DNA of 64,000 nt from an uncultured Oscillospiraceae bacterium (GTDB taxonomy: Bacteria; Bacillota; Clostridia; Oscillospirales; Oscillospiraceae). The stretch lies in the NCBI GenBank assembly GCA_947632175.1, contig CANROC010000001.1, positions 124,001-188,000 of the forward strand, read 5' to 3'. The notes under the pieces were generated by a model. The model saw nothing but the letters and a program-made list of their open reading frames with translations. It searched no databases and was not told where the DNA came from. The first letter of the stretch is position 1, and the number at the start of each line of letters is the position of its first letter. A program made the translations under genes and the position numbers. This document shows positions 1 to 64,000 of this stretch, one piece after another.

Positions 1-290
1 TCCGCGGCGCATCCTTTTTAAGCCCCCTCCTCGTAGGAGGGGGGCAGGGGGGGAAGCGAGCGTTGGATGACTGCGCAGTTATCGAAACCTTCGATCCCTC
101 AGTCTCGCTTCGCTCGACAGCTCCCTTTACGAAAGGGAGCCAACGCAACCCGGAAGCTTTCCGAAAAAGGGAAGGCGACCCTTCCGGCGCTTCGCGCCAC
201 CTCCCCCAGGGGGGAGGTTATTAAGCTCCCCCCTGGGGGAGCTGGCACGGCCGCAGGCCGTGACTGAGGGGTTCCCCCGTCCGGGCGGCG
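1..290. repeat. Intergenic mosaic repeat block 1 (partial)
   Basis: Non-coding block running from the window edge to the end of sigF. Bases 1-66 hold a hairpin with arms of the type CCCCTCCTCGTAGGAGGGG and its usual tail (GGGGGGCAGGGG, then GCGAGCGTTGGATGA). Bases 175-275 hold a second type (CCTTCCGGCGCTTCGCGCC, CTCCCCCAGGGGGGAG, GGCACGGCCGCAGGCCGTG). The same units recur in the other long gaps of the window. Small open frames here have repeat-derived composition and are not credible genes. Confidence 0.85.
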
Positions 291-297
291 CCCCCCT

Positions 298-1011
298 TTA
301 CTCCCCCTCCATCTCCTCCCGCAGCCGCATGACCGCCCTCTTCTCCAGCCGCGACACCTGCACCTGGGACACGCCCATTCGCTCCGCCACGCGCTGTTGG
401 GTAAGGCCCCGGAAATACCGAAGCGCGATGACCGCCCGCTCCCGGGGCGGCAAAGCGGCGATGGCCTCGCCCAAAGCCACCCGCTCCAGGACCCGCTCCT
501 CCTGGCCGTCGTCGCCCAAAACCTCCTCCAGCGTGGGCCCGTCGTCCCCGGAAGGCCGCTGGAGGGACTCCGACGGCGCGGTGGCCAGCTCGCAGGCCGC
601 GATGTCCTCCGCCGTCAGCCCCGTCTTCTCCGCAAGCTCCGACACCGTCGGCTCCCGGCCCAGCGCCTGCTCCAGCTTCGCCCGCGCCGCCCGCACGGCC
701 TGGGCCCGCTCCTTCAGGCTCCGGCTCACCTTCACCGCCCCGTCGTCCCGGAGAAACCGCCGGATCTCCCCGGCGATCTTGGGCACGGCGTAGGTGGAAA
801 ACTGGGTCCCGAACTCGTCGTCGAACCCCCGGACGGCCTTCAAGAACCCCACGCACCCCAGCTGATAGAGGTCGTCCGGCTCCACGCCCCGTCCGAAAAA
901 CCGCCGCGCCACGCTCCAGATGAGCCCGGAATTTTCCCGGATCATCTCCTCCATGGCCCCGTCGTCGCCCGCCCGCGCCGCCTTCAGGGACTTAAGCGTC
1001 CCCGCCGTCAT
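298..1011 (-). CDS. sigF: RNA polymerase sigma-F factor (SpoIIAC)
   Basis: Forespore-specific sigma factor of 237 aa, the usual size for SigF. Sigma-70 region 2 lies near residues 25-95 (PDDLYQLGCVGFLKAV, then FSTYAVPKIAGEIRRFLRDD), region 3 near 95-150, and region 4 with its helix-turn-helix near 185-235 (VAERMGVSQVQVSRLEK). It is the last gene of spoIIAA-spoIIAB-sigF. Its ATG overlaps the SpoIIAB stop in an ATGA, so the two are probably translationally coupled. Known biology: SpoIIAB holds SigF inactive until dephosphorylated SpoIIAA releases it in the forespore after asymmetric division. The first gene order and the neighbours make the call SigF rather than SigG. Confidence 0.97.
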   Translation of the reverse strand: MTAGTLKSLKAARAGDDGAMEEMIRENSGLIWSVARRFFGRGVEPDDLYQLGCVGFLKAVRGFDDEFGTQFSTYAVPKIAGEIRRFLRDDGAVKVSRSLKERAQAVRAARAKLEQALGREPTVSELAEKTGLTAEDIAACELATAPSESLQRPSGDDGPTLEEVLGDDGQEERVLERVALGEAIAALPPRERAVIALRYFRGLTQQRVAERMGVSQVQVSRLEKRAVMRLREEMEGE

Positions 1012-1448
1012 CGCGCGTGGTTCCTCCGCGCCACCCGCTTGCGCATAGTCACCGCCGTGCCGGAACCGGGCTTTGAGCGGACCTTCACCGAATCCATGAA
1101 GCTCTCCATGATGGTGAAGCCCATGCCGCTCCTGTCCTCCCCGCCGGTGGTGAACAGGGGCTCGCGGGCCTTTTCCACGTCCTCGATGCCCCGGCCCTTG
1201 TCCTTGACCTGGACCTCCAGCGTGTCCCCCTCCAGGATGCGCAGGCGCAGCGTCACCGTCCCCAGCCCCTCGGGGTAGCCGTGGACGATGGCGTTTGTCA
1301 CCGCCTCGGAGACCGCCGTCTTCACGTCATTGAGCTCCGTCAGCGTCATGTCCAGCTGGGCCGCGAAGGCCCCCACCGCCGCCCGGGCGTAGCCCTCGTT
1401 CACCGACCGGGACGGAAACTCCATTTTGACACAGTTCTGCTCCTTCAT
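1008..1448 (-). CDS. spoIIAB: Anti-sigma-F factor / serine kinase SpoIIAB
   Basis: 146-aa GHKL-type ATPase that binds SigF and phosphorylates SpoIIAA. The N-box is visible (EAVTNAIVHGYPEG), followed by the G1 box (VKDKGRGIEDV) and a later glycine motif (GEDRSGMGFTIMESFMD). Length and motif order match SpoIIAB across Firmicutes. The ATG at 1448 follows AAGGAGATGTACAT, a good ribosome-binding site, 15 nt after the spoIIAA stop. The 3' end overlaps sigF by four bases. Its position between the antagonist and the sigma factor is the canonical operon order. Confidence 0.97.
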   Translation of the reverse strand: MKEQNCVKMEFPSRSVNEGYARAAVGAFAAQLDMTLTELNDVKTAVSEAVTNAIVHGYPEGLGTVTLRLRILEGDTLEVQVKDKGRGIEDVEKAREPLFTTGGEDRSGMGFTIMESFMDSVKVRSKPGSGTAVTMRKRVARRNHAR

Positions 1449-1463
1449 ATGTACATCTCCTTG

Positions 1464-1778
1464 CTAATTATTTCCTTCGATGTGGATCATCCTGTCGATG
1501 CCCGAGGCGTCCAGCACCCGCATGGGCTGGTCCGGGACATTGACCACGGTGAGCCGCCCGCCAATGGCCTGGAGCCGCTTATAAAGCCGCAGGATAATGG
1601 CGATGCCCGAGGAATCCATGAACTTAAGGCCCTTAAGGTCCAGGACGCACTCCCGGGGCATGGCGGCCTCCAGGCTCTCCTCCAGCTTCCGCGCCGCCTC
1701 CCGCGCCCCGTGGTGGTCCAGCTCCCCCGCCAGCGCCACGGTCAGCTTCCCGCCGCGCTCCGTCGTCAACAGCCTCAT
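1464..1778 (-). CDS. spoIIAA: Anti-sigma-F factor antagonist SpoIIAA (STAS domain)
   Basis: 104-aa single STAS-domain protein. The phosphorylation motif FMDSSGIAIILRLYKRL is present; the second serine (about residue 57) corresponds to the Ser phosphorylated by SpoIIAB in Bacillus subtilis. It is the first gene of the operon. The ATG at 1778 follows AAAGGGAGTGAGCGC. The valS terminator ends only about 18 nt upstream, so no promoter fits between the two; the spoIIA promoter (SigH-type in Bacillus) must lie in or before the valS 3' end, or the operon depends on readthrough. Confidence 0.97.
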   Translation of the reverse strand: MRLLTTERGGKLTVALAGELDHHGAREAARKLEESLEAAMPRECVLDLKGLKFMDSSGIAIILRLYKRLQAIGGRLTVVNVPDQPMRVLDASGIDRMIHIEGNN

Positions 1779-1795
1779 GCGCTCACTCCCTTTAA

Positions 1796-1831
1796 CAAAA
1801 AATACCCGTGTACAAGCTGTACACGGGTATT
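1796..1831 (-). terminator. Rho-independent terminator of valS
   Basis: Perfect 14-bp inverted repeat (AATACCCGTGTACA, loop AGC, TGTACACGGGTATT at 1801-1831), followed on the minus strand by a run of T at 1796-1802. It lies 29 bp past the valS stop and just upstream of spoIIAA. Confidence 0.92.
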
Positions 1832-1860
1832 GTAAATGATTGTCCGCGCGGATGCTGTCG

Positions 1861-4470
1861 TTATCGGAGACTCTCCAGGGATTTTTCCAGATTTTCTATG
1901 AGCGCCCGGAGCTTTTCGGCCTTGTCCCGCTCGGCGTTGACCACCGCCTCCGGGGCGCGGGAGATGAAGGCCTCGTTGGAAAGCTTCCTCATCTGGCCCT
2001 CCAAAAAGCCCCGGTTCTTTTTGAGCTCCTTTTCGACCCGCTCCCGCTCGGCCTCCAGATCCACCAGCTCCCGGAGGGGCAGGAACACCCGGGCGGAATG
2101 GGTCACCACCGTGACCATGCCCTCCCTGTCGCCGGCCTCGGCGTCGTCCGCGACCTCCACCTCGGAGGCCGAGGCCAGACGCATGATATACGGCGCGCCG
2201 GCCCGGAAGGGCTCGGGCGTGGCGGTGGCGATGAGGACCTTGGCCTTCCGGCTGGGCGGCACGTTCATGGCGCTGCGCTGGGACCGAATGGCCCCCACGG
2301 CGTCGATGACCTTCTCGAAGTCCGCCTCCTCGGCCTCGAACCGCAGGTCCTCCCGGACCTCCGGGAAGTCCTCGATGATGAGGGCGCTCTTCTCATGGGG
2401 CAGGGCCTGATAGATCTCCTCGGTGATATAGGGCATAAAGGGATGGAGGAGCTTGAGAATATCCGTGAGCACATAGAGCAGCACCCGCTGGGCGTTCTCG
2501 TCCCCCTGGGCAAGGCGGGGCTTGGCCAGCTCGATGGTCCAGTCGCAGAAGGTGTCCCAGATGAAGTCGTAGATCTTCTGGGCGGCGATGCCCAGCTCAA
2601 ACCGGTCGAAGTTGTCGTTGACCTCCCCGATGAGGGTATTGAGCTTGGAGAGCACCCACTTGTCGGGAAGCTCCAGCGTCTCCGGGAGAGTCTTGTCCTC
2701 CACCGTCAGGTTCATCATCACAAACCGGCTGGCGTTCCAGATCTTGTTGGCGAAGTTGCGCATAGCCTCGCAGCGCTCCACGTAGAAGCGCATGTCGTTT
2801 CCTGGCGAGTTGCCGGTGATGATGTTGAACCGCAGAGCGTCCGCGCCGAAGCGGTCGATCATCTCGATGGGGTCCACGCCGTTGCCGGCGGATTTACTCA
2901 TCTTCTTGCCCTGGGGGTCCCGGATGAGGCCGTGGATGAGCACGGTCTTAAAGGGCTCCTTGTGCATGTGCTCCATGCCGGAGAAGATCATCCGCGCCAC
3001 CCAGAAGAAAATGATATCGTAGCCCGTCACCAGCACGTCGGTGGGGTAGAAATACGCAAGGTCCTCCGTCTGATCCGGCCATCCCAGCGTGGAGAAGGGC
3101 CACAGGGCGGAACTGAACCAGGTGTCCAGCACGTCCGGGTCCCGCTCGATGTTGTGGGAGTGGCACCGCTCGCACTCCGTGGGGTCGGTGCGGCTCACCG
3201 TCATGTGGCCGCAGTCGCGGCACGTCCACGCCGGGATCTGGTGCCCCCACCAAAGCTGCCGGGAGATGCACCAGTCGCGCACGTTGCGCATCCAGTTTAG
3301 ATACGTCTTGGCAAAGCGCTCCGGGACGAATTTGATGGTCCCGTCCTCCACCACCCGAATGGCCTCCTTTGCCAGCGGCTCCATCTTCACGAACCACTGG
3401 TCCGAGGCCAGCGGCTCCACGTCGGAGTGGCACCGGTAGCAGGTGCCCACGTTGTGGACGTGGTCCTCGATCTTCACGAGATACCCCTGCTCCTCCAAAT
3501 CGGCCACGATCGCTTTCCGGGCTTCGTACCGGTCCATCCCGTTATACTTCCCGCCGTTGATGATCCTCCCGTCGCCGTCGATAACAAGGATCTGCTCCAA
3601 ATTATGCCTCAAACCCACCTCGAAGTCGTTGGGGTCGTGGCAGGGGGTCATCTTCACGCATCCTGTACCGAAGGACTTGTCCACGTACTCGTCGGCCACG
3701 ATGGGGATCTCCCGGTTCACCAGCGGCAGGATACAGGTCTTGCCCACCAGGTGGGTATACCGCTCGTCCTCCGGGTTCACCGCCACGCCGGAGTCGCCCA
3801 GCATCGTCTCCGGGCGCGTGGTGGCCACGGTGACGTAGCCCGAGCCGTCGGTCAGCGGGTAGCGGATGTGCCAGAGCTTCCCCGGCTTCTCCTCGTACTC
3901 CACCTCGGCGTCACTAAGGGCCGTGGTGCAGTGGGGACACCAGTTGATGATGCGCTTGCCCTTGTAGATGAGGCCCTTTTCGTAGAGGGAGCAGAACACC
4001 TCCCGCACGGCCTTGGAGCACCCCTCGTCCATGGTGAAGCGCTGGCGTTCCCAGTCGCAGGAGGAGCCCAGGGTCTTGAGCTGCTCCACGATCCGGTCGC
4101 CGTACTTGTTCTTCCACTCCCAGACCCGGTCTAAGAACTTCTCCCGCCCCAGGTCGAAGCGGGTCAGCCCCTCTTTACGCAGCTGCTCCTCCACCTTGAT
4201 TTGCGTGGCGATGCCCGCGTGGTCGTAGCCCGGGAGCCACAGGGCGGAATAGCCCTTCATGCGCTTATAGCGGATGAGGATGTCCTGCAAGGTTTCGTCA
4301 AAGGCGTGGCCCAGATGGAGCTGGCCCGTGACGTTGGGGGGCGGGATGACGATGGTGAAGGGCTTTTTGGCGGGGTCGCGTTCGGCGTGGAAGTACCCCC
4401 CGTCCAGCCACATCTGATAGATGCGCCCCTCCACCGCCTTGGGGTCATACACTTTCGGCAGTTCTTTCAT
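1861..4470 (-). CDS. valS: Valyl-tRNA synthetase
   Basis: Class Ia aminoacyl-tRNA synthetase of 869 aa that charges tRNA-Val. The HIGH signature is HLGH at residues 52-55 ([13 protein letters not shown]) and the KMSKS loop is [14 protein letters not shown]. An editing (CP1) domain with [10 protein letters not shown] lies between them. A C-terminal coiled coil ([19 protein letters not shown]) is typical of ValRS. The frame is open further upstream into the leader, but [10 protein letters not shown] at 4470 is chosen because GGAAAGGAAACGT precedes it and because upstream residues are translated T-box sequence. Expression is probably controlled by the T-box leader at 4495-4727. Confidence 0.98.
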
Positions 4471-4494
4471 ACGTTTCCTTTCCTTTCCGGGGCA

Positions 4495-4727
4495 ACAAAA
4501 AATCACCCCAAGCTGATGCTCAGGGCGAATGAAGCTCATCCGCGGTACCACCTGAATTTCCTCCCTCGGGAGGACACTCGCCGCTCTGTAACGGGAGCAC
4601 CCGTCGGGGACTACCTGTCACCCCCGCAGCTCCGGGACGACCTTTCAGCGGGAACCGTCAAAGCCTCGCACCCCCCGGCTTCTCTCTGCGACGCCCCTCC
4701 GCCTACTTCTTCCCCTCACAGCCATTT
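4495..4727 (-). promoter_or_regulatory. T-box leader upstream of valS
   Basis: The minus strand carries the T-box core AGGTGGTACCGCGG (complement of 4540-4553), then a terminator hairpin (arms CCCTGAGC and GCTTGGGG, loop ATCA; 4507-4526) and a T-run at 4495-4503. Upstream Stem I-like elements are present: AGAAGTAGGC, CAGAGAG and GGGTGCGAGG. A GTC triplet (GAAAGGTCGTCC) could be the valine specifier, but I could not fold the stem rigorously. Known mechanism: uncharged tRNA-Val stabilises the antiterminator and allows readthrough. Confidence 0.9.
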
Positions 4728-4733
4728 GCGGTC

Positions 4734-4762
4734 ATTATATGCGGATTTTCAAGCTTTGTCAA
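4734..4762 (-). promoter_or_regulatory. Consensus vegetative promoter of the valS T-box transcript
   Basis: On the minus strand TTGACA (complement of 4757-4762), a 17-bp spacer, then TATAAT (complement of 4734-4739). Both hexamers are perfect. Transcription would start near 4727, at the beginning of the T-box leader. Confidence 0.9.
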
Positions 4763-4779
4763 GCAAAACTTTTTCCCCG

Positions 4780-6820
4780 CGGTCCCCCAAAGGGCCCGCC
4801 ATTCCCCCGGCGGCGGGAAAAGGTTCGCGGCTTCGCCGCATTCTCTATATTCCCCGCCCTCCCTAACCTCCCCCCTGGGGGAGGTGGCGCGAAGCGCCGG
4901 AAGGGTCCGCGCCGCGGCGAAAGGTTTGCGGCTTGCGCCGCATTCTTATATTCCCCACCCGCCCGCCCCCGCCGCCGGCTTGCGATATTCGCCGTAGGGG
5001 TCGCCGTCCCCGGCGACCCGCCTATCGTTTATTGACCCGCCCCAATCAACGCCGTACGTGCCGCCGCCCACGGCGGCCCTTGCCCCCGATAACCGGGATG
5101 TACCGTTTAATCGGAACCGTTCCGTCCCGCAACGTGCCACGGGCGGACACACGGGTCCGCCCCTACGGGAAATAGGGAATGTTATTCCATTTAACCGACA
5201 TGGGAAATCATCGCAACGCGGGTCGCCGGGGACGGCGACCCCTACGGCGTTTATCGGGGGCAATCCGAACCCTGCAACGCGGGCCGCCAAGAGTGGCGGC
5301 CCCTACGGCGTAATTGGGGCGGATTTGTTTTATTGGAACCGCTCTGTCATCCAACGCTCGCTGCCCCCCTGCCCCCCTCCTACGAGGAGGGGGCTCCGAA
5401 ACGGGGGCGGTTGCGTTTTATCGGAATCGTTCCGTTATCGCAACCTCTTTTGCCCCTCCCTCCGGGAGGGGTGCCCAAGCGCAGCGATGGGCAGGGTGGG
5501 GGCGTCTATTTTACCGGCTTGCGTTATCCGCCGTAGGGGTCGCCGTCCCCGGCGACCCGCCCATCGATGATTGACACGTTTCGTACACCGCCGTACGGGC
5601 CGCCGCCCACGGCGGCCCTTGCCCCCCGATAACCGCCATGTACCGTCTAATCGGACCCGTTCCCGTCCCGCAACGTGGCACGGGCGGACACATAGGTCCG
5701 CCCCTACGGGGGATAGGGAATGTTATCCCATTCAACCGACATGGGAGGTCACCGCAACGCGGGTTGCCGGGGACGGCGGCCCCTACGGCGTTTATCGGAA
5801 GCAATCCGAGCCCTGCAACGCGGGCCGCCAGGAGTGGCGGCCCCTACGGCGTAATTGGAACAGGTTCGATTTGCCGGAACCGCTCTGTCATCCCACGTTC
5901 GCTTCCCCCCTGCCCCCCTCCTACGAGGAGGGGGCTCCGAGACGGGGGCGGGCGCGAATTTCCGGAACCGTTCCGACAACACACCTTGTAGGGGCCGCCA
6001 CTCTTGGCGGCCCGCCTTTCGTCTATCGACCCGTTCCGAACGCCGCCGTAGGGGTCGCCGTCCCCGGCGACCCGCCCCTCGTCTATTGACCCGTCCCAAT
6101 CACCGCCGTACGGGCCGCCGCCCACGGCGGCCCTTGCCCCCCGATAACCGGCATGTACCGTTTTATCGGAACCGTCCCCGTCCCGCACCGTGCCACAGGC
6201 GGACACATGGGTCCGCCCCTACGGGGGATGTGAAAGGTTATCCCATTTAACCGACATCGGAGGTCATCGAAACGCGGGCCGCCGGGGACGGCGGCCCCTA
6301 CGGCGGTGAACGGGGCCGGTTCAAAACAACAACGCGGGCCGCCAGGAGTGGCGGCCCCTACGGCGTTGATGGAACGTAATTGGGAAAATGTAGGGGCGGA
6401 CCCATGTGTCCGCCCGTCCCCCGTCCCCGCCGCGCGGGGAAATCAAAGAATGCGCCGCAGGCGCAAACCTTTTTAAGCCCCCTCCTCGTAGGAGGGGGGC
6501 AGGGGGGCTGCGAGCGTGGGACGAGAGAGCGGGTTCGATGAACGACCCACCTCATCCGGCACCTACGGGCGCCACCTTCCCCGCCCTGCGGGGAAGGCAA
6601 AGACGGGGGACGAGGGCTCGAATACCCCGCCGCCGCGGCGGCACCCCTTTTTCCGAAAAAGGGGTCGGGGGAATAAGGTTGCGGCGCTACGCGCCGCCTT
6701 TTTAAAGAATGCGCCGCAAAGCGGCGCAAACCTTTCAAAAAGCCCCCTCCTCGTAGGAGGGGGGCAGGGGGGCAGCGAACGTATGATACCAGCGCGGTCC
6801 CGATGAACGCGCCGGCCCGG
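4780..6820. repeat. Intergenic mosaic repeat block 2 (about 2 kb)
   Basis: No credible gene. The block tiles hairpin units in both orientations: GGGTCGCC-GTCCCC-GGCGACCC (4990, 5530, 6050), GGGCCGCC-ACTCTT-GGCGGCCC (5990), GGGCCGCC-GCCCAC-GGCGGCCC (5060, 5600, 6115), and GGGCGGAC-ACATG-GGTCCGCCC (5690, 6210). GAGGAGGGGG units lie near 5390, 5930 and 6490, and a CCCTCCCGGAGGGAGGG type occurs near 5460. Conserved linkers such as GAACGGTTCCGATAAAACGG and GGTTGAATGGGATAACCTCC, or close variants, separate them. Confidence 0.88.
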
Positions 6821-6829
6821 TTGTCTCCC

Positions 6830-7903
6830 TCATCGCTCCTCCCCGCCGGGGAGCCGCGCCGTCAGGCGGTCGATGGCGGCGGTGAGGCGGGGGACGCGCA
6901 GGAGCTTGAAGAGGCGGATCCGGACAAGCTCCAGGGCCGTGCAGGCGAGATACACCCCCAGGGCGGTGAGGAGCGCCAGCGCCACGCACTTCACGCCCCC
7001 GTAAGACGGAAAGGTCAGGGTAAGCCGGCCCGTGACGGCCCGGTAGAGCCAGGGGCTGATGTGGATGAGATACACTCCCAGCGCCGCCGGGGCCATAACC
7101 TCCACGGCGCGGCGCAGGGGCTTTGCCCGCAGCTCCAGCTTGGAGAAGAAGAGCACCAGCGCCACGCCCTCCAGCAAAACGGTGGGGGACGTGTAGCTCA
7201 GCCACCGCCATTCATCCCGCAGGATGCTGACCCAGGTGACGGCCAGGCAGAGAAGATAGAGGAGGGCGGCCCAGCGCTTTTTCAGCTTCTTCAAAAGCTC
7301 CGACCGGCGCAGATATCCCCCCACGACGTACAAAAGCGCCAGCCAGATCACGCTGTACCCGCCGCCCAGGTTGTAAATGCGGTTGAGGCTCATGGTCGCC
7401 GCCGGCGTCAGGAAGGTGCCGGTGACGCTGAGCGCCAGGACCCCCAGCGCCAGGAGTCCCAGGGACCGTAAGGGCAGGTCCCGGACGCCGGCCTCCAGGA
7501 GCGGCATCAGGAGCATCACGCCGAAGTAGGCGGTCATGTACCAGTACTGCCCGGAGATCAGGGGAAAGGCCGCCCACAGCAGCGGGTCCCCGGCCACCTT
7601 GGAATGAATGGCCAGACCCAGCAGGGTAAAGCCCAGGGAGTAGAAAGCCGTCTGGAGCCACAGCCCCGCCGCCTTGCCCACGCTGACGCTCCTCCCCGCG
7701 CCCACCCAGCCGCTGACCAGCCCGAAGCAGTTCACCGCGCAGTAGGCGGCGCTCTCGGCAAGCCAGGTCATCTCAAAGACCCCCGGCCGCCGGTCCGTCC
7801 GGCTGAGGATGGGCAGAAGCATGTGCAGGACCACCACCATGTACATGGAAACGATCCTCAGCGCCTCGATCCCCATATTCCGCTCCGCTCGCGTCCGTTC
7901 CAT
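6830..7903 (-). CDS. Acyltransferase family 3 membrane protein
   Basis: 357-aa integral membrane protein. It opens with GIEALRIVSMYMVVVLHML, the N-terminal segment typical of acyltransferase-3 (OafA/WecH-like) proteins, whose conserved His lies in this first membrane helix. About ten hydrophobic helices follow. Members move acetyl, succinyl or other acyl groups onto cell-surface polysaccharides; the substrate here cannot be told. The ATG at 7903 follows AAAGGAGG. It is the last of three co-directional genes after pcrA and a HAD phosphatase, with a 36-bp gap, so it may be co-transcribed. Its 3' end abuts a repeat block. Confidence 0.8.
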   Translation of the reverse strand: MERTRAERNMGIEALRIVSMYMVVVLHMLLPILSRTDRRPGVFEMTWLAESAAYCAVNCFGLVSGWVGAGRSVSVGKAAGLWLQTAFYSLGFTLLGLAIHSKVAGDPLLWAAFPLISGQYWYMTAYFGVMLLMPLLEAGVRDLPLRSLGLLALGVLALSVTGTFLTPAATMSLNRIYNLGGGYSVIWLALLYVVGGYLRRSELLKKLKKRWAALLYLLCLAVTWVSILRDEWRWLSYTSPTVLLEGVALVLFFSKLELRAKPLRRAVEVMAPAALGVYLIHISPWLYRAVTGRLTLTFPSYGGVKCVALALLTALGVYLACTALELVRIRLFKLLRVPRLTAAIDRLTARLPGGEER

Positions 7904-7939
7904 GCGCGCGCCGCCTCCTTTGCGTGTTGTGAAAACCGC

Positions 7940-8593
7940 TTACACCCCGAAAAAGTCCATGAGTGCCCAGGCGTCCCTGACGATGTAGGCCGCTCCGGCC
8001 TGACGCAGCTCCTCCTCCGTGCCGTAGCCGTGGAGGACGCCCACGGTGTCGAGGCCGAGGGCGCGGGCGCCCTCCACGTCGTACTTGCGGTCCCCTACTA
8101 AAACGGCGGTTTTGAGGTCTGTGACGGGGAGGGTGTCGATGATATAGCGGAGGACGTCGGCCTTCTCCACCCGCCCCACACTGGCGTCCGAGCCGCCCAG
8201 GAAGTCGAAGTATCGGGCAAGGCCGAAGTGGGCCATGACCGTCTCCACGCCGTCCTGGCGCTTGGAGGAGGCGATGACCAGGCACTTGCCGGCGGCGCGA
8301 AGCCTCTGAAAAAGCTCCTCCATACCGGGGTAGACGCTGTTTTCGTAAATGCCCTTGGGGAGGTAGTAGCTCAGATAGTACTCCATGATCTCCGGAATAC
8401 GGTCCTCGGGAACGCCGTAAAAGTTATGAAAAGACCAGCTTAAGGGCGGTCCCACCACCTTTTTGAGCTCGGAATGTGTCTCCGGCTCGATGCCGAAGCG
8501 CGTAAGGGCGTAGTGGAAGGCGTTCATGACGCCGGGGGCGGAGTCGGTGACGGTGCCGTCCAGGTCGAAGAGGATGGTGTTATAGTCCGGCAT
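7940..8593 (-). CDS. HAD-superfamily phosphatase, phosphoglycolate phosphatase-like
   Basis: 217 aa. Motif I is FDLDGTVTDS (residues 9-18), motif II contains VIASSK, and motifs III/IV are the Lys of VEKADV and VGDRKYDVEGARALGLDTVGV. A helical cap sits between motifs I and II. This matches the Gph/PgpH-like HAD subfamily that removes phosphate from small metabolites. The exact substrate cannot be inferred from sequence. It lies 12 bp downstream of pcrA and 36 bp upstream of the acyltransferase, all on the minus strand, which suggests one transcript. Confidence 0.85.
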   Translation of the reverse strand: MPDYNTILFDLDGTVTDSAPGVMNAFHYALTRFGIEPETHSELKKVVGPPLSWSFHNFYGVPEDRIPEIMEYYLSYYLPKGIYENSVYPGMEELFQRLRAAGKCLVIASSKRQDGVETVMAHFGLARYFDFLGGSDASVGRVEKADVLRYIIDTLPVTDLKTAVLVGDRKYDVEGARALGLDTVGVLHGYGTEEELRQAGAAYIVRDAWALMDFFGV

Positions 8594-8605
8594 AAGCGAA
8601 AAACC

Positions 8606-11083
8606 TCATTTTTTCGTGATAAAGGGGGCGGCGGCCTTGAGCATCAGGCGTTTTTGGGACCCGTGGAAGTCCACGGTGAGGAGGGCGTCCCCCGGCATCG
8701 TTGTGACGGCGACGACGGCGCCCTCGCCGAAGGCCTTGTGGAGGATGACGTCCCCGGCGGAGAGGGTGGGGAGGGTCTTGGGGGACGGAGAGGCCGTTTT
8801 CGGGCCCTCCGCGGGGGGTCTCCGGACCCCCTGGGGCGGCCCTCCGAACCCCCTCCGAGGGGTCTCCGAACCCCCTCCGAACCCCCTCCGAGGGGCCTCC
8901 TGGAAGGGGCTTTTTTCCCGGCGGCGGTACTCCAGCCACTCCGGGTCCGGCTCCCGGGTGAAGCCCTCGGACCCCATCCGGAGGTCGGCGGGCTTGTCGA
9001 TGTCCCCCTCCGGGATCTCCTCCACGAAGCGGGAGACGGCGTTGGCGGTGGTGTGACCGAACAAGAGGCGGCGGCGGGCGGCGGTGAGGGTAAGGCGGCG
9101 CTTGGCCCTCGTCAGGGCCACGTAGCAAAGGCGGCGCTCCTCCTCCAGGTCCTCCTCGCTGTCGGTGCTCCGGGAGGAGGGGAAGACGTTCTCCTCCATC
9201 CCCACCAGGAACACCCAGGGAAACTCCAGGCCCTTGGCCGCGTGGATGGTCATCAGGATAACGCTCTCGCCCTGGGTATCCACGCTGTCAAGGTCGGAGT
9301 AGAGGGCGATCTCATCGAGGAACCCGGCGAGAGTGGGCGTCTCGGCGGAGGCGGCGTAGGAGACGATGTTGGACTTAAGCTCCATGATGTTGTCCCGCCG
9401 CGCCAACGCCTCGTCGGAGTCGCCCAGGGCCTCCAGGTACCCCGTCTTCTCCAAAAGCGCGTCGTAGAAGTCCTCCAGGGGCAGAGATTCGGAGAGGGTC
9501 CGCAGCTCCATGATGAGCGCCAGGAATTTCATAAGCTTCCCGGCGGCGTTTTTGAGCTCCGGGAAGCTCCCTGCGTCGGCGGCGATGTCCAGAATGGGCC
9601 GGCGCTGAGCGGCGGCGAGGGCGCGCAGGCGCTCCACGGTGGTGTCGCCGATGCCCCGGGCGGGGGTGTTGACGATGCGCAAAAGCCGCAGGTCGTCAGC
9701 GGGGTTGTTGACGACGGCCAAGTAGCTCGTCATGTCCTTGATCTCGGCCCGGTCGAAGAACCGGGTGCCGCCCACCACCTTGTAGGGGATGGCCCGGCGC
9801 TTGAAGGCGTACTCCAAGCGGTTGGACTGGACGTTCATCCGGTAGAGGACGGCAAAGTCGCTCCAGCGCATCCCGCCGGCCACGGCGGAGACGATGGAGT
9901 CGGCCACAAACTCCGCCTCGGCGTCGTCGCCGTCGCTGACCACGAGCCGCAGCTTCTCCCCGTCCCCGGCGGAGGTCCACAGGTTCTTACCCCGGCGCTC
10001 GGCGTTGTGGCGGATGACGGCGTTGGCGGCGTTCAGGATGTGGCCGGTGGAGCGGTAGTTCTGCTCCAGCTTGATGACCCGGGCGTTTTTGAAGCGGTTT
10101 TCAAAGCTTAAGATGTTCTCGATGGTGGCGCCCCGGAAGCGGTAGATGGACTGGTCGTCGTCGCCCACCACGCAGATGTTCTCCCGCTCCCCCGCCAGCG
10201 TGGCCGCCAGCAGGTACTGGGCGTGGCTGGTGTCCTGGTACTCGTCCACCAGCACGTAGCGGAAGCGCCGCCGCCAATAGTCCCGCTCCTCCGGGTAGTC
10301 CCGCAGGAGGAGGACGGTATAGTAGATGAGGTCGTCGAAATCCAGCGCGTCCGCCGCCAAAAGCCGGCGGGCGTACTCGGTGTAGGCCCGGGCTATGTAC
10401 TTCTGCCGGGGGTCCCAGCCCTTCTCCGCCGCGGCGGCAAAGTCCGCCGGGGACTGGAGCTTGTCCTTGGCGCGGCTGATGGCGGCGAGGACGGACTTGG
10501 GCGGGAACTGCTTCTCATCCAGGTTGAGCTCCCGGAGGACCCGCTTCATCACCGCCACGGAGTCCGCGGCGTCGTAGATGGTGAAGTTGGGGGAGATGCC
10601 CAGCGCCTCGATGCTTTTGCGCAAAATGCGCACGCAGGCCGAGTGGAAGGTCATGGCCCAGACCTCCCCGGCTCCGGGGCCCAGCTTGCGCTCCAGCCGT
10701 GCCTTCAGCTCGTCGGCGGCCTTGTTGGTGAAGGTGATGGCAATGACCCGCCAGGGCTCCACCGGGTCCAGCGCGCAAAGCTCCCGGACCTCCTCCGGCA
10801 CGGGGCCCGCGCCTTTGGCCTCCGCCTCCAAAAGGGCGAGCTCCGCCTCCCCCATCCCCTCCGGCACCTCGGGACTGTCCGAGCCCCGGCCGTAGCGGAT
10901 GAGGTTGGCGATGCGGTCGATGAGCACCGTGGTCTTGCCGCTCCCCGCCCCGGCCAGCAGCAGCAGCGGACCCTCGGTGGCCAGGACGGATTTTCTCTGC
11001 ATGTCGTTGAGGTGGGCAAAGTCCCGCTCGATGACCTGCCTGCGCGCCAGTGCAAAGCGGCGTTCAAATTCGTTTCTCTCCAT
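8606..11083 (-). CDS. pcrA: ATP-dependent DNA helicase PcrA/UvrD
   Basis: 825-aa superfamily 1A 3'-5' helicase for repair and replication-fork maintenance. Walker A is AGAGSGKTT (44-52), motif Ia/Ib and VITFTNKAADELKARL follow, motif II is VLVDEYQDTS, motif III is VVGDDDQSIYRFRGA, and later motifs include LEQNYRST and VALTRAKRRLTL. The C-terminal 50 residues (SAGDVILHKAFGEGAVV) are the Tudor-like domain of PcrA. Odd feature: the linker before it (about 725-774) is a Pro/Gly/Arg stretch encoded by tandem DNA repeats (8810-8905). The start at 11083 has a weak ribosome-binding site. Confidence 0.95.
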   Translation of the reverse strand: MERNEFERRFALARRQVIERDFAHLNDMQRKSVLATEGPLLLLAGAGSGKTTVLIDRIANLIRYGRGSDSPEVPEGMGEAELALLEAEAKGAGPVPEEVRELCALDPVEPWRVIAITFTNKAADELKARLERKLGPGAGEVWAMTFHSACVRILRKSIEALGISPNFTIYDAADSVAVMKRVLRELNLDEKQFPPKSVLAAISRAKDKLQSPADFAAAAEKGWDPRQKYIARAYTEYARRLLAADALDFDDLIYYTVLLLRDYPEERDYWRRRFRYVLVDEYQDTSHAQYLLAATLAGERENICVVGDDDQSIYRFRGATIENILSFENRFKNARVIKLEQNYRSTGHILNAANAVIRHNAERRGKNLWTSAGDGEKLRLVVSDGDDAEAEFVADSIVSAVAGGMRWSDFAVLYRMNVQSNRLEYAFKRRAIPYKVVGGTRFFDRAEIKDMTSYLAVVNNPADDLRLLRIVNTPARGIGDTTVERLRALAAAQRRPILDIAADAGSFPELKNAAGKLMKFLALIMELRTLSESLPLEDFYDALLEKTGYLEALGDSDEALARRDNIMELKSNIVSYAASAETPTLAGFLDEIALYSDLDSVDTQGESVILMTIHAAKGLEFPWVFLVGMEENVFPSSRSTDSEEDLEEERRLCYVALTRAKRRLTLTAARRRLLFGHTTANAVSRFVEEIPEGDIDKPADLRMGSEGFTREPDPEWLEYRRREKSPFQEAPRRGFGGGSETPRRGFGGPPQGVRRPPAEGPKTASPSPKTLPTLSAGDVILHKAFGEGAVVAVTTMPGDALLTVDFHGSQKRLMLKAAAPFITKK

Positions 11084-11117
11084 AGCGTTGCGTTCCGTTT
11101 CTGAAAGGTTCCCTGAC

Positions 11118-11146
11118 AGTATACACCGGGCGGGGGGAAATGTAAA
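11118..11146 (-). promoter_or_regulatory. Probable pcrA promoter
   Basis: On the minus strand TTTACA (complement of 11141-11146), a 17-bp spacer, then TATACT (complement of 11118-11123), 35 bp upstream of the pcrA ATG. Confidence 0.7.
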
Positions 11147-11149
11147 GGT

Positions 11150-12400
11150 GGGAAATGGGGGCGGGTTGTCAGGGCCGCTCTATTTTCCGACGCTCGCTTC
11201 CCCCCTGCCCCCCTCCTACGAGGAGGGGGCGAAAAAAGGTTTGCGGCTTCGCCGCATTCTTTGATTTTCCCGCGCGGCGGGGACGGGGGACGAGGGAGGG
11301 GGGACGGGCGGGTTTGGAACCCGCCCCTACAGTTTTTGGGATACGTTTCCATTCAAGCCGTACGGGCCGCATCTCCGCGCCAAGAGCCGCCGCTTCGCGG
11401 CGGTTGCGCTCCGAAACGCGCCTGCGGGCGCAGGCCCACAGCGGCCCCCGTTGCAGGTTTCGGATTGCTTCCGATGAACGCCGTAGGGGTCGCCGTCTCG
11501 GCGACCCGCGTTTCGATGACCTCCGGCGTTGGTTGACTGGGATAACATTCCATATCTTCCGTAGGGGCGGACCCATGTGTCCGCCCGTGCGCGGTTGCGT
11601 GACGGGAACGGGTCCGATAAAACGGTACATGCCGGTCAACGAAAAAGGGCCGCTGTGGGCAGCGGCCCGTACGGCGATGATTGGAACGTGTCAATCATCG
11701 ATAGGCGGGTCGCCGGGGACGGCGACCCCTACGGCGGGAAAAAATAGACGCCCCCACCCTGCCCATCGCTGCGCTCGGGCACCCCTCCCGGAGGGAGGGG
11801 CAAAAGAGGTTGCGATATCGGAGCGATTCCGATAAAACGCGCCAGCCTCCGACACGGAGCCCCCTCCTCGTAGGAGGGGGGCAGGGGGGCAGCGAACGTG
11901 GGATAACAGACCGGTTCCGACAAATCGAATCCGCCCCAATTACCGCCGTAGGGGTCGCCGTCCCCGGCGACCCGCGTTCCGATGTTGGTTGAATGGGATA
12001 ACCTCCCATATCCCCCGTAGGGGCGGACCCATGTGTCCGCCCGTGGCACTTGGCGGGACGGGGGCGGGTCCGATAAAACGGTACATGTTTGTCAACCGGG
12101 GAAAGGGCCGCCGTGGGCGGCGGCCCGTACGGCGGTGATTGGGACGTGTCAATTTTCGAAAGGCGGGTCGCCGGGGACGGCGACCCCTACGGCGGCGGCG
12201 GGGGCGGGCGGGTGGGGAAATCAAAGAATGCGGCGTCAGCCGCAAACCTTTTGCCCGCCGCCGGGGGATAGACGCACCCACCCTGGCCGGCGCTTCGCGC
12301 GGCCACCCCTCCCGGAGGGAGGGGCTAAGGAGGGCGCGCAAAGCTTTTGCAAATAAGAGCGCGGGGGCCCGGTGGGGGCCCCCGCTAAAAAGAGGATAAA
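11150..12400. repeat. Intergenic mosaic repeat block 3
   Basis: Same repeat families as the other blocks: the GAGGAGGGGG hairpin (11215, 11870), GGGCGGACCCATGTGTCCGCCC-type units (11565, 12020), TCGCC/GGCGA units (11490, 11705, 11950, 12165), CCGCC/GGCGG units (12110), and the CCCTCCCGGAGGGAGGG unit (11780, 12310). It ends with a GC-rich hairpin (12361-12385). The remaining ~100 bp before the next gene end are AT-richer, with nothing I can name. Confidence 0.85.
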
Positions 12401-12507
12401 ATGAAAAAGGTGAAATCATGTTGAGGTACTGTCTATTGTACAAATGATTTATTAAGAAAACAACGGAAAAGTTTTTCAAATGTGTGAAATCGGGCTTAAA
12501 ATTTGCG

Positions 12508-13362
12508 TCATTTGTCTGTAAAGTTCTGCCACGGCCAGTCGAAGCCCAGCCAGGGGGCGGGGTCGGGGGACGGGGGGAGGGGGGCGGAGAGCATGGCGGA
12601 GGGGGCGCCGGCGCCGGTCTCCCCCGCCGGGGCGCGGAAGGTATATTTTTTGCGCCGGAGGGCGCGGCAGACCAGGGCGGCGGCGTCGTCCTCGCGGCCG
12701 GCGGGGACGATGAGCTCCCGGATCAGGGCCTCGTCCCCGGCAAGCTCCGCGGCGGCGCAGCACCGGGCGCCGTCGGCCACCACGTAGAAGAGGCCGCCGC
12801 CGGAGGCGCGGCACAGGCGGTCCCGGTACTCCACGGCGCGGATGTCCAGGTCGATGTGGGTCCGGCGGTGGAGGAGCTCCTCCCGGAGGGCGGCGTAGCC
12901 CCGCACCGTCACGCGGGTGACGGTACCGGAGAGGGGGCGGCCGTCGTCGTCGCGGCGCTCCTCCCGGGCGTAGAAGGTCGTCCGGAAGCCCCGGTCCCGG
13001 AAGCGGTCAAAGAAAGCGGGACTCCCGGGGCAGAGGGCGGTGACGCCGGAGACGGCGGCCCGCTCCAGGGCGTTTTCCAGGACCCTTTTCCCGAAGCCCC
13101 GGCCCCGGAAGGCCGGGTCCGTGCCCCAGGCGTACAAAAGCTTGCAGGGCGTCCAGCGCCCGTCGCACACCAGGTCCCCCAGCCGGAAGAGGTACGCCGC
13201 GCTGACCGGGCGGCCGTTCAGAAGACAGACCGAGGCGGTCCCCGGGGCGTAGAGCGTTTCAAAAAAGCCGTCTATGACCTCATCCGCGTCCCCGAAGGCG
13301 GTCTTCCACAGCGCTTTCAGCGCCGGCTCGTCGCCGGGGCGGGATGTTCTCAGTTCCTCCAT
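12508..13362 (-). CDS. GNAT-family N-acetyltransferase
   Basis: 284-aa protein from the chosen start MEELRTSRPGDE. The N-terminal half is a GNAT fold with the acetyl-CoA loop GTDPAFRGRGFGKRVLENAL (about residues 80-100). The C-terminal half looks like a second, degenerate acyltransferase or sterol-carrier-like region, as in two-domain Eis-type GNATs. The start at 13362 has AAGGAGACACT in front; an in-frame start 13 codons earlier would collide with the upstream gene end and lacks such a site. It follows the uracil-DNA glycosylase by 35 bp and is probably in its operon. Substrate unknown. Confidence 0.8.
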   Translation of the reverse strand: MEELRTSRPGDEPALKALWKTAFGDADEVIDGFFETLYAPGTASVCLLNGRPVSAAYLFRLGDLVCDGRWTPCKLLYAWGTDPAFRGRGFGKRVLENALERAAVSGVTALCPGSPAFFDRFRDRGFRTTFYAREERRDDDGRPLSGTVTRVTVRGYAALREELLHRRTHIDLDIRAVEYRDRLCRASGGGLFYVVADGARCCAAAELAGDEALIRELIVPAGREDDAAALVCRALRRKKYTFRAPAGETGAGAPSAMLSAPLPPSPDPAPWLGFDWPWQNFTDK

Positions 13363-13397
13363 AGTGTCTCCTTGTCGATCATGCCGCGTTTCCCGGC

Positions 13398-13970
13398 TCA
13401 CCGTTCATACGTCTCCGGGCAGAGCTCCCGGATCCTGGCCTGGAGGTTTTTCAGGTCCACGAAGGTCTCCGGCCTGCGCCGGGGGTCCCGCAAAAGGGCC
13501 GCCGGGTGGTAGAGGGCCGTCATCCACACGCCGTCCACGTCAAAAAACCGCCCGTGCTCCTGGGATATTTTGAAGTCCGGCTTGATGAGCACCTGGGCGG
13601 CGATGCGGCCCAGGCACACCAGGATCTTGGGGCGCACCAGCTCGATCTGCGCCCGGAGCCAGCCAATGCACGCCTCCTGCTCGGTGTTGAGGGGGTCCCG
13701 GTTCTTAGGCGGGCGGCACTTGACGATGTTGGCGATGTAAATGTTGCGCCGGCGGTCGAGATCGATGATCTCCAGCATGGTGTCCAGGAGCTGGCCGCCC
13801 CGGCCCACGAAGGGCTCGCCCTGCAGGTCCTCGTTCTCCCCCGGGCCCTCGCCCACGAACATGACCCGGGCGTCCCGGACGCCCACGCCGAAGACAGGCT
13901 TTGTCCGCGTCTCCCACAGGGCGCACCTCCGGCAGTCCTCCGCCGCCTTTTCCAGCTCTTCCCAGGTCAT
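13398..13970 (-). CDS. Type-4 uracil-DNA glycosylase (Fe-S)
   Basis: 190-aa family-4 UDG that removes uracil from DNA to start base-excision repair. Cluster cysteines are visible at CRRCALW near the N terminus and in the later CRPPKN and LEQEAC-like segments (NIVKCRPPKNRDP, TEQEACIGWL). The active-site motif is GEGPGENEDLQGEPFVGRGG, and the C-terminal motif is TALYHPAALLRDP. The start MTWEELEKA at 13970 follows GGGGAGACGCTC; the longer frame starts in promoter DNA. It is divergent from the yhaM-like gene and leads a two-gene unit with the GNAT. Confidence 0.92.
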   Translation of the reverse strand: MTWEELEKAAEDCRRCALWETRTKPVFGVGVRDARVMFVGEGPGENEDLQGEPFVGRGGQLLDTMLEIIDLDRRRNIYIANIVKCRPPKNRDPLNTEQEACIGWLRAQIELVRPKILVCLGRIAAQVLIKPDFKISQEHGRFFDVDGVWMTALYHPAALLRDPRRRPETFVDLKNLQARIRELCPETYER

Positions 13971-14004
13971 GAGCGTCTCCCCTTTTCTTTGTTTCTTGAG
14001 AAAA

Positions 14005-14032
14005 AGTATACCATATTTCCGCAAAATTGCAA
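14005..14032 (-). promoter_or_regulatory. Promoter of the uracil-DNA glycosylase gene
   Basis: On the minus strand TTGCAA (14027-14032), a 16-bp spacer, then TATACT (complement of 14005-14010). Confidence 0.65.
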
Positions 14033-14048
14033 GAGGCCGGCAAAGTGG

Positions 14049-14077
14049 TTGAAAAATCCGGCGGGGGACGGTATAAT
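14049..14077 (+). promoter_or_regulatory. Promoter of the yhaM-like gene
   Basis: TTGAAA (14049-14054), a 17-bp spacer, then a perfect TATAAT (14072-14077), 30 bp before the ATG. It is back to back with the minus-strand promoter at 14005-14032. Confidence 0.8.
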
Positions 14078-14106
14078 AAACGCATCATGAAGAAGGTGGG
14101 TTGTCT

Positions 14107-15054
14107 ATGCTTTCCAACATCCGCATCGCCGACATGGCCGTGGGGGACGATTTTGAGGGGTACTACGTCCTGAAGACCGCCGTGTCCAAGATGTCCTCCA
14201 ACAACAAGCCGTTCCTGGCCGCCACGCTTACCGACGCCACCGGCGAGATCGACGCCAAGGTCTGGGACTACGCCGGGCCCGTGGGCCAGGGAGACGAGGG
14301 GCAGGTCGTCAAGGTGCGCGGCTCGGTCAGCGAGTACCGGGGGGCCCTGCAGGTCACTGTGGACCGTCTGCGGGTGGCGGAGGAGAACGACCCCTATGAT
14401 CTCTCGGACCTGGTGCCCGTGGCGCCCATCGACTTAGACGGGGCCTTTCTGGAGCTGGAGGGGTTCGTCAACAACCTGGACGACGAGGACTACCGGAAGC
14501 TCACGAGGAAGCTCATAAGCGGCCACAAGGAGGCCCTCAGGCGCATCCCGGCGGCCAAGAGCGTCCACCACAGCTTCATCGGGGGACTTCTCATGCACAC
14601 GCTGAACATGGCGCGCACGGCGGATTTTCTGGCTCAGCTCTACGCCGACACGGTGGACAGGAGCCTGCTCATCGCCGGGGTGTGCCTCCACGACCTGGGC
14701 AAGGAGGAGGAGTTTTTATACTCCGCCCTGGGGCTGGTCACCGACTATTCCGTGAAGGGGGAGCTTCTGGGGCACCTGGTCATGGGGGCGCAGGAGGTAG
14801 CCGACGCCGCCCGGGAGCTGGGGGTCCCGGAGGAGAAATCCGTGCTCTTACAGCACCTGCTCCTCTCCCACCACGGCGAGCCGGAGTTCGGCGCCGCCGT
14901 CCGCCCCATGACCGCCGAGGCGGAGCTTCTGTCCCTCATCGACCGGATCGACAGCCGCATGGAGATCTACCGGGAAAACCTCCCCACCGTGGAGCCGGGG
15001 ACGTTCACGCAGAGGATCTTCGCGCTGGAGAAGAAGATTTATAGGCATGAGTGA
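14107..15054 (+). CDS. yhaM: 3'-5' exoribonuclease YhaM-like (OB fold + HD domain)
   Basis: 315 aa. An N-terminal OB-fold (VLKTAVSKMSSNNKPFLAATL, GEIDAKVWD) is followed by an HD-type phosphohydrolase domain with metal ligands in SVHHSFIGGLLMHTLNMA and CLHDLGKEEEF and a later LLLSHHGEPEFG. This order and length match YhaM/CBF1-type 3'-5' exonucleases acting on RNA and single-stranded DNA. ATG at 14107 is preferred over the TTG six bases earlier because AAGG at 14093-14096 is correctly spaced only for the ATG. Monocistronic: repeats begin at its stop codon. Confidence 0.88.
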   Translation: MLSNIRIADMAVGDDFEGYYVLKTAVSKMSSNNKPFLAATLTDATGEIDAKVWDYAGPVGQGDEGQVVKVRGSVSEYRGALQVTVDRLRVAEENDPYDLSDLVPVAPIDLDGAFLELEGFVNNLDDEDYRKLTRKLISGHKEALRRIPAAKSVHHSFIGGLLMHTLNMARTADFLAQLYADTVDRSLLIAGVCLHDLGKEEEFLYSALGLVTDYSVKGELLGHLVMGAQEVADAARELGVPEEKSVLLQHLLLSHHGEPEFGAAVRPMTAEAELLSLIDRIDSRMEIYRENLPTVEPGTFTQRIFALEKKIYRHE

Positions 15055-15353
15055 GGCGGGAAGGGGGACCCCTCAGTCGCTTCGCGACAGCTCCCCCGGG
15101 GGGAGCTAAAGGGCGGGTTTGGAACCCGCCCCTACATTTTCCAAATTTCCTTCAAATAACGCCGTAGGGGCCGCCACTCCTGGCGGCCCGCGTTTTGATG
15201 ATTTCCGATGTCGGTTGAATGGGGATTGTTCCCATTCGTGCTGTAGGGGCGGGTTCTAAACCCGCCCGTGCGGGGTCCGATAGACGCCCCCACCCTGCCC
15301 GTCGCTTCGCTCGGGCACCCCTCCCGGAGGGAGGGGCTTTGGCGCCCCGTTCG
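15055..15353. repeat. Intergenic mosaic repeat block 4
   Basis: Fills the convergent gap between the yhaM-like and SCIFF maturase genes. Units: GCTCCCCCGGGGGGAGC (15090), GGGCGGGTTTGGAACCCGCCC type (15112), GGGGCCGCCACTCCTGGCGG (15168), GGGGCGGGTTCTAAACCCGC type (15246), and CCCTCCCGGAGGGAGGG (15319). Confidence 0.88.
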
Positions 15354-16739
15354 TCACGCCTCCGCCGCTTCCTCGCTTCTGGCGACTTGCATCATGATGG
15401 CGCACTCCATGCGTTTTTTGAAGAGCTCGCAGCCGTATTGGTAGACGCCGCGGATGGAGCCGGAGGCGTGGTAGGCGTTGGCGGCGCAGCCGCCGGAGCA
15501 GTAGAGGCGGGCCCAGCAGTGGTCGCACTCGGGGCGGGCGTAGACGTTGCAGAGCTTAAACTCGTCCCGGAGGGCGGTGTTGGTGACGCCGTCCCAGATG
15601 TTGCCCATGAGGTATTTTTCGTCGCCCACGAACTGGTGGCAGGGGTAGAGGTCCCCCCAGGGCGTGACGGCCATGTACTCCGTGCCGGAGCCGCAGCCGG
15701 AGATGCGCTTGTAGATGCAAGGGCCGTGGGTAAGGTCGATCATGTAGTGGTAGAAGGTGAAAGGCCGGCCCTCCTTTTCGCGCTTGAGCATCTCCTTCGC
15801 CAGGATCTCGTACTGCTCGAAGAGCACGGGGAGGTCCTCCGGCGTCAGGGCGCAGGGGTCGTCGGGGGCGCAGACCACCGGCTCCATGGAAAGCTCGGTG
15901 AAGCCGAGGTCGGCGAGGTGGAGGATGTCGTTGGTGAAGTCGGTGTTGTGGTGGGTGTAGGTGCCGCGGACGTAGTAGCTGCGGCCGCCGCGCTTTTTGG
16001 CGAAGTCCAGGAACTTGGGGACGACCTTCTCGTAGCTGCCGCGGCCGGCGTAGTCCACGCGGAAGCGGTCATGGACCTCGGGCCGGCCGTCGATGGACAT
16101 GACCACGTTGTGCATCTCGCGGTTGGCAAAGTCGATGACGTCGTCGTCCACGAGGACGCCGTTGGTGGTGAGTGTGAAGCGGAATTTTTTGTGGTGCTCC
16201 GCCTCGATAGACCGGGCGTAGGCCACCAGGTCCTTCACCACCTGCCAGTTCATTAAGGGCTCGCCGCCGAAGAAATCCACCTCCAGGTTCGTGCGGGTCC
16301 CGGAGTTCTCCACGAGGAAGTCCAGGGCGCGCTTGCCCACCTCAAAGCTCATGAGGGCGCGCTCCCCGTGGTATTTGCCCTGGGAGGCGAAGCAGTAGGA
16401 GCAGTTGAGGTTGCAGGTGTGGGCCACGTGGAGGCACAGGGCCTTCACCACGTTGGAGCGTTTTTTGAAGTCGAAGGCCATGCCGGCGTAGGTGTCCTGG
16501 GAGAAGAGCCTGCCGGCGTCCTTGAGGGCCTGGATGTCCGCAAGGCACTCCCGGAGGTCGGCCTCGGTGACGTCGGGGCGGCCGGCGTACTTCTCCAGCA
16601 TGGCGGACACGATCTCGTCGCCGGTGTGGTCCTCGAAGAGAGCGATCATGTCGTAGGCCACGTCGTCCACCGCGTGGACCGCGCCGGAGTAGACGTCCAG
16701 GACGATGTTATAGCCGTTGAGTTTGTACTGATGTATCAT
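15354..16739 (-). CDS. scfB: SCIFF maturase: radical-SAM/SPASM thioether-forming enzyme
   Basis: 461-aa radical S-adenosylmethionine enzyme expected to form Cys-to-residue thioether crosslinks in the neighbouring SCIFF peptide. The radical-SAM cluster motif is CNLNCSYC (Cys109, 113, 116). An N-terminal RiPP-recognition-like region occupies residues 1-90. The SPASM/twitch auxiliary cluster cysteines are C-terminal (CGSGTEYMAV, LYPCHQ, CDHCWARLYCSGGCAANAYH). ATG at 16739 follows AAGGTGATTCT. It lies 61 bp after the peptide gene, with an attenuating terminator between. The family (six cysteines in forty-five) is near-universal in Clostridia; the product's role is not established. Confidence 0.95.
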   Translation of the reverse strand: MIHQYKLNGYNIVLDVYSGAVHAVDDVAYDMIALFEDHTGDEIVSAMLEKYAGRPDVTEADLRECLADIQALKDAGRLFSQDTYAGMAFDFKKRSNVVKALCLHVAHTCNLNCSYCFASQGKYHGERALMSFEVGKRALDFLVENSGTRTNLEVDFFGGEPLMNWQVVKDLVAYARSIEAEHHKKFRFTLTTNGVLVDDDVIDFANREMHNVVMSIDGRPEVHDRFRVDYAGRGSYEKVVPKFLDFAKKRGGRSYYVRGTYTHHNTDFTNDILHLADLGFTELSMEPVVCAPDDPCALTPEDLPVLFEQYEILAKEMLKREKEGRPFTFYHYMIDLTHGPCIYKRISGCGSGTEYMAVTPWGDLYPCHQFVGDEKYLMGNIWDGVTNTALRDEFKLCNVYARPECDHCWARLYCSGGCAANAYHASGSIRGVYQYGCELFKKRMECAIMMQVARSEEAAEA

Positions 16740-16750
16740 AGAATCACCTT

Positions 16751-16784
16751 AAAAAATACCGCTTGCGTTGCGGCGCAAGCGGTA
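16751..16784 (-). terminator. Attenuating terminator between SCIFF peptide and maturase
   Basis: 11-bp perfect stem (TACCGCTTGCG / CGCAAGCGGTA; 16757-16784) followed on the minus strand by six T (16751-16756). The T-run abuts the AAGGTGA ribosome-binding site of the maturase. The likely effect is more peptide mRNA than maturase mRNA. Confidence 0.85.
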
Positions 16785-16800
16785 CTGGTTTGCCAAGCTT

Positions 16801-16947
16801 TTACTTGCTCTTCTTCTCGCAAAGCTGGTTGGCGACGCCGCAGGAGGTCTTGCAGGCGGACTGGCAGGAGGTCTGGCACTCGCCGCAGCCGCCGGTTTGG
16901 ACGCTGGCCTTGAGGTCGCGGGTCTCAACGGTCTTGATCCTCTTCAT
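16801..16947 (-). CDS. scfA: SCIFF peptide (six-cysteine RiPP precursor)
   Basis: 48-aa precursor. It starts MKRIKTVETRDLKAS and then holds six Cys at residues 21, 24, 28, 32, 36 and 43 within the block CGECQTSCQSACKTSC and the tail GVANQLCEKK. This is the signature of the SCIFF family, and the matching maturase lies just downstream. The ribosome-binding site AAAGGGGGAGCT precedes the ATG at 16947, and a good promoter lies 40 bp upstream. Known: the maturase installs thioether links from these cysteines. The mature product and any export system are not evident here. Confidence 0.95.
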   Translation of the reverse strand: MKRIKTVETRDLKASVQTGGCGECQTSCQSACKTSCGVANQLCEKKSK

Positions 16948-16985
16948 GTGGGTAGCTCCCCCTTTCCCAAATTCTTAACGCCACT

Positions 16986-17014
16986 ATCTTACACCATTTT
17001 TCCCGGAAGGTCAA
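16986..17014 (-). promoter_or_regulatory. Promoter of the SCIFF operon
   Basis: On the minus strand TTGACC (complement of 17009-17014), a 17-bp spacer, then TAAGAT (complement of 16986-16991). It lies inside the last codons of the upstream decarboxylase-family gene. Confidence 0.75.
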
Positions 17015-18362
17015 CACAAAAAATCGACTCCGGGCCGTGTTTGTGGGTAAAATGGAGGGTCCCGGCGCGGGAAAGCGTCGCGAGGACCCCCTCGTCCACC
17101 CGTTCGCCGGGGACGAGGCAGGGCACTCCCGGCGGGTAAGCCCAGGCGTACTCCCCGGAGACGCGGCCCAGGGCCTCCCGCGCCGGCAGGAGGCGCCCCG
17201 GCGCGGCCATGGCCTCGTGGAGGGGCAGGACCTGCTCCGGCAGGGCGGGCGCGGAGATGGGGACGGTTTGGGGCGGTTCCAGCGTGCCGTCCAGCGCCAG
17301 AAGGGCGGTCAGGAGGCGGTCCAGGCTTGCTTTCGTGTCCCCCAGGCCCGTCATGCACAAGGTGAGGGGCCCCCGGGCGTACTCCGGCTCGATGCCGTGC
17401 TCCCGCCGGAGGCGCGGGGCTAAAGCTTCCCCGCCGACGAGGAGGAGCTTGGACGGGTCCAGGGCGAAGACGCCCGCGCCGCCGGCGTAGAGGCGGATAT
17501 TTTGAAGCGCCCGCGCCCCGGCGCGGAAATCCTCGAGAAGCGCACGCCACCGCCGGGCGGCGGCGTCCCCCTCCCGCTCCATGAACCGGACGCATCCCTC
17601 AATGGAGGCGCTGAGGAGATAGGAGGGCGAGGAGGTCTGGAGCATCCCCACGGTCCGGCGGACCGCCGCCGGGTCCACAAGGCCGGGGTTTATGTGCAGA
17701 AGGGCGGTCTGGGTGAGGGACGGGAGGGTCTTGTGGAGGCTCTGGACCACCAGATCCGCCCCGGCGGCCACGGCGCTGTCCGGGAAGCCCCCGAAGCCCA
17801 GGTGCGCCCCGTGGGCCTCGTCCACCAGGAGGGGGACGGACCGGGCGTGGCAGATCTGGGCGATGGCGGGGATGTCGCTGATGACCCCCTCGTAGGTGGG
17901 GCTGGTGACGCAGACGAGACCCACGTCGGGATGCGTCTCCAGCGCCGCCGCCACCGCCTCCGGCGTCACCGAGAGGGGGATGCCCAGGGCCGGGTCCGCG
18001 GGGGGCGTGAGGTACCGCGTCCGCGCCTTTGTGAGCTCGGCGGCGTGGTACACCGACCGGTGGGAGGCGCGGCACATCAGAAGCTCCCGCCCGTCCCCCA
18101 GTACGGCGAGGACCGAGGCCAGGACGCCCAGGGTGCTCCCGTTTACCAGCGCCACGGTCTCTTCAGCGCCCCAAAGCTCCGCCGCCGCCCGCTCCAGGGC
18201 GCGGAAATCTTCGGCGGGATCGTTTAAGTCGTCGAAGCCTTCGATCTCCGTGACGTCCCGCTCGCAAAGCCCCGCAAGCCAGGGAAAGGCCGCGGCGTTT
18301 CGCTTGTGCCCCGGCATGTGCATGGGGAGGGAGGACAGCGCGTCCAGCTTCTTTAAGATCAT
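16989..18362 (-). CDS. Orn/Lys/Arg decarboxylase family PLP enzyme (short form)
   Basis: 457-aa fold-type I PLP enzyme. The N-terminal signature MHMPGHKR is followed by ETEIEGFDDL-like sequence (TEIEGFDDLNDP). The PLP pocket contains VDEAHGAHLGF and the Schiff-base Lys in SLHKTLPSLTQT. The C-terminal domain has the EYAWAYPPGVPCLVPGE motif of the family. It lacks the N-terminal wing domain of the large inducible decarboxylases, as in the YaaO/SpeA-like short forms of Firmicutes. Substrate (Lys, Arg or Orn) is unresolved. The start MILKKLDALS at 18362 follows TTTAGGAGGCTTGCCC. Its 3' end contains the SCIFF promoter. Confidence 0.88.
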   Translation of the reverse strand: MILKKLDALSSLPMHMPGHKRNAAAFPWLAGLCERDVTEIEGFDDLNDPAEDFRALERAAAELWGAEETVALVNGSTLGVLASVLAVLGDGRELLMCRASHRSVYHAAELTKARTRYLTPPADPALGIPLSVTPEAVAAALETHPDVGLVCVTSPTYEGVISDIPAIAQICHARSVPLLVDEAHGAHLGFGGFPDSAVAAGADLVVQSLHKTLPSLTQTALLHINPGLVDPAAVRRTVGMLQTSSPSYLLSASIEGCVRFMEREGDAAARRWRALLEDFRAGARALQNIRLYAGGAGVFALDPSKLLLVGGEALAPRLRREHGIEPEYARGPLTLCMTGLGDTKASLDRLLTALLALDGTLEPPQTVPISAPALPEQVLPLHEAMAAPGRLLPAREALGRVSGEYAWAYPPGVPCLVPGERVDEGVLATLSRAGTLHFTHKHGPESIFCVDLPGKMV

Positions 18363-18394
18363 GGGCAAGCCTCCTAAAAAAAGCTCTCCCGCTC

Positions 18395-18423
18395 TTGACA
18401 AGCGGGTATGGGGCGGGTATAAT
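18395..18423 (+). promoter_or_regulatory. Promoter of antisense RNA, module copy 1
   Basis: Perfect TTGACA (18395-18400), 17-bp spacer, perfect TATAAT (18418-18423). It fires rightward, away from the decarboxylase gene, into a region with no plus-strand gene. Confidence 0.85.
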
Positions 18424-18429
18424 GAGAGT

Positions 18430-18570
18430 GGGCAAGGAAAGAGGGAGCGGCAGAACGCCTTCACCTGACAGCCTGGCCCGAGGATATCGAGTTCTTTATC
18501 TTCGCCGCAACAAACTTGTCACAGCAAAGATCAAAGACCGTTCGCTCTTGCTCAGCGGCGGTCTTTATCT
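18430..18570 (+). ncRNA. Candidate ~140-nt antisense RNA, module copy 1
   Basis: Runs from the +1 implied by the 18395 promoter to the hairpin at 18533-18566 followed by TTTATCTTTT. Segments TTCACCTGACAG, GAGTTCTTTA and GTCACAGCAAAGA are shared with module copy 2, but the reading frames are not conserved between copies, so it is called non-coding. It overlaps the end of the opposite small ORF (18552-18635). Confidence 0.6.
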
Positions 18571-18722
18571 TTTACTACCCGGACTTGGACGGTAAATCTG
18601 TATCCGTGGTAATGAAAGGTAAATGTAAAATACATCTACGCACCCCCTCCTTTCGGAAAGAGTGGCCAGACCGTCGTTTGTCGGTTCCGGCGCCTGCCGC
18701 GCCCTCCGTCCCTTGCGGGACT
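18533..18722 (-). ncRNA. Candidate small mRNA of the convergent module, copy 1
   Basis: From the +1 implied by the promoter at 18729-18757 to the shared hairpin (18533-18566), which is followed on this strand by TTTGATCTTTG. The leader is about 87 nt. It contains the SD-sequestering hairpin at 18641-18664 (arms CACTCTTTCC and GGAGGGGGTG, loop GAAA). Confidence 0.6.
18552..18635 (-). CDS. 27-aa conserved small ORF of the convergent module, copy 1
   Basis: Starts MYFTFTFHYHGYR and continues with alternating hydrophobic and polar residues to a basic end (KDKDRR), 27 aa. No transmembrane helix; the pattern suggests one amphipathic beta-strand. The first 12 residues are identical in copy 2 (32979). 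The ribosome-binding site AAAGGAGGGGG lies 9-12 bp before the ATG, inside a hairpin with a GAAA loop. Family not recognised. The context (own promoter, antisense RNA overlapping the 3' end) resembles type I toxin genes; toxicity is inference. Confidence 0.65.
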   Translation of the reverse strand: MYFTFTFHYHGYRFTVQVRVVKDKDRR

Positions 18723-18728
18723 GGACGT

Positions 18729-18757
18729 ATTATACCCTATGGGGCGAAATTTGTCAA
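18729..18757 (-). promoter_or_regulatory. Promoter of the small-ORF mRNA, module copy 1
   Basis: On the minus strand a perfect TTGACA (complement of 18752-18757), 17-bp spacer, and a perfect TATAAT (complement of 18729-18734). It faces the promoter at 18395. Confidence 0.85.
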
Positions 18758-18775
18758 CTTTTACTCGCTGAGCGG

Positions 18776-18813
18776 CGATAAAAAACCGGACGGGTCGAAA
18801 GGCCCGTCCGGTT
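18776..18813 (-). terminator. Hairpin terminator / 30-bp bracketing repeat
   Basis: Inverted repeat AACCGGACGGG-TCGAAAGG-CCCGTCCGGTT at 18784-18813, followed on the minus strand by TTTTTATC. The same 30 bp recur exactly at 19027-19056. It may end transcription of the 19072-20745 gene. Confidence 0.7.
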
Positions 18814-19026
18814 GAGCCTGTCGAAAAAGGCCTGCGGCCTTTTCCGACAAAGGGGAACGTGCGAAAAAGATTTTGGAAATGTCTGCGGACATTTCCAAAA
18901 TCTTTTTCTGCCGTTTTGCTCCGCGCACGGCCCCTTTGGGGCCGCACACTCCGCAAAACAAAAGGTATTTTTTCCGACGTACATGCCGCCGGAAAAAATG
19001 ATCGATTTGAGTTTTTTGGCAATCTG
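18814..19026. mobile_element. Palindrome-rich element, full copy 1 (213 bp)
   Basis: Four hairpins in order: TGTCGAAAAAGGCC with its complement; a perfect 21-bp palindrome around TGCG (18863-18908); a GTTTTGC/GCAAAAC stem enclosing GGCCCC/GGGGCC; and TTTTTTCCG/CGGAAAAAA near 18970. It is bracketed by exact 30-bp direct repeats (18784-18813, 19027-19056). The second full copy at 20952 shares the frame but not the palindrome arms. No ORF of note. Confidence 0.65.
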
Positions 19027-19056
19027 AACCGGACGGGTCGAAAGGCCCGTCCGGTT
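19027..19056. repeat. Second copy of the 30-bp bracketing hairpin
   Basis: Identical to 18784-18813. It lies 16 bp past the stop of the 19072-20745 gene and could serve as part of its terminator, although no T-run follows. Confidence 0.8.
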
Positions 19057-19071
19057 CGTTTTGGATCGCAG

Positions 19072-20745
19072 TTAGTTGAGGGACGCCATCTTCTTGGTGA
19101 GGACCATCTCCCACTGGGTGTCCACGGTGAAGGACTTCATCTGCTCGGTGGTCCAGTCGGACATATCGGCGCCGCGGAGGATGGTGTCGGCCAGGACGTC
19201 GGCGTAGGTGTCGCCGGTGCCGGTGTAGTAGACGAGATAGGTGCCGTCGCCCTCCACGTAGACGGCCTCGGTGTCGCCCTCCTTGCGGGCTTCGTCGTAG
19301 AACCAGTCGCGCAGCTCCTCGGGCATGTCATAACGGCCGCCGCGGTCCAGAGCGCCGCTGTTGGTCACAAGGTCGCTGTTCTCCTCGTCGGACATGACGG
19401 CGGCGAAAGCGTCCTCGCCCTTCTCGGCGCCATTGGCGTAGTCATCCAGGACCTCCTGCGCGATGAGGAGGTTGGCCTCCTTGATCTTCTCGGCCTTCTC
19501 GTCCTGATCCTCCGGCTCGGCGCCCTCCTCGAAGACGTCCGTGTCCTCGGGGATGTAACCGTACCGGCCGTTGACGCTGAGGTACTGGTTGTTGTCCCGC
19601 TCCAGGAAGTAGAGGACATAGAAGCCGGAACGGCTGTCCTCATCGGTGGAGCCCACCACGGTGTGGTCCCCGGCCTTACGGGAGGCGTCGGTGAGCCAGG
19701 TGTAGGCGGCCTTGATCATATCGGAGTTGACATCGGAGCCCTGGAGCTGGGAATAGGTGCTCTCATCGGCGTCGTAGGTGTCAGTGTCCCCGGTATCGGT
19801 ATCGGTATCCGCGTCGGTGTCATCGGTGTCCGTGTCGGCGTCCTCGGCCTTCTCCGCCTCATGGAGGGAGGCGGCGTAGTCGATGAAGGACTGCTCGTCG
19901 GTGAGGGCGGCGTCGAAAGCCTTGGCGTCGGCCTCGGCCTTGGCCATGGCATCCTCCGCGGACATCGTCTCGTCCTCCTCGGTGGAGGTGTCGTCCGTGA
20001 CGGCGGCGCCGGAGAACCAGTAAGAACGCATGGTGTAGAAGTCCAGGTCATTGGCCTGCTCGGCGTACTTGGCGGTGAGCTCATCGTCCGTGTAGGTGAA
20101 GCTGTCCTGCTTGTAGGCGGCGTAGGCGCTGGCGGTGGCCTGGCGCATCAGGTTCTCCCGGAAGACCTTTTCGGTCATGCCCTTGCCGTAGAGCTGGACG
20201 AGGTAAGCCTCCAGATCCGGGTAGCCGTAGGTGAGGGCGGTGGTCTTCATGCCCTCCACGGTCTCGTCCACGGCGTCCTTGTCCTCCTGGGACAGGGTGA
20301 AGCCGGGGTCGTTGGCGGCGGCGGTGCAGAGCATGGCGACCTGGCGCATGGTCTCCAGGGCCTGCTGCTCAAAATAGTCGGCCCAGGTGGCTTCGTTGCT
20401 TTCGTCGCCCATAAGGCCGCACACCTGCTCGTCCAGGGGCGTGCCGGAGGCCGGCAGGATGCCGGTCATGCCCAGCTGGGCATAGTAGGCATAGGTGTTG
20501 TAGTGGGTGTTGTACGCCGTGAAATAGTTGAAGTTGAAGTCCGCCGCGGTGAAGTCATAGCCGCCGATGGTCACGGCGGTGGTGGTGTTGTAGAAGAGGT
20601 TGGAGCTGAAAAGGACAGCAAATACCACAAGCAGCGCCAGCACAACCACGACGGTGATGACAATGGCGTTGTACCTCTTTCTCTCCTTCAGGGCCTGGGC
20701 CTCCTCAGCCCGGCGGATGGCCTTTGCGGAGCTCGGTTCGCTCAT
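19072..20745 (-). CDS. Membrane-anchored SurA/PrsA-like foldase-type protein
   Basis: 557 aa. A short cytoplasmic N terminus rich in charged residues (AIRRAEEAQALKERKRYN) is followed by one transmembrane segment (about 27-48, IVITVVVVLALLVVFAVLF). The extracellular part looks like the SurA N-terminal chaperone region (long helices, LTLSQEDKDAVDETVEG-type) with a possible degraded peptidyl-prolyl isomerase region near the C terminus (GGRYDMPEELRDWFYDEARK). A low-complexity Asp/Thr tract lies mid-protein (about 305-325). Start MSEPSSAK at 20745 is chosen because AAAGGA sits nine bases upstream. Probable role: folding of exported proteins; isomerase activity is uncertain. Confidence 0.7.
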   Translation of the reverse strand: MSEPSSAKAIRRAEEAQALKERKRYNAIVITVVVVLALLVVFAVLFSSNLFYNTTTAVTIGGYDFTAADFNFNYFTAYNTHYNTYAYYAQLGMTGILPASGTPLDEQVCGLMGDESNEATWADYFEQQALETMRQVAMLCTAAANDPGFTLSQEDKDAVDETVEGMKTTALTYGYPDLEAYLVQLYGKGMTEKVFRENLMRQATASAYAAYKQDSFTYTDDELTAKYAEQANDLDFYTMRSYWFSGAAVTDDTSTEEDETMSAEDAMAKAEADAKAFDAALTDEQSFIDYAASLHEAEKAEDADTDTDDTDADTDTDTGDTDTYDADESTYSQLQGSDVNSDMIKAAYTWLTDASRKAGDHTVVGSTDEDSRSGFYVLYFLERDNNQYLSVNGRYGYIPEDTDVFEEGAEPEDQDEKAEKIKEANLLIAQEVLDDYANGAEKGEDAFAAVMSDEENSDLVTNSGALDRGGRYDMPEELRDWFYDEARKEGDTEAVYVEGDGTYLVYYTGTGDTYADVLADTILRGADMSDWTTEQMKSFTVDTQWEMVLTKKMASLN

Positions 20746-20809
20746 GTGAATCATTCCTTTACTACTTTTGTCTTTCCTTACCCAAGCCGTTTGACCGGCT
20801 CAGTGCCCT

Positions 20810-20838
20810 ATTATACCCCATAACCCGGCCTGTTGCAA
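20810..20838 (-). promoter_or_regulatory. Promoter of the foldase-like gene
   Basis: On the minus strand TTGCAA (20833-20838), 17-bp spacer, perfect TATAAT (complement of 20810-20815). Confidence 0.75.
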
Positions 20839-20869
20839 GTTAAATTTGTATGAATATGAAAAATAAAAA

Positions 20870-21716
20870 GGGGGGAGAGTTTTGAGCAGTCGGATAGACG
20901 CCCCCACCCTGGCCGGCGCTTCGCGCGGCCACCCCTCCCGGAGGGAGGGGCCAGCCTGTCGAAAAAGGCCGTTGGCCTTTTCCGACACAGGGGAACGTGC
21001 GAAAGATTTCACGTGAATTCTGCGGAATTCACGTGAAATCTTTCTGCTGTCACGCTGCGCGCGCCCCTACGCGGCACACTTGCGTGACACAAGGTATTTT
21101 TTCCGACGTACATGCCGCCGGAAAAAATGCTCGATTTGAGTTTTTTGACAAACTGACCACTCCCGGAGGGAGGGGCTTTGGGGGGGCGGGTTATCGATAC
21201 CGGTCTGTCATCCCACCTTCGCTTCCCCCCTGCCCCCCTCCTACGAGGAGGGGGCTTTTAAAAGGGTTGCGGCTTCGCCGCATTCTTTGATTTGCCCGCG
21301 CGGCGGGGACGGGAGACGGGCGGGTTTGGAACCCGCCCCTACAGTTTAAATTGCGCTCAATCAACACTGTACGGGCCGCTGCCCACAGCGGCCCGCGTTG
21401 CAGGTTTCGGATTGTCCCCGATAAACGCCGTAGGGGCCGCCACTCCTGGCGGCCCGCGTTGCGATGACCTCCAATGTCGGTTGAATGGGATAACCTCCCA
21501 CATTCCCCGTAGGGGCGAATACATGGGTCCGCCCGTGCCACGTTGCGTGACGGGAACGGTTCCGATAAAACGGAAATTGGTGGTTATCGGATGGGCGGGC
21601 CGCCGTGGGCCTGCGCCCGCAGGCGCGTTTCGTAGCGCAACCGCCGCGAAGCGGCGGCTCTTAGGCCGGAGATGACGGGGGCCCCTACTCCCTCTATGGG
21701 GGCCTTCCAAGCCAGT
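20870..21716. repeat. Intergenic mosaic repeat block 5
   Basis: Contains CCCTCCCGGAGGGAGGG (20932 and, as the second bracket, 21160), the palindrome element at 20952-21159, a GAGGAGGGGG hairpin (21238), a GGGCGGGTTTGGAACCCGCCC-type unit (21318), CCGCTGCCCACAGCGG (21376), CCGCCACTCCTGGCGG (21438) and a long CGCCTGCGGGCG-containing unit (21610). No gene. Confidence 0.85.
20952..21159. mobile_element. Palindrome-rich element, full copy 2 (208 bp)
   Basis: Same frame as 18814-19026: TGTCGAAAAAGGCC stem, GGGGAACGTGCG, a perfect 20-bp palindrome around TGCG (21001-21044), CTGCTGTCACGC...GCGTGAC stem, then TTTTTTCCG/CGGAAAAAA and GATTTGAGTTTTTTG. The palindrome arms (GAAAGATTTCACGTGAATTC) differ from copy 1. 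It is bracketed by a 17-bp direct repeat, CTCCCGGAGGGAGGGGC (20935-20951 and 21160-21176). Confidence 0.65.
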
Positions 21717-23075
21717 TTAGCCGTGGTACGCGTATTTCGTGCCATTGGCTTGCGGGACGGATTGGGTCCACTGGTGGTCGGTTTGGCGGAGGTAGTCGTC
21801 GGTGACGTTGAAGTAGAGGCGGGCGTAATAGAGGCGGGTGGAGCGGTCCGGCTGCCAGCCGGTGAAGATGGGGTCGTTCCAGGTGACGTCCACGGCGTAC
21901 CAGTCGCCGTCCAGCTCCACCAGGTTCCAGGCGTGCTCCTCCGTGCCGTGGGCAAAGCCGCGGACGGTGAGGCAGGGGATATGGAGGGCGTCCATCATGA
22001 GCTGGAAGGTGGTGGCGTAGCCCAGGCAGATGCCCAGGCCCTTCACAAGGAGGCCGTAGGGATTCGCGTTGTCCGGGTCCGGGACGCCTATGGGGCCGGC
22101 GGTCAGCTCCGCCGGGTCGTACTCGGCGTGGAACACCAGGTAGTCGTTGACGGCCAGCTCCTTGTCGTAGTCCGTCATGTCCGGGGTGAGGATCTCGGCA
22201 AAGACGCGGGTCACCGCGTCGTACACCGCCCGGTTTTTGGGTTGGAGGGACGCGGGGTCCAGCGTCCCCCGGAGGGCGGAGAGGACCTTGTCGTGGTCGT
22301 ATTCGTACGGGCCGGTGGGGACGGGGTCGGTCTGAGGCGGCTCTGTGTCGGTGGGGTCGGTTTCAGTGGGTTCGGTTTCAATAGGTTCGGTGTCCGCGGG
22401 CTCGGTCCGGGCAGGCTCCGTGGGGGCGGGGTCCGTGTCCACGGGTTCGGTGGGCGCGGGCTCGGTCCGGGCAGGCTCCGTGGGAGTGGAATCATCCGGC
22501 CCGTCGTCCGGCTCCTCCAGGGCGGCCAGGGGCGTGGCGCAGCTGTCCAGGGACACGGGGGCCGGGGGGTCCTCGGAAAGGGCCGCGTCCAGGGCCGCGT
22601 CGGCGGCGTCCCGGTCCCTGAGGATGAAGAGCACGGCGTAGCGCCCGAGGACCCGCACCTGGCCGGCCTGGGCCAGGGCCGCCTCCTCCGGGGCGTAGCC
22701 GACGAAGGCCGCCGTGCGGGTCGTGAGGTACTCGGCCATGGGGGCCGGGGCGCTCCCGGCGCTCCCCTCCCCCAGCTCAAAGACGGCGACCTCGCTGGCC
22801 AGGGGCCCCACGGGGTAGCAGATGGCGCCGGAGACGACCTCATTTGCCAGCTCCGCCCCCAGGTAGAGGACGGCGTAGGCGGAGAAGACGGAGTCGGCCT
22901 CCGTCACATAGTAAAAGTCCGGCCTGTCCGTCTGGCTGAGCACGAGGGCGGCGGCCAGCTCGGCGGCGGTATAGGCGGTGTCCTGCGCGGCGGGCCCGTC
23001 CTGTCCGCCCCCGCCGCAGGCGGCGAGAGAGAGCGTCAGGGCCAGGGCCAGGAGCAGGGAGAGAGGTCGTTTCAT
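21717..23075 (-). CDS. Transglutaminase-domain lipoprotein
   Basis: 452-aa secreted lipoprotein. Signal peptide with lipobox LAAC (MKRPLSLLLALALTLSLAAC). After a globular N-terminal domain comes a Thr/Glu/Pro/Asp-rich linker of about 50 residues (TEP, TDP and ADTEP repeats). A C-terminal transglutaminase-like domain carries the Cys in GLGICLGYATTFQ, the His in GTEEHAWNLVEL and the Asp in WYAVDVTWNDP. Such proteins are thought to act on cell-wall or surface proteins as proteases or crosslinkers. The start at 23075 follows AAAGGAGCTTTC. It is 11 bp after the YigZ gene. The giant protein at 39743 carries the same catalytic domain. Confidence 0.88.
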   Translation of the reverse strand: MKRPLSLLLALALTLSLAACGGGGQDGPAAQDTAYTAAELAAALVLSQTDRPDFYYVTEADSVFSAYAVLYLGAELANEVVSGAICYPVGPLASEVAVFELGEGSAGSAPAPMAEYLTTRTAAFVGYAPEEAALAQAGQVRVLGRYAVLFILRDRDAADAALDAALSEDPPAPVSLDSCATPLAALEEPDDGPDDSTPTEPARTEPAPTEPVDTDPAPTEPARTEPADTEPIETEPTETDPTDTEPPQTDPVPTGPYEYDHDKVLSALRGTLDPASLQPKNRAVYDAVTRVFAEILTPDMTDYDKELAVNDYLVFHAEYDPAELTAGPIGVPDPDNANPYGLLVKGLGICLGYATTFQLMMDALHIPCLTVRGFAHGTEEHAWNLVELDGDWYAVDVTWNDPIFTGWQPDRSTRLYYARLYFNVTDDYLRQTDHQWTQSVPQANGTKYAYHG

Positions 23076-23086
23076 GAAAGCTCCTT

Positions 23087-23719
23087 TCATGTTTCCACCT
23101 TGACGGGCCGGAGGCTCCGGCCCGTGAGCTCACAGAGAGCGGTGGCGGCGGTGAGCTCGGTGACGCGGGGGAGGAATTTTTCATAGTTTTCCGGCGTCAT
23201 GGACAGCGTCAGCTCCACGTCCGCGCCGAAGTCGGTTTTCTCAATCTGCGCCCCGAAGCGGGAAAGCTCGGCGCGCAGGCGCTCGTACTGGGGATAGGAG
23301 CAGATGAGGGAGACGTCGCAGAGCGTGGTCATCCGCGCCCGCCCCGCCGCCTCCAGCGCCAGGGAGGCGGCCTTGGAGTAGGCCCGCACAAGGCCCCCCG
23401 CCCCTAAAAGGATACCGCCGAAGTAGCGGGTCACCACGCAGCAGAAGTCGGAGATGCCCGCCTTGCGGAAGACGTCCAGCACCGGCATTCCGGAGGTGCC
23501 GGAGGGCTCGCCGTCGTCGGAGAAGCGTGTGGCGCCTGTAGAGCGCACCGAGTAGGCGTAGACGTTGTGGCTGGCGTCCCAGTGCTTTTCCCGGGTCTCC
23601 CGCAGGTGCTCCAGGGCCTGGGCCTCCGTCTCCACGGGCCAGACGCGGCCGATGAAGCGGGAGCGCTTTTCCGTGTATTCGATCTCGCCGAAGCCGGCGG
23701 GAAGCAGATAATCGGACAT
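23087..23719 (-). CDS. yigZ: YigZ/IMPACT-family protein
   Basis: 210 aa. The N-terminal UPF0029 domain has KRSRFIGRVWPV, DASHNVYAYSV, the GEPSGTSGMPVLDV motif and RYFGGILLGAGGLVRAYSKAA. The C-terminal DUF1949 ferredoxin-like domain completes the two-domain YigZ architecture. Function is poorly defined; structural work links the family to nucleic-acid or ribosome-related roles. It follows hflX by 4 bp and precedes the transglutaminase lipoprotein by 11 bp, so the three probably share a transcript. Confidence 0.93.
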   Translation of the reverse strand: MSDYLLPAGFGEIEYTEKRSRFIGRVWPVETEAQALEHLRETREKHWDASHNVYAYSVRSTGATRFSDDGEPSGTSGMPVLDVFRKAGISDFCCVVTRYFGGILLGAGGLVRAYSKAASLALEAAGRARMTTLCDVSLICSYPQYERLRAELSRFGAQIEKTDFGADVELTLSMTPENYEKFLPRVTELTAATALCELTGRSLRPVKVET

Positions 23720-23723
23720 GGCC

Positions 23724-25001
23724 TCACCCCACGTAGTCCCGGACCGCGGGCCACAGGTCGGGCCTCACGGTGACATCCGCCACGATGCCGGCGTCGGTAT
23801 AGGCGAGGGCGTGGACCTGGGCCTCCCGGTGGAGGGTATCCAGCAGCGCCCCGGCGGCGTAAGGGAGGGTCAGTGTGACGCGCTTTTGGCCCCGGCCCAG
23901 GATCTCCGTGAGCATGGTGAGGAGCCGGTCGGTCCCCTCCCCCGTCTTGGCGGAGATGGCGACGGCGTTGGCTTTGCGGGGGATGCCGGCGGGGTCCGGG
24001 CAGAGGTCGGATTTGTTGTAGCAGTCGATGCACGGCGTGCCCTCCGCCCCGAGCTCCGCGATGAGCCGCCGGACCACGTCCACCTGGGCCTCGCGCTCCG
24101 GGGAGGAGGCGTCGATGACGTGGATGAGCACGTCGGCGAAGGAGAGCTCCTCCAGTGTGGCCTTGAACGCCTCCACCAGGTGGTGGGGGAGCTTGCGGAT
24201 GAAGCCCACGGTGTCGGACAGCAGGACCTCGCTGCCGGGGGCTAAAACGAGCTTCCGGGTGGTGGTGTCCAGTGTGTCGAAGAGGCGGTCGTTGGCCTCG
24301 ATGCCCGCGCCGGTGAGGCGGTTTAAGAGCGTGGACTTCCCGGCGTTGGTGTAGCCCACCAGGGCGACGACGGGGACGCCGTTTTTCTCCCGGGCGCGGC
24401 GCTGAGTGGAGCGGACGCGGCGGACGTCCTCCAGCTCCTCCTCTAATTTTTGGATCTTCCGCCGGATGTGGCGGCGGTCCGTCTCCAGCTGCGTCTCGCC
24501 GGGGCCGCGGGTACCGATGGGGCTCTTGCCGCCGGAGGCCGTCTGGCGCACAAGGTGCGTCCACATGCCGGTGAGGCGGGGCAGGAGGTAGTTATATTGG
24601 GCAAGCTCCACCTGCAAGCGTCCCTCTCTCGTGCGGGCGCGGGTGGCGAAGATGTCCAGGATGAGCTGGGAGCGGTCCAGCACGTGGACGCCCAGGTCCT
24701 CTTCCAGCGCCCGCAGCTGGGAGGGAGAGAGCTCGTTGTCGAAGACGGCCAGCGTGCCGTCGTTTGCCTCCAGAAGCTCCTTAACCTCCCGGACCTTGCC
24801 CTCGCCGATGAAGCTCCGGGGGTCCGGCGTGCGCTTATTTTGCAGGATTTTTCCCACGCTGACGCCCCCGGCGGTCTCCAAAAGGGCCTCCAGCTCGTCC
24901 AGCGTCGTGTCCGTCGATCTCTCGCGCTCCTCCATGCTGTCGGCGCAAAGCCCCACCAGCACGGCGCGCTCCGGTGCGTTGTTCTCCAAGGTACTCTCCA
25001 T
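23724..25001 (-). CDS. hflX: Ribosome-associated GTPase HflX
   Basis: 425 aa. N-terminal HflX domain (RTPDPRSFIGEGKVREVKEL, FDNELSPSQLRALEE), the linker signature GTRGPGETQLETDRRHIRRK, then a G domain with G1 GYTNAGKST, G3 SDTVGF and G4 NKSD. Known role: splitting or rescue of stalled ribosomes under stress. The frame stays open for another 70 codons into repeat block 6, but MESTLENNAPER at 25001 starts the conserved protein; the upstream residues (LLVGGGQGGSER) are translated repeat DNA. A minus-strand TATACT lies about 20 bp upstream of the ATG. Confidence 0.95.
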   Translation of the reverse strand: MESTLENNAPERAVLVGLCADSMEERERSTDTTLDELEALLETAGGVSVGKILQNKRTPDPRSFIGEGKVREVKELLEANDGTLAVFDNELSPSQLRALEEDLGVHVLDRSQLILDIFATRARTREGRLQVELAQYNYLLPRLTGMWTHLVRQTASGGKSPIGTRGPGETQLETDRRHIRRKIQKLEEELEDVRRVRSTQRRAREKNGVPVVALVGYTNAGKSTLLNRLTGAGIEANDRLFDTLDTTTRKLVLAPGSEVLLSDTVGFIRKLPHHLVEAFKATLEELSFADVLIHVIDASSPEREAQVDVVRRLIAELGAEGTPCIDCYNKSDLCPDPAGIPRKANAVAISAKTGEGTDRLLTMLTEILGRGQKRVTLTLPYAAGALLDTLHREAQVHALAYTDAGIVADVTVRPDLWPAVRDYVG

Positions 25002-25029
25002 TTCAGGCGTTTTCTGTAGTATAGCACGT

Positions 25030-25966
25030 GTCGCGCGGGTTGGAAAGGGGGAAAATGGGGGAGGCGGCGCGAAGCGCCGGAAGGGCGCTGTCATCCCACG
25101 TTCGCTTCCCCCCTGCCCCCCTCCTACGAGGAGGGGGCTTAAAAAGGGTTGCGCCTGCGGCGCATTCTTTGATTTTCCCGCGCGGCGGGGACGGGGGACG
25201 GGCGGACACATGGGTCCGCCCCTACAGTTTCCAAATTTCGTTCCATCACCGCCGTAGGGGCCGCCACTCTTGGCGGCCCGCGTTGTTGTGTCGGACCAGC
25301 CCCGTTCAACGCCGTAGGGGTCGCCGTCCCCGGCGACCCGCGTTGCGACAACATCCCATGTTGGTTGAATGGAATAACATTCCCTATTCCCCGTAGGGGC
25401 GGACCCATGTGTCCGCCCGTGGCACGTTGCGGAACGAAAACGGTTTCGATAAAACGAAAATTGGTGGTTTTCGGAGGGGCGGGTCGCCGGGGACGGCGAC
25501 CCCTACGGCGAATAACGCAAACCGGTGAAATAGACGCCCCCACCCTGCCCATCGCTTCGCTCGGGCACCCCTCCCGGAGGGAGGGGCAAAAGAGGTTGCG
25601 ATAACGGAACGATTCCGATAAATCGCAACTGCCTCCGTCTCAGGGCCCCCTCCTCGTAGGAGGGGGGCAGGGGGGAAGCGAACGTGGGATGACAGAGTGG
25701 TTCCGATAATCCGTATCCTTCCCTATTTCGCCGTAGGGGCGGACCCATGTGTCCGCCCGTGCCACGTTGCGGGACGGGAACGGTTCCGATAAAACGGAAT
25801 ATGCCGGTTATCGGGGGCATGGGCCGCCGTGGGCGGCGGCCCGTACGGCGTTGTTCGGATTGTGTCAATTGTCGATGGGCGGGTCGCCCGGGAGGGCGAC
25901 CCCTACGGCGGGTATGGCAAGCCGGTAAAATGAACACATCCGCCTCCAACCACTTTCCCCGCCGGG
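25030..25966. repeat. Intergenic mosaic repeat block 6
   Basis: Tiled units: GAGGAGGGGG (25130, 25660), GGGCGGACACATGGGTCCGCCC type (25200, 25395, 25740), CCGCCACTCTTGGCGG (25261), TCGCCGTCCCCGGCGA (25320) and its reverse (25487), CCCTCCCGGAGGGAGGG (25567), CCGCCGTGGGCGGCGG (25832), and a variant GGGTCGCCCGGGAGGGCGAC (25881) in which both arms have changed together. Confidence 0.87.
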
Positions 25967-27283
25967 TCAATTCCCTACCGCGGCCTGGAGGACGGCGTTG
26001 GCGACGGGGGCGGCTTGGGAGGAGCCGGAGCCGGCGTTTTCGATGGCCACGGCGAAGGCGTAGGGGTGGTCCGGGTCGGCCAGGTACCCTGCGAACCAGG
26101 CGGTGGGGTTTTCCGCGCCGGTCTCGGCGGTGCCGGATTTGGCGCGGAGGGCGAGGCCGGGGAAGTTGGCCGCGCCGTAGGTGCGGCGGACGCAGTAGTC
26201 CATGGCCTTGTCGAGCCTCTCGGCGGTGTCCGGGGACATGAGCTCCTCGAAATCGCCGGTTTTGCCTAAAATCATGGTCAGCGCCGGGGCCGCGCCATTG
26301 TGGGCGATGGCGGCGCACAGGCGCGCCATGGCCATGGGGCAGACGAGGTCATGGTACTGCCCCGCGCCGGACCAGGCGAGGTCCAGGCTCCCCGCTTTGG
26401 CCGCGTCGTACCGGCCGGCGGCAGTCTTCAGGCCGTCCACATTGTGGCGGGCGGTGAGGCCCAGCTTTTCGGCGTACCGGGCCATGGTCTCCGGGCCCAG
26501 CTCCAGGGCCAGGGAGGCGAAGACGCAGTTGCAGGAGGAGGCCAGGGCGTCCTCGATCTTCATGTCCCCGTGGGCCCGGGGGCAGGTAACCTTGCCGCCG
26601 CCGACGCTCATCTCGCCGGTGCAGGCAAAGTCCCGGTCGTAGAGGTCGGGCAGGCACTCGATGGCCGCCGTCATCGTCACCAGCTTGAAGGTGGACCCCG
26701 GCGTGAGGGCGGCGGAGAGGGCGCGGTTTAAATAGACGCCGGGGAGGCTCTCCACGTCCTCCGGCGGGTCGTCCGGGTCAAAGGTGGGGGTAGAGACGGC
26801 GCAGAGGATCTCGCCGGTGGTGTAGTCGATCACCGCCACGGCCCCGGCCCGGTCCCCCAGGGCCTCCAGGGCCGCGCGCTGGAGGCCGGCGTCGATGGAC
26901 AGGGCCAATGTCCCGCCCTCCCCCGCCGGGTCCCAGAGGCCGTTCAGCAGGTCCCAGCCCAAGATCCGGTCCGCGTGGCGGTAGACGGCGCCGGCGCCGA
27001 TCTTGTAGCTCCGGTCCCCCACCACGTGGAGCGTGGCGCGGCGGGTGAGCTCATCGGCGGCGTAGGAGGCCGCGCCGTTTTGGGCGGCGTAGAGCGTCTC
27101 CCCGTTCCGGTCGGTGACCGTCCCGGCGCGCAGGGAGCCGCTTAAGTAGGCGTCCGGGTTGGAGACGAAGGACGCCCACGCCCCGCCGCGGGTGACGAAG
27201 CGGAAGACGAAAACGCCCAGCAGCGCCAGGATCGCAAGCGCCGGGGCCGCGGCCAGCAGGGCCCGGGATTTGACCTTTTTCAC
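25967..27283 (-). CDS. Short penicillin-binding protein (transpeptidase)
   Basis: 438-aa class B-type PBP with one N-terminal membrane anchor (residues 8-30). Active-site motifs are complete: STFK (Ser197-Lys200), SCN (Ser250-Asn252) and KSGT (382-385). It is much shorter than PBP2 or FtsI and has almost no N-terminal dimerisation region and no PASTA domain, resembling PbpA of actinobacterial rodA-pbpA operons. The GTG start at 27283 overlaps the upstream stop in GTGA and has GGGGAGGAGGAAGC before it, so it is coupled to the FHA-FtsW gene. Likely role: peptidoglycan crosslinking in partnership with that SEDS protein, perhaps during sporulation or division. Confidence 0.92.
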   Translation of the reverse strand: MKKVKSRALLAAAPALAILALLGVFVFRFVTRGGAWASFVSNPDAYLSGSLRAGTVTDRNGETLYAAQNGAASYAADELTRRATLHVVGDRSYKIGAGAVYRHADRILGWDLLNGLWDPAGEGGTLALSIDAGLQRAALEALGDRAGAVAVIDYTTGEILCAVSTPTFDPDDPPEDVESLPGVYLNRALSAALTPGSTFKLVTMTAAIECLPDLYDRDFACTGEMSVGGGKVTCPRAHGDMKIEDALASSCNCVFASLALELGPETMARYAEKLGLTARHNVDGLKTAAGRYDAAKAGSLDLAWSGAGQYHDLVCPMAMARLCAAIAHNGAAPALTMILGKTGDFEELMSPDTAERLDKAMDYCVRRTYGAANFPGLALRAKSGTAETGAENPTAWFAGYLADPDHPYAFAVAIENAGSGSSQAAPVANAVLQAAVGN

Positions 27284-28965
27284 GCTTCCTCCTCCCCCTT
27301 TCCCCGTCCGCGCCGCTCCGCCGGGGGCGGGGCGGGGACGGTAAAGCTGGCGTCCTGCCGGGCGTCGGCGGCCTTGACGAAGGCCAGGAGCCCCCATGTG
27401 GCGATGAGGCTGGACCCGCCCCGGGAGACGAGGGGAAAGGTGACGCCGGTGAAGGGCAGGAGGTCCACGGAGCCGAAGACGTTCAGCGCAAGCTGGGTGA
27501 GCATCACCGTCACCGCCGCGCAGGCGGCGATGGCGTAAAAGGTGCTGCGGGCCGAGCCCGCCGCCCGGACGGCGAAGAGCGCCAGCAGGAGCACCGTCAG
27601 GACGCACAAAACAGCCGTCACCAGTCCCAGCTCCTCACAGACGACGCCGAAGACCATGTCCGTGTCGGCGGCGAAAATTTTGTAAAGCCGTCCCTGTCCC
27701 CCGCCCAGGCCGAAGAGCCCCCCGGAGGCCGCGGCGGCCATGGCGCGGGTCTGCTGGTAGCCGGCGCCGGAGGGGTCGGCCCAGGCGTTCCCCCAGGCGG
27801 CGAAGCGCCGGAGGATGTAAGGCCGCGCCGTCACCGCCAGAAAGGCCCCGAAACCCGCCCCGGCCAGGGACAGCACCACCGTGGCGAAGCTCCCGGAGCG
27901 CATGAAGGCGATGACGATGTAAGTGACGAAGAAGACCGCCGCCGTGCCGAAGTCGCTCATGGCCGCCAGACACAGCACCGTGGCGGCGGCGAAGCCCACG
28001 AAGAGGAGGAGGTTCCGGCGGGTAAAGAGCCTGTCCAGCGTGGCCGCGCCGGCGAAGATGAAGCATATCTTCACAAATTCCGAGGGCTGGAAAGAGATGC
28101 CCGCCACCTCCAGCCAGTTTTTCGCGCCGAAGATGCTCTTGGCGGTGAGGAGGTTCACGAGCAAAAGAGCGATGCCGGCGGCGGCCATGGGGACGCTGAG
28201 CTTCCGGGCCCTGCCCAGGTCGCGCAGATACGTGCCGATGAGGAAGTAGAGGACAAGGCCGGCGGCCAAAAGGGCCAGCTCCTTCCAGAGGGCGCCGGGG
28301 TCGGAGGTGGCGCACACGCCGAAGCCCACCGACGTCAACATAAACGCCAGCGTCTCCACCTCAAAGCCCGTGCGGCGCAGGGCGCGGGTGACGGCGTAGC
28401 TGCCCCAGAGGAGCGCCAGAAGCCCCCCGAAGGCCGCCGCCACCGACGCTCCCGCGCCGGTGAGGAGGTGCTGGGCCGCCACCAGGGCCACGAAGGCGGT
28501 GAGCAGGAGGACGCTGACGGTACTGTGGAGCCCTGCGCGGCCGTCCCGCCGGGCCTGGGCGCGGTCCCGCTCCTCCCGGGCCGTGGCGGCGTGGAAAACG
28601 CACTTGGCCCCGCCGAAAATGAGGGCGTCGCCGGTGCGCACCGGCGCGGGACCGGTAAGGGGCTTGCCCCGGAGCTTCACGCCGGTTTTGGAGCCCAGGT
28701 CCTGGACGGTCCAGTGCCCCGCGCTGTCCCGCAGGAGGGCGGCGTGGGTCCGGGAGACAGATTTGTAGGGCAGGACCACGTCGGCGGACCGGGCCCGACC
28801 CACGATGTTCTCCCAGTTGGAAAGCTCCACCCGCGTGCCATTGCCAAGCTCCAGCCACCCCCAGACCTCCGCCGCCCGGTGGGCGGTGAGCAGAGAGGCG
28901 GCGCACCGCAGCAATATAACAGCCCCCAGCGCGGGGATCAGATACCGTGTGGCGGATAAGAGCAT
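27280..28965 (-). CDS. FHA-domain/FtsW-RodA (SEDS) fusion protein
   Basis: 561 aa. After one membrane helix, a forkhead-associated domain lies at about residues 53-125 (GRARSADVVLP, SVSRTHA with Ser71, Arg72 and His74, DLGSKTG). The rest is a SEDS glycosyltransferase with about ten helices and family motifs (FQPSEFVKICFIFAGA, GLFGLGGGQGR, TGVTFPLVSRGGSS). FHA domains bind phosphothreonine, so the polymerase may be controlled by a Ser/Thr kinase; no kinase is in this window. It is translationally coupled to the PBP. CCGGAGGTGACCCACC precedes the ATG. Such fusions occur in Clostridia. Confidence 0.93.
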   Translation of the reverse strand: MLLSATRYLIPALGAVILLRCAASLLTAHRAAEVWGWLELGNGTRVELSNWENIVGRARSADVVLPYKSVSRTHAALLRDSAGHWTVQDLGSKTGVKLRGKPLTGPAPVRTGDALIFGGAKCVFHAATAREERDRAQARRDGRAGLHSTVSVLLLTAFVALVAAQHLLTGAGASVAAAFGGLLALLWGSYAVTRALRRTGFEVETLAFMLTSVGFGVCATSDPGALWKELALLAAGLVLYFLIGTYLRDLGRARKLSVPMAAAGIALLLVNLLTAKSIFGAKNWLEVAGISFQPSEFVKICFIFAGAATLDRLFTRRNLLLFVGFAAATVLCLAAMSDFGTAAVFFVTYIVIAFMRSGSFATVVLSLAGAGFGAFLAVTARPYILRRFAAWGNAWADPSGAGYQQTRAMAAAASGGLFGLGGGQGRLYKIFAADTDMVFGVVCEELGLVTAVLCVLTVLLLALFAVRAAGSARSTFYAIAACAAVTVMLTQLALNVFGSVDLLPFTGVTFPLVSRGGSSLIATWGLLAFVKAADARQDASFTVPAPPPAERRGRGKGEEEA

Positions 28966-28989
28966 GGTGGGTCACCTCCGGGAGTGTGT

Positions 28990-29525
28990 GGAGTGGGTAG
29001 TGTGGACGGGCGGGGCGCGGGAGTTCGGGGGGTATACGCGTCGTCCGACGCTCGCTTCCCCCCTGCCCCCCTCCTACGAGGAGGGGGCGAAAAAGGTTTG
29101 CGCCTGCGGCGCATTCTTAGATTTGCCCGCGCGGCGGGGACGGGGGACGGGCGGGTTTGGAACCCGCCCCTACAGTTTTAAATTGCGTACAATCAACGCC
29201 GTACGGGCCGCATCTCCGCGCTAAGAGCCGCCGCTGCGCGGCGGTTGCGCTCCGAAACGCGCCTGCGGGCGCAGGCCCACGGCGGCCCACGTTGCGGTTT
29301 CGGATTGCTCCCGATAAACGCCGTAGGGGCCGCCACTCCTGGCGGCCCGCGTTTCGATGACCACCGATGTCGGTTGAATGGGATAACCTTCCACATTCCC
29401 TGTAGGGGCGGACCCATGTGTCCGCCCGTGCCCACGTTGCGTGACGAAACGGTTCCGATAAAACGGAAATTGGTGGTCATCGGAGGCATGGGTCGCCGAG
29501 ACGGCGACCCCTACGGCGGAATTTT
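28990..29525. repeat. Intergenic mosaic repeat block 7
   Basis: Fills the divergent gap before gltX. Units: GAGGAGGGGG (29079), GGGCGGGTTTGGAACCCGCCC type (29150), a CGCCTGCGGGCGCAGG-containing unit like the one at 21610 (29260), CCGCCACTCCTGGCGG (29330), GGGCGGACCCATGTGTCCGCCC type (29405) and TCGCCGAGACGGCGA (29492). Confidence 0.85.
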
Positions 29526-29551
29526 AAGCGTGGATGAGCTTCATTTTGGAT

Positions 29552-29580
29552 ATTATACCACAACCATCTTGAATTTTAAA
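29552..29580 (-). promoter_or_regulatory. Possible minus-strand promoter toward FHA-FtsW
   Basis: TTTAAA (29575-29580), 17-bp spacer, TATAAT (complement of 29552-29557), preceded by TGTGG. It would give a ~580-nt leader through repeat block 7. Confidence 0.45.
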
Positions 29581-29597
29581 GCCCGATGGGATATATT
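29569..29597 (+). promoter_or_regulatory. gltX promoter
   Basis: TTGAAT (29569-29574), 17-bp spacer, TATATT (29592-29597), 33 bp before the gltX ATG. Confidence 0.65.
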
Positions 29598-29629
29598 AAG
29601 GGGTAGACAAATTGGATGGAGGTTATTTT

Positions 29630-31120
29630 ATGCCTGACAGAGAGTGGCTGGACGCCATGGAGGCGCGGATCCCGCATGGGGGGGTACGGACGCGGTTTGC
29701 GCCCAGCCCCACGGGGTATATGCACGTGGGCAATCTGCGCACGGCGCTGTATACCTGGCTCATTGCCCGGCACGCCGGGGGGAAATTCATTTTGCGCATC
29801 GAGGACACGGACCAGGGACGGCTCGTGGAGGGGGCGGTGGACGTCATCTACCGGACGCTTGCCGAGTGCGGCCTTGACCATGACGAGGGGCCGGATGTGG
29901 GCGGGCCCGTGGGGCCGTACATCCAGACCGAGCGGCGGGGCTTCTATAAGGAATACGCCGAGCTTTTGGTGGAAAAGGGCGCGGCGTACCGGTGCTTTTG
30001 CGAGAAGGCCGCCTCCGAGGAGGACACGGGCGACTGGGACCGGGGCGACGACCCCTGCCGCGCCCTCACGCCGGAGGAGGCGGACAAGCGCGCCACCGCC
30101 GGGGAGCCCTATGTGATCCGGCAGAAGATGCCCAGGGATGGCTCCACCACCTTCCACGACGCCGTCTACGGCGACATCACCGTGGAGAATAAGGAGCTGG
30201 AGGACCAGATCCTGCTCAAGTCCGACGGCCTGCCCACCTACAACTTCGCCAACGTCATCGACGACCACCTGATGGGCATCACCCACGTGGTGCGGGGGGC
30301 GGAATATTTAAGCTCCGCGCCCAAGTACAATCTTCTCTACGAAGCCTTCGGCTGGGAGGTGCCCACCTACGTGCACTGCTCCTCCGTCATGGTGACGGAC
30401 GCCGAGACCGGCGCGGCGCGGAAGATGTCCAAGCGCCACGGCGACCCCAGCTACGAGGACCTGATCGCGCAGGGCTACCTCACCCCGGCGGTGGTAAACT
30501 ACGTGGCGCTGCTGGGCTGGTCCCCTGGCGGGGAGCGGGAGATTTTCAGTCTTCCGGAGCTTGCGGAGGTCTTCGACCTCCACGGCGTGTCCAAATCCCC
30601 GGCGGTCTTCGACCTTCAGAAGCTCACCTACTTCAACGCGGAGTACATCCGGGCCATGGCGCCGGAGGACTTCGCCCGCGCGGCTGAGCCGTGGATCCGC
30701 CAGAGCGTGAAGAACCCGTCCGTGGACGTTTCGGCGGTGGCGGCGCTTTTGCAGCAGCGCACGGAGAAGCTCTCGGACATCCCGGAGAAAGTGGACTTCT
30801 TCGACGCGGTTTTGGACTATTCCCCGGAGCTTTACATCCACAAAAAGTCCAAGACCGACATCCCCGGCTCCCTGGAGACGCTTCAAAGGCTCCTCCCGGC
30901 GCTGGAGGCGGTGGAGTCCTGGGACGACGAGACGCTTTTGAAGCTCCTCACGGACATGGCCGAGGCCCAGGGCGTGAAGAACGCCAAGCTCATGTGGCCC
31001 CTGCGCATCGCCCTCACGGGCAAGGCCGTCACCCCCGGCGGCGCGGTGGAGATCGCGCGGATTTTGGGGAAGAGCGAGTGCCTTGCGCGAGTGAAGGCCG
31101 CGATTGCCAAGCTTTCATAA
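29630..31120 (+). CDS. gltX: Glutamyl-tRNA synthetase
   Basis: 496-aa class Ic synthetase. The HIGH-type motif is in FAPSPTGYMHVGNLRTALY, the KMSKS loop is RKMSKRHGDP, and the anticodon-binding helical domain is C-terminal. Length is normal. In many Clostridia the enzyme also charges tRNA-Gln for the amidotransferase route; this cannot be told from the sequence. ATG at 29630 is chosen because GGAGG ends eight bases upstream; a TTG six codons earlier overlaps that site. A terminator follows directly, and ypeB lies downstream. Confidence 0.97.
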   Translation: MPDREWLDAMEARIPHGGVRTRFAPSPTGYMHVGNLRTALYTWLIARHAGGKFILRIEDTDQGRLVEGAVDVIYRTLAECGLDHDEGPDVGGPVGPYIQTERRGFYKEYAELLVEKGAAYRCFCEKAASEEDTGDWDRGDDPCRALTPEEADKRATAGEPYVIRQKMPRDGSTTFHDAVYGDITVENKELEDQILLKSDGLPTYNFANVIDDHLMGITHVVRGAEYLSSAPKYNLLYEAFGWEVPTYVHCSSVMVTDAETGAARKMSKRHGDPSYEDLIAQGYLTPAVVNYVALLGWSPGGEREIFSLPELAEVFDLHGVSKSPAVFDLQKLTYFNAEYIRAMAPEDFARAAEPWIRQSVKNPSVDVSAVAALLQQRTEKLSDIPEKVDFFDAVLDYSPELYIHKKSKTDIPGSLETLQRLLPALEAVESWDDETLLKLLTDMAEAQGVKNAKLMWPLRIALTGKAVTPGGAVEIARILGKSECLARVKAAIAKLS

Positions 31121-31133
31121 TTTTTCAAGGTGT

Positions 31134-31178
31134 AAAACGCCCCTTTTTTACCCAAGCTAGGGCAAAAGGGGTGTTTTT
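31134..31178 (+). terminator. gltX terminator fused to the ypeB ribosome-binding site
   Basis: AAAACGCCCCTTTT (31134-31147) pairs with AAAAGGGGTGTTTT (31164-31177). The T-run ends on the base before the ypeB ATG, so the GGGGTG that would serve as Shine-Dalgarno lies in the 3' arm. Confidence 0.8.
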
Positions 31179-32540
31179 ATGTGGTATTCCAAGAAAACCG
31201 GACGGCTCATCATCGTCTACGCCCTGGCGGCGGTGGCGGTCATGGGCGGCTTTTTGTGGCGGAGCGAGCGGGAAAAGACCACTCTTCGCCGGACGGTGGC
31301 GGTCGGGTACGACCACGCCTTTGTGGAGCTGGCCGACGCCGTGGGGGCGCTGGACGCGTCCCTGCAGAAGACCCTCTGCGCCGCCACGCCCACCATGGTC
31401 AGCGACCTGTGCGCCGAGGGCTACGCCCACTGCGCCGCCGCCTCCCAGGCCATCGCCAGCCTCCCCTACGGGAACATCGAGCTGGAGCACACGGCGGCGT
31501 TTCTGGCCAAGACTGGCGACTACCTCTCCTACCTGGGCCGCATGGGCGCCCGGGGCGAGGGGCTGGATGAGGAGACCAGAACGGCCCTGACGGCCCTCTC
31601 CGACAGCGCCGGACAGGTGGCCGGGACGCTGGCGGACCTGTCCGCGCGGCTCATCGCCGGGGACATCAGCACCGCCGAGCTGGACCGCGCCGAGGACGTC
31701 ATCGCCGGGGCGGAGGATAAGCTGGTGGACACCGGCTTTGCCGCGAGCTTCAAGGACATGGAAACGGACCTGCCCGAGATGCCCTCCCTCATCTACGACG
31801 GGCCCTTCTCCCAGCACATCGAGAGCCTGGAGCCCAAGATGCTCGCCGGCCTTTCGGAGATCGGCGAGGACGAGGCCAAAAGAGCGGGGGCCAAATTCCT
31901 GGGGATAGACGAAAAAAAGCTCACGGTCCTCTACCTCCGGGACGAGAGCGCCATGCCCGTCTACGTCCTCACCTGCCAGAACGGCAATGAGACGCAGACG
32001 CTGGAGGTCACCAAAGTCGGCGGCAAGGTGGTCTGGTACGGCACGGCCCGGGAGACGGCCGAGGGGGACGTGACGCCGGAGGAGGCCCTGCGCGCCGCCC
32101 GGGCGTTTCTCGCCGACCACGGCTTTGACCACATGACGTCCACCTACTACACCGCCGAGGGCGGCGAGCTCCTGGCCAATTTCGCCTACGAGCAGGACGG
32201 CGTGCTGTGCTATCCCGACCTTGTGAAGGTCTCCGTGGCCCTGGACACCGGCGCGGTCACGGGCCTCGAGGCCCGGGGGTATCTCATGAACCACACAAAG
32301 CGGGACCTGTCCGCCGCCGCCTTCGACCCCGACGCCGCGGCCCTCTCCCCCGCCCTCACCGTGGAGTCCCACCGCCCCGCCCTCATCCCCACGCCGGGGA
32401 AGAGCGAGGTCCTGTGCGAGGAATACCTCTGCAAGACCCCGGAGGGCAAGCACGCCCTCGTCTACCTCAACGCCCAAACCGGCGCGGAGGAGCGCATTTT
32501 GCTCCTGCTGGAGACGGATTCAGGGACGCTGACAGTATAA
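31179..32540 (+). CDS. ypeB: Spore germination protein YpeB
   Basis: 453 aa. One N-terminal membrane helix (about 9-27) anchors an extracytoplasmic protein. It has the YpeB hallmark PSLIYDGPFSQHI near residue 205 and C-terminal PepSY-like repeats (KAGAKFLGIDEKKLTVL-type and TPEEALRAARAFLADHGF). In Bacillus YpeB stabilises the cortex-lytic enzyme SleB, and the genes are adjacent; here no sleB-like gene is next to it. It is downstream of gltX across a terminator. Its stop codon touches the MITE-like element at 32541. Confidence 0.93.
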   Translation: MWYSKKTGRLIIVYALAAVAVMGGFLWRSEREKTTLRRTVAVGYDHAFVELADAVGALDASLQKTLCAATPTMVSDLCAEGYAHCAAASQAIASLPYGNIELEHTAAFLAKTGDYLSYLGRMGARGEGLDEETRTALTALSDSAGQVAGTLADLSARLIAGDISTAELDRAEDVIAGAEDKLVDTGFAASFKDMETDLPEMPSLIYDGPFSQHIESLEPKMLAGLSEIGEDEAKRAGAKFLGIDEKKLTVLYLRDESAMPVYVLTCQNGNETQTLEVTKVGGKVVWYGTARETAEGDVTPEEALRAARAFLADHGFDHMTSTYYTAEGGELLANFAYEQDGVLCYPDLVKVSVALDTGAVTGLEARGYLMNHTKRDLSAAAFDPDAAALSPALTVESHRPALIPTPGKSEVLCEEYLCKTPEGKHALVYLNAQTGAEERILLLLETDSGTLTV

Positions 32541-32799
32541 TACTAATATCTAATTAAAAGAAGCCATTCGCGGCGGTCTTTTTCGCGTCGTCGTCGCTGA
32601 ACACGCTTTGCTTCGGGCTCCCTTTGGTCGCCCTCAGGCGCTGTGTTCGCTCCTCCTCTCCCCGGCGGGCTTTGCCCACCGGGGACCCCGGTTGCGTCAG
32701 CCGCCTTGGAAATACCAATGGGTATTCCCTGCGGCGTCTTCCTTGCCTGACGCGAAAAATCCTCGCCGCTCGGTGTCTCCTTTTAAATAGATATTAGTA
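32541..32799. mobile_element. MITE-like element with ~50-bp imperfect terminal inverted repeats
   Basis: 259 bp. Left end TACTAATATCTAATTAAAAG; the right end, read on the other strand, is TACTAATATCTATTTAAAAG (19 of 20 identical). Weaker inverted similarity continues inward (GCGGCGGTCTTTTTCGCGTC against GCGGCGAGGATTTTTCGCGTC). The outer TA could be an IS630/Tc1-type target duplication. No transposase and no ORF of note inside. It begins right at the ypeB stop. Confidence 0.7.
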
Positions 32800-32803
32800 T
32801 AAA

Positions 32804-32838
32804 AAATCTCGGGCGGGTCTGGGACCCGCCCGAGATTT
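32804..32838. terminator. 15-bp hairpin terminator
   Basis: AAATCTCGGGCGGGT, loop CTGGG, ACCCGCCCGAGATTT. On the minus strand TTTTTT follows; on the plus strand only TTTGG. Probably bidirectional: it separates the ypeB/MITE side from module copy 2. Confidence 0.85.
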
Positions 32839-32855
32839 GGCAGTGTGGGAAAAAG

Positions 32856-32884
32856 TTGACAAGCTTCGCGCGACGCGATATAAT
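32856..32884 (+). promoter_or_regulatory. Promoter of the small-ORF mRNA, module copy 2
   Basis: Perfect TTGACA (32856-32861), 17-bp spacer, perfect TATAAT (32879-32884). Confidence 0.87.
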
Positions 32885-32890
32885 GAATCT

Positions 32891-33090
32891 GCCCCGCAAG
32901 GGGTGGGAGGGCGCGGCAGGTGCTGAATCCGACAATACGACGGTCTGGCCACTCTTTCCGAAAGGAGGGGGTGTGTAGATGTATTTTACATTTACCTTTC
33001 ATTACCATGGATACAGGATCACCATCCAAGTCCGGGTAATTAAAAGATAAAGAAAAAGACCGCCGCTGAACCAGAGCGAACGGTCTTGTT
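32891..33090 (+). ncRNA. Candidate small mRNA of the convergent module, copy 2
   Basis: From the implied +1 to the hairpin AAGACCG...CGGTCTT (33056-33087). The ~88-nt leader shares CGACGGTCTGGCCACTC with copy 1 and contains the hairpin 32950-32973 (arms CACTCTTTCC / GGAGGGGGTG, loop GAAA), which buries the Shine-Dalgarno. Confidence 0.62.
32979..33050 (+). CDS. 23-aa conserved small ORF of the convergent module, copy 2
   Basis: Starts MYFTFTFHYHGYR, then I-T-I-Q-V-R-V-I-K-R and stop. It is identical to copy 1 through residue 13 and similar to residue 20. After that the frames diverge because of a small indel, yet both ends are basic. GGAGG lies 10 bp before the ATG. No hydrophobic helix; the strict alternation suggests a beta-strand peptide. 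Family not recognised. Two independent copies with conserved start, leader and promoters argue that it is expressed. Confidence 0.68.
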   Translation: MYFTFTFHYHGYRITIQVRVIKR

Positions 33091-33189
33091 CTTTGCTGTG
33101 ACAGTTTTGTTGCGGTAAAGAACTCTAAAACCTTCGAATTGGGCCAGACTGTCAGGTGAAAGCGCTCTGTCGCGCCCTCCCTTTTGTCT
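33053..33189 (-). ncRNA. Candidate ~137-nt antisense RNA, module copy 2
   Basis: From the implied +1 of the 33196-33224 promoter to the shared hairpin, followed on this strand by TTTTTCTTT. It overlaps the 3' end of the small mRNA, including the hairpin itself. Confidence 0.62.
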
Positions 33190-33195
33190 GGCTTT

Positions 33196-33224
33196 ATTAT
33201 ACCCTCCCGGCCGCTGTTTGTCAA
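33196..33224 (-). promoter_or_regulatory. Promoter of antisense RNA, module copy 2
   Basis: On the minus strand a perfect TTGACA (complement of 33219-33224), 17-bp spacer, perfect TATAAT (complement of 33196-33201). It overlaps nothing coding; the malic enzyme stop is at 33245. Confidence 0.87.
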
Positions 33225-33244
33225 GACGCCGTGCGGATTTTTCA

Positions 33245-34417
33245 TTAGATTCGCGCAACGCCGGTGCGCCTCGCGGCCTCGGCCACGGCCTTGGCCACGG
33301 CGGGGCCCACGCGCTTATCAAAGGCGGCGGGGATGATGTAGTCGGCGCTGAGCTCCTCGTCGGAGATGAGGCCCGCCAGCGCCTGGGCGGCGGCCATTTT
33401 CATCTCCTCGTTGATGTCCGAGGCCCGCACGTCGAAAGTGCCCCGGAAGATGCCGGGGAAGGCCAGGACGTTGTTGATCTGGTTGGGGTAGTCGCTCCGG
33501 CCCGTGGCGACGACCCTCGCGCCGCCGGCGCGGGCCTCGTCGGGGAAGATCTCCGGCGTGGGGTTGGCGCAGGCGAAGATAATGGCGTCGCGATTCATGG
33601 TCCGCACCATCTCCGTTGTCAGCGTGCCGGGGCCGGAGACGCCGATGAACACGTCCGCGCCGCGTATCACATCCGCCAGCTTCCCGGTTTTGCGCTCCCG
33701 GTTCGTGACCTGGGCCATTTCGGCCTTGATCCAGTTGAGGTTCTCCCGGCCGGCGTAGATGGCCCCGGTGCGGTCGGTCATGATGATGTCCTTAAAGCCG
33801 GCGGACAGGAGGAGCTTCACGATAGCCACCGCCGCCGCGCCCGCGCCGGAGGTGACGATCTTCACGTCCTCCTTTTTCTTCCCCACCACCTTGAGGGCGT
33901 TGGTGAGGCCCGCCAGGGTGATGACGGCGGTGCCGTGCTGGTCGTCGTGGAAGATGGGGATGTCGCACCGCTCTTTCAATTTCCGCTCGATCTCAAAGCA
34001 CCGGGGGGCGGAGATATCCTCCAGGTTGATGCCGCCGAAGGAGCCGGAGATGAGCGCCACGGTGTTGACGAACTCGTCCACGTCCTTGGTCTTCACGCAA
34101 AGGGGGAAAGCGTCCACGCCGCCGAAGGCCTTGAAGAGGACGCACTTGCCCTCCATGACGGGCATACCCGCCTCCGGGCCGATGTCGCCGAGGCCCAAAA
34201 CGGCGGTGCCGTCGGTGATCACGGCGCACAGGTTGTGGCGGAGGGTCAGGTCGTAGGACTTGGAGATGTCCTTCTGGATCTCCAGGCACGGCTGGGCCAC
34301 GCCGGGGGTGTAGGCCAGGCTCAGGTCCTCCTTGGAGCTGACGGGGACGGCTGTCTCCACGCGAATTTTGCCCCTCCACTCCCCGTGAAGGCGCAGGGAC
34401 TCTTTGGCGTAATCCAT
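33245..34417 (-). CDS. NAD(P)-dependent malic enzyme (malate to pyruvate + CO2)
   Basis: 390-aa short bacterial malic enzyme without the phosphotransacetylase domain of MaeB. Motifs: SLAYTPGVAQPCLEI, the substrate/metal region FHDDQHGTAVITLAGL, the dinucleotide-binding VTSGAGAAAVAIVKLLL, and ACANPTPEI. The pocket after the second beta-strand (MTDRTGAI) carries Asp, which favours NAD, but I do not assign the cofactor. Decarboxylates malate to pyruvate and links C4 acids to pyruvate. ATG at 34417 follows AGGAGGACCCCAT. A minus-strand TATAAT lies at 34452-34457. It appears monocistronic. Confidence 0.94.
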   Translation of the reverse strand: MDYAKESLRLHGEWRGKIRVETAVPVSSKEDLSLAYTPGVAQPCLEIQKDISKSYDLTLRHNLCAVITDGTAVLGLGDIGPEAGMPVMEGKCVLFKAFGGVDAFPLCVKTKDVDEFVNTVALISGSFGGINLEDISAPRCFEIERKLKERCDIPIFHDDQHGTAVITLAGLTNALKVVGKKKEDVKIVTSGAGAAAVAIVKLLLSAGFKDIIMTDRTGAIYAGRENLNWIKAEMAQVTNRERKTGKLADVIRGADVFIGVSGPGTLTTEMVRTMNRDAIIFACANPTPEIFPDEARAGGARVVATGRSDYPNQINNVLAFPGIFRGTFDVRASDINEEMKMAAAQALAGLISDEELSADYIIPAAFDKRVGPAVAKAVAEAARRTGVARI

Positions 34418-34451
34418 ATGGGGTCCTCCTGATACTTTTTTCGATGACAGT

Positions 34452-34480
34452 ATTATACCCTAAAGGGCCAAAATGCGAAA
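34452..34480 (-). promoter_or_regulatory. Probable malic enzyme promoter
   Basis: Perfect TATAAT on the minus strand (complement of 34452-34457). The -35 hexamer at 17-bp spacing is weak (TTTCGC). Confidence 0.5.
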
Positions 34481-34496
34481 GACGGAAACTGTCCCA

Positions 34497-34527
34497 AAAA
34501 AATTCCCCCTTTTCCGGGGAAATTTTA
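34497..34527 (-). terminator. Terminator of the SLOG-protein gene
   Basis: Arms AAATTTCCCC and GGGGGAATTT (minus strand) with a short loop, followed by a T-run and GGGAC. Confidence 0.75.
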
Positions 34528-34541
34528 TCACTGTATCTAAT

Positions 34542-35045
34542 TTAACTGATGCGGTGGTGCGGCTCGGGTTTGGTGCTGTTCAAATTGAGCGTTCGGATCT
34601 CCAGGCCCATTTTCTCGGCCTCCGCCACGGTTTGGGCGGTGCCGCCGGTCTTTCGGCCGTCGTAAGCGGCGATGAGGCGGGAGGACCGCTCCAGCATCCA
34701 CTTGTTGCGCCGGGCGTAGACGCCGGGGTGGTAATACTCGGACAGGACCACCACCCGGTCGCACCGGGAGAGGAGCCATTGAAAGCTCTCGTCCTTCGTC
34801 TCCAGCCTCCCCCGGTGGGAGATGGCGGCCACCAGCTCGATATTCATCTCCGGCTTATACTTTTTCAGCAGGACCACGGTCTTGGCGAAGATCATGTCCG
34901 CGCCCTCGGCAAGGCCGGTGATGAACCGGGTATAGCCGTCTATCGAGGCGTCCAGGACCTCCTCCATGATCTTCAGCGTCGCGAACGGCGCCTGGCCCTC
35001 GTCCAGGTGTCTGTGACCGGTGAATCCGCAAGTTTTTTCTTTCAT
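34542..35045 (-). CDS. SLOG-family protein (YpsA/DUF1273-like)
   Basis: 167-aa single-domain protein of the SLOG (SMF/DprA-LOG) Rossmann superfamily. N-terminal TGHRHLDEG, the loop GLAEGADMIFAKTVVLLKK, and ERSSRLIAAYDGRKTGGTAQTV are family motifs. Members bind nucleotide-derived ligands; YpsA has been linked to cell division and some relatives to phage defence, but the role here is unknown. It is divergent from an XRE regulator, and the 128-bp region between carries an inverted operator-like repeat. AGGAGGACTAT precedes the ATG. Confidence 0.88.
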   Translation of the reverse strand: MKEKTCGFTGHRHLDEGQAPFATLKIMEEVLDASIDGYTRFITGLAEGADMIFAKTVVLLKKYKPEMNIELVAAISHRGRLETKDESFQWLLSRCDRVVVLSEYYHPGVYARRNKWMLERSSRLIAAYDGRKTGGTAQTVAEAEKMGLEIRTLNLNSTKPEPHHRIS

Positions 35046-35084
35046 ATAGTCCTCCTGATTTTACCCATTGGCTAATCATAGTTT

Positions 35085-35163
35085 AGTCTACCAGATAATA
35101 TCATATTAGTCAACACGAATATAGTCTTATAGGTAACAAATCCTATTGCCAGACTGGTAGACT
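35085..35163. promoter_or_regulatory. Operator-like inverted repeat between divergent genes
   Basis: AGTCTACCAG at 35085-35094 and its exact inverse CTGGTAGACT at 35154-35163 lie just outside the two start codons. A minus-strand TTGACT, 17 bp, TAGACT pair would place the -10 inside the left copy. The AT-rich DNA between contrasts with the GC-rich surroundings. The natural candidate binder is the adjacent XRE protein. Confidence 0.6.
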
Positions 35164-35173
35164 GGAGACTAAT

Positions 35174-35503
35174 ATGGAACGAAAACCTCTTGGTTTGCAA
35201 ATCAAAAAGGCGCGAAAACAATGCGGGATGACCGCCGAAAAGCTGGCGGAAACCTGCAATATGGATACCACCTATCTTCGGCAGATCGAATCCGGGCATA
35301 AGATGCCCAGTCTGCCTATGTTTATCCTTCTCTGTCAGGCGCTGAAGGTCTCCCCCGCCGTGCTGTTGGCGGACTACCTGCCCGCGCCGGCCTATGAGGA
35401 GCGGGACCGGCTCCATGAGCTCTACCGCACCCTGACGCCGGAGCAGAAGGAACTCGCCAGGTCCCTCCTGGAGAGCATGGCGCGGAGGATGGACGGGGAA
35501 TAG
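35174..35503 (+). CDS. XRE-family transcriptional regulator
   Basis: 109 aa. An N-terminal Cro/C1-type helix-turn-helix spans about residues 7-62 (IKKARKQCGMTAEKLAE, then TTYLRQIESGHKMPSLPMF). A C-terminal helical tail (YEERDRLHELYRTLTPEQ) may mediate dimerisation. It is divergent from the SLOG gene and probably regulates it and itself through the repeats at 35085 and 35154. It is followed after 18 bp by the threonine aldolase gene, so the two may be co-transcribed. Confidence 0.88.
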   Translation: MERKPLGLQIKKARKQCGMTAEKLAETCNMDTTYLRQIESGHKMPSLPMFILLCQALKVSPAVLLADYLPAPAYEERDRLHELYRTLTPEQKELARSLLESMARRMDGE

Positions 35504-35521
35504 CCAAAAGGAGGCTTCTTC

Positions 35522-36562
35522 ATGCTCTTTTTTGAAAACGACTACGGCCACGGGGCCCATCCGGCGGTGCTGCGGCGGCTGTGCGAGACGAACCTTGTCC
35601 CCCAGCCGGGGTACGGGGAGGACGCATACTCCCGGCACGCCCGGGCGCTCCTCCGGGAGGCGTGCAGGGCCCCGGAGGCGGACGTCTTCTTTTTGGCCGG
35701 CGGGACGCAGGTCAACGCCGTGGCCATTGGCGGTCTTCTGCGCCCCTGGGAGGGGGTCGTCTCGGCGGCCACCGGGCACATCAACGCCCACGAGGCCGGG
35801 GCGGTGGAGTTCACCGGCCACAAGGTCCTGGCGCTTCCCCAGCGCCATGGAAAGCTGGAGCCGAAGACGCTGCGGGCGGCGCTGGCGGATTTTTACGATG
35901 ACCCCAACCACGAGCACATGGTCTTCCCCGGCATGGTGTACCTCTCCCACCCCACCGAGTACGGGACGCTCTACACCCGCGCGGAGCTGACGGAGCTTGC
36001 GGACATCTGCAAAAGCTGCCGCGTCCCCCTCTACATGGACGGGGCGCGGCTGGCCTACGCCCTGGCGGCGGACACGGACGTGACGCTCCCGGACATCGCG
36101 CGGCTGTGCGACGTCTTCACCGTCGGCGGCACCAAGTGCGGGGCGCTGTGCGGGGAGGCGCTGGTCTTCCCGAAAGGCGCGCCGGAGCGGTTTTTGACGC
36201 TCATCAAGCAGCGGGGCGCGCTTTTGGCCAAGGGGCGGCTCGTGGGGGCGCAGTTCGAGGCGCTTTTTGAGGACGGGCTCTATTTCGAGATCGGGAAAAC
36301 CGCCGTGGCGCTGGCGATGGAGCTTCGAAAGGGGCTTTTGGAGCGGGGCTTTGCGCTTTTTGAGGACTCCCCCACCAACCAGCAGTTCCCGGTGGTCCCG
36401 AACGCCCTCCTGCCGGAGCTTTCAAAGCGCGTCGCCTACTCCTTCTGGGAAAAGCGCGGCGCGGACGCAAGCGTCATACGCCTGGCCACCAGCTGGGCAA
36501 CAGCGCCGGAGGACGTGGAGGCGCTTTTCAAAGTGCTTGACAATAGGCCGTCAGGCGGCTAA
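35522..36562 (+). CDS. ltaE: Low-specificity L-threonine aldolase
   Basis: 346-aa fold-type I PLP enzyme of the beta-eliminating lyase/threonine aldolase family, cleaving L-threonine or allo-threonine to glycine and acetaldehyde. Motifs: FFENDYGHGAHPAVL at the N terminus (family normally DF.SDN), FFLAGGTQVNAVAI, HEAGAVEF, YMDGARLAYAL for the PLP ring, and VGGTKCGALCGEALVF with the Schiff-base Lys. AAAAGGAGGCTTCTTC precedes the ATG. It lies between the XRE gene and proS, with gaps of 18 and 39 bp. Confidence 0.92.
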   Translation: MLFFENDYGHGAHPAVLRRLCETNLVPQPGYGEDAYSRHARALLREACRAPEADVFFLAGGTQVNAVAIGGLLRPWEGVVSAATGHINAHEAGAVEFTGHKVLALPQRHGKLEPKTLRAALADFYDDPNHEHMVFPGMVYLSHPTEYGTLYTRAELTELADICKSCRVPLYMDGARLAYALAADTDVTLPDIARLCDVFTVGGTKCGALCGEALVFPKGAPERFLTLIKQRGALLAKGRLVGAQFEALFEDGLYFEIGKTAVALAMELRKGLLERGFALFEDSPTNQQFPVVPNALLPELSKRVAYSFWEKRGADASVIRLATSWATAPEDVEALFKVLDNRPSGG

Positions 36563-36601
36563 AATAAAGGGACCGAAACTTAGAAGACAGGAGTCCTTTT
36601 T

Positions 36602-38035
36602 ATGGCAAAGGATAAGAAAGTAGAACAGATCACCGACATGGACGTGGACTTCACCCAGTGGTACACGGACGTGTGCACCAAGGCGGAGCTCATCGACTAC
36701 TCCTCCATCAAGGGCATGTTCATCTACCGCCCCTACGGCTACGCCATCTGGGAGAACATCCAGCACATCCTGGACACGGAGTTTAAAAAGCTGGGCCACG
36801 AGAACGTCTACCTGCCCATGCTCATCCCGGAGAGCCTTTTACAGAAAGAGAAGGACCACGTGGAGGGCTTCGCGCCGGAGTGCGCCTGGGTCACCTACGG
36901 CGGCTCGGACAAGCTGGAGGAGCGCTACTGCATCCGCCCCACCAGCGAGACGCTCTTCTGCGAGCACTATAAAAACGTGATCCACTCCTGGCGGGACCTG
37001 CCCAAGCTCTATAACCAGTGGTGCAGCGTCCTCCGGTGGGAGAAGACCAGCCGGCCTTTCCTGCGGCACCGGGAGTTTCTCTGGCAGGAGGGCCACACCA
37101 TGCACGCCACGGAGGACGAGGCCCGGGCCGAGACACAGCAAATGCTCAACGTCTACGCCGACTTCATGGAGAACGTGCTGGCCATGCCCGTCATCCGGGG
37201 CCGGAAGACCGACAAGGAGAAGTTCAACGGCGCGGAGGAGACGTACACCGTGGAGTGCATGATGCACGACGGCAAGGCCCTCCAGGGCGGCACCAGCCAC
37301 TACTTCGGCGACGGCTTCGCTAAAGCCTTCGACATCACCTTCACCGGAAAGGACAACCAGCTCCACCACCCCTATCAGACCAGCTGGGGCGTGTCCACCC
37401 GCATGATCGGCGGTATCATCATGACCCACGGCGACAACTCCGGCCTGGTCCTGCCCCCCAAGATCGCCCCCATCCAGGCCATCGTCATCCCCGTGGCCAT
37501 GCACAAGGAGGGCGTCCGGGAGGCGGCGGAGAGCTTGCTTGCTACGCTGAAAGACGCCGGCATCCGGGCGGAGATCGACCTTAGCGACCAGTCCATGGGC
37601 TGGAAGGCCGCGCAGTACGAGATGAAGGGCGTCCCCGTGCGGCTCGAGCTGGGCCCCCGGGACATCGAAAACGGCGTCTGCGTCGCCGCCAAGCGCACCG
37701 GCGGCGAGAAGCTGACCCTGCCTTTAGAGAACGTGGCCGAGTCCGTCAAGACCGTCCTGGAGGACGTCCAGCGGGAGATGTACGAAAAGGCCCTCCAAAA
37801 CCTCCACGCCCACACCTTCGACGCCCACACCGTGGAGGAGGTCCGCGACGGCTGCGCAAACGGCGGCTTTGCCCGCATGATGTGGTGCGGCGACGAGGCC
37901 TGCGAGGTCAAAATGAAGGACCAGGCCGGCGTCACCAGCCGCTGCATCCCCTTTGCCCAGGAGCACATCGGCGACGTCTGCCCCGTGTGCGGGAGGCCGG
38001 CGAAGCAGATGGTGATTTGGGGAATCGCGTATTAA
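36602..38035 (+). CDS. proS: Prolyl-tRNA synthetase, short (archaeal/eukaryote-type) form
   Basis: 477-aa class IIa synthetase. Motif 1 region IKGMFIYRPYGYAIWENIQ, motif 2 with RWEKTSRPFLRHREFLWQEGHT, and motif 3 with MIGGIIMTHGDNSGLVLPPK. There is no long editing insertion between motifs 2 and 3, and the C terminus has the zinc-binding extension ending VIWGIAY, both marks of the type seen in archaea, eukaryotes and some Firmicutes. ACAGGAGTCC precedes the ATG. It ends in a strong bidirectional terminator. Confidence 0.97.
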   Translation: MAKDKKVEQITDMDVDFTQWYTDVCTKAELIDYSSIKGMFIYRPYGYAIWENIQHILDTEFKKLGHENVYLPMLIPESLLQKEKDHVEGFAPECAWVTYGGSDKLEERYCIRPTSETLFCEHYKNVIHSWRDLPKLYNQWCSVLRWEKTSRPFLRHREFLWQEGHTMHATEDEARAETQQMLNVYADFMENVLAMPVIRGRKTDKEKFNGAEETYTVECMMHDGKALQGGTSHYFGDGFAKAFDITFTGKDNQLHHPYQTSWGVSTRMIGGIIMTHGDNSGLVLPPKIAPIQAIVIPVAMHKEGVREAAESLLATLKDAGIRAEIDLSDQSMGWKAAQYEMKGVPVRLELGPRDIENGVCVAAKRTGGEKLTLPLENVAESVKTVLEDVQREMYEKALQNLHAHTFDAHTVEEVRDGCANGGFARMMWCGDEACEVKMKDQAGVTSRCIPFAQEHIGDVCPVCGRPAKQMVIWGIAY

Positions 38036-38045
38036 TTGAATGTAT

Positions 38046-38079
38046 AAAAATCCCGTGGCGGAAACGCCACGGGATTTTT
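38046..38079. terminator. Bidirectional terminator between proS and the XRE gene
   Basis: Perfect 15-bp stem AAAAATCCCGTGGCG / CGCCACGGGATTTTT with a GAAA loop. The right arm overlaps the stop codon of the convergent XRE gene. Confidence 0.95.
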
Positions 38080-38320
38080 ATTGGATCTCCTGCTCCAGCG
38101 CGTCAAATTCCGGGGTGGAGAAAAATTCGCCCAGGGTAATGTCCAGGCCGTCGCAGAGCTTTTTGACGGTGACGACGGAGACATCCCGACGGCGCCTGTC
38201 CGCCATGCTGTACACGGTGGAGGGCGTCACCCCCGAAAGCACAGCCAGCTCGTTGAGCCGTATCCCCCGCTCCCGGCAAAGCTCCATAAACCGCTCCGCC
38301 ACCAGATCCTTCACCGACAT
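38078..38320 (-). CDS. Small XRE-family regulator
   Basis: 80 aa from MSVKDLVAERF. Cro/C1-type helix-turn-helix across most of the protein (ERGIRLNELAVLSGVTPSTVY, then VVTVKKLCDGLDITLGEFF). The start at 38320 follows TTTGGAGGTGATAGT; the frame runs 18 codons further upstream but without a site. The start codon sits inside an inverted repeat (38319-38346). Divergent from the 61-aa gene at 38424. Probably autoregulatory. Confidence 0.87.
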   Translation of the reverse strand: MSVKDLVAERFMELCRERGIRLNELAVLSGVTPSTVYSMADRRRRDVSVVTVKKLCDGLDITLGEFFSTPEFDALEQEIQ

Positions 38321-38346
38321 ACTATCACCTCCAAAGGGGATAGTAT
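38319..38346. promoter_or_regulatory. Inverted repeat over the XRE start codon
   Basis: ATACTATC (38319-38326) and GATAGTAT (38339-38346) flank the GGAGG ribosome-binding site. It could be an operator, or an mRNA hairpin hiding the Shine-Dalgarno. A second palindrome, TGCGTATACGCA-like, lies at 38361-38373. Confidence 0.6.
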
Positions 38347-38374
38347 CTTTTTGTGCGCGTATGCGTATACGCAC

Positions 38375-38403
38375 TTGCGTAATTTTGGAAAATGTTTTAT
38401 ACT
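38375..38403 (+). promoter_or_regulatory. Promoter of the 61-aa gene
   Basis: TTGCGT (38375-38380), 17-bp spacer, TATACT (38398-38403), 20 bp before the ATG. Confidence 0.7.
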
Positions 38404-38423
38404 TTTCCCGGAGGTGAAGATTT

Positions 38424-38609
38424 ATGGCGAATTACAAAAAAATGTACAGCATCCTTTGCGGCGCCGTTTCCGAGGCCATCGACGCCACACCCGAACGGGC
38501 AAAAGAGCTGCTTCAGGAGGCTCTGTTCGAGGCGGAGGAAATCTACATTCAAACCTGCCGTGAGGACAGCGGCGAGGATATCCGGTTCCAAAACGACGCC
38601 GGTGCATAA
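38424..38609 (+). CDS. Small helical protein of unknown function
   Basis: 61 aa, starting MANYKKMYSILCGAVSEAID and continuing through an acidic helix (AKELLQEALFEAEEIYIQTC). No signal peptide, membrane segment or metal motif. A strong CCCGGAGGTGAAGATTT site and the promoter at 38375 support expression. I recognise the general type as short proteins common near regulators and in phage-derived loci of Clostridia, but no function is known to me. It is divergent from the XRE gene, which may repress it. Confidence 0.75.
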   Translation: MANYKKMYSILCGAVSEAIDATPERAKELLQEALFEAEEIYIQTCREDSGEDIRFQNDAGA

Positions 38610-38611
38610 CG

Positions 38612-39650
38612 CGGCTCCGCCCCGATACGCTTCCGCCTGCCCGAATCGCATGGCATCCCGTTTTACCGTACGGGCCGCCGTGGACGGCGGCCCGTACGGC
38701 GTTGATGGAGCTGGTTCGATTTTCCGGAACCGTGCTGTCGTCCAACGCTCGCTTCCCCCCTGCCCCCCTCCTACGAGGAGGGGGCCCCGAGACGGGGGCG
38801 GTTGCGTTTTATCGGAACCGTTGCGACAACTTACCTTGTAGGGGCCGCCACATCTCCGCGCTAAGAGCCGCCGCTTTGCGGCGGTTGCGCTCCGAAACGC
38901 GCCTGCGGGCGCAGTCTTGGCGGCCCGCTTTTGCAGGGCTTGCGTTATTCGCCGTAGGGGTCGCCGTCCCCGGCGGCCCGCCCCACGATAATTGACCCGT
39001 CCCGAACACCGCCGTACGGGCCGCCGCCCACGGCGGCCCTTTTCGTTGACCGGCATGTACCGTTTTGTCGGAACCGTTCCCGTCTCGCCACGTACCACGG
39101 GCGGACACATGGGTCCGCCCCTACGGGGGATGTGGGAGGTTATCCCATTTAACCGACATGGGAGGTCATCGAAACGCGGGCCGCCAGGAGTGGCGGCCCC
39201 TACGGCAATATCGGGGCGGATTCGTTTTATCGGAACCGCTCTGTCATCCAACGCTCGCTTCCCCCCTGCCCCCCTCCTACGAGGAGGGGGCTCCGAGACG
39301 GGGGCGGGCGCGCGAATTATCGGAACCGTTGCGACAACTTACCTTGTAGGGGCCGCCACTCTTGGCGGCCCGCACGCAGTAGGTTTCGTTTACCGGAAAC
39401 ATCCGTTACGCCCCACGGGCTCGAATACCCCGCCGCTGCGGCGGCACCCCTTTTTCCGAAAAAGGGGTCGGGGGAATAAGGTTGCGGCGCTTCGCGCCGC
39501 GCTTGTATTCAATTGCGCCTCCGGCGCAAACCTTTTAAGCCCCCTCCTCGTAGGAGGGGGGCAGGGGGGCAGCGAACGTGGGATGACAGCGCGGCATCGA
39601 AAAACGCGGGCGGGTTTGGAACCCGCCCCTACAAAAAATACTTCAAAATA
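38612..39650. repeat. Intergenic mosaic repeat block 8
   Basis: Convergent gap. Units: CCGCCGTGGACGGCGG (38671), GAGGAGGGGG (38773, 39283, 39545), TCGCCGTCCCCGGCGG variant (38958), CCGCCGCCCACGGCGG (39018), GGGCGGACACATGGGTCCGCCC type (39099), CCGCCAGGAGTGGCGG (39180) and CCGCCACTCTTGGCGG (39351). A CCCTTTTTCCGAAAAAGGGG unit lies at 39447 and GGGCGGGTTTGGAACCCGCCC type at 39610. Confidence 0.86.
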
Positions 39651-39662
39651 CTAAAATAATGC

Positions 39663-39691
39663 TTGACAAATTGCTTAATTTGTGGTATAAT
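39663..39691 (+). promoter_or_regulatory. Consensus promoter firing into the 3' end of the SLH gene
   Basis: Perfect TTGACA (39663-39668), 17-bp spacer, perfect TATAAT (39686-39691). No plus-strand gene follows; the transcript would be antisense to 39743-45025 unless stopped by the hairpin at 39707. Confidence 0.8.
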
Positions 39692-39700
39692 ACGCACAGT

Positions 39701-39735
39701 GAGAAAAATGGAAGGCCGCGGGGCGGCCTTCCATT
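39701..39735 (-). terminator. Terminator of the giant SLH gene
   Basis: AATGGAAGGCCG / CGGCCTTCCATT (39707-39735), loop CGGGG, followed on the minus strand by TTTCTCACTG after ATT. Confidence 0.8.
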
Positions 39736-39742
39736 GGGGGGC

Positions 39743-42700
39743 TTATTCTCCCTCGATGTCCTTCACGAACCTCGAGAAGATGACGGCGGCCTGGCAGCGC
39801 AGGGCGGTTTGCTGGGGGCCGAGCTCGGTGGCGGAGACGCCGCGGATGATGCCCTTGCCAACGGCCCAGCGGAAAGCCGTGAGGGCGTAGTCGGAGACGG
39901 TGTCGGCGTCGGCGTAGGCGGAGATGTCCTCGTCGCTCTCCGGGCAGTCAAAGTAGCGCCAAAGCATGGTGACCAGCTGCTCGCGGGTGATGGAGCCCTG
40001 GGGGTCGGAGCCGTCGGTGATGCCCTTCTCCATGGCCCAGGCCATGCTGTCATCGTTCACCTCGTCGCTCCAGCCGGCGTCCTGGAAGTCGAAGCGCGCC
40101 AGGAGGATCATCCACTGTACCCGCGTCAGGTCCTCCTCGGGGCTGAACTCGCCCACGTCGGTGCCAAGAATGAGGTTGCGCTCCACGGCGAACTTCAGAT
40201 CCTCCTCGTACCATTCGCCGGCGGGGACGTCCTTGAAGCCATCGTAGGTGTTGACCACCGGGTGCTTTTGACGCTCCACCTCGGGCTGGCCGCAGCGGGT
40301 ACACTCACCGTCCTCAAAGGTATGCCCCAGGGCGGGGGTGGTGTACGAGGCGGTGGCGCCGCAGCGGCTGCAGGAGGCGCGCATAAGGCCCGTCTCGGTG
40401 CAGGTAGCCTCGGTGACGGTCCGGTACGGGCCGAAGCTGTGGCCCAGGGCGGGGACCTCCTCGCTCACGCCCGTATGGCCGCAGACGGCGCAGGTGCCCA
40501 CGTTCTCGCCGGCCGTGGTGCAGGTGGCGGGGGTGGACTTCTCCGCGTTGGGGATGATGCTGTGGGGCAGAAGCTCGGTCCTGTCCTGCGTGATCTGTTT
40601 TCCGCAGACCGAGCAGGTGCCGGTCTCGGTGCCCAGCTCCACGCAGGTGGCGTCAGAGTTGGGGGTGAACTCCTCCACGGTGTGGCCCTTGGCGGGGATG
40701 TCCTCGGTCTTGGTCGTGGTATAGCTCTCGCCGCCGATGGTCACCGTGGCGGTGAGGGTCGCCGTACCCGCGTCCTCGCACGTGGCTGCCTTGGTGGCGG
40801 CCTCCGTCACGGTGGCGGAGAACGTCTCCTTGTGGGCGCAGCGCGTGCAGGCAACGGTGGCGGAGGCGGTGTTCAGGCCGTCCTTGGACCAGGTCCAGGT
40901 GATGTGCTCCACATCGTAGTCATGGCCCAGGGCGGGGATGAGCTTCCGGGGCGTGATGATGTCGCCGCAATCCTTGCACTTCACGCCGTCTTCCAGGCCA
41001 TCCGCGGTGCAGGTGGCGGCCTCGCCCTTCAGCTCAACCGGGGTGTGCTCCTTGGTGGGGCTCATGGCGCCGCACTTGGTGCACGGGACCGACTTGCTGT
41101 GGTCGGCCTGGTTCGGGTAGGAGTGTCCCAGGGCGGGGATGACCGTCTGGTGCTCGAACACATGGCCGCAAACGGAGCAGTGGGAGCCCTGGGTCTTGCC
41201 GTCGGTGGTGCAGGTGGCGGCCACGGCAGGGTCGATCACGCGGGTGTGGCCGCCTTCACAGGAAAACGCGCCGCAAAGTTTACAGGTATGGGTATCTTCA
41301 TTATACTGATGCTTAAGCTGTGTGCCGGCGACCTCTTGCTCCTCGGTAAGGTCGCACCACTGGCACTTCATGACCTTAATCTGGTTGCTGGTGCAGGTAG
41401 CCGCTTTTTCCTTGTCCTTTTGCTCCACGGTGAAGCGGTGCTCCACCTTCTCGGAGACATCGTACAGCGTCTCAGTTGCCTGGCAGCGGTCGCACTTGGC
41501 CGTGTAAGGCTGGCCCTCGCAGGTGGCCGCGCCGTCCTTCCTATAGTCGGTGAAGGAGTGGCCCAGGGCCTGGACGGTGGATACAGTGGTGATGTTCTGT
41601 TTGCAGTCGTCGCAGTGATACACGGCGGTGGTGCCGTTGGCCTTACAGGTAGCGGCCTTGGCCTCGGTCTCAACGTGGGTATGGACGTGGCCCGTGGCGG
41701 GGATGACCTGGCCCTGGGTGACGACCTGGTTGCAGTCGTTGCAGACCGTGCCCAGCTTGTAACCGGCTTCCGTGCAGGTGGGGTCTTTGTCTTCCTGATG
41801 CTCAGCATCCTTGAGGGGGCTTGTGTGGAGATGCGCGCAAGCCTTGGCCACAACAGCGGCGCCGTAGGTCTTCGTCTCCTGCTCCTTCACCTCCTGAGGC
41901 GCGAAGGTGACGCTGAGCACGTCGCTCTTATTGACGCCGGAGAGGGTATAGGTCCCGCCGCTCTCCTGGATGCACTCGGTGTCTCCGCCGAAAGAGACGG
42001 TGTCCACCACATAGCCCGTGGCGGGCTCCACGGTGAACTGGAGGGTGCCGCTGTCATCGACCTTCTGGTTGCCGTTCTTGCCCACGGCCTCCACGCCGTC
42101 GATCTTGACCTTGCCGTTTTCGCCGGCCACGACGATGACGTTGTGGGTCGTCTCCTCGGCGGCGGCGAGGGCCGTTCCGTCCTTCTTCACGGCCACCAGC
42201 TCAAAGGGAGAGAAAGCCTCGCACATGATGACGATGCCGTAGGGGGTGGGGATGAGGTCGATCTTCTCAGTGCTGACGATATCGTCTCCCCACTTGTGGC
42301 CCGGCTTGCCGGCATTGGGGCAGGGCTTTTCGTCGTTGATCTCCGCGCCGCAGCGGGTGAAGTGGTAGGCGCTCAGCTCGTACTGGGACAGCGTCTCATA
42401 GGTGATCCCGGCGGGGTAGCCCACCTGGACGCGCAGGGACTGGCCCTTGTTGGGCTGGAGCTTCACCATGGGGCAGACGCGGTTGAAGTTGATCTCGAAG
42501 ACGGAGGAGAACGCGACTTCCTTGCCCGCAAGCTCTCCGCCCTCGCCGGTGAGGGCGTCGTTGATCTTCTCATAGTCCTCGCGGCTGCCGGCGCCCTTGC
42601 TCTTGTCCTCGACCACCAGCATGAGGCGTCCGTTCATCTCGTCGCGGTGGATCTGGTCGTTGAACGCCTCCAGGGCTGCCTTGGCCTCATCGGAATTGTC

Positions 42701-45025
42701 CTCGGCGCTGGCGAGGGACGCAAGGTCCAGATTCTCCGGGGCGTCCAGCAGCGTGGGCTGGCCCCAAAGGTTCCAGTCGATGCCCTGGGAGCGGTAGCAC
42801 GCCGGGCACAGGCCGGGGACCGTGGCAATGACGGAGAAGTTGTTGGGATACTTGTTGGAGCGGGAGCCCACCAGGCCCTCCATGATGAAGGTGTACTGGG
42901 TCACGTCGTCGATCCACTGGTCGGAGGCGCGGAAGTCAAACTCCACGCCCACGATGGGACAGCCCTCCTTCACGTCGCAGGTGGTGTGAGTTTTGTGATA
43001 CGCCGTGTTGGGGCAGACGATGCCCTGTCCGCCGTCCTCAAGCTTGTCGGAGGCGTAGATCCACTTGAAGTTGACCTTATCGTTCGTCGCAGCGTCCATA
43101 TCCACCACGCCGTCGCGGTCCTTGTCGAAATTCAGCTCGCCCACCACCTGGTGGAACTTCACGGCGTAGTTGTCGTGGAGGTCCTGCTGGTCCGTGGTGT
43201 AGCGCACCTGGACGGTCTGCGTCCTGGCCTGCTCGTAGTTGTCCTCATAAGGGTCGACCGTCGCGATGCCGCTGGCGGCGTTTTGATCCGTGGGCAGGAC
43301 GTGGTAGAGAAGGTCGTCATAGATGACCTTAAAGCGGTATGTATAGCCCGCCGTGGCGTTGCCGTTGGGGGCGGGATACTGGGTCAGCACGTAGGGGGGC
43401 GCCTCGTACTTGGAGTTGACGTTGTAGAGCATCCCGGACTGGGCGATGATCTCGCTCTCGCTCCCGTGGAAATAGCCGGCCTCGCCCTTGGAATTTGTCA
43501 GCTCGTTCTCGCCGGAGTCAGCGGGCTTTTCCCAGGTGTCGCGGCCGTCGGGCTTGCGGGTGGTGACGGCGATCTCAATATACTCGCAGGTGGCGGTGGA
43601 GATGCGCAGCGTCCCGCCGTAGTCGCCGAAGTACGGGTTCTCCGAGGAGGCGACGAAGGTGGCGTCGGCGTAGTACCACTCGTCCATCACGTCGGCGGTG
43701 CCGTCCTGGTGGTAGTCGTACATCTTCACCATGAAGTAGAGGCCCTTTGCCCGCGCCGCGGCGGCGTCCATGCCCTTATAGGTCACGGCGAACACGCCCG
43801 CCGGGATGTTGTCCTCCATGGACGCGCCGGCGGAATACTGGATCTTCAGGCCGCTGTCGTCGCCGTACACGGTGGCGCCGGAGTAGGAGCCCGTCTCGAT
43901 GGTGGGATACTTGAACTCAAAGTTGCCGGTGGACACGTACCCCGAGGGATGCCAATACTCGCCCACGGTGGACTGGCCCACCAGGAGGTAGGTGTTGGTC
44001 TCGTTGCCGTCCAGGCCGCTCTTGAACTCCAGGTCCCTGGAGCCGTCGTATTTGGCCACCAGCGGGTCGTCCCAGGTGGCGTCCACCACGTACCAGTGGT
44101 CGTTCTCCTCGTCGTCGGGGATGTTCACGGCGTTCCACATATGGTCCTCCGGCGTGCCCTTGGACTGGACGCCGTGGATGAGCACGCACTCGATGCCCAG
44201 CTTCGTCAGCGCCACCTGGAGGGTGCGGGCGTAGGCCTCGCAGACGCCCTCGTGGCTCACAAGGCCGTAGAGGGTGCGGATGTACTTGGCGTATTTGCCG
44301 TTTTCGCGGCACTCCGTCTCATAGCGGTAGTGGATGCCCTTGGTGATGCTGTCGTGGACGCTGCTCACAAGATAGGAGATCTTGTCCTGCTGGGAGAAGC
44401 CCTTGGCGGCGTCGTTCTTGTTCAGATCATCGACCGCCTTGTCCACGATGTCCGAAATGGCCTTCTCCACCGCTTCGTTCATGCTCTTGACGGTCATGCC
44501 GTCCCCCAGCTTGGCGATGTCCTCCGTGGTCTGGCCGGCCAGAAGGTAGGTCTTACCCCGGCCCGGTCCGACGAGGACGTGGTACTGCCCGCCGTTCTCC
44601 GTCACCTGGAAGCTCAGGTATCCGGAATCCATCCACCAAAGCTCGGAGTGGTCCAGATCCAGCGCGTCCTTGGCCGCGCAGAAGTCGTTGAAGATGTCCT
44701 TGTTGCCGGCTTTGTAGTTATTAATGTCGGTAGTAGAAATGATCTCCTGGCCGGCCTTGTCGCCAGCATCCTCACCGTACTGGACCTCGATGAGGTCGAT
44801 AAACTTCGTGCCCTCGTAATACTCTTCGCCCTTCTGAAACTCGGTCAAAAGCTTTGTGTAGATGGCCTTGGCCCGGTCATTGAGCTGCTGATAGAAGTAA
44901 TTGGATGGAATTTCTTTGGCCTTATAGGCCTCGTCGGCGGTCCCCACCGCCAGACCGCTGGCCGCCAGCATGGGGATGACCATGCAGACCGCGAGCAGAA
45001 AGGAAAGCGCGCGCTTTTTTCTCAT
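39743..45025 (-). CDS. Giant secreted transglutaminase / Cys-repeat / SLH-domain surface protein
   Basis: 1760 aa. Signal peptide at residues 1-27 (RALSFLLAVCMVIPMLAASGLA). A transglutaminase-like domain near 215-335 has Cys262 (GVCEAYAR), His295 (EDHMWNAV) and Asp315 (VVDATWDDP). A long middle part of beta-rich modules follows. From about residue 1060 to 1585 there are a dozen or so Cys-rich repeats built on C-x-x-C pairs and P-A-L-G-H-type motifs (IPALGHSY, VPALGHSF). Three SLH repeats close the protein (FKDVPAGEWYEEDLKFAVER), anchoring it to secondary wall polymer. ATG at 45025 has a weak AGTGAGGGG site. Probably a wall-bound enzyme or adhesin; substrate unknown. Confidence 0.93.
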   Translation of the reverse strand: MRKKRALSFLLAVCMVIPMLAASGLAVGTADEAYKAKEIPSNYFYQQLNDRAKAIYTKLLTEFQKGEEYYEGTKFIDLIEVQYGEDAGDKAGQEIISTTDINNYKAGNKDIFNDFCAAKDALDLDHSELWWMDSGYLSFQVTENGGQYHVLVGPGRGKTYLLAGQTTEDIAKLGDGMTVKSMNEAVEKAISDIVDKAVDDLNKNDAAKGFSQQDKISYLVSSVHDSITKGIHYRYETECRENGKYAKYIRTLYGLVSHEGVCEAYARTLQVALTKLGIECVLIHGVQSKGTPEDHMWNAVNIPDDEENDHWYVVDATWDDPLVAKYDGSRDLEFKSGLDGNETNTYLLVGQSTVGEYWHPSGYVSTGNFEFKYPTIETGSYSGATVYGDDSGLKIQYSAGASMEDNIPAGVFAVTYKGMDAAAARAKGLYFMVKMYDYHQDGTADVMDEWYYADATFVASSENPYFGDYGGTLRISTATCEYIEIAVTTRKPDGRDTWEKPADSGENELTNSKGEAGYFHGSESEIIAQSGMLYNVNSKYEAPPYVLTQYPAPNGNATAGYTYRFKVIYDDLLYHVLPTDQNAASGIATVDPYEDNYEQARTQTVQVRYTTDQQDLHDNYAVKFHQVVGELNFDKDRDGVVDMDAATNDKVNFKWIYASDKLEDGGQGIVCPNTAYHKTHTTCDVKEGCPIVGVEFDFRASDQWIDDVTQYTFIMEGLVGSRSNKYPNNFSVIATVPGLCPACYRSQGIDWNLWGQPTLLDAPENLDLASLASAEDNSDEAKAALEAFNDQIHRDEMNGRLMLVVEDKSKGAGSREDYEKINDALTGEGGELAGKEVAFSSVFEINFNRVCPMVKLQPNKGQSLRVQVGYPAGITYETLSQYELSAYHFTRCGAEINDEKPCPNAGKPGHKWGDDIVSTEKIDLIPTPYGIVIMCEAFSPFELVAVKKDGTALAAAEETTHNVIVVAGENGKVKIDGVEAVGKNGNQKVDDSGTLQFTVEPATGYVVDTVSFGGDTECIQESGGTYTLSGVNKSDVLSVTFAPQEVKEQETKTYGAAVVAKACAHLHTSPLKDAEHQEDKDPTCTEAGYKLGTVCNDCNQVVTQGQVIPATGHVHTHVETEAKAATCKANGTTAVYHCDDCKQNITTVSTVQALGHSFTDYRKDGAATCEGQPYTAKCDRCQATETLYDVSEKVEHRFTVEQKDKEKAATCTSNQIKVMKCQWCDLTEEQEVAGTQLKHQYNEDTHTCKLCGAFSCEGGHTRVIDPAVAATCTTDGKTQGSHCSVCGHVFEHQTVIPALGHSYPNQADHSKSVPCTKCGAMSPTKEHTPVELKGEAATCTADGLEDGVKCKDCGDIITPRKLIPALGHDYDVEHITWTWSKDGLNTASATVACTRCAHKETFSATVTEAATKAATCEDAGTATLTATVTIGGESYTTTKTEDIPAKGHTVEEFTPNSDATCVELGTETGTCSVCGKQITQDRTELLPHSIIPNAEKSTPATCTTAGENVGTCAVCGHTGVSEEVPALGHSFGPYRTVTEATCTETGLMRASCSRCGATASYTTPALGHTFEDGECTRCGQPEVERQKHPVVNTYDGFKDVPAGEWYEEDLKFAVERNLILGTDVGEFSPEEDLTRVQWMILLARFDFQDAGWSDEVNDDSMAWAMEKGITDGSDPQGSITREQLVTMLWRYFDCPESDEDISAYADADTVSDYALTAFRWAVGKGIIRGVSATELGPQQTALRCQAAVIFSRFVKDIEGE

Positions 45026-45092
45026 AAAAACCCCTCACTTTTCAGGTTTTTTCCCCGTGAGCCAGCCCCGAGGACCGGTTTACGTAACGTCT

Positions 45093-45122
45093 ATTATAAG
45101 ACAGTCTCCGGGAGATTGTCAA
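45093..45122 (-). promoter_or_regulatory. Promoter of the giant SLH gene
   Basis: On the minus strand a perfect TTGACA (complement of 45117-45122), 18-bp spacer, perfect TATAAT (complement of 45093-45098). Confidence 0.85.
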
Positions 45123-45216
45123 GAAATAATCAAATTGGCAAATGGAAAAATTTTTTTGCATTTTTTGTCACATCTTGTGGACATTCCCGGAAAAAACAGC
45201 ATATTTTGTACTTTTA

Positions 45217-45903
45217 TCAGCAGTTGACCCGGAGTGTGGGCCAATTTCCCGTGGTTACCGTAATTCTGACGGTCAAATCGCCCTCCCGCGTCAGGACCTC
45301 CCCGCCGTTGAGGTCCGGCGCCGCCGCGTAGGGGACGAGCCCCATGGGCTCCAGCAGCCTCAGGGCCAGGTCAAAAAAGGCGTCCCCGTCCGGCTCCTGA
45401 TCCTCGGCGGGCTCCATCTTGTTCTCCTTCTCCCCGTAAAAGGCGAAGCTCAGCGCCCGTTCGGTCTCGTCGTCCAGCGTCAGCTCCCCGGTGACCGCGT
45501 CGGCGGTGAGATACGCCCTCCACACCACGAAGGACCGGCCGTCGGACCCCACCGCCAGCAGGGGATCGATCTCCTGGCAGGTCCACGTCCTGGGGTAAAG
45601 GAGCGCCGCGGAGAGCTTCTCCATCATCGCCTCAATGGTCCGGCGCGCCTCCGGCTCGGTCATGCGCGCCCCCGTACTCAGGGGGACAAATTCCACGGTC
45701 TCCGGATGCCCCGCAAGGCGCACCTTATCCTCCGCGGTGAGGGCGGCGGCCAGCGCCCCCACGGGCGTGGTGTCCACGGCCACCCGGCGGTCCCGCCCCT
45801 CCAGGGACGCGTCCCGGAGGGCCAGCGCCAGGTCCGGCAGGGCAAACCCCACCGCCAACAGCACCGCCACCAGGACGATAACGGCGACGTTCCGTTTTTT
45901 CAT
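45217..45903 (-). CDS. Exported protein coupled to a two-component system, unknown function
   Basis: 228 aa. N-terminal membrane or signal segment (KKRNVAVIVLVAVLLAVGFALPDLALA) without a lipobox, then an extracytoplasmic alpha/beta domain containing FVVWRAYLTADAVTGELTLDDETERAL, reminiscent of PepSY-type folds. No family confidently recognised. The ATG overlaps the histidine kinase stop in ATGA. It is therefore the third gene of the response regulator-kinase operon and may be an accessory or sensor protein for the kinase. Confidence 0.75.
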   Translation of the reverse strand: MKKRNVAVIVLVAVLLAVGFALPDLALALRDASLEGRDRRVAVDTTPVGALAAALTAEDKVRLAGHPETVEFVPLSTGARMTEPEARRTIEAMMEKLSAALLYPRTWTCQEIDPLLAVGSDGRSFVVWRAYLTADAVTGELTLDDETERALSFAFYGEKENKMEPAEDQEPDGDAFFDLALRLLEPMGLVPYAAAPDLNGGEVLTREGDLTVRITVTTGNWPTLRVNC

Positions 45904-47285
45904 GCCCTGCCCCCCTTCAGCTCCGCGGTGATGACGGTCCCCCGCCCCAGGACGCTGCGGATCGTCAGGGACCCGTGGTGCAATCGGGCGATCTCGTCGC
46001 ACAGCGCCAGCCCCAGCCCCACGCCCCCCTGGGCCCGGGAGCGGGATTTGTCCACCCGGTAGAAGGCCTCGGTGATGCGCATAAGGTCCGCCTCCGGGAT
46101 GCCCCGGCCGTTGTCGGTGACGGAGAAGCGGCATCCCTCCTCCGTGAGCTCGGCCAGGATGAAGATGGCCCCGCCGTTGTCCATGGCCTTCCGGGCGTTG
46201 TCCACAAGGTTGATGAGCAGGGATTTCACAAGGTCCGGCTCCAGAAGGCACCGCCCCTCCCCCGCCCGGTAACGCAGGGTCACCCCGGCGCGGGTCAGCA
46301 CGGGCCGCATGACCCGCACCACGCCGGAGAGGAGCGCCCGGGGCTCCGCGGGCGTCAGCTCGAAGTCCTCCTTTTTGAGTAAAATGAGGTCCTGGAGCTT
46401 CAGCGACAGCGCCTCCAGCCGGCGGCTCTCGGAGAAGATGTAGTTGGCGGCCTCCCGGGCCTCCTCCTCGGTGAGGGTACTGCGGCGCAGGAGGTCGGAG
46501 TAGCCGATGATACTGGTCATGGGGGTCTTGAGCTCGTGGGCGAAGGACCCCATGAAGGCCGTCTGCCGGTCCACGAAGTCCCGCATCTTCCCCATGCTCG
46601 TCTCCAGCTCGTTGGCCATGGCGTTGAACTCATGGGCCAGCGTCTCCAGCTCGTCGCCGCTCTTCACGTCCGCGCGGCTGGAGAGGTCCCCCGCCGCCAG
46701 CTTCCGGGAGGCGCGCCCCAGCTTCGTCAGCGGCCTTGTGAGGAGCATGGCCATGAGCCAGGACCCCGCCGCGCCGATGACCAGCGCCGCCAGCAAAAGC
46801 CGCCGGAACACGGCAAGCTGCGCCGCACGGGCCTCGTAGACGGCGGTGATGTCGCTGACGAGCCGAAGCTCCAGCTCCCGCCCGCCGGCGCTGACCGTCC
46901 CGGACAGCTGCAGATAGCGCGTCTCCCCCCGGCGAAAGGCGGTGATGAGACAGCTGCCCGGCTCGGCCTCCGCCTCCTCCGGGTCCACCCCCGCGCCGTA
47001 GACGCGCCTGTCGCCCTCCATGAGCTCCACCCCGTCCCAGAGGGCCCGCCCGCCGTTCTCCATGGCCCGCAGGGCCCGCTGGAGCTCGGCGCCGTCCGTC
47101 CCGGTCCCGGAGGCGCCCACCACCTCCAAGGTGGTCCGCACCGAGTTCCAGGTCCTGAGGGCCGAGGCCCGTTGGCTGTCCATCATGGCGTCAAAGGAGG
47201 CGGAGATGAGCACCGCTCCGCAGATACCCAGCACCAGCGCCAGCAGTCCCACCGTCCCCAGCAAAAGCTTGACTCTCAGCTTCAT
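45900..47285 (-). CDS. Sensor histidine kinase
   Basis: 461 aa. Two membrane helices (about 7-28 and 162-182) bracket an extracytoplasmic sensor of about 130 residues. HAMP region near 184-235 (LLTRPLTKLGRASRKLAAGD). Phospho-acceptor His250 in SFAHELKTPMTSIIGYSD. HATPase with the N box NLVDNARKAMDNGG, G1 DNGRGIPE and G2 GGVGLGLALCDEIARLH. Class I kinase of the EnvZ/PhoR type. Coupled by ATGA overlaps to the regulator upstream and to the exported protein downstream. The stimulus cannot be inferred; the extracytoplasmic location points to an envelope signal. Confidence 0.95.
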   Translation of the reverse strand: MKLRVKLLLGTVGLLALVLGICGAVLISASFDAMMDSQRASALRTWNSVRTTLEVVGASGTGTDGAELQRALRAMENGGRALWDGVELMEGDRRVYGAGVDPEEAEAEPGSCLITAFRRGETRYLQLSGTVSAGGRELELRLVSDITAVYEARAAQLAVFRRLLLAALVIGAAGSWLMAMLLTRPLTKLGRASRKLAAGDLSSRADVKSGDELETLAHEFNAMANELETSMGKMRDFVDRQTAFMGSFAHELKTPMTSIIGYSDLLRRSTLTEEEAREAANYIFSESRRLEALSLKLQDLILLKKEDFELTPAEPRALLSGVVRVMRPVLTRAGVTLRYRAGEGRCLLEPDLVKSLLINLVDNARKAMDNGGAIFILAELTEEGCRFSVTDNGRGIPEADLMRITEAFYRVDKSRSRAQGGVGLGLALCDEIARLHHGSLTIRSVLGRGTVITAELKGGRA

Positions 47286-47941
47286 CCGTCGGCCTCCAGC
47301 CGGTACCCCACCTTGTGGACGCTGACCAGCTTTGTCTCCCAGCCCACCTTCTTCCGCAGACGCTGGATGTGCAGGTCCACCGTGCGACTGCCGGCGTTGT
47401 AGTCCCCGCCCCAGACCCGCTCATAGATGGTCTCCCGGTAGAGCGCCGCGCCGGGGTTGCGGGCGAAGAGCAGGAGGAGGTTGTATTCCTTGTTGGTGAG
47501 GGGGATGTCCTCCCCGTCCTTGGTCACCCGCATGGAGCGTGTGTCGATGGAGAGCCCCCCGATCTCGATGACGCTGGCCAGCTTATTGTACCGCCGCAGC
47601 ACCACCTCCACCCGGGCTAAGAGCTCCACGATCTCAAAGGGCTTGACGATATAGTCCTCCGCCCCCATCCTCAGCCCCTGCACCCGGTCAGAGATGGCCC
47701 CCTTGGCGGTGAGGAAAATCACCGGCACCCCCAGGGGCCGGATGTAGTCCATGAGCTCAAACCCCGTGGCCCCGGGGAGCATGATGTCCAGTAAAACAAG
47801 GTCAAAAGTCTCCTTTTCCAGAATATCCGCCGCCTGGAGCCCGTCGTAGGCGCAGACGCAGGTATAGCCGGCCTTGGTGAGGCTCATGCGGATGAGCGTG
47901 GCGATGGGCCGCTCGTCGTCAACGATAAGAATACGGATCAT
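47282..47941 (-). CDS. OmpR/PhoB-family response regulator
   Basis: 219 aa. Receiver domain with Asp8/Asp9 acidic pocket, phospho-acceptor Asp52 (VLLDIMLPG) and LTAKG. C-terminal winged helix (NKEYNLLLLFARNPGAALYRE and SRTVDLHIQRLRKKVG). First gene of the operon with the kinase at 45900. No Shine-Dalgarno beyond GGAGACGAGAACC is obvious at the ATG. Targets unknown; the adjacent giant SLH gene is a reasonable candidate only by position. Confidence 0.95.
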   Translation of the reverse strand: MIRILIVDDERPIATLIRMSLTKAGYTCVCAYDGLQAADILEKETFDLVLLDIMLPGATGFELMDYIRPLGVPVIFLTAKGAISDRVQGLRMGAEDYIVKPFEIVELLARVEVVLRRYNKLASVIEIGGLSIDTRSMRVTKDGEDIPLTNKEYNLLLLFARNPGAALYRETIYERVWGGDYNAGSRTVDLHIQRLRKKVGWETKLVSVHKVGYRLEADG

Positions 47942-48006
47942 GGTTCTCGTCTCCTGATGTGTGATGCGTCTATTCTACATCCACCATGCATCAAAGCTGT
48001 ATCATC

Positions 48007-48035
48007 TTGCGTTTTTTTCGCCGGCGTATTACAAT
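48007..48035 (+). promoter_or_regulatory. Promoter of the HAD-DUF1294 operon
   Basis: TTGCGT (48007-48012), 17-bp spacer, TACAAT (48030-48035), 29 bp before the ATG. Confidence 0.6.
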
Positions 48036-48064
48036 ACTCTTATCTCTGACCGGGAAGTGATCGC

Positions 48065-48919
48065 ATGAAAAAAACAAAGCCCACCGTGGCGCTGCTCTAC
48101 GACTTCGACAAGACCCTGTGTACCAAGGACATGCAGGAATACTCCTTCATCCCCAACGTGGGCATGACCGCCGCGGACTTCTGGCGGGAGGCCAACGAGC
48201 TGGCCCGCCAAAAGAAGATGGACGGCATCCTCGCCTACATGTACGTGATGCTGGACCGGGCCCGTTCGGCCAAAAACGTCTCCATCCGGCGGGACAGCTT
48301 CGTGGCCCTGGGCCGGGACCTCCGGTTCTACCCCGGCGTGGAGACCTGGTTTGACCGAATCAACACCTTCGGTGAGGAGCTGGGCGTGGACGTGCGCCAC
48401 TACATCATCTCCTCGGGCCTCCGGGAGATCATCGAGGGCAGCTCTATCTACAAATATTTCACCGAGGTCTTCGCCTGCGAGTTCCTCTACGACTTCGACG
48501 GCATGCCCATCTGGCCCAAGAACGTGGTGAACTACACCACCAAGACCCAGTTCCTCTTCCGGGTAAACAAGGGCGTGGAGGACCTGTCCGAGGACGCCGC
48601 CCTCAACGACTACACCCCGGAGGACGAGCGCCCGGTGCCCTTCCGCAACATGCTCTACATCGCTGACGGCAAGACGGACGTGCCCTGCATGAAGCTGGTG
48701 CGCGTCAACGGCGGCGCCTCCGTCGCCGTCTACCCCAAGGGCAAAAAGGACACCGCCGCCGGCTTACTCCGGGACGGCCGCGCCGATCTCATGCTCCCGG
48801 CGGACTACTCCCAGGGCGGCGAGCTGGAGCGGACGGTCCAAAATATCCTGCGGAAAATGGCCCTCACCGACGCCTTGAAGCGCCAGTCCGCCGCGCAGCT
48901 GGAGAAGGTGCGCCTGTGA
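48065..48919 (+). CDS. HAD-family (PSPase-like) phosphatase
   Basis: 284 aa. Motif I is LLYDFDKTLCTKDMQEYSF, motif II IISSGLREIIEG, motif III Lys near KNVVNYTTKTQFLF, and motif IV YIADGKTDVPCMKLV. This is the HAD-IB type, related to phosphoserine phosphatases, but with Lys rather than Gly after the second Asp of motif I and a longer cap. Substrate unknown. The stop overlaps the next start in GTGA. Positioned divergently from the two-component operon. Confidence 0.85.
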   Translation: MKKTKPTVALLYDFDKTLCTKDMQEYSFIPNVGMTAADFWREANELARQKKMDGILAYMYVMLDRARSAKNVSIRRDSFVALGRDLRFYPGVETWFDRINTFGEELGVDVRHYIISSGLREIIEGSSIYKYFTEVFACEFLYDFDGMPIWPKNVVNYTTKTQFLFRVNKGVEDLSEDAALNDYTPEDERPVPFRNMLYIADGKTDVPCMKLVRVNGGASVAVYPKGKKDTAAGLLRDGRADLMLPADYSQGGELERTVQNILRKMALTDALKRQSAAQLEKVRL

Positions 48920-49188
48920 GACTCGCCCTAGCCGCCGCTCTCGCGGCCATGAATCTCTTCACCTTCGCCCTCTATGCCCTGGATAAGCGCCGCGCGCAGC
49001 GCCACATGTGGCGCGTCCCGGAATCCGCCCTCCTCCTGACCGCCGCCCTGGGCGGCTCCCTGGGCGCGCTTTTGGCCATCCATCTCCTCCACCACAAAAC
49101 CACCCGCCCCAAATTCACCCTCCTGGTCCCGACCTTCCTCCTGATCCACACGGCGTTCTTCGCGTGGGCGTTTTGGAGGCTGGGGTAA
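48916..49188 (+). CDS. DUF1294 membrane protein
   Basis: 90 aa. Matches the DUF1294 pattern: FALYALDKRRAQRHMWRVPE, then LLLTAALGGSLGALLAIHLLHHKTTRPKF, with three hydrophobic helices. GTG start overlapping the previous stop, so translation is coupled to the HAD gene. Function unknown for the family. Confidence 0.88.
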   Translation: MRLALAAALAAMNLFTFALYALDKRRAQRHMWRVPESALLLTAALGGSLGALLAIHLLHHKTTRPKFTLLVPTFLLIHTAFFAWAFWRLG

Positions 49189-49807
49189 CAGGCGGCAAGG
49201 CGGAATTGGCAGGAGCGGTTCATCAAACCCGCTCTCTCATCCCCCGCTCGCTGCCCCCCCTGCCCCGCCCTGCGAGGAGGGGGCTTAAAAAGGTTGCGCC
49301 TGCGGCGCATTCTTTGATTTCCCCGCGCGGCGGGGACGGGGGACGGGCGGACACATGGGTCCGCCCCTACATTTTCCAAATTACGTTTCATCACTGCAGT
49401 AGGGGCCGCCACTCCTGGCGGCCCGCGTTGTTGTTTCGGACCGGCCCCGTTCACCGCCGTAGGGGTCGCCGTCCTCGGCGACCCGCGTCTCGATGACCAC
49501 CGATGTCGGTTGAACGGGATTGCCTTCCATATTCCCCGTAGGGGCGGACCCATGTGTCCGCCCGTGACCGCGTTGCGTTGTCGGGACGGTCAGGTAGACG
49601 CCCCCACCCTGCCCGTCGCTGCGCTCGGGCACCCCTCCCGGAGAGAGGGGCAAAAGAGGTTGCGATATTGGAACGGTTCCGAAAACCCGCACCCGCCCCC
49701 CGTCTCGGAGCCCCCTCCTCGTAGGAGGGGGGCAGGGGGGAAGCGAGCGTGGGTTGACAGAGCGGTTCCGGCAAAACAGCCGCGCCCGCCTCCGACGCCC
49801 GTCCCCC
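49189..49807. repeat. Intergenic mosaic repeat block 9
   Basis: Convergent gap. Units: a GAGGAGGGGG variant (49273), GGGCGGACACATGGGTCCGCCC type (49345, 49543), CCGCCACTCCTGGCGG (49407), TCGCCGTCCTCGGCGA (49466; loop base changed), CCCTCCCGGAGAGAGGG variant (49631) and GAGGAGGGGG (49715). Confidence 0.86.
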
Positions 49808-50986
49808 TTACTTCCCCCTCTCCTCCAGCCACCTCACGGCGCAGTGGGTCAGCCCCGCCGCGCCGACCGGCAGGACGTCCTCGTTGAACATGACCTTGGG
49901 GTTATGCGCCGGGGCGTCGCCGCGTTCGTCAGGGAAGCCGGAGGCCAGGTAGATGAAGGCCGTGGGGACGCGCTCGGCCACCAGGGCGAAGTCCTCGGAG
50001 GCGCTGGAGGCGATGCCGGGATACTCGGCAAAGCCGGGGATGTCCATCTCCCGGAGGTACCCCATCATCTCCCGCACGGTGTCGCCGTCGCACACCAGCG
50101 GCGGCACGCCCCGGGGGATCTCCACCACGGCCTCGCCGCCGTAGGCTTTGGCGATGCCCTCGGTGAGCTCACGGATGCGCCGGAGGAGCTTGTCCCGGGC
50201 CTCCTTGTCGTTGGTGCGGACGGTGCCCTCCAGCACGGCGGTGTCGGGGATGATGTTGGCGGTGGAGCCGGCCTCGAAGTGCCCCACGGTGAGGAGCGTG
50301 GACTTCTGGGGGTCGGACTCCCGGGCGATGAGCTCCTGGAGCCCTAAATGGATGTGGACGCCGATGTTGATGGGGTCCACCGCCGTGTGGGGATAGGCCC
50401 CGTGGCCGCCGCGCCCCTTTATGGTGATCTTGAAAATGTCCGTGGAGAACATCATGGTGGAGCGGTCGTTGTACATGACGAGGCCCACCGGGAGCTTCCC
50501 CGGCCCGGTGTGGAAGGCCAGCGCCGCCGCCGGCGCGGGGTTTTCCAGGATGCCGGCCCCGATCATGTTCTTGCTGCCCTCGAAGGTCTCCTCCCCCGGC
50601 TGGAACATGAATTTCACGGTGCCCTTGAGCTCCCCCTCCCGCTCCTTGAGCATTCTGGCCGCCGTCAGGAGCATGGCGGCGTGGCAGTCGTGGCCGCAGG
50701 CGTGGGCCTCCGTGCCCGTGGGGCAGGCGAAGTCAAGGCCCGACTCCTCCGGCATGGGCAGGGCGTCCATGTCCGCCCGCAGCAGCAGGACGGGCTCCCC
50801 GGACCCCAGCGTGGCGGTGACGCCCTCCCCCAGGGGCCTCGGGTCCAGGCCGTAAGCGCGGAGCTTCTCCGTCACAAAGGCCACGGCCTTGGGCATGTGG
50901 ACGCCGCATTCGGCGTTTTTGTGGAAGAACCGGCGGTTTTCCACCGTCTCGGCCTTGAGCTCCAGGGCTCTTTCGTATGCGTTCAT
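49808..50986 (-). CDS. M20-family amidohydrolase (N-acyl-amino-acid hydrolase type)
   Basis: 392 aa. Metal-site motifs of the M20D group: LLRADMDALPM, ACGHDCHAAMLL, FQPGEETFEGSKNMI and FHTGPG. The lid domain holds KGRGGHGAYPHTAVDPI. C-terminal ASSASEDFALVAERVP matches the final ligand region. Such enzymes hydrolyse N-acetyl or N-acyl amino acids, or indole conjugates, in the cytosol; the substrate is not determined by sequence. ATG at 50986 has GGGAGGTCGC upstream. Promoter at 51016-51044. Divergent from the TrmH gene. Confidence 0.93.
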   Translation of the reverse strand: MNAYERALELKAETVENRRFFHKNAECGVHMPKAVAFVTEKLRAYGLDPRPLGEGVTATLGSGEPVLLLRADMDALPMPEESGLDFACPTGTEAHACGHDCHAAMLLTAARMLKEREGELKGTVKFMFQPGEETFEGSKNMIGAGILENPAPAAALAFHTGPGKLPVGLVMYNDRSTMMFSTDIFKITIKGRGGHGAYPHTAVDPINIGVHIHLGLQELIARESDPQKSTLLTVGHFEAGSTANIIPDTAVLEGTVRTNDKEARDKLLRRIRELTEGIAKAYGGEAVVEIPRGVPPLVCDGDTVREMMGYLREMDIPGFAEYPGIASSASEDFALVAERVPTAFIYLASGFPDERGDAPAHNPKVMFNEDVLPVGAAGLTHCAVRWLEERGK

Positions 50987-51015
50987 AAAAGCGACCTCCC
51001 GTCATTTTTTTCACT

Positions 51016-51044
51016 ATTATACACCTTTGCGCGTTGACTTGAAA
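51016..51044 (-). promoter_or_regulatory. Promoter of the M20 gene (overlaps the divergent promoter)
   Basis: On the minus strand TTTCAA (complement of 51039-51044), 17-bp spacer, perfect TATAAT (complement of 51016-51021). Confidence 0.72.
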
Positions 51045-51062
51045 GGGGCGCCGTGATAAAAT
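51034..51062 (+). promoter_or_regulatory. Promoter of the TrmH-family gene
   Basis: TTGACT (51034-51039), 17-bp spacer, TAAAAT (51057-51062). Its -35 shares bases with the -35 of the minus-strand promoter. Confidence 0.72.
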
Positions 51063-51083
51063 TTTCACAAAGGATGTGTCTGG

Positions 51084-51899
51084 ATGGAAAACATCATCGA
51101 AGTCACCGATCTCACCGCCCCCGGCCTCGCCCCCTACGTATCCCTGACGGAGGCCCAGCTGCGCTCCCGTCTCGACCCGGCGCGGGGGCTCATCATCGTG
51201 GAGAGCCCCAAGGTCATCGCCACCGCCCTGGACCGGGGGCTGAAGCCGGTGTCGCTCCTCATGGAGCGCCGGCACATCGCCGGCGACGGCGCGGCGGTGA
51301 TCGCCCGGTGCGGGGACGTGCCCGTCTACACCGGGGCGCGGGAGACGCTCAGCGCCCTCACCGGCTACACTCTTACCCGGGGCGTGCTGTGCGCCATGCG
51401 CCGTCCCGCCCCCACGCGGCCGGAGGCGGTTTTGGAGCGCGCCCGCCGCGCGGCGGTGCTGGAGGGGGTGGTGGACGCCACCAACATCGGCGCTGTCTTC
51501 CGCTCGGCGGCGGCGCTGGGGGTGGACGCGGTGCTCCTGGCCCCCACCTGCTGCGACCCCCTCAACCGCCGGAGCATCCGGGTGAGCATGGGCGCGGTCT
51601 TCCAGGTCCCCTGGGCCACGCTGGACGGCTGGCCGGAGGCGGGCTTCGCCCTTTTGCGCGCCTACGGCTTCCGGACCGCCGCCCTGGCGCTGACGGACGC
51701 CTCCCTGCCCGTGGACGACCCGTCCCTCAGGGCCGCGCCGCGCCTCGCCATGGTCCTGGGAAGCGAGGGGGACGGCCTCTCCCCCGCCGCCCTGGCCCTG
51801 GCCGACAATGCGGTGAGGATCCCCATGGCCCACGGGGTGGATTCCCTGAACGTGGCCGCCGCCGCGGCGGTGGCGTTCTGGGAGCTGCGGGCGCGATAA
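51084..51899 (+). CDS. TrmH/SpoU-family RNA 2'-O-methyltransferase
   Basis: 271 aa. An N-terminal substrate-binding region (IIVESPKVIATALDRGLKP) precedes the knotted SPOUT domain with the three motifs VVDATNIGAVFRSAAALGVD, LGSEGDGLSP and IPMAHGVDSLNVAAAAAV. Methylates ribose 2'-OH of rRNA or tRNA with SAM; the target nucleotide is not assignable. AAAGGATGTGTCTGG precedes the ATG. Followed at about 100 bp by the amidase, which may have its own promoter. Confidence 0.93.
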   Translation: MENIIEVTDLTAPGLAPYVSLTEAQLRSRLDPARGLIIVESPKVIATALDRGLKPVSLLMERRHIAGDGAAVIARCGDVPVYTGARETLSALTGYTLTRGVLCAMRRPAPTRPEAVLERARRAAVLEGVVDATNIGAVFRSAAALGVDAVLLAPTCCDPLNRRSIRVSMGAVFQVPWATLDGWPEAGFALLRAYGFRTAALALTDASLPVDDPSLRAAPRLAMVLGSEGDGLSPAALALADNAVRIPMAHGVDSLNVAAAAAVAFWELRAR

Positions 51900-52000
51900 A
51901 AAAATTTTTTGAAAAATTTGTCGGATGATGCAGAAAGGATGCTTTACCGCGCTATACTGACGGCGCTGGACAAACCGGCAAAGACGAGAGGAGTGGGAAC

Positions 52001-52777
52001 ATGACCAGCTGGGAAGAGGAATACGAGAAGCAGGCCGCCCGGGAGGACGAGCTTTACCGCCGGAGACTGGCGGCGGAGGCCCGCCGCCGCGCCCATCGGA
52101 GGAAGCTTTTGACGCTGGCGGCGATCCTGGCGCTTTTCATCGCCGTCACCGTCCTCATCGTGGTCATGACCGTCCACAGCGCCGGCTCCAGCCGGGACCG
52201 GGACGAGGACGATACGCCCTCCACGCAGACGGAGCCCGAGAAGGATCCCCCCGAGACGGAGCCGGCCAGGACTCTCCCGCAGAACATCGAGATCCCGGAC
52301 TGGATCACCGTGGACCTCCTGCCCCTCAACGAGTATTCCCGCCCCGGCGAGGCCCTGCCCGTGGTCAACGGCGTGGTGGTCCACTATGTGGGCAACCCCA
52401 ACACCACCGCCAAGCAGAACAGGTCCTATTTTGCCAATCTAGCCCAGACCCACGCCACCTCCGCCAGCAGCCACTTCATCATCGGCCTGGAGGGCGAGAT
52501 CATCCTGTGCGTGCCCCTGGAGGAGATCAGCTACTGCTCCACCGTCCGCAACTACGACACCATCGCCATCGAGTGCTGTCATCCGGACGAGACGGGCAAG
52601 TTCACCGAAGCCACCGAGGCGTCCCTGGTGAAGCTCCTCAAATGGCTGTGCGACGTCTACGACCTTGGCCGCGACGACGTCATCCGCCACTACGACATCG
52701 CCGGCAAGGTCTGCCCCAAATACTACGTCGATCACCCCGACGCCTGGGAGTCCCTCAAAAACCGCGTCTTCCCATGA
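52001..52777 (+). CDS. Membrane-anchored N-acetylmuramoyl-L-alanine amidase (Amidase_2)
   Basis: 258 aa. A highly charged cytoplasmic N terminus (residues 1-35) is followed by one membrane helix (about 37-60), a Thr/Glu/Pro linker, and an Amidase_2/PGRP domain. Zinc ligands are expected at VVHYVGNPNTTA and in IRHYDIAGKVCPKYYVDHP; SSHFIIGLEGEIILCVPLEE is the central strand. Cleaves the bond between MurNAc and the stem peptide; a cortex- or division-related role is possible in a spore former. AGAGGAGTGGGAAC precedes the ATG. Confidence 0.92.
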   Translation: MTSWEEEYEKQAAREDELYRRRLAAEARRRAHRRKLLTLAAILALFIAVTVLIVVMTVHSAGSSRDRDEDDTPSTQTEPEKDPPETEPARTLPQNIEIPDWITVDLLPLNEYSRPGEALPVVNGVVVHYVGNPNTTAKQNRSYFANLAQTHATSASSHFIIGLEGEIILCVPLEEISYCSTVRNYDTIAIECCHPDETGKFTEATEASLVKLLKWLCDVYDLGRDDVIRHYDIAGKVCPKYYVDHPDAWESLKNRVFP

Positions 52778-52810
52778 CACCCCAGCGCCCCAACGATTTA
52801 TCTTACCTGC

Positions 52811-52839
52811 ATTATACCACAAAAACGCGGACTTGTCAA
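52811..52839 (-). promoter_or_regulatory. Consensus promoter antisense to the amidase gene
   Basis: On the minus strand a perfect TTGACA (complement of 52834-52839), 17-bp spacer, perfect TATAAT (complement of 52811-52816), preceded by TTTGTGG. It fires into the 3' end of the amidase gene; no minus-strand gene follows. Confidence 0.78.
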
Positions 52840-54334
52840 GTATTTTTTAAGTAAAATAGAAATATTTTTACGCCCCGGCAGCTTCCGCCCCGCCCCCTTT
52901 CTTCGAACCCGCGCCGTCCTCCCCACGTTCGCTTCCCCCCTGCCCCGCCCTGCGAGGAGGGGGGCAAAAAAGGTTGCGCCGCTTTTGCGGCGCATTCTTT
53001 GATTTCCCCGCGCGGCGGGGACGGTGGACGGGCGGACCCATGGGTCCGCCCGTGGCACGTTGCGGGACGAAAACGGGTCCGATAAAACGAATCCGCCCCA
53101 TTTACACCGTAGGGGCCGCCACTCTTGGCGGCCCGCGTTGCAGGGCTCGGATTGCTCCCGATGAACGCCGTAGGGGTCGCCGTCCCCGGCGACCCGCGTT
53201 GCGACAACCACCAATATCGGTTGAATGGGATAACCTCCCACATCCCCCGTAGGGGCGGACCCATGTGTCCGCCCGTGACACGTTGCGGGACGGGGACGGG
53301 TCCGATAAGACGAAAATTGGTGGTTATCGGAGGGGCGGGTCGCCGAGACGGCGACCCCTACGGCGGTGTTCGGGACGGGTCAATAGACGCAACGCGGGCC
53401 GCCAAGAGTGGCGGCCCCTACAAGGTACGTTGTCGGAACCGTTCCGACAAATCGCACCCGCCCCCGTCTCAGTGCCCCCTCCTCGTAGGAGGGGGGCAGG
53501 GGGGCAGCGAACGTTGGATAACAGAACGGTTCCGATAAAACGAATCCGCCCAAATTACGCCGTAGGGGCCGCCACTCCTGGCGGCCCGCGTTGCAGGTTT
53601 CGGATTGTCCCCGATAGACGCCGTAGGGGTCGCCGTCCCCGGCGACCCGCGTTTCGATGACCTCCGGTGTTGGCTGAATGGGACAACTTTCCCCATCCCC
53701 CGTAAGGGCGGACCCATGTGTCCGCCCGTGGTACGTGGCGGGATGGGAACGGGTCCGATAAAACGGAAAATGGTGGGTATCGGGGGCCATGGGCCGCCGT
53801 GGGCGGCGGCCCGTACGGCGGTGTTCGGAACGTGTCAATCATCGATGGGCGGGTCGCCGAGACGGAGACCCCTACGGCGGTGTTCGGGACGTGTCAATAG
53901 ACGCAACGCGGGCCGCCAAGAGTGGCGGCCCCTACAAGGTACGTTGTCGGAACCGTTCCGACAAATCGCACCCGCCCCGTCACGGAGCCCCCTCCTCGTA
54001 GGAGGGGGGCAGGGGGGAAGCGAACGTTGGATAACAGATTGGTTCCGACAAACCGCACCTACCTCCAACTACGTTGCCCCTCCAGCGGAGGGGACAGCCG
54101 CGAAGCGGCAGGGGTGGTGACGCGGCGGCGGGGGCGGGCGGGTGGGGAAATCCAAGAATGCGCCGCAGGCGCAAACCTTTCCCCGCCGCCGCGGACCCTT
54201 CCGGCGCTTCGCGCCACCTCCCCCACGGGGGAGGTTATTAAGCTCCCCCCTGGGGCTGCGCCCGCAGGCGCGTGTCGGAGGCCAACCGCCCCGCAGGGGC
54301 GGCTCTTGGCGAGTCGCAGTGCCGCTTGCGGCGC

Positions 54335-54410
54335 GCGCAGCGTGACAGCAGGGAAGTCCCTCGTGAAAGGTCCGCAGACCTTTCACGAGGGACTTCCCGC
54401 ACGTATCCCA
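54335..54410 (-). repeat. Partial palindrome element, copy 3 (inverted)
   Basis: Read on the minus strand: ACGTGCG, a perfect 22-bp palindrome around TGCG (54351-54398), then CTGCTGTCACGCTGCGCGCG, exactly the frame of 20952-21159. The arms (GGGAAGTCCCTCGTGAAAGG...) match neither of the other copies. Confidence 0.7.
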
Positions 54411-54419
54411 TGGCATTTG

Positions 54420-54447
54420 AAAGCCGCAAAGCGGCCTTCAAAGCCAG
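54420..54447 (-). terminator. Hairpin after ackA
   Basis: TTTGAAAGCCGC / GCGGCCTTCAAA (one mismatch) ends at the ackA stop. No long T-run, so terminator function is likely but unproven. Confidence 0.5.
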
Positions 54448-54448
54448 C

Positions 54449-55645
54449 TTATTTGCAAAGCTCCGCCGTATCCATGGCGATCATCAGCTCCTCATTCGTG
54501 GGGATGACGAAGACCTTGACCTTGGAGTCGGCGGCGGAGATCTCCTCCTTGCCGCGGGTGGCGTTGCAGTGGGGGCATATCTTGACGCCCATGTACTCCA
54601 ATCCCGAGGCGATGCGCATGCGCATGTCGGCGTCGTTCTCGCCCACGCCGGCGGTGAAGACGATGGCGTCTACCCCGCCCATGGCGGCGGCGTACGCACC
54701 GATGTACTTCTTCACCTCGTAGGCGAACTTATCCAGCGCCAGGGCGGCGCGCTCGTTGCCCTCCTTGGCGGCGGCGGCGAGGTCCCGGAAGTCGGAGCTG
54801 ACGCCGGAGATGCCGAGGACACCGGACTTCTTGTTGAGGACGTTCAGCATTTCCTTGATATCCCAGCCGTAACGGCCCATGAGGTACTCCATGATGGTGG
54901 GGTCGATGTCGCCGGAGCGGGTGCCCATGGGGAAGCCGGCGAGAGGCCCCAGGCCCATGGAGGTGTCCACCACCTTGCCGTCCACGATGGCGGCGAGAGA
55001 GGAGCCGTTGCCCAGGTGGCAGGAGATGATCTTCGTCCCCTCGGGGCTGTCCTTGCCAAGGGCCCGGACGGCCTGGGCGGCGATGTACTTGTGGCTGGTG
55101 CCGTGGAAGCCGTAGCGGCGGACGCCGTCCTTCTCGTAGTACTCGTAGGGCAGGGCGTAGATGTACGCCTTGGGGGGCATGGTCTGGTGGAAGGCGGTGT
55201 CGAAGACGGCCACCTGCTTCTTCCCGGGCATGGCCTCCATACAGGCGCGGATGCCCATGAGGTTGGCGGGGTTGTGGAGAGGCCCGAAGGGGATGCACCG
55301 CTCGATGGCGGCGATGACGTCGTCGTCGATGAGGCAGGAGGCGGCAAACTCCGCGCCGCCGTGGACGACGCGGTGGCCCACGGCGTCAATTTCGTCGGTG
55401 GAGGCGATGACGCCGCACTCAGGGCTCACCAGGGCGTCCATGACGGCCTTGATGGCCTCGTTGTGGGTGGGCATGGGGATGTCGCGCTTCACGTCCTCCC
55501 GGCCGGGGACCTTGTGGGTGAGGCGGCCGTCGATGCCGATGCGCTCGCAAAGGCCCTTGGCGAAGACGGCCCCGGAGTCGGAGTCCATGAGCTGGTATTT
55601 GAGAGAGGAGGAACCGGCGTTGATGACAAGAATTTTCATTTTCAT
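54449..55645 (-). CDS. ackA: Acetate kinase
   Basis: 398 aa, the usual length. ASKHA-fold motifs: VINAGSSSLKYQLMD at the N terminus, GHRVVHGGAEF, FDTAFHQTMPPKAYIYALPY, RYGFHGTSHKYIA, HLGNGSSLAAI, and DTSMGLGPLAGFPMGTRSGDIDP. Makes ATP from acetyl phosphate, the last step of acetate fermentation. No pta is adjacent. Two in-frame ATGs are six bases apart; the first (55645) is taken because GGGAAGG is spaced best for it. Promoter at 55694-55722. Confidence 0.98.
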   Translation of the reverse strand: MKMKILVINAGSSSLKYQLMDSDSGAVFAKGLCERIGIDGRLTHKVPGREDVKRDIPMPTHNEAIKAVMDALVSPECGVIASTDEIDAVGHRVVHGGAEFAASCLIDDDVIAAIERCIPFGPLHNPANLMGIRACMEAMPGKKQVAVFDTAFHQTMPPKAYIYALPYEYYEKDGVRRYGFHGTSHKYIAAQAVRALGKDSPEGTKIISCHLGNGSSLAAIVDGKVVDTSMGLGPLAGFPMGTRSGDIDPTIMEYLMGRYGWDIKEMLNVLNKKSGVLGISGVSSDFRDLAAAAKEGNERAALALDKFAYEVKKYIGAYAAAMGGVDAIVFTAGVGENDADMRMRIASGLEYMGVKICPHCNATRGKEEISAADSKVKVFVIPTNEELMIAMDTAELCK

Positions 55646-55654
55646 TACCTTCCC

Positions 55655-55683
55655 TTGTAAATTTGTCGGCGCTGGGTTACAAT
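55655..55683 (+). promoter_or_regulatory. tmcAL promoter
   Basis: TTGTAA (55655-55660), 17-bp spacer, TACAAT (55678-55683). Confidence 0.65.
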
Positions 55684-55693
55684 AGATACGTCT

Positions 55694-55722
55694 ATTTTAA
55701 TACAACTTCCCGTTTTAGACAA
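55694..55722 (-). promoter_or_regulatory. ackA promoter
   Basis: On the minus strand TTGTCT (complement of 55717-55722), 17-bp spacer, TAAAAT (complement of 55694-55699). Confidence 0.68.
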
Positions 55723-55749
55723 CACTTTTTTGCCGTTGGGGGAAATTTT

Positions 55750-56943
55750 ATGCAAATCACCGGGATCGTCTGCGAATATAACCCCTTTCACCTGGGCCAC
55801 AGCCGCCAGCTGGAGGCGGCGCGGCGCGCGGTCAACGAGGACTGCGCCGTGGTGTGCGTCATGAGCGGGAACTTCGTCCAGCGGGGGGAGCCGGCCATTT
55901 TGTCCAAGGCCGCCCGGGCGGAGATGGCCGTCCGGTGCGGGGCGGACCTGGCGGTGGAGCTGCCCCTGCCCTGGGCGCTGGCATCGGCGGAGCGGTTCGC
56001 CGACGGCGGCGTGGCGCTTTTGCAGGCCCTGGGCGCGGACAGCGTCGCCTTCGGCGCGGAGTGCCCCGACGTGTCGCGCCTACGGGCCCTGGCGGAGGCT
56101 CTTTTGCGGGAGGAGACAGGGGCGCTCATCCGGGAGAAGCTTCGCGACGGCGTCTCCTACGCCGCGGCGCGGGAGCGGGCGCTTTATGAGCTCGTCGGCC
56201 CGGATGCGGCGCTACTGCGTGAGCCCAACAACATCCTGGCGGTGGAGTACATAAAGGCCGCGCTCCGGCGCGGCGCCGCCCTGCGCTTCACGGCGGTGGA
56301 GCGCTTCGGCGCTTCACACGACGGGCCGGTAAAGGCCGGCGCTGCCAGCGCCGCCGCCATCCGGAAGCTCCTGCTTACAAAAGGCGACCCGTCGCCGTTC
56401 CTGCCGGAGGCGGCGGCGGACATTTTGCGGCGGGAGATTGCCGTCGGCCGGGGGCCGGTGACCGTAGAGGCGGCGGAGGGGGCCATGCTGGCCCGGTTCC
56501 GGACCATGACGGAGGCCGACTTCGCGGCCCTGCCCGACGGGTCCGAGGGCCTCTGGCGGCGGTTCATGGAGGCCGCCAGGTCCCAGCCCACGCTGGAGGC
56601 GGTGCTGGCCCGGGCCAAGACGAAGCGCTACGCCCTCTCGCGTCTCCGGCGCATGGCCATGGCGGCCTACCTGGGCCTCACCGCCGACGCCCGGCCCGAC
56701 GACCCGCCCTACATCCGCGTCCTGGCGGTGGGAAAGCGCGGCCGGGAGGTCCTCCGCCGCGCCAAATTCCGGGGGACCCTCCCCATCCTCACCAAGCCCG
56801 CCGCCGTCCGAAAGCTCTCCCCCGAGGCCCGGTCCCTCTTCGCCCTGGAGTCCCGCGCCTCCGACCTCTACGCCCTCCTGTACCCCTCCCCCGCCCAGCG
56901 CCAGGGCGGAAGCGAGTGGAGAACCGGGCCGGTGGTGGTATGA
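55750..56943 (+). CDS. tmcAL: tRNA(Met) cytidine acetate ligase (TmcAL/YlbM)
   Basis: 397-aa HIGH-type nucleotidyltransferase-like enzyme that activates acetate with ATP to acetylate the wobble cytidine of elongator tRNA-Met. N-terminal GIVCEYNPFHLGHSRQLEAAR holds the HxGH motif, and VVCVMSGNFVQRGEPAILSK follows, both family marks. C-terminal LTADARPDDPPYIRVLAVG and FRGTLPILTKPA also fit. ATG at 55750 with GGGGGAAATTTT upstream; the frame extends 29 codons into promoter DNA. Divergent from ackA; both use acetate-related chemistry, but a link is speculative. Confidence 0.94.
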   Translation: MQITGIVCEYNPFHLGHSRQLEAARRAVNEDCAVVCVMSGNFVQRGEPAILSKAARAEMAVRCGADLAVELPLPWALASAERFADGGVALLQALGADSVAFGAECPDVSRLRALAEALLREETGALIREKLRDGVSYAAARERALYELVGPDAALLREPNNILAVEYIKAALRRGAALRFTAVERFGASHDGPVKAGAASAAAIRKLLLTKGDPSPFLPEAAADILRREIAVGRGPVTVEAAEGAMLARFRTMTEADFAALPDGSEGLWRRFMEAARSQPTLEAVLARAKTKRYALSRLRRMAMAAYLGLTADARPDDPPYIRVLAVGKRGREVLRRAKFRGTLPILTKPAAVRKLSPEARSLFALESRASDLYALLYPSPAQRQGGSEWRTGPVVV

Positions 56944-56955
56944 AGTAAGATAAAA

Positions 56956-56971
56956 TGTTCCACGTGGAACA
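56956..56971. promoter_or_regulatory. parS-like ParB-binding site
   Basis: TGTTCCACGTGGAACA, a perfect 16-bp palindrome. It differs by one base from the classical Bacillus parS TGTTCCACGTGAAACA. The symmetry extends to 24 bp (AAAATG...CATTTT) with no loop, which argues against a terminator. It sits 13 bp past the tmcAL stop. Confidence 0.7.
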
Positions 56972-56974
56972 TTT

Positions 56975-58783
56975 TAGTATAGTAAAGTATTGACCGCTCT
57001 GACATCCCACGTTCGCTTCCCCCCTGCCCCCCTCCTACGAGGAGGGGGCGAAAAAGGTTTGCGCCGCTTTGCGGCGCAATTTTTATAAAGGCGGCGCGAA
57101 GCGCCGCAACCTTGTTCCCCTTGACCCCTTTTTCGGAAAAACTGCGCCCGCAGGCGCGCATCACAGCGCAACCGCCGCGCAGCGGCGGCTCTTAGGCCGG
57201 AAATGGGGTGGCCCCGCAGGGCCGGGGTATTCGAGCCCGTGGGGCGTAACTGATGTTTCCGGGAAACGAAACCTACTGCGTGCGGGCCGCCAAGAGTGGC
57301 GGCCCCTACAGGGCGCGTTGTCCAAACGGTTTCGATAAAACGAATCCGCCCCAATTATGCCGTAGGGGTCGCCGTCCTCGGCGACCCGCGTTGCGACAAC
57401 ATTCAATGTCGGTTGAATGGGATAACCTCCCACATTCCCCGTAGGGGCGGACCCATTGTCCGCCCGTGGCACGGTGCGGGATGGGAACGGTTCCGATATA
57501 ACGAAAATTGGTGGTTGTCGATAGGCGGGTCGCCGGGGACGGCGACCCCTACGGCGGATATCGCAAACCGGTGAAATTGACGCCCCCACCCTGCCCATCG
57601 CTTCGCTCGGGCACCCCTCCCGGAGGGAGGGGCAAAAAAGGTGCGTTGTCGCAACGGTTCCGATAAAACGGGCCTGCCCCCGTCCCGGAGCCCCCTCCTC
57701 GTAGGAGGGGGGCAGGGGGAAGCGAACGTGGGATGACAGACCGGTTCCGGCAAATCAAACCCGTTCCATTCACGCCGTACGGGCCGCCGCCCACGGCGGC
57801 CCTGCGTTGCAGGTTTCGGATTGCCTCTCGTTCAACGCCGTAGGGGCCGCCACTCCTGGCGGCCCGCGTTGCAGGGTTTGGATTGCCCTCGATGAACGCC
57901 GTAGGGGTCGCCGTCCCCGGCGACCCGCGTTGCGACGACCTCCCATGTCGGTTGAATGGGATAACCTTCCACATCCCCCGTAGGGGCGGACCCATGTGTC
58001 CGCCCGTGGCACGTTGCGGGACGGAAACGGTTCCGATATAACGAAAATTGGTGGTTGTCGATAGGCGGGTCGCCGGGGACGGCGACCCCTACGGCGGATA
58101 ACGCAAACAGGAAAAATAGACGCCCCCACCCTGCCCGTCGCTGCGCTCGGGCACCCCTCCCGGAGGGAGGGGCAAAAGAGGTTGCGATAACGAAACGATT
58201 CCGATAAACCGCGCCCGCCCCCGTCCCGGAGCCCCCTCCTCGTAGGAGGGGGGGCAGGGGGGAAGCGAACGTGGGATGTGAGAGCGGTTCCGTCAAATCG
58301 AATCCGCCCAAATTACGCCGTACGGGCCGCCGCCCACGGCGGCCCAGGTTTCAGGTTTCGGATTGTCCCTGATAATCGCCGTAGGGGCCGCTGCCCACAG
58401 CGGCCCGCGTTTCGATGATTTCCAATGTCGGTTGAATGGGATAACCTCCCACATCCCCCGTAGGGGCGGACCCATGTGTCCGCCCGTGGCACGGTGCGGG
58501 ATGGGGACGGTTCCGATAAAACGGTACATCCCGGTCAACGGGGGCATGGGCCGCCGTGGGCGGCGGCCCGTACGGCGTTGTTCGGGGCGTGTCAATAGAC
58601 AAGGGGCGGGTCGCCGGGGACGGCGACCCCTACGGCGGCGGGGGCGGGCGGGTGGGTAAATAAAAGAATGCGGCGAAGCCGCAAACCTTTTTCCCGCCGC
58701 CATCGAGCCATTTTTTCCGGCGGCATGTACGTCGGAAAAAATTCGCACGCATTCCCTTGTCTTTGAAGGCCGCAACGCGGCTT
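56975..58783. repeat. Intergenic mosaic repeat block 11 (about 1.8 kb)
   Basis: Convergent gap. Units: GAGGAGGGGG (57035, 57700, 58235), CCGCCAAGAGTGGCGG (57288), TCGCCGTCCTCGGCGA (57369) and TCGCCGTCCCCGGCGA (57909), CCGCCGCCCACGGCGG (57784, 58327), CCGCTGCCCACAGCGG (58387), GGGCGGACCCATGTGTCCGCCC type (57445, 57984, 58466), and CCCTCCCGGAGGGAGGG (57614, 58155). A TTTTTTCCG/CGGAAAAAA fragment of the palindrome element lies at 58709-58742. Confidence 0.87.
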
Positions 58784-58786
58784 TCA
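58757..58786 (-). terminator. Hairpin at the end of the phosphoesterase gene
   Basis: CTTTGAAGGCCGC / GCGGCTTTCAAAG with a short loop and one wobble position. It overlaps the stop codon at 58784. Similar to the hairpin after ackA. Confidence 0.5.
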
Positions 58787-59374
58787 AAGACAGATTTCGA
58801 CCTTCTCAAACGCGTTGATCACCTCGGTGCGGCGGCAGCGGGTGCGACGGGGGATGTTGACGCCGTAGTTGAGGTGGATGTGGCCGTGGATGAGGTAGGC
58901 GGGGTCGTATTTTTCGATGAGGGCGTTGAAGCACTCGAAGCCCTGGTGGGGCAGGTCCTCCAGGTCGTGGATGCCCCGGGGCGGGGCGTGGGTGAGGATG
59001 ATGTCCACGCCGCCGGCGCGCCAGGCGGCGAAGCGGAGCTTGTCGGCGCGGCGCTCCATCTGGAGCTCGGTGTACATGTTCTCGCCGGGGCGGTATTTCC
59101 GGGTGCCGCCCAGGCCCATGATGCGCACGCCCTTCACCGTCACCACCTTGCCGTCGGCGCAGATACAGCCGGTGGGCGGGTCGGCGGTGAAGCCGTCGTC
59201 GTGGTTGCCGCGGACGTACACCAGGGGGGTGTTGGACATGGTGACCAGAAACTCAAGGTACGCGCGCTTTAGGTCCCCGCAGGAGAGGATGAGGTCGTAG
59301 CCCGTCAAAGCGCCGGGCCGGTAGTAGTCGTAGAGGCTCTTGGCCTCCTCGTCGGACACGGCAAGGATCTTCAT
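58784..59374 (-). CDS. Calcineurin-like metallophosphoesterase
   Basis: 196 aa. Starts MKILAVSDEEAKSLYDYY, then LILSCGDLKRAYLEFL, VYVRGNHDDGF, DIILTHAPPRGIHD and YLIHGHIHLNYG, giving the metal ligands of the binuclear phosphoesterase fold. The first motif is ...SDEE rather than SDxH, so one canonical ligand is altered. Substrate unknown; small proteins of this type act on cyclic or phosphodiester compounds. ATG overlaps the stop of the BMP-like gene (ATGA), so it is coupled to it. Confidence 0.85.
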   Translation of the reverse strand: MKILAVSDEEAKSLYDYYRPGALTGYDLILSCGDLKRAYLEFLVTMSNTPLVYVRGNHDDGFTADPPTGCICADGKVVTVKGVRIMGLGGTRKYRPGENMYTELQMERRADKLRFAAWRAGGVDIILTHAPPRGIHDLEDLPHQGFECFNALIEKYDPAYLIHGHIHLNYGVNIPRRTRCRRTEVINAFEKVEICL

Positions 59375-61305
59375 TCCCGGGCGCCCTCCGGCTTCTTGGC
59401 CGGCTCAACGCCCACGGACTCCACGGTGGCCTTGCCGGTGGAGCTCAGCTCCTCGTATTCGGGGATCTTGCCCACCACGTTCTCCACCAGGTAGTCCATG
59501 GAGATGATCTCCTCCAGGTCGAAAGCGCGGCCCTCCTCCCCCACGGTATCGCCGCTCTGGATGTGGATGGGGCCCACGAAGGGGTCCACGATCCAGTGGC
59601 TGATGCCCTCCCGGAGATATCCGGCCAGACGCTTCACCGGCTCGGGCACCGCGTCGGAGAGGGACAGGTCCACCACGCCGGCGGACATGCCCCAGTAGTA
59701 GTTGATGGCCTTGCTGGAGCTTTCGTACTCGGCGCGGATGGCGCCGTTGAGGATCTGGCGGATGAGGCCCTCGTAGTAGACGCCCCAGTTCCATAAGGGC
59801 GCCGCCAGGCGCGTGGGGGCGCCGTTTTCCACGAGATACAGGCCGAAGGCGGCGTCGGACTCGTAGAGCTTGGCGTTGTCCATGGCGGAGATGAGGCGGA
59901 TGCCCCGGTCCGCTAAGCGCTTGGCGGCGGCGCGGCGGCCGCCTACGCTGGACCACTCCAGCTCCACCTTGGAGCGGGGGTTCACCATCCGGGCCCCCAG
60001 GGCGAAAGCGTTGATGCCGGCGATCTGGCCGTAGATGGGGTAGTCGCACACGTACCCGATACGCCCGTCCTCGCACAGCGCCCCGGCCACCGCGCCGATG
60101 ATGAACTTGGCCTCGTAGATCCGGGCGTAGTAGGTGCGGACATAGCGGTGGGACTTGTTGATGGAGCAGTTGAGAAAGAGGATGTCCGGGTGGTCCACCG
60201 CCGCCCGGAGGGAGGCCGGCAGGAGCACCGGGGAGGTGGTGAAGAGCACGTCGCACTTGTCCTGGTGGATGGCGCGCTCCAGGACCTCCCGGGGGTCGGA
60301 GGCCATGGCGTCGAAGTAGGAGGCGGTGGCGATCTTGTCCCCGAAGACACGCTCCACGTACCGCCGGCCCTGGTCGTGGCCGTGGGTCCAGCCGGAGGTC
60401 TCCGGCGTCTTGTCGTGGACGAAGCCCACCTTCAGCCCCAGGGCCGTGGTGGCGGTGGTCAGGACCTTGGTGAGGAGGGTGGCCCGGGGCTCCACGGGCA
60501 CGGGCTTGACCTCGATGGGCGTCTCCTCCTGCTGGAGCTTCAGCTCCTCCCAGAGCCTGCCCACGGACTTCTTCATCTGGGCGGAGTCCATATTGCGCAG
60601 GTCCTCGTAGGGGTAGATTTTCAAAAACACCAGCAGCGCGTCCCCGGCGCTGATACTGAGGCGTCCGCCGGAGCGCTCGTCAAAGGCGGCGCGGAAGTAG
60701 TGGTAGACCGAGGAGAACCGCCGCCGGTCCTCCTCGGTCCAGACGGACTCCGGGTCCCGGCCCAGAAGGCGCAGGAGCTCCCGGTAGCCGCCCTTTTTGG
60801 AGATCTCCAGGTAGTTGATGTGGGTCACACGGTTGAACTCCACGAACTCCGCGTAGTGGTCGCTCTCCGGCGTGCCGGGCTCGGGCATGACGCGGATGAC
60901 CTCCGCCGTGACGGTGGCGGCGTCGAAAAACTTGAGGACGCTGACGCGCTTGTTGCCCTCCTGGACATAGTAGCGGTTCATGTACTCAAAGGCCTTGATG
61001 GGATCGCGGATGCCGTCCTTCAGGTGGGCGGCGCACAGGGCTTTCCACTTCATGGCAAACTCCGTGTCCTCGTCGAGAATGGGCATGAAGTTCCGGGCGA
61101 AGCTGGTGGTGCGGCCCCGGGTCTTGGTGCCCACGATAAATTCCGCCGGGATCTGGATGGTCCCCAGGCGAATGCCGATGTTCACCCGCTCGTCGGGCAC
61201 AAAGTCGTCCAGCACCGGCAGCACGGGACTGACGCCCTTTGCTATGCACGCCCGGTACTCCTTCTGTCCCGCCTTCAGCGCTTCCTTGTAATACTGTTCC
61301 GGCAT
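59371..61305 (-). CDS. Cytosolic BMP/PnrA-like substrate-binding-domain protein with ParB-like N terminus
   Basis: 644 aa. The C-terminal half (from about residue 290, LGLKVGFVHDKTPETSGWTHGH) is a Bmp/PnrA-type periplasmic-binding fold as in nucleoside ABC transporters (GQIAGINAFALGARMVNP). There is no signal peptide or lipobox, so it is predicted cytosolic. The N-terminal part contains YVQEGNKRVSVLKFF (residues 113-127), which resembles the E-G-x-x-R-x motif of ParB-like nuclease/CTPase folds. The two parts are joined by a helical region. No permease or ATPase is adjacent. Likely a ligand-sensing regulatory protein rather than a transporter component. Confidence 0.78.
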   Translation of the reverse strand: MPEQYYKEALKAGQKEYRACIAKGVSPVLPVLDDFVPDERVNIGIRLGTIQIPAEFIVGTKTRGRTTSFARNFMPILDEDTEFAMKWKALCAAHLKDGIRDPIKAFEYMNRYYVQEGNKRVSVLKFFDAATVTAEVIRVMPEPGTPESDHYAEFVEFNRVTHINYLEISKKGGYRELLRLLGRDPESVWTEEDRRRFSSVYHYFRAAFDERSGGRLSISAGDALLVFLKIYPYEDLRNMDSAQMKKSVGRLWEELKLQQEETPIEVKPVPVEPRATLLTKVLTTATTALGLKVGFVHDKTPETSGWTHGHDQGRRYVERVFGDKIATASYFDAMASDPREVLERAIHQDKCDVLFTTSPVLLPASLRAAVDHPDILFLNCSINKSHRYVRTYYARIYEAKFIIGAVAGALCEDGRIGYVCDYPIYGQIAGINAFALGARMVNPRSKVELEWSSVGGRRAAAKRLADRGIRLISAMDNAKLYESDAAFGLYLVENGAPTRLAAPLWNWGVYYEGLIRQILNGAIRAEYESSSKAINYYWGMSAGVVDLSLSDAVPEPVKRLAGYLREGISHWIVDPFVGPIHIQSGDTVGEEGRAFDLEEIISMDYLVENVVGKIPEYEELSSTGKATVESVGVEPAKKPEGARE

Positions 61306-61336
61306 AAAATCCTCCCCCAGGTTCGTTTTCCCCTTG

Positions 61337-61364
61337 ATTGTACCATACCTGTCAAGCCTGTCAA
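61337..61364 (-). promoter_or_regulatory. Promoter of the BMP-like/phosphoesterase operon
   Basis: On the minus strand TTGACA (complement of 61359-61364), 16-bp spacer, TACAAT (complement of 61337-61342). A second TTGACA lies 10 bp closer. GGGGGAGGATTTT precedes the ATG. Confidence 0.75.
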
Positions 61365-61374
61365 GCCCCCGCGA

Positions 61375-62225
61375 TCGGTCGTGACGGCTCAGAACCCCCC
61401 ACCTTCGCTTCCCCCCTGCCCCCCTCCTACGAGGAGGGGGCTTAAAAAGGTTTGCGCCTGCGGCGCAGGCTTTAATTTGCCCGCGCGGCGGGGACGGGGG
61501 ACGAGGGAACTCCCGGTGAACGAAACTTACTACGTGCGGGCCGCCAAGAGTGGCGGCCCCTACAGGGTGCGTTATCTAACCGTTTCCGATAAAACAAATC
61601 CGCCCAAATTATGCCGTACGGGCCGCCGCCCACGGCGGCCCCCGTTCCGAAAACATCCAATGTTGGTTGAATGGGATAACCTCCCAAATCCACCGTAGGG
61701 GCGGACCCATGTGTCCGCCCGTGGCACGTGGCGGGACGGGGACGGTTCCGATAAAACGAAAATTGGTGGTTATCGGAGGGGCGGGTCGCCGGGGACGGCG
61801 ACCCCTACGGCGGTGTTCGGGACGGGTCGATAGACGTGGGGCGGGCCGCCAAAAGTGGCGGCCCCTACAAGGTACGTTGTCGGAACCGTTCCGACAAATC
61901 GCTCCCGCCCCCGTCTCGGAGCCCCCTCCTCGTAGGAGGGGGGCAGGGGGGAAGCGAACGTGGGATGACAGAGCGGTTCCGGCAAATGGCACCGCCTCCG
62001 ACACGTTAGCCCCTCCAACGGAGGGGACAGCCGCGAAGCGGCAGGGGTGGTGACGCGGCGGCGGGGGCGGGCGGGTGGGGAATATAAAGAATGCGGCGCA
62101 AGCCGCAACCTTTTTCCCGCCGCCGCGCGTGGAACCTTTCCGGCGCTTTGCGCCACCTCCCCCAGGGGGAGGTTAAAAAACGGCGCAAGCCGCAAACCTT
62201 TCCCCGCCGCAGCATCCGTCTGAAA
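61375..62225. repeat. Intergenic mosaic repeat block 12
   Basis: Divergent gap. Units: GAGGAGGGGG (61430, 61930), CCGCCAAGAGTGGCGG (61541), CCGCCGCCCACGGCGG (61622), GGGCGGACCCATGTGTCCGCCC type (61700), TCGCCGGGGACGGCGA (61786), CCGCCAAAAGTGGCGG variant (61846), a CTCCAACGGAGGGG unit (62012), and CGCCACCTCCCCCAGGGGGAGG near 62150. Confidence 0.86.
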
Positions 62226-62271
62226 GGAGCCCCCCGGAAAAATCCGCTTTTGGCTCGTGCCTTTTTTCCCC

Positions 62272-62299
62272 TTGCAAATCGGGAAAAACGATGTATAAT
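62272..62299 (+). promoter_or_regulatory. Promoter of the thrH-mntP unit
   Basis: TTGCAA (62272-62277), 16-bp spacer, perfect TATAAT (62294-62299), 33 bp before the ATG. Confidence 0.75.
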
Positions 62300-62332
62300 A
62301 GTCTGAAATGCCATTGAAAATGAGGTGTCGTT

Positions 62333-62938
62333 ATGAACATTGTCTGCCTGGATCTGGAGGGCGTGCTGGTGCCGGAGATCTGGATCGCGTTTTCGGAGGT
62401 GTCCGGCATCCCGGAGCTGCGGCGCACCACGCGGGACGAGCCGGATTACCATAAGCTCATGGCCTTCCGGCTGGCGATCTTGAAGGAGCACGGCCTGGGG
62501 CTTCGTCAGATCCAGGACGTCATCGCCAAAATAGAGCCGCTCCCCGGCGCGAAGGCGTTTCTCGATACCCTCCGGGCCGAGACGCAGGTTGTCATTCTCT
62601 CGGACACCTTTACGCAGTTCGCCTCGCCCCTGATGCGCAACCTGGGGTGGCCCACCATCTTCTGCAACGAGCTTATCGCGACCCCCTCCGGGGAGATCAC
62701 GGGCTTTCAAATGCGGTGCGAAAACTCCAAGCTCACCACCGTCCGGGCGCTCCAGTCCTGCGGGTTTGAGACGGTGGCCGCCGGGGACAGCTACAACGAC
62801 CTTGCCATGATCCGTGCCTCCAAGGCCGGGTTCCTCTTCCGCAGCACGGACAAGATCAAGGCCGACAACCCGGACCTCCCGGCCTTTGAGAGCTTCGACG
62901 AGCTTCTGGCCGGCATCCGCGCCGCCATCGGGGGCTGA
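62333..62938 (+). CDS. thrH: ThrH-like phosphoserine phosphatase / homoserine phosphotransferase
   Basis: 201-aa HAD protein of the ThrH type: motif I CLDLEGVLVPEIWIAF, motif II VVILSDTFTQFA, Lys in ENSKLTTVRAL, and motif IV AAGDSYNDLAMI. In Pseudomonas ThrH is a phosphoserine phosphatase that can also transfer phosphate to homoserine. The Glu after the first Asp and the EIWIAF context are typical of ThrH rather than SerB. TGAGGTGTCGTT precedes the ATG. Followed 2 bp later by mntP. Confidence 0.9.
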   Translation: MNIVCLDLEGVLVPEIWIAFSEVSGIPELRRTTRDEPDYHKLMAFRLAILKEHGLGLRQIQDVIAKIEPLPGAKAFLDTLRAETQVVILSDTFTQFASPLMRNLGWPTIFCNELIATPSGEITGFQMRCENSKLTTVRALQSCGFETVAAGDSYNDLAMIRASKAGFLFRSTDKIKADNPDLPAFESFDELLAGIRAAIGG

Positions 62939-62940
62939 GC

Positions 62941-63507
62941 ATGGGGTTTTGGGAGCTTTTCCTCACCGCCGTGGGCCTTTCTATGGACGCCTTCGCCGTC
63001 TCCGTCTGCAAGGGCCTGTCCGCCAAGGAGCTTCGGGCCGGGGACGCGGTGAAGACCGGGCTTTTCTTCGGCGGCTTTCAGGCGCTGATGCCGCTTCTGG
63101 GCTGGCTCCTGGGCCGGCAATTCGAGGCGTACATCACCGAGATCGACCACTGGATCGCTTTCATCCTCCTCGCCTTCATCGGCGGGAAGATGATCTGGGA
63201 GGTGGTCTTCGGCAAGGAGGAGGAGACAAGCGGCTCCTTCGGCTTCAAGGAGCTCCTCATCCTCGCCGTCGCCACCAGCATCGACGCCCTGGCCGTGGGC
63301 ATCACCTTCGCGTTTCTCTCGGTGGACATCTGGTCCTCCGTGGCCGTCATCGGCGTCACCACCTTCTGCTTTGGCGTGGGCGGCGTCTATCTCGGCAACC
63401 GGGTGGGCGGCCGGTTCCACGAGAAGGCGGAGATCGCCGGCGGCGTCATCCTCATCCTCATCGGACTTAAGATACTGTTAGAGCATCTGGACGTCATACA
63501 TTTTTAA
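62941..63507 (+). CDS. mntP: Manganese efflux pump MntP
   Basis: 188-aa membrane protein with six helices. Family motifs: AVGLSMDAFAVSVCKGL at the N terminus with its membrane Asp, and VATSIDALAVGITFAFL in the second half, giving the internal duplication typical of MntP/YebN. Exports Mn2+. Starts directly after the thrH-like stop, using GGGGGC upstream, so it is probably co-transcribed. In Bacteria mntP is often under a Mn-responsive riboswitch; none is visible here because the promoter lies upstream of thrH. Confidence 0.95.
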   Translation: MGFWELFLTAVGLSMDAFAVSVCKGLSAKELRAGDAVKTGLFFGGFQALMPLLGWLLGRQFEAYITEIDHWIAFILLAFIGGKMIWEVVFGKEEETSGSFGFKELLILAVATSIDALAVGITFAFLSVDIWSSVAVIGVTTFCFGVGGVYLGNRVGGRFHEKAEIAGGVILILIGLKILLEHLDVIHF

Positions 63508-63535
63508 GATTTTTTAAGAAAGAAGTAAGGTACAA

Positions 63536-64000
63536 ATGGCAAAGAAACAATTCAAAGCGGAATCCAAGCGGCTTCTGGACCTCATGATCAACTCCATCTA
63601 CACCCACCGGGAGATCTTCCTCCGGGAGATTATCTCCAACGCCTCCGACGCCATCGACAAGCTGGCGTACAAGGCGCTGACGGACCAGAACGTGGGGCTG
63701 AGCCGGGAGGATTTCCGCATCCGCGTGGTGTTGGACAAGGACGCGCGGACCATCACCGTCTCCGACAACGGCATCGGCATGACGAAGGAGGAGATGGAGG
63801 AGAATCTGGGCGTCATCGCCCACTCCGGGTCCTTCAAGTTCAAATCCGAGCTGGACAAGGGCGAAAACGACGACGTGGACATCATCGGGCAGTTCGGCGT
63901 GGGGTTCTACTCCGCCTTCATGGTGTCCGACAAGGTGACGGTCCTCTCCCGGGCCTACGGCGCGGACGCGGCGTACAAGTGGGAGAGCGAGGGCGCGGAC
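63536..64000 (+). CDS. htpG: Chaperone HtpG (Hsp90), 5' part
   Basis: First 155 codons; the gene runs off the window. GHKL ATPase N-terminal domain: [38 protein letters not shown] (N box), [19 protein letters not shown] and [21 protein letters not shown]-dependent cytosolic chaperone. AAGTAAGG lies before the ATG at 63536; 28 bp separate it from mntP. Confidence 0.96.

Follow-up and report, generated by a model that had tools for sequence, protein, structure and literature searches.

Small-peptide modules of Oscillospiraceae with convergent promoters and the anatomy of a type I toxin–antitoxin system

A stretch of 64,000 nucleotides from an uncultured Oscillospiraceae bacterium, referred to here as the window, contains a 27-codon ORF enclosed by two consensus promoters that point at each other. 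A preliminary description of this DNA proposed a module resembling a type I toxin–antitoxin system and present in two copies. The locus raises the question of whether the peptide gene and the RNA opposed to it would act as toxin and antitoxin and, if so, whether they belong to a family that already has a name.

Layout of the two copies in the window

The pattern TTGACA-N17-TATAAT, with one mismatch allowed, occurs at nine sites in the 64 kb window, whereas shuffled sequence contains 0.03 on average. Seven of the nine are perfect, and four of these seven make up two face-to-face pairs. In copy 1 the promoter of the ORF mRNA (TTGACA-17-TATAAT) lies at 18729–18757 on the minus strand, and transcription would start near 18722. 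The mRNA carries a 5’ module (GGAGGGCGCGGCAGGCGCC, 18689–18707, minus strand), similar in the same sense to the 5’ module of the antisense RNA, followed by a leader element, CGGUCU (18668–18673, minus strand), that is complementary to AGACCG in the ORF end and terminator arm. Folding predicts a hairpin with a GAAA loop (18641–18665, minus strand) that buries the Shine-Dalgarno (SD) sequence. The ORF itself (18635–18552, minus strand, including the stop codon) has AAAGGAGG directly before it and, from its reading frame and coding selection, encodes a candidate toxin of 27 amino acids, MYFTFTFHYHGYRFTVQVRVVKDKDRR. A hairpin at 18533–18566 overlaps the last codons of the ORF and, from its sequence and the consensus of the main branch of the family, is read as a bidirectional terminator for both predicted transcripts. 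On the plus strand, a second promoter (TTGACA-17-TATAAT, 18395–18423) would drive the candidate antitoxin, a predicted antisense RNA of approximately 140 nt (18430–18572) whose ends we infer, with its own 5’ module (GAGGGAGCGGCAGAACGCC, 18441–18459, plus strand). The longest word common to the two 5’ modules of copy 1 is only 7, about the level of chance. The facing promoters, the 27-codon ORF and the common hairpin, the last at 18533–18566 exactly, were all found where the preliminary description had placed them.

The second pair of promoters bounds copy 2 (32856–33224), which can be aligned with copy 1 over its whole length. The ORF, SD sequence and near leader of the two are almost identical, while the middle of the antisense RNA is divergent. 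In copy 2 a perfect promoter for the ORF mRNA (32856–32884, plus strand) is followed by the 5’ module (GGGAGGGCGCGGCAG, 32905–32919, plus strand), an ORF of 23 amino acids (32979–33050, plus strand) and the terminator hairpin common to both RNAs (33055–33087); the perfect promoter of the antisense RNA (33196–33224, minus strand) precedes its 5’ module (GGGAGGGCGCGACAG, 33167–33181, minus strand). The longest word common to both 5’ modules is 11. Relative to its relatives the copy 2 ORF has one extra T near its 3’ end, and because this single-nucleotide insertion shifts the frame, the KDKDRR tail is missing. A third close copy (C1:36715-37030) and a fourth, divergent member (C1:8501-8587) are found in the same genome. 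The two copies of the preliminary description are real, but a profile search showed such modules to be one branch, termed the window branch, of a large family.

Several other elements were seen in the window. A short inverted-repeat-type element (ends ATACTAATATCTA...TAGATATTAGTAT) at 32537–32802, just upstream of copy 2, resembles that found in two interrupted relatives described below (L019 and L025). A further perfect promoter at 4762–4734 has just downstream of it a T-box leader (4518–4728, minus strand; Rfam RF00230, 110.8 bits). Intergenic GC-rich repeats, lying in either orientation, are also dense in the window (43 direct families and 486 inverted pairs), for example at 5122–6530, 53026–53875 and 57769–58638.

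Distribution of the family

Of 400 genomes of the taxonomic family, 7 were matched by a profile of the window branch, some of them through distant relatives that have the leader and the convergent promoters in common with it. A broadened profile matched 77 of the 400 at E≤0.05, and 63 of these also at E≤1e-3, with two or more matches, up to six, in 28 of the 77. The order sample gave 20 of 394 genomes at E≤0.05, the weaker ones by chance; in both scans matches above about 1e-3 are mostly chance. At E≤1e-3, a class-wide sample yielded 1 of 321 genomes, the window's own, and a phylum-wide sample 4 of 329; besides the window's own genome these were three genomes not belonging to the class, one of which had six matches. 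At the eight places outside the class, an antisense promoter with at most one mismatch was present at seven and a sense promoter at six. A typical family member has the sequence MPITLTFHIFGYTITITVKSRNRHSAK. Whole modules stand in tandem, about 320–480 nt apart, at G187:C6, G305:C32 and G395:C1, with identical peptides in the first two.

Within the genus (34 genomes, the window's own included) a DNA match was present in 11, as close modules in six and as matches of about 20–35 bases in five; genomes G013 and G015 hold a divergent module detected by profile alone. When one genome was scanned for each species, 113 stretches fitted the pattern and 11 of them were confirmed, all from uncultured Oscillospiraceae ‘Lapin’ isolates, whose records are taken to be rabbit-gut metagenome assemblies. 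The cultured Vescimonas fastidiosa MM35, of human source, has four matching places in one record at a limit of E 10. At the best of these, which adjoins the polyribonucleotide nucleotidyltransferase gene, both promoters are perfect, with spacers of 17 and 16, and the PLSDB table, itself incomplete, lists no gene. One record matched among 72,556 in the plasmid collection. With the limit set at E 10, one query peptide matched 2 of 50,697 phage records, in one case along its whole length, and a human-faecal phage record holds a copy with four mismatches in the sense promoter and one in the antisense promoter. Thirty stretches from viral contigs contained no window-branch relative.

Convergent promoters are a property of the family

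A total of 107 ORFs were found, and the 101 with E<1e-3 were scored for promoters within at most 200 nt on either side. These 101 include two interrupted ORFs, one decayed ORF (L041) and at least one probable non-member (L090). A promoter on the opposite strand downstream, with at most one mismatch, was present at 93 of the 101 (74 perfect and 19 with a single mismatch). Reading that stretch on the ORF strand gave no perfect site, five with one mismatch and ten with two, and no site with zero or one mismatch arose in 505 shuffles. Upstream, a sense promoter with at most two mismatches was found at 68 of 97 ORFs (15 perfect, 35 with one and 18 with two), against 5 of 485 shuffles. The opposite-strand control upstream gave 10 of 97 (3 perfect, 4 with one and 3 with two mismatches), well above the shuffles; at five of these ten another member lies 297–686 nt upstream, and the sites are probably the antisense promoters of those neighbours. 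The promoter-like sites upstream of L105, L143, L100, L068 and L090, also on the opposite strand, have no family member upstream in the available sequence.

The outer edge of the antisense promoter lies about 90–120 nt past the stop codon in a typical member and about 150–175 nt past it in the window branch. On average the antisense promoter is closer to consensus than the sense promoter, which would fit a requirement for excess antisense RNA. An ORF of at least ten codons with an SD-like motif was found in only 1 of 49 antisense RNAs.

The ORF is under selection as a peptide

The ORF is under purifying selection, with dN/dS of 0.08 in the window branch (11 distinct sequences, codons 2–22), where differences are mostly silent, and 0.19 in the main branch (61 sequences). 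Frame +1 contains a stop in 12 of 12 window-branch and 64 of 64 main-branch sequences, and frame +2 in 8 of 12 and 12 of 64, respectively. For the 97 of the 101 members with an identified start codon, the peptide has a median length of 27 residues and a mean net charge of +4.4. The usual hydropathy criterion for a hydrophobic transmembrane helix, a 19-residue Kyte-Doolittle mean above 1.6, is reached by none of the 97 sequences. The hydrophobic moment is greater at beta than at alpha periodicity in 95 of 97, with a mean z of 2.2 relative to the shuffled sequence. The initial remark that the peptide is beta-like rather than a hydrophobic helix consequently extends to the 97 members, with the caveat that periodicity by itself leaves the peptide fold unsettled.

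The window branch comprises 12 uninterrupted ORFs (copy 2 included, with its short tail), two interrupted ORFs and one cut by a contig end. Homologues in which the ORF is broken and the RNA parts are kept, which the preliminary description had named as evidence against its reading, occur at 2 of 14 window-branch loci, both in genome G014. At these loci (L019 and L025) a short repeat element of one kind breaks the ORF close to its third codon; both keep a perfect antisense promoter downstream, and the sense promoter and terminator are readable. They are regarded as decayed copies because dN/dS is 0.08 among the 12 other ORFs (11 distinct). The inverted-repeat element stands at an identical place in both, from one insertion later duplicated or from a preferred target. 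L007 and L008, in two genomes, each have next to the module an additional tandem unit of promoter, antisense RNA and terminator that has no ORF, possibly an orphan antitoxin. From about base 1501, L024 (genome G024) has a promoter of this kind ahead of a small ORF of another, hydrophobic type, MIVAVLSVIGSICSILGLAVTVYSLYISTKKK, a candidate for a type I toxin of ordinary appearance; the layout at L026 in the same genome is similar.

A common terminator and a predicted hidden Shine-Dalgarno sequence

Across the 39 main-branch antisense RNAs aligned (A5), the terminator folds into 13 consensus pairs, of which six vary on both sides, and it overlaps the last codons of the ORF, which are of NRHSAK type in this branch and KDKDRR in the window branch. 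Alignment A5 holds 39 and alignment A6, of leaders, 40 of the 45 main-branch sequences. L031, L032, L128 and L102 were omitted from both, L112 and L131 also from A5, and L067 also from A6.

Pair tests were performed on the 65 of 101 loci that have both promoters with at most two mismatches and enough flanking sequence, reduced to 49 after removal of near-identical loci. In the mRNA the SD sequence is predicted to be folded away, with a mean pairing probability of 0.96, exceeding 0.8 in 46 of 49 loci, compared with a mean of 0.62, exceeding 0.8 in 46 of 245, when its surroundings were shuffled. Counted from the loop, the third pair is U-A in 19, C-G in 26 and U-G in 3 of the 49 predicted folds, counts that are biased towards pairing. 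RNAalifold, run on the 40 aligned leaders, returned three pairs, none covarying, and did not recover the SD hairpin. Evidence for this hairpin is accordingly that of single-sequence folding against shuffles together with the predicted pair types.

Usually 33–41 nt before the start codon, the leader contains an element, GGCGGUU or CGGUCU, complementary to AACCGCC or AGACCG in the ORF end. CGGY 28–45 nt before the start and RCCG in the last 36 nt of the ORF occur together in 64 of 65 loci, a count made without a chance control. The longest leader to ORF-end complement averaged 6.45 in cognate and 6.23 in non-cognate combinations for Watson-Crick pairs, and 7.08 and 7.11 with G-U pairs included. 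Since cognate pairs perform no better than non-cognate ones, locus-specific pairing of the two regions was rejected and a long-distance interaction is only suggested. In some predicted folds the leader element region pairs with the AUGCC of the start.

Same-sense likeness between the 5’ modules of mRNA and antisense RNA

A same-sense stretch is common to the leader of the mRNA and the opening 60 nt of the antisense RNA (GGCGYUGCC...GCGGUUNRGCC in the main branch). Over the 49 cognate pairs the mean longest common word is 9.53, compared with 6.62 after permutation (z 14.1). Because permutation mixes lineages, each locus was also compared with its three nearest relatives, which gave 9.53 against 7.09, the cognate pair being higher at 39, lower at 7 and equal at 3 of the 49 loci. 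Family-wide, the likeness of the modules therefore exceeds what common ancestry provides. Within the window branch alone (12 loci) the values are 9.58 and 9.28, with 5 higher, 3 lower and 4 equal, and the likeness is not locus-specific. It is likewise not seen in the promoter spacers (z 0.2), upstream of the -35 element (z -1.1), in the last 25 nt of the leader (z -0.7) or between leader and ORF (z -0.2). Transposon-like terminal repeats were rejected on the first two of these values. Selection on the RNAs, or repeated local template switching confined to this part, may have produced the likeness.

Pairing between the RNAs was examined over the same loci. The longest complement of the antisense first 60 nt to the leader is 5.41, compared with 5.58 permuted (p 0.95, 49 loci), and the duplex energy of the antisense 5’ part with the leader gives z -0.9, or z -0.6 nearer the start codon. 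Given this lack of locus-specific complementarity, simple pairing at the leader does not explain silencing of the start, and pairing through direct repeats in the style of par was not supported over the 49 non-redundant loci. Over the common terminator and the ORF end complementarity is full, because the predicted transcripts overlap there.

Relation to named systems

In Pfam, NCBIfam, PHROGs and PADLOC, none of the members scanned reached a cut-off or E 0.01 (best E 0.028), and in Rfam no module reached a gathering score. Matches below cut-off, all rejected, were to Glyco_hydro_65C (E 0.028–0.078), DdfA (E 0.15), phrog_4193 (E 0.13) and, in Rfam, c-di-GMP-I-GGC and two other families (E 0.38–3.5). 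No chain among solved structures matched at E≤10, the peptide string gave no match in a literature search, and no account of the family was seen in the literature searched, mostly open papers.

A weak likeness to YrzI (PF09501 / TIGR02413, Bacillus) extends over 12–16 residues (Pfam E 0.04 and 0.14; NCBIfam E 0.046), and YrzI was rejected on score, at 14.5 bits against a cut-off of 23 and 13.9 against 47.05. In eight genomes bearing the family, PF09501 exceeded its cut-off in none and its best place (E 0.084) lay elsewhere than a family member; of three sub-threshold places, one (G162:C26, E 0.41) falls on a family member.

The preliminary description compared the layout with txpA/RatA and bsrG/SR4. 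In layout the modules instead resemble par/Fst, through the common terminator, without its complementary repeats. The passages of PMC7472228 on par/Fst of E. faecalis pAD1 describe convergent promoters, a bidirectional terminator common to both RNAs, a short antisense RNA, a toxin SD sequence hidden in an intramolecular stem-loop, and direct repeats that make the two RNAs complementary. The modules described here have the convergent promoters, the common bidirectional terminator and, by prediction, the short antisense RNA and the hidden SD sequence. They differ from par/Fst in that complementary repeats are missing, the 5’ modules instead being alike in the same sense (9.53 against 6.62), and in that the peptide has no transmembrane-like stretch. 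No Fst-type family appeared among Pfam or NCBIfam matches of the scanned members up to E 10.

Three C. difficile type I pairs are described in the relevant text of PMC6563280 as overlapping genes in convergent orientation, and the toxins of txpA/RatA, bsrG/SR4, bsrE/SR5 and the C. difficile type as having a transmembrane domain. As far as those accounts go, txpA/RatA, bsrG/SR4 and bsrE/SR5 of B. subtilis and CD2907.1-RCd9 of C. difficile resemble the present family in a small peptide with a charged C-terminal end; by these descriptions they are set apart from it, as the family peptides have no transmembrane domain by hydropathy. The aapA/IsoA system of Helicobacter, in the portions of PMC6733600 and PMC8309996 that treat it, has a toxin of 30 amino acids with a basic C-terminal end, and an mRNA with SD-hiding metastable hairpins and a 5’–3’ long-distance interaction. 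Size, basic end and predicted hiding of the SD sequence are alike by description, but AapA1 is an alpha-helical membrane peptide by NMR (PMC8309996); a table legend in that paper also marks beta-sheet stretches. As judged from these comparisons, the modules belong to no named family, par/Fst failing on repeats and peptide and YrzI on score. The apparent departures from known families are two, namely the amphipathic beta periodicity of the peptide and the same-sense 5’ modules in both RNAs.

A type I-like module and its alternatives

At the level of sequence, the feature that marks a type I system, a peptide gene with a non-coding antisense RNA over the same DNA, is present. Convergent promoters, a hidden SD sequence, coding selection, a common terminator and an antisense RNA that rarely codes all support the original type I-like reading, and it is likely that the module works as a type I toxin–antitoxin does, in a family unnamed in the libraries searched. 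In such a mechanism the mRNA would be synthesized in a form that is translated poorly. The antisense RNA, whose promoter is closer to consensus, would pair with it first at the fully complementary terminator loops, and pairing would extend over the 3’ end of the ORF, so that the mRNA is cut or kept silent. If the antisense RNA runs short, the peptide would be produced and would damage the cell that makes it, probably at the membrane and in the form of a cationic amphipathic strand. The similar 5’ modules of both RNAs may contribute to this mechanism or to its folding.

A more specific proposal is advanced tentatively, as one we consider rather doubtful: a type I-like class whose toxin is a cationic peptide forming an amphipathic beta strand and whose antisense RNA carries a same-sense copy of the leader module as a decoy or strand-exchange partner. 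The antisense module might then lock or rescue a two-state leader, beyond antisense pairing, and likeness of modules within a locus might help pairs to tell themselves from paralogues. This proposal is weakened by the module likeness not being locus-specific inside the window branch.

The genomic setting of copy 1 bears on what the peptide is for. The gene adjoining copy 1, a putative decarboxylase from our reading of its ORF, matched in 30 of 34 genus genomes when used as a query, with long matches in 22. The other neighbour of copy 1 is also matched in 21 of these 22, the 22nd being at a contig end. A search with copy 1 by blastn, together with the promoter pattern, in the 430 nt before the gene placed a module there in 2 of the 22, the window's own genome and one sister, and it was missing from a relative 90% identical in that gene. 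A module beside a conserved gene in 2 of 22 genomes points to accessory insertion or loss at a fixed site.

Such presence and absence at one chromosomal site, the multiple matches in 28 of 77 genomes, the tandem copies and the occurrence of decayed next to intact copies are typical of addiction-type modules. They count against the peptide being a small regulatory, signalling or antimicrobial peptide that the antisense RNA, with the same anatomy, keeps at a low level, and a hidden SD sequence combined with an antisense RNA from a near-consensus promoter would be strong silencing for a mere signal. This explanation gains from the fact that we infer the toxicity of the peptide and that its members have no transmembrane-like stretch (0 of 97 above 1.6) and a beta moment mostly above the alpha moment (95 of 97); on balance we think it unlikely. 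An incidental ORF within a mobile repeat or a non-coding regulatory RNA pair would suit a repeat-rich window with scattered copies, and an ORF interrupted in two relatives and shortened in copy 2, but is very improbable given dN/dS of 0.08 and 0.19, the stops in frames +1 and +2, and outer ends without locus-specific identity (z 0.2 and -1.1), unlike the terminal repeats of transposons. That the ORF mRNA is an attenuator leader of the gene after copy 1, which lies on the same strand with a likely start codon about 190 bases past the ORF stop, is scarcely credible and disfavoured as a general explanation by the comparison of neighbours, as the next gene after copy 2 is on the other strand in the ORF list, the gene beside copy 1 has no module in 20 of 22 genomes, the next annotated gene in V. 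fastidiosa is on the opposite strand, and a downstream antisense promoter (93 of 101) is no part of attenuators.

If the type I-like reading holds, a self-poisoning module would be present in about one in six of the sampled genomes of the taxonomic family (63 of 400) and would have been missed by the curated libraries searched, probably owing to the small size of its gene, 27 codons. It would also provide a beta-type contrast to the helical type I toxins, and an RNA logic in which the 5’ modules are alike rather than complementary. The isolate Vescimonas fastidiosa MM35 offers a direct route to testing both the type of peptide and the logic of the RNAs.
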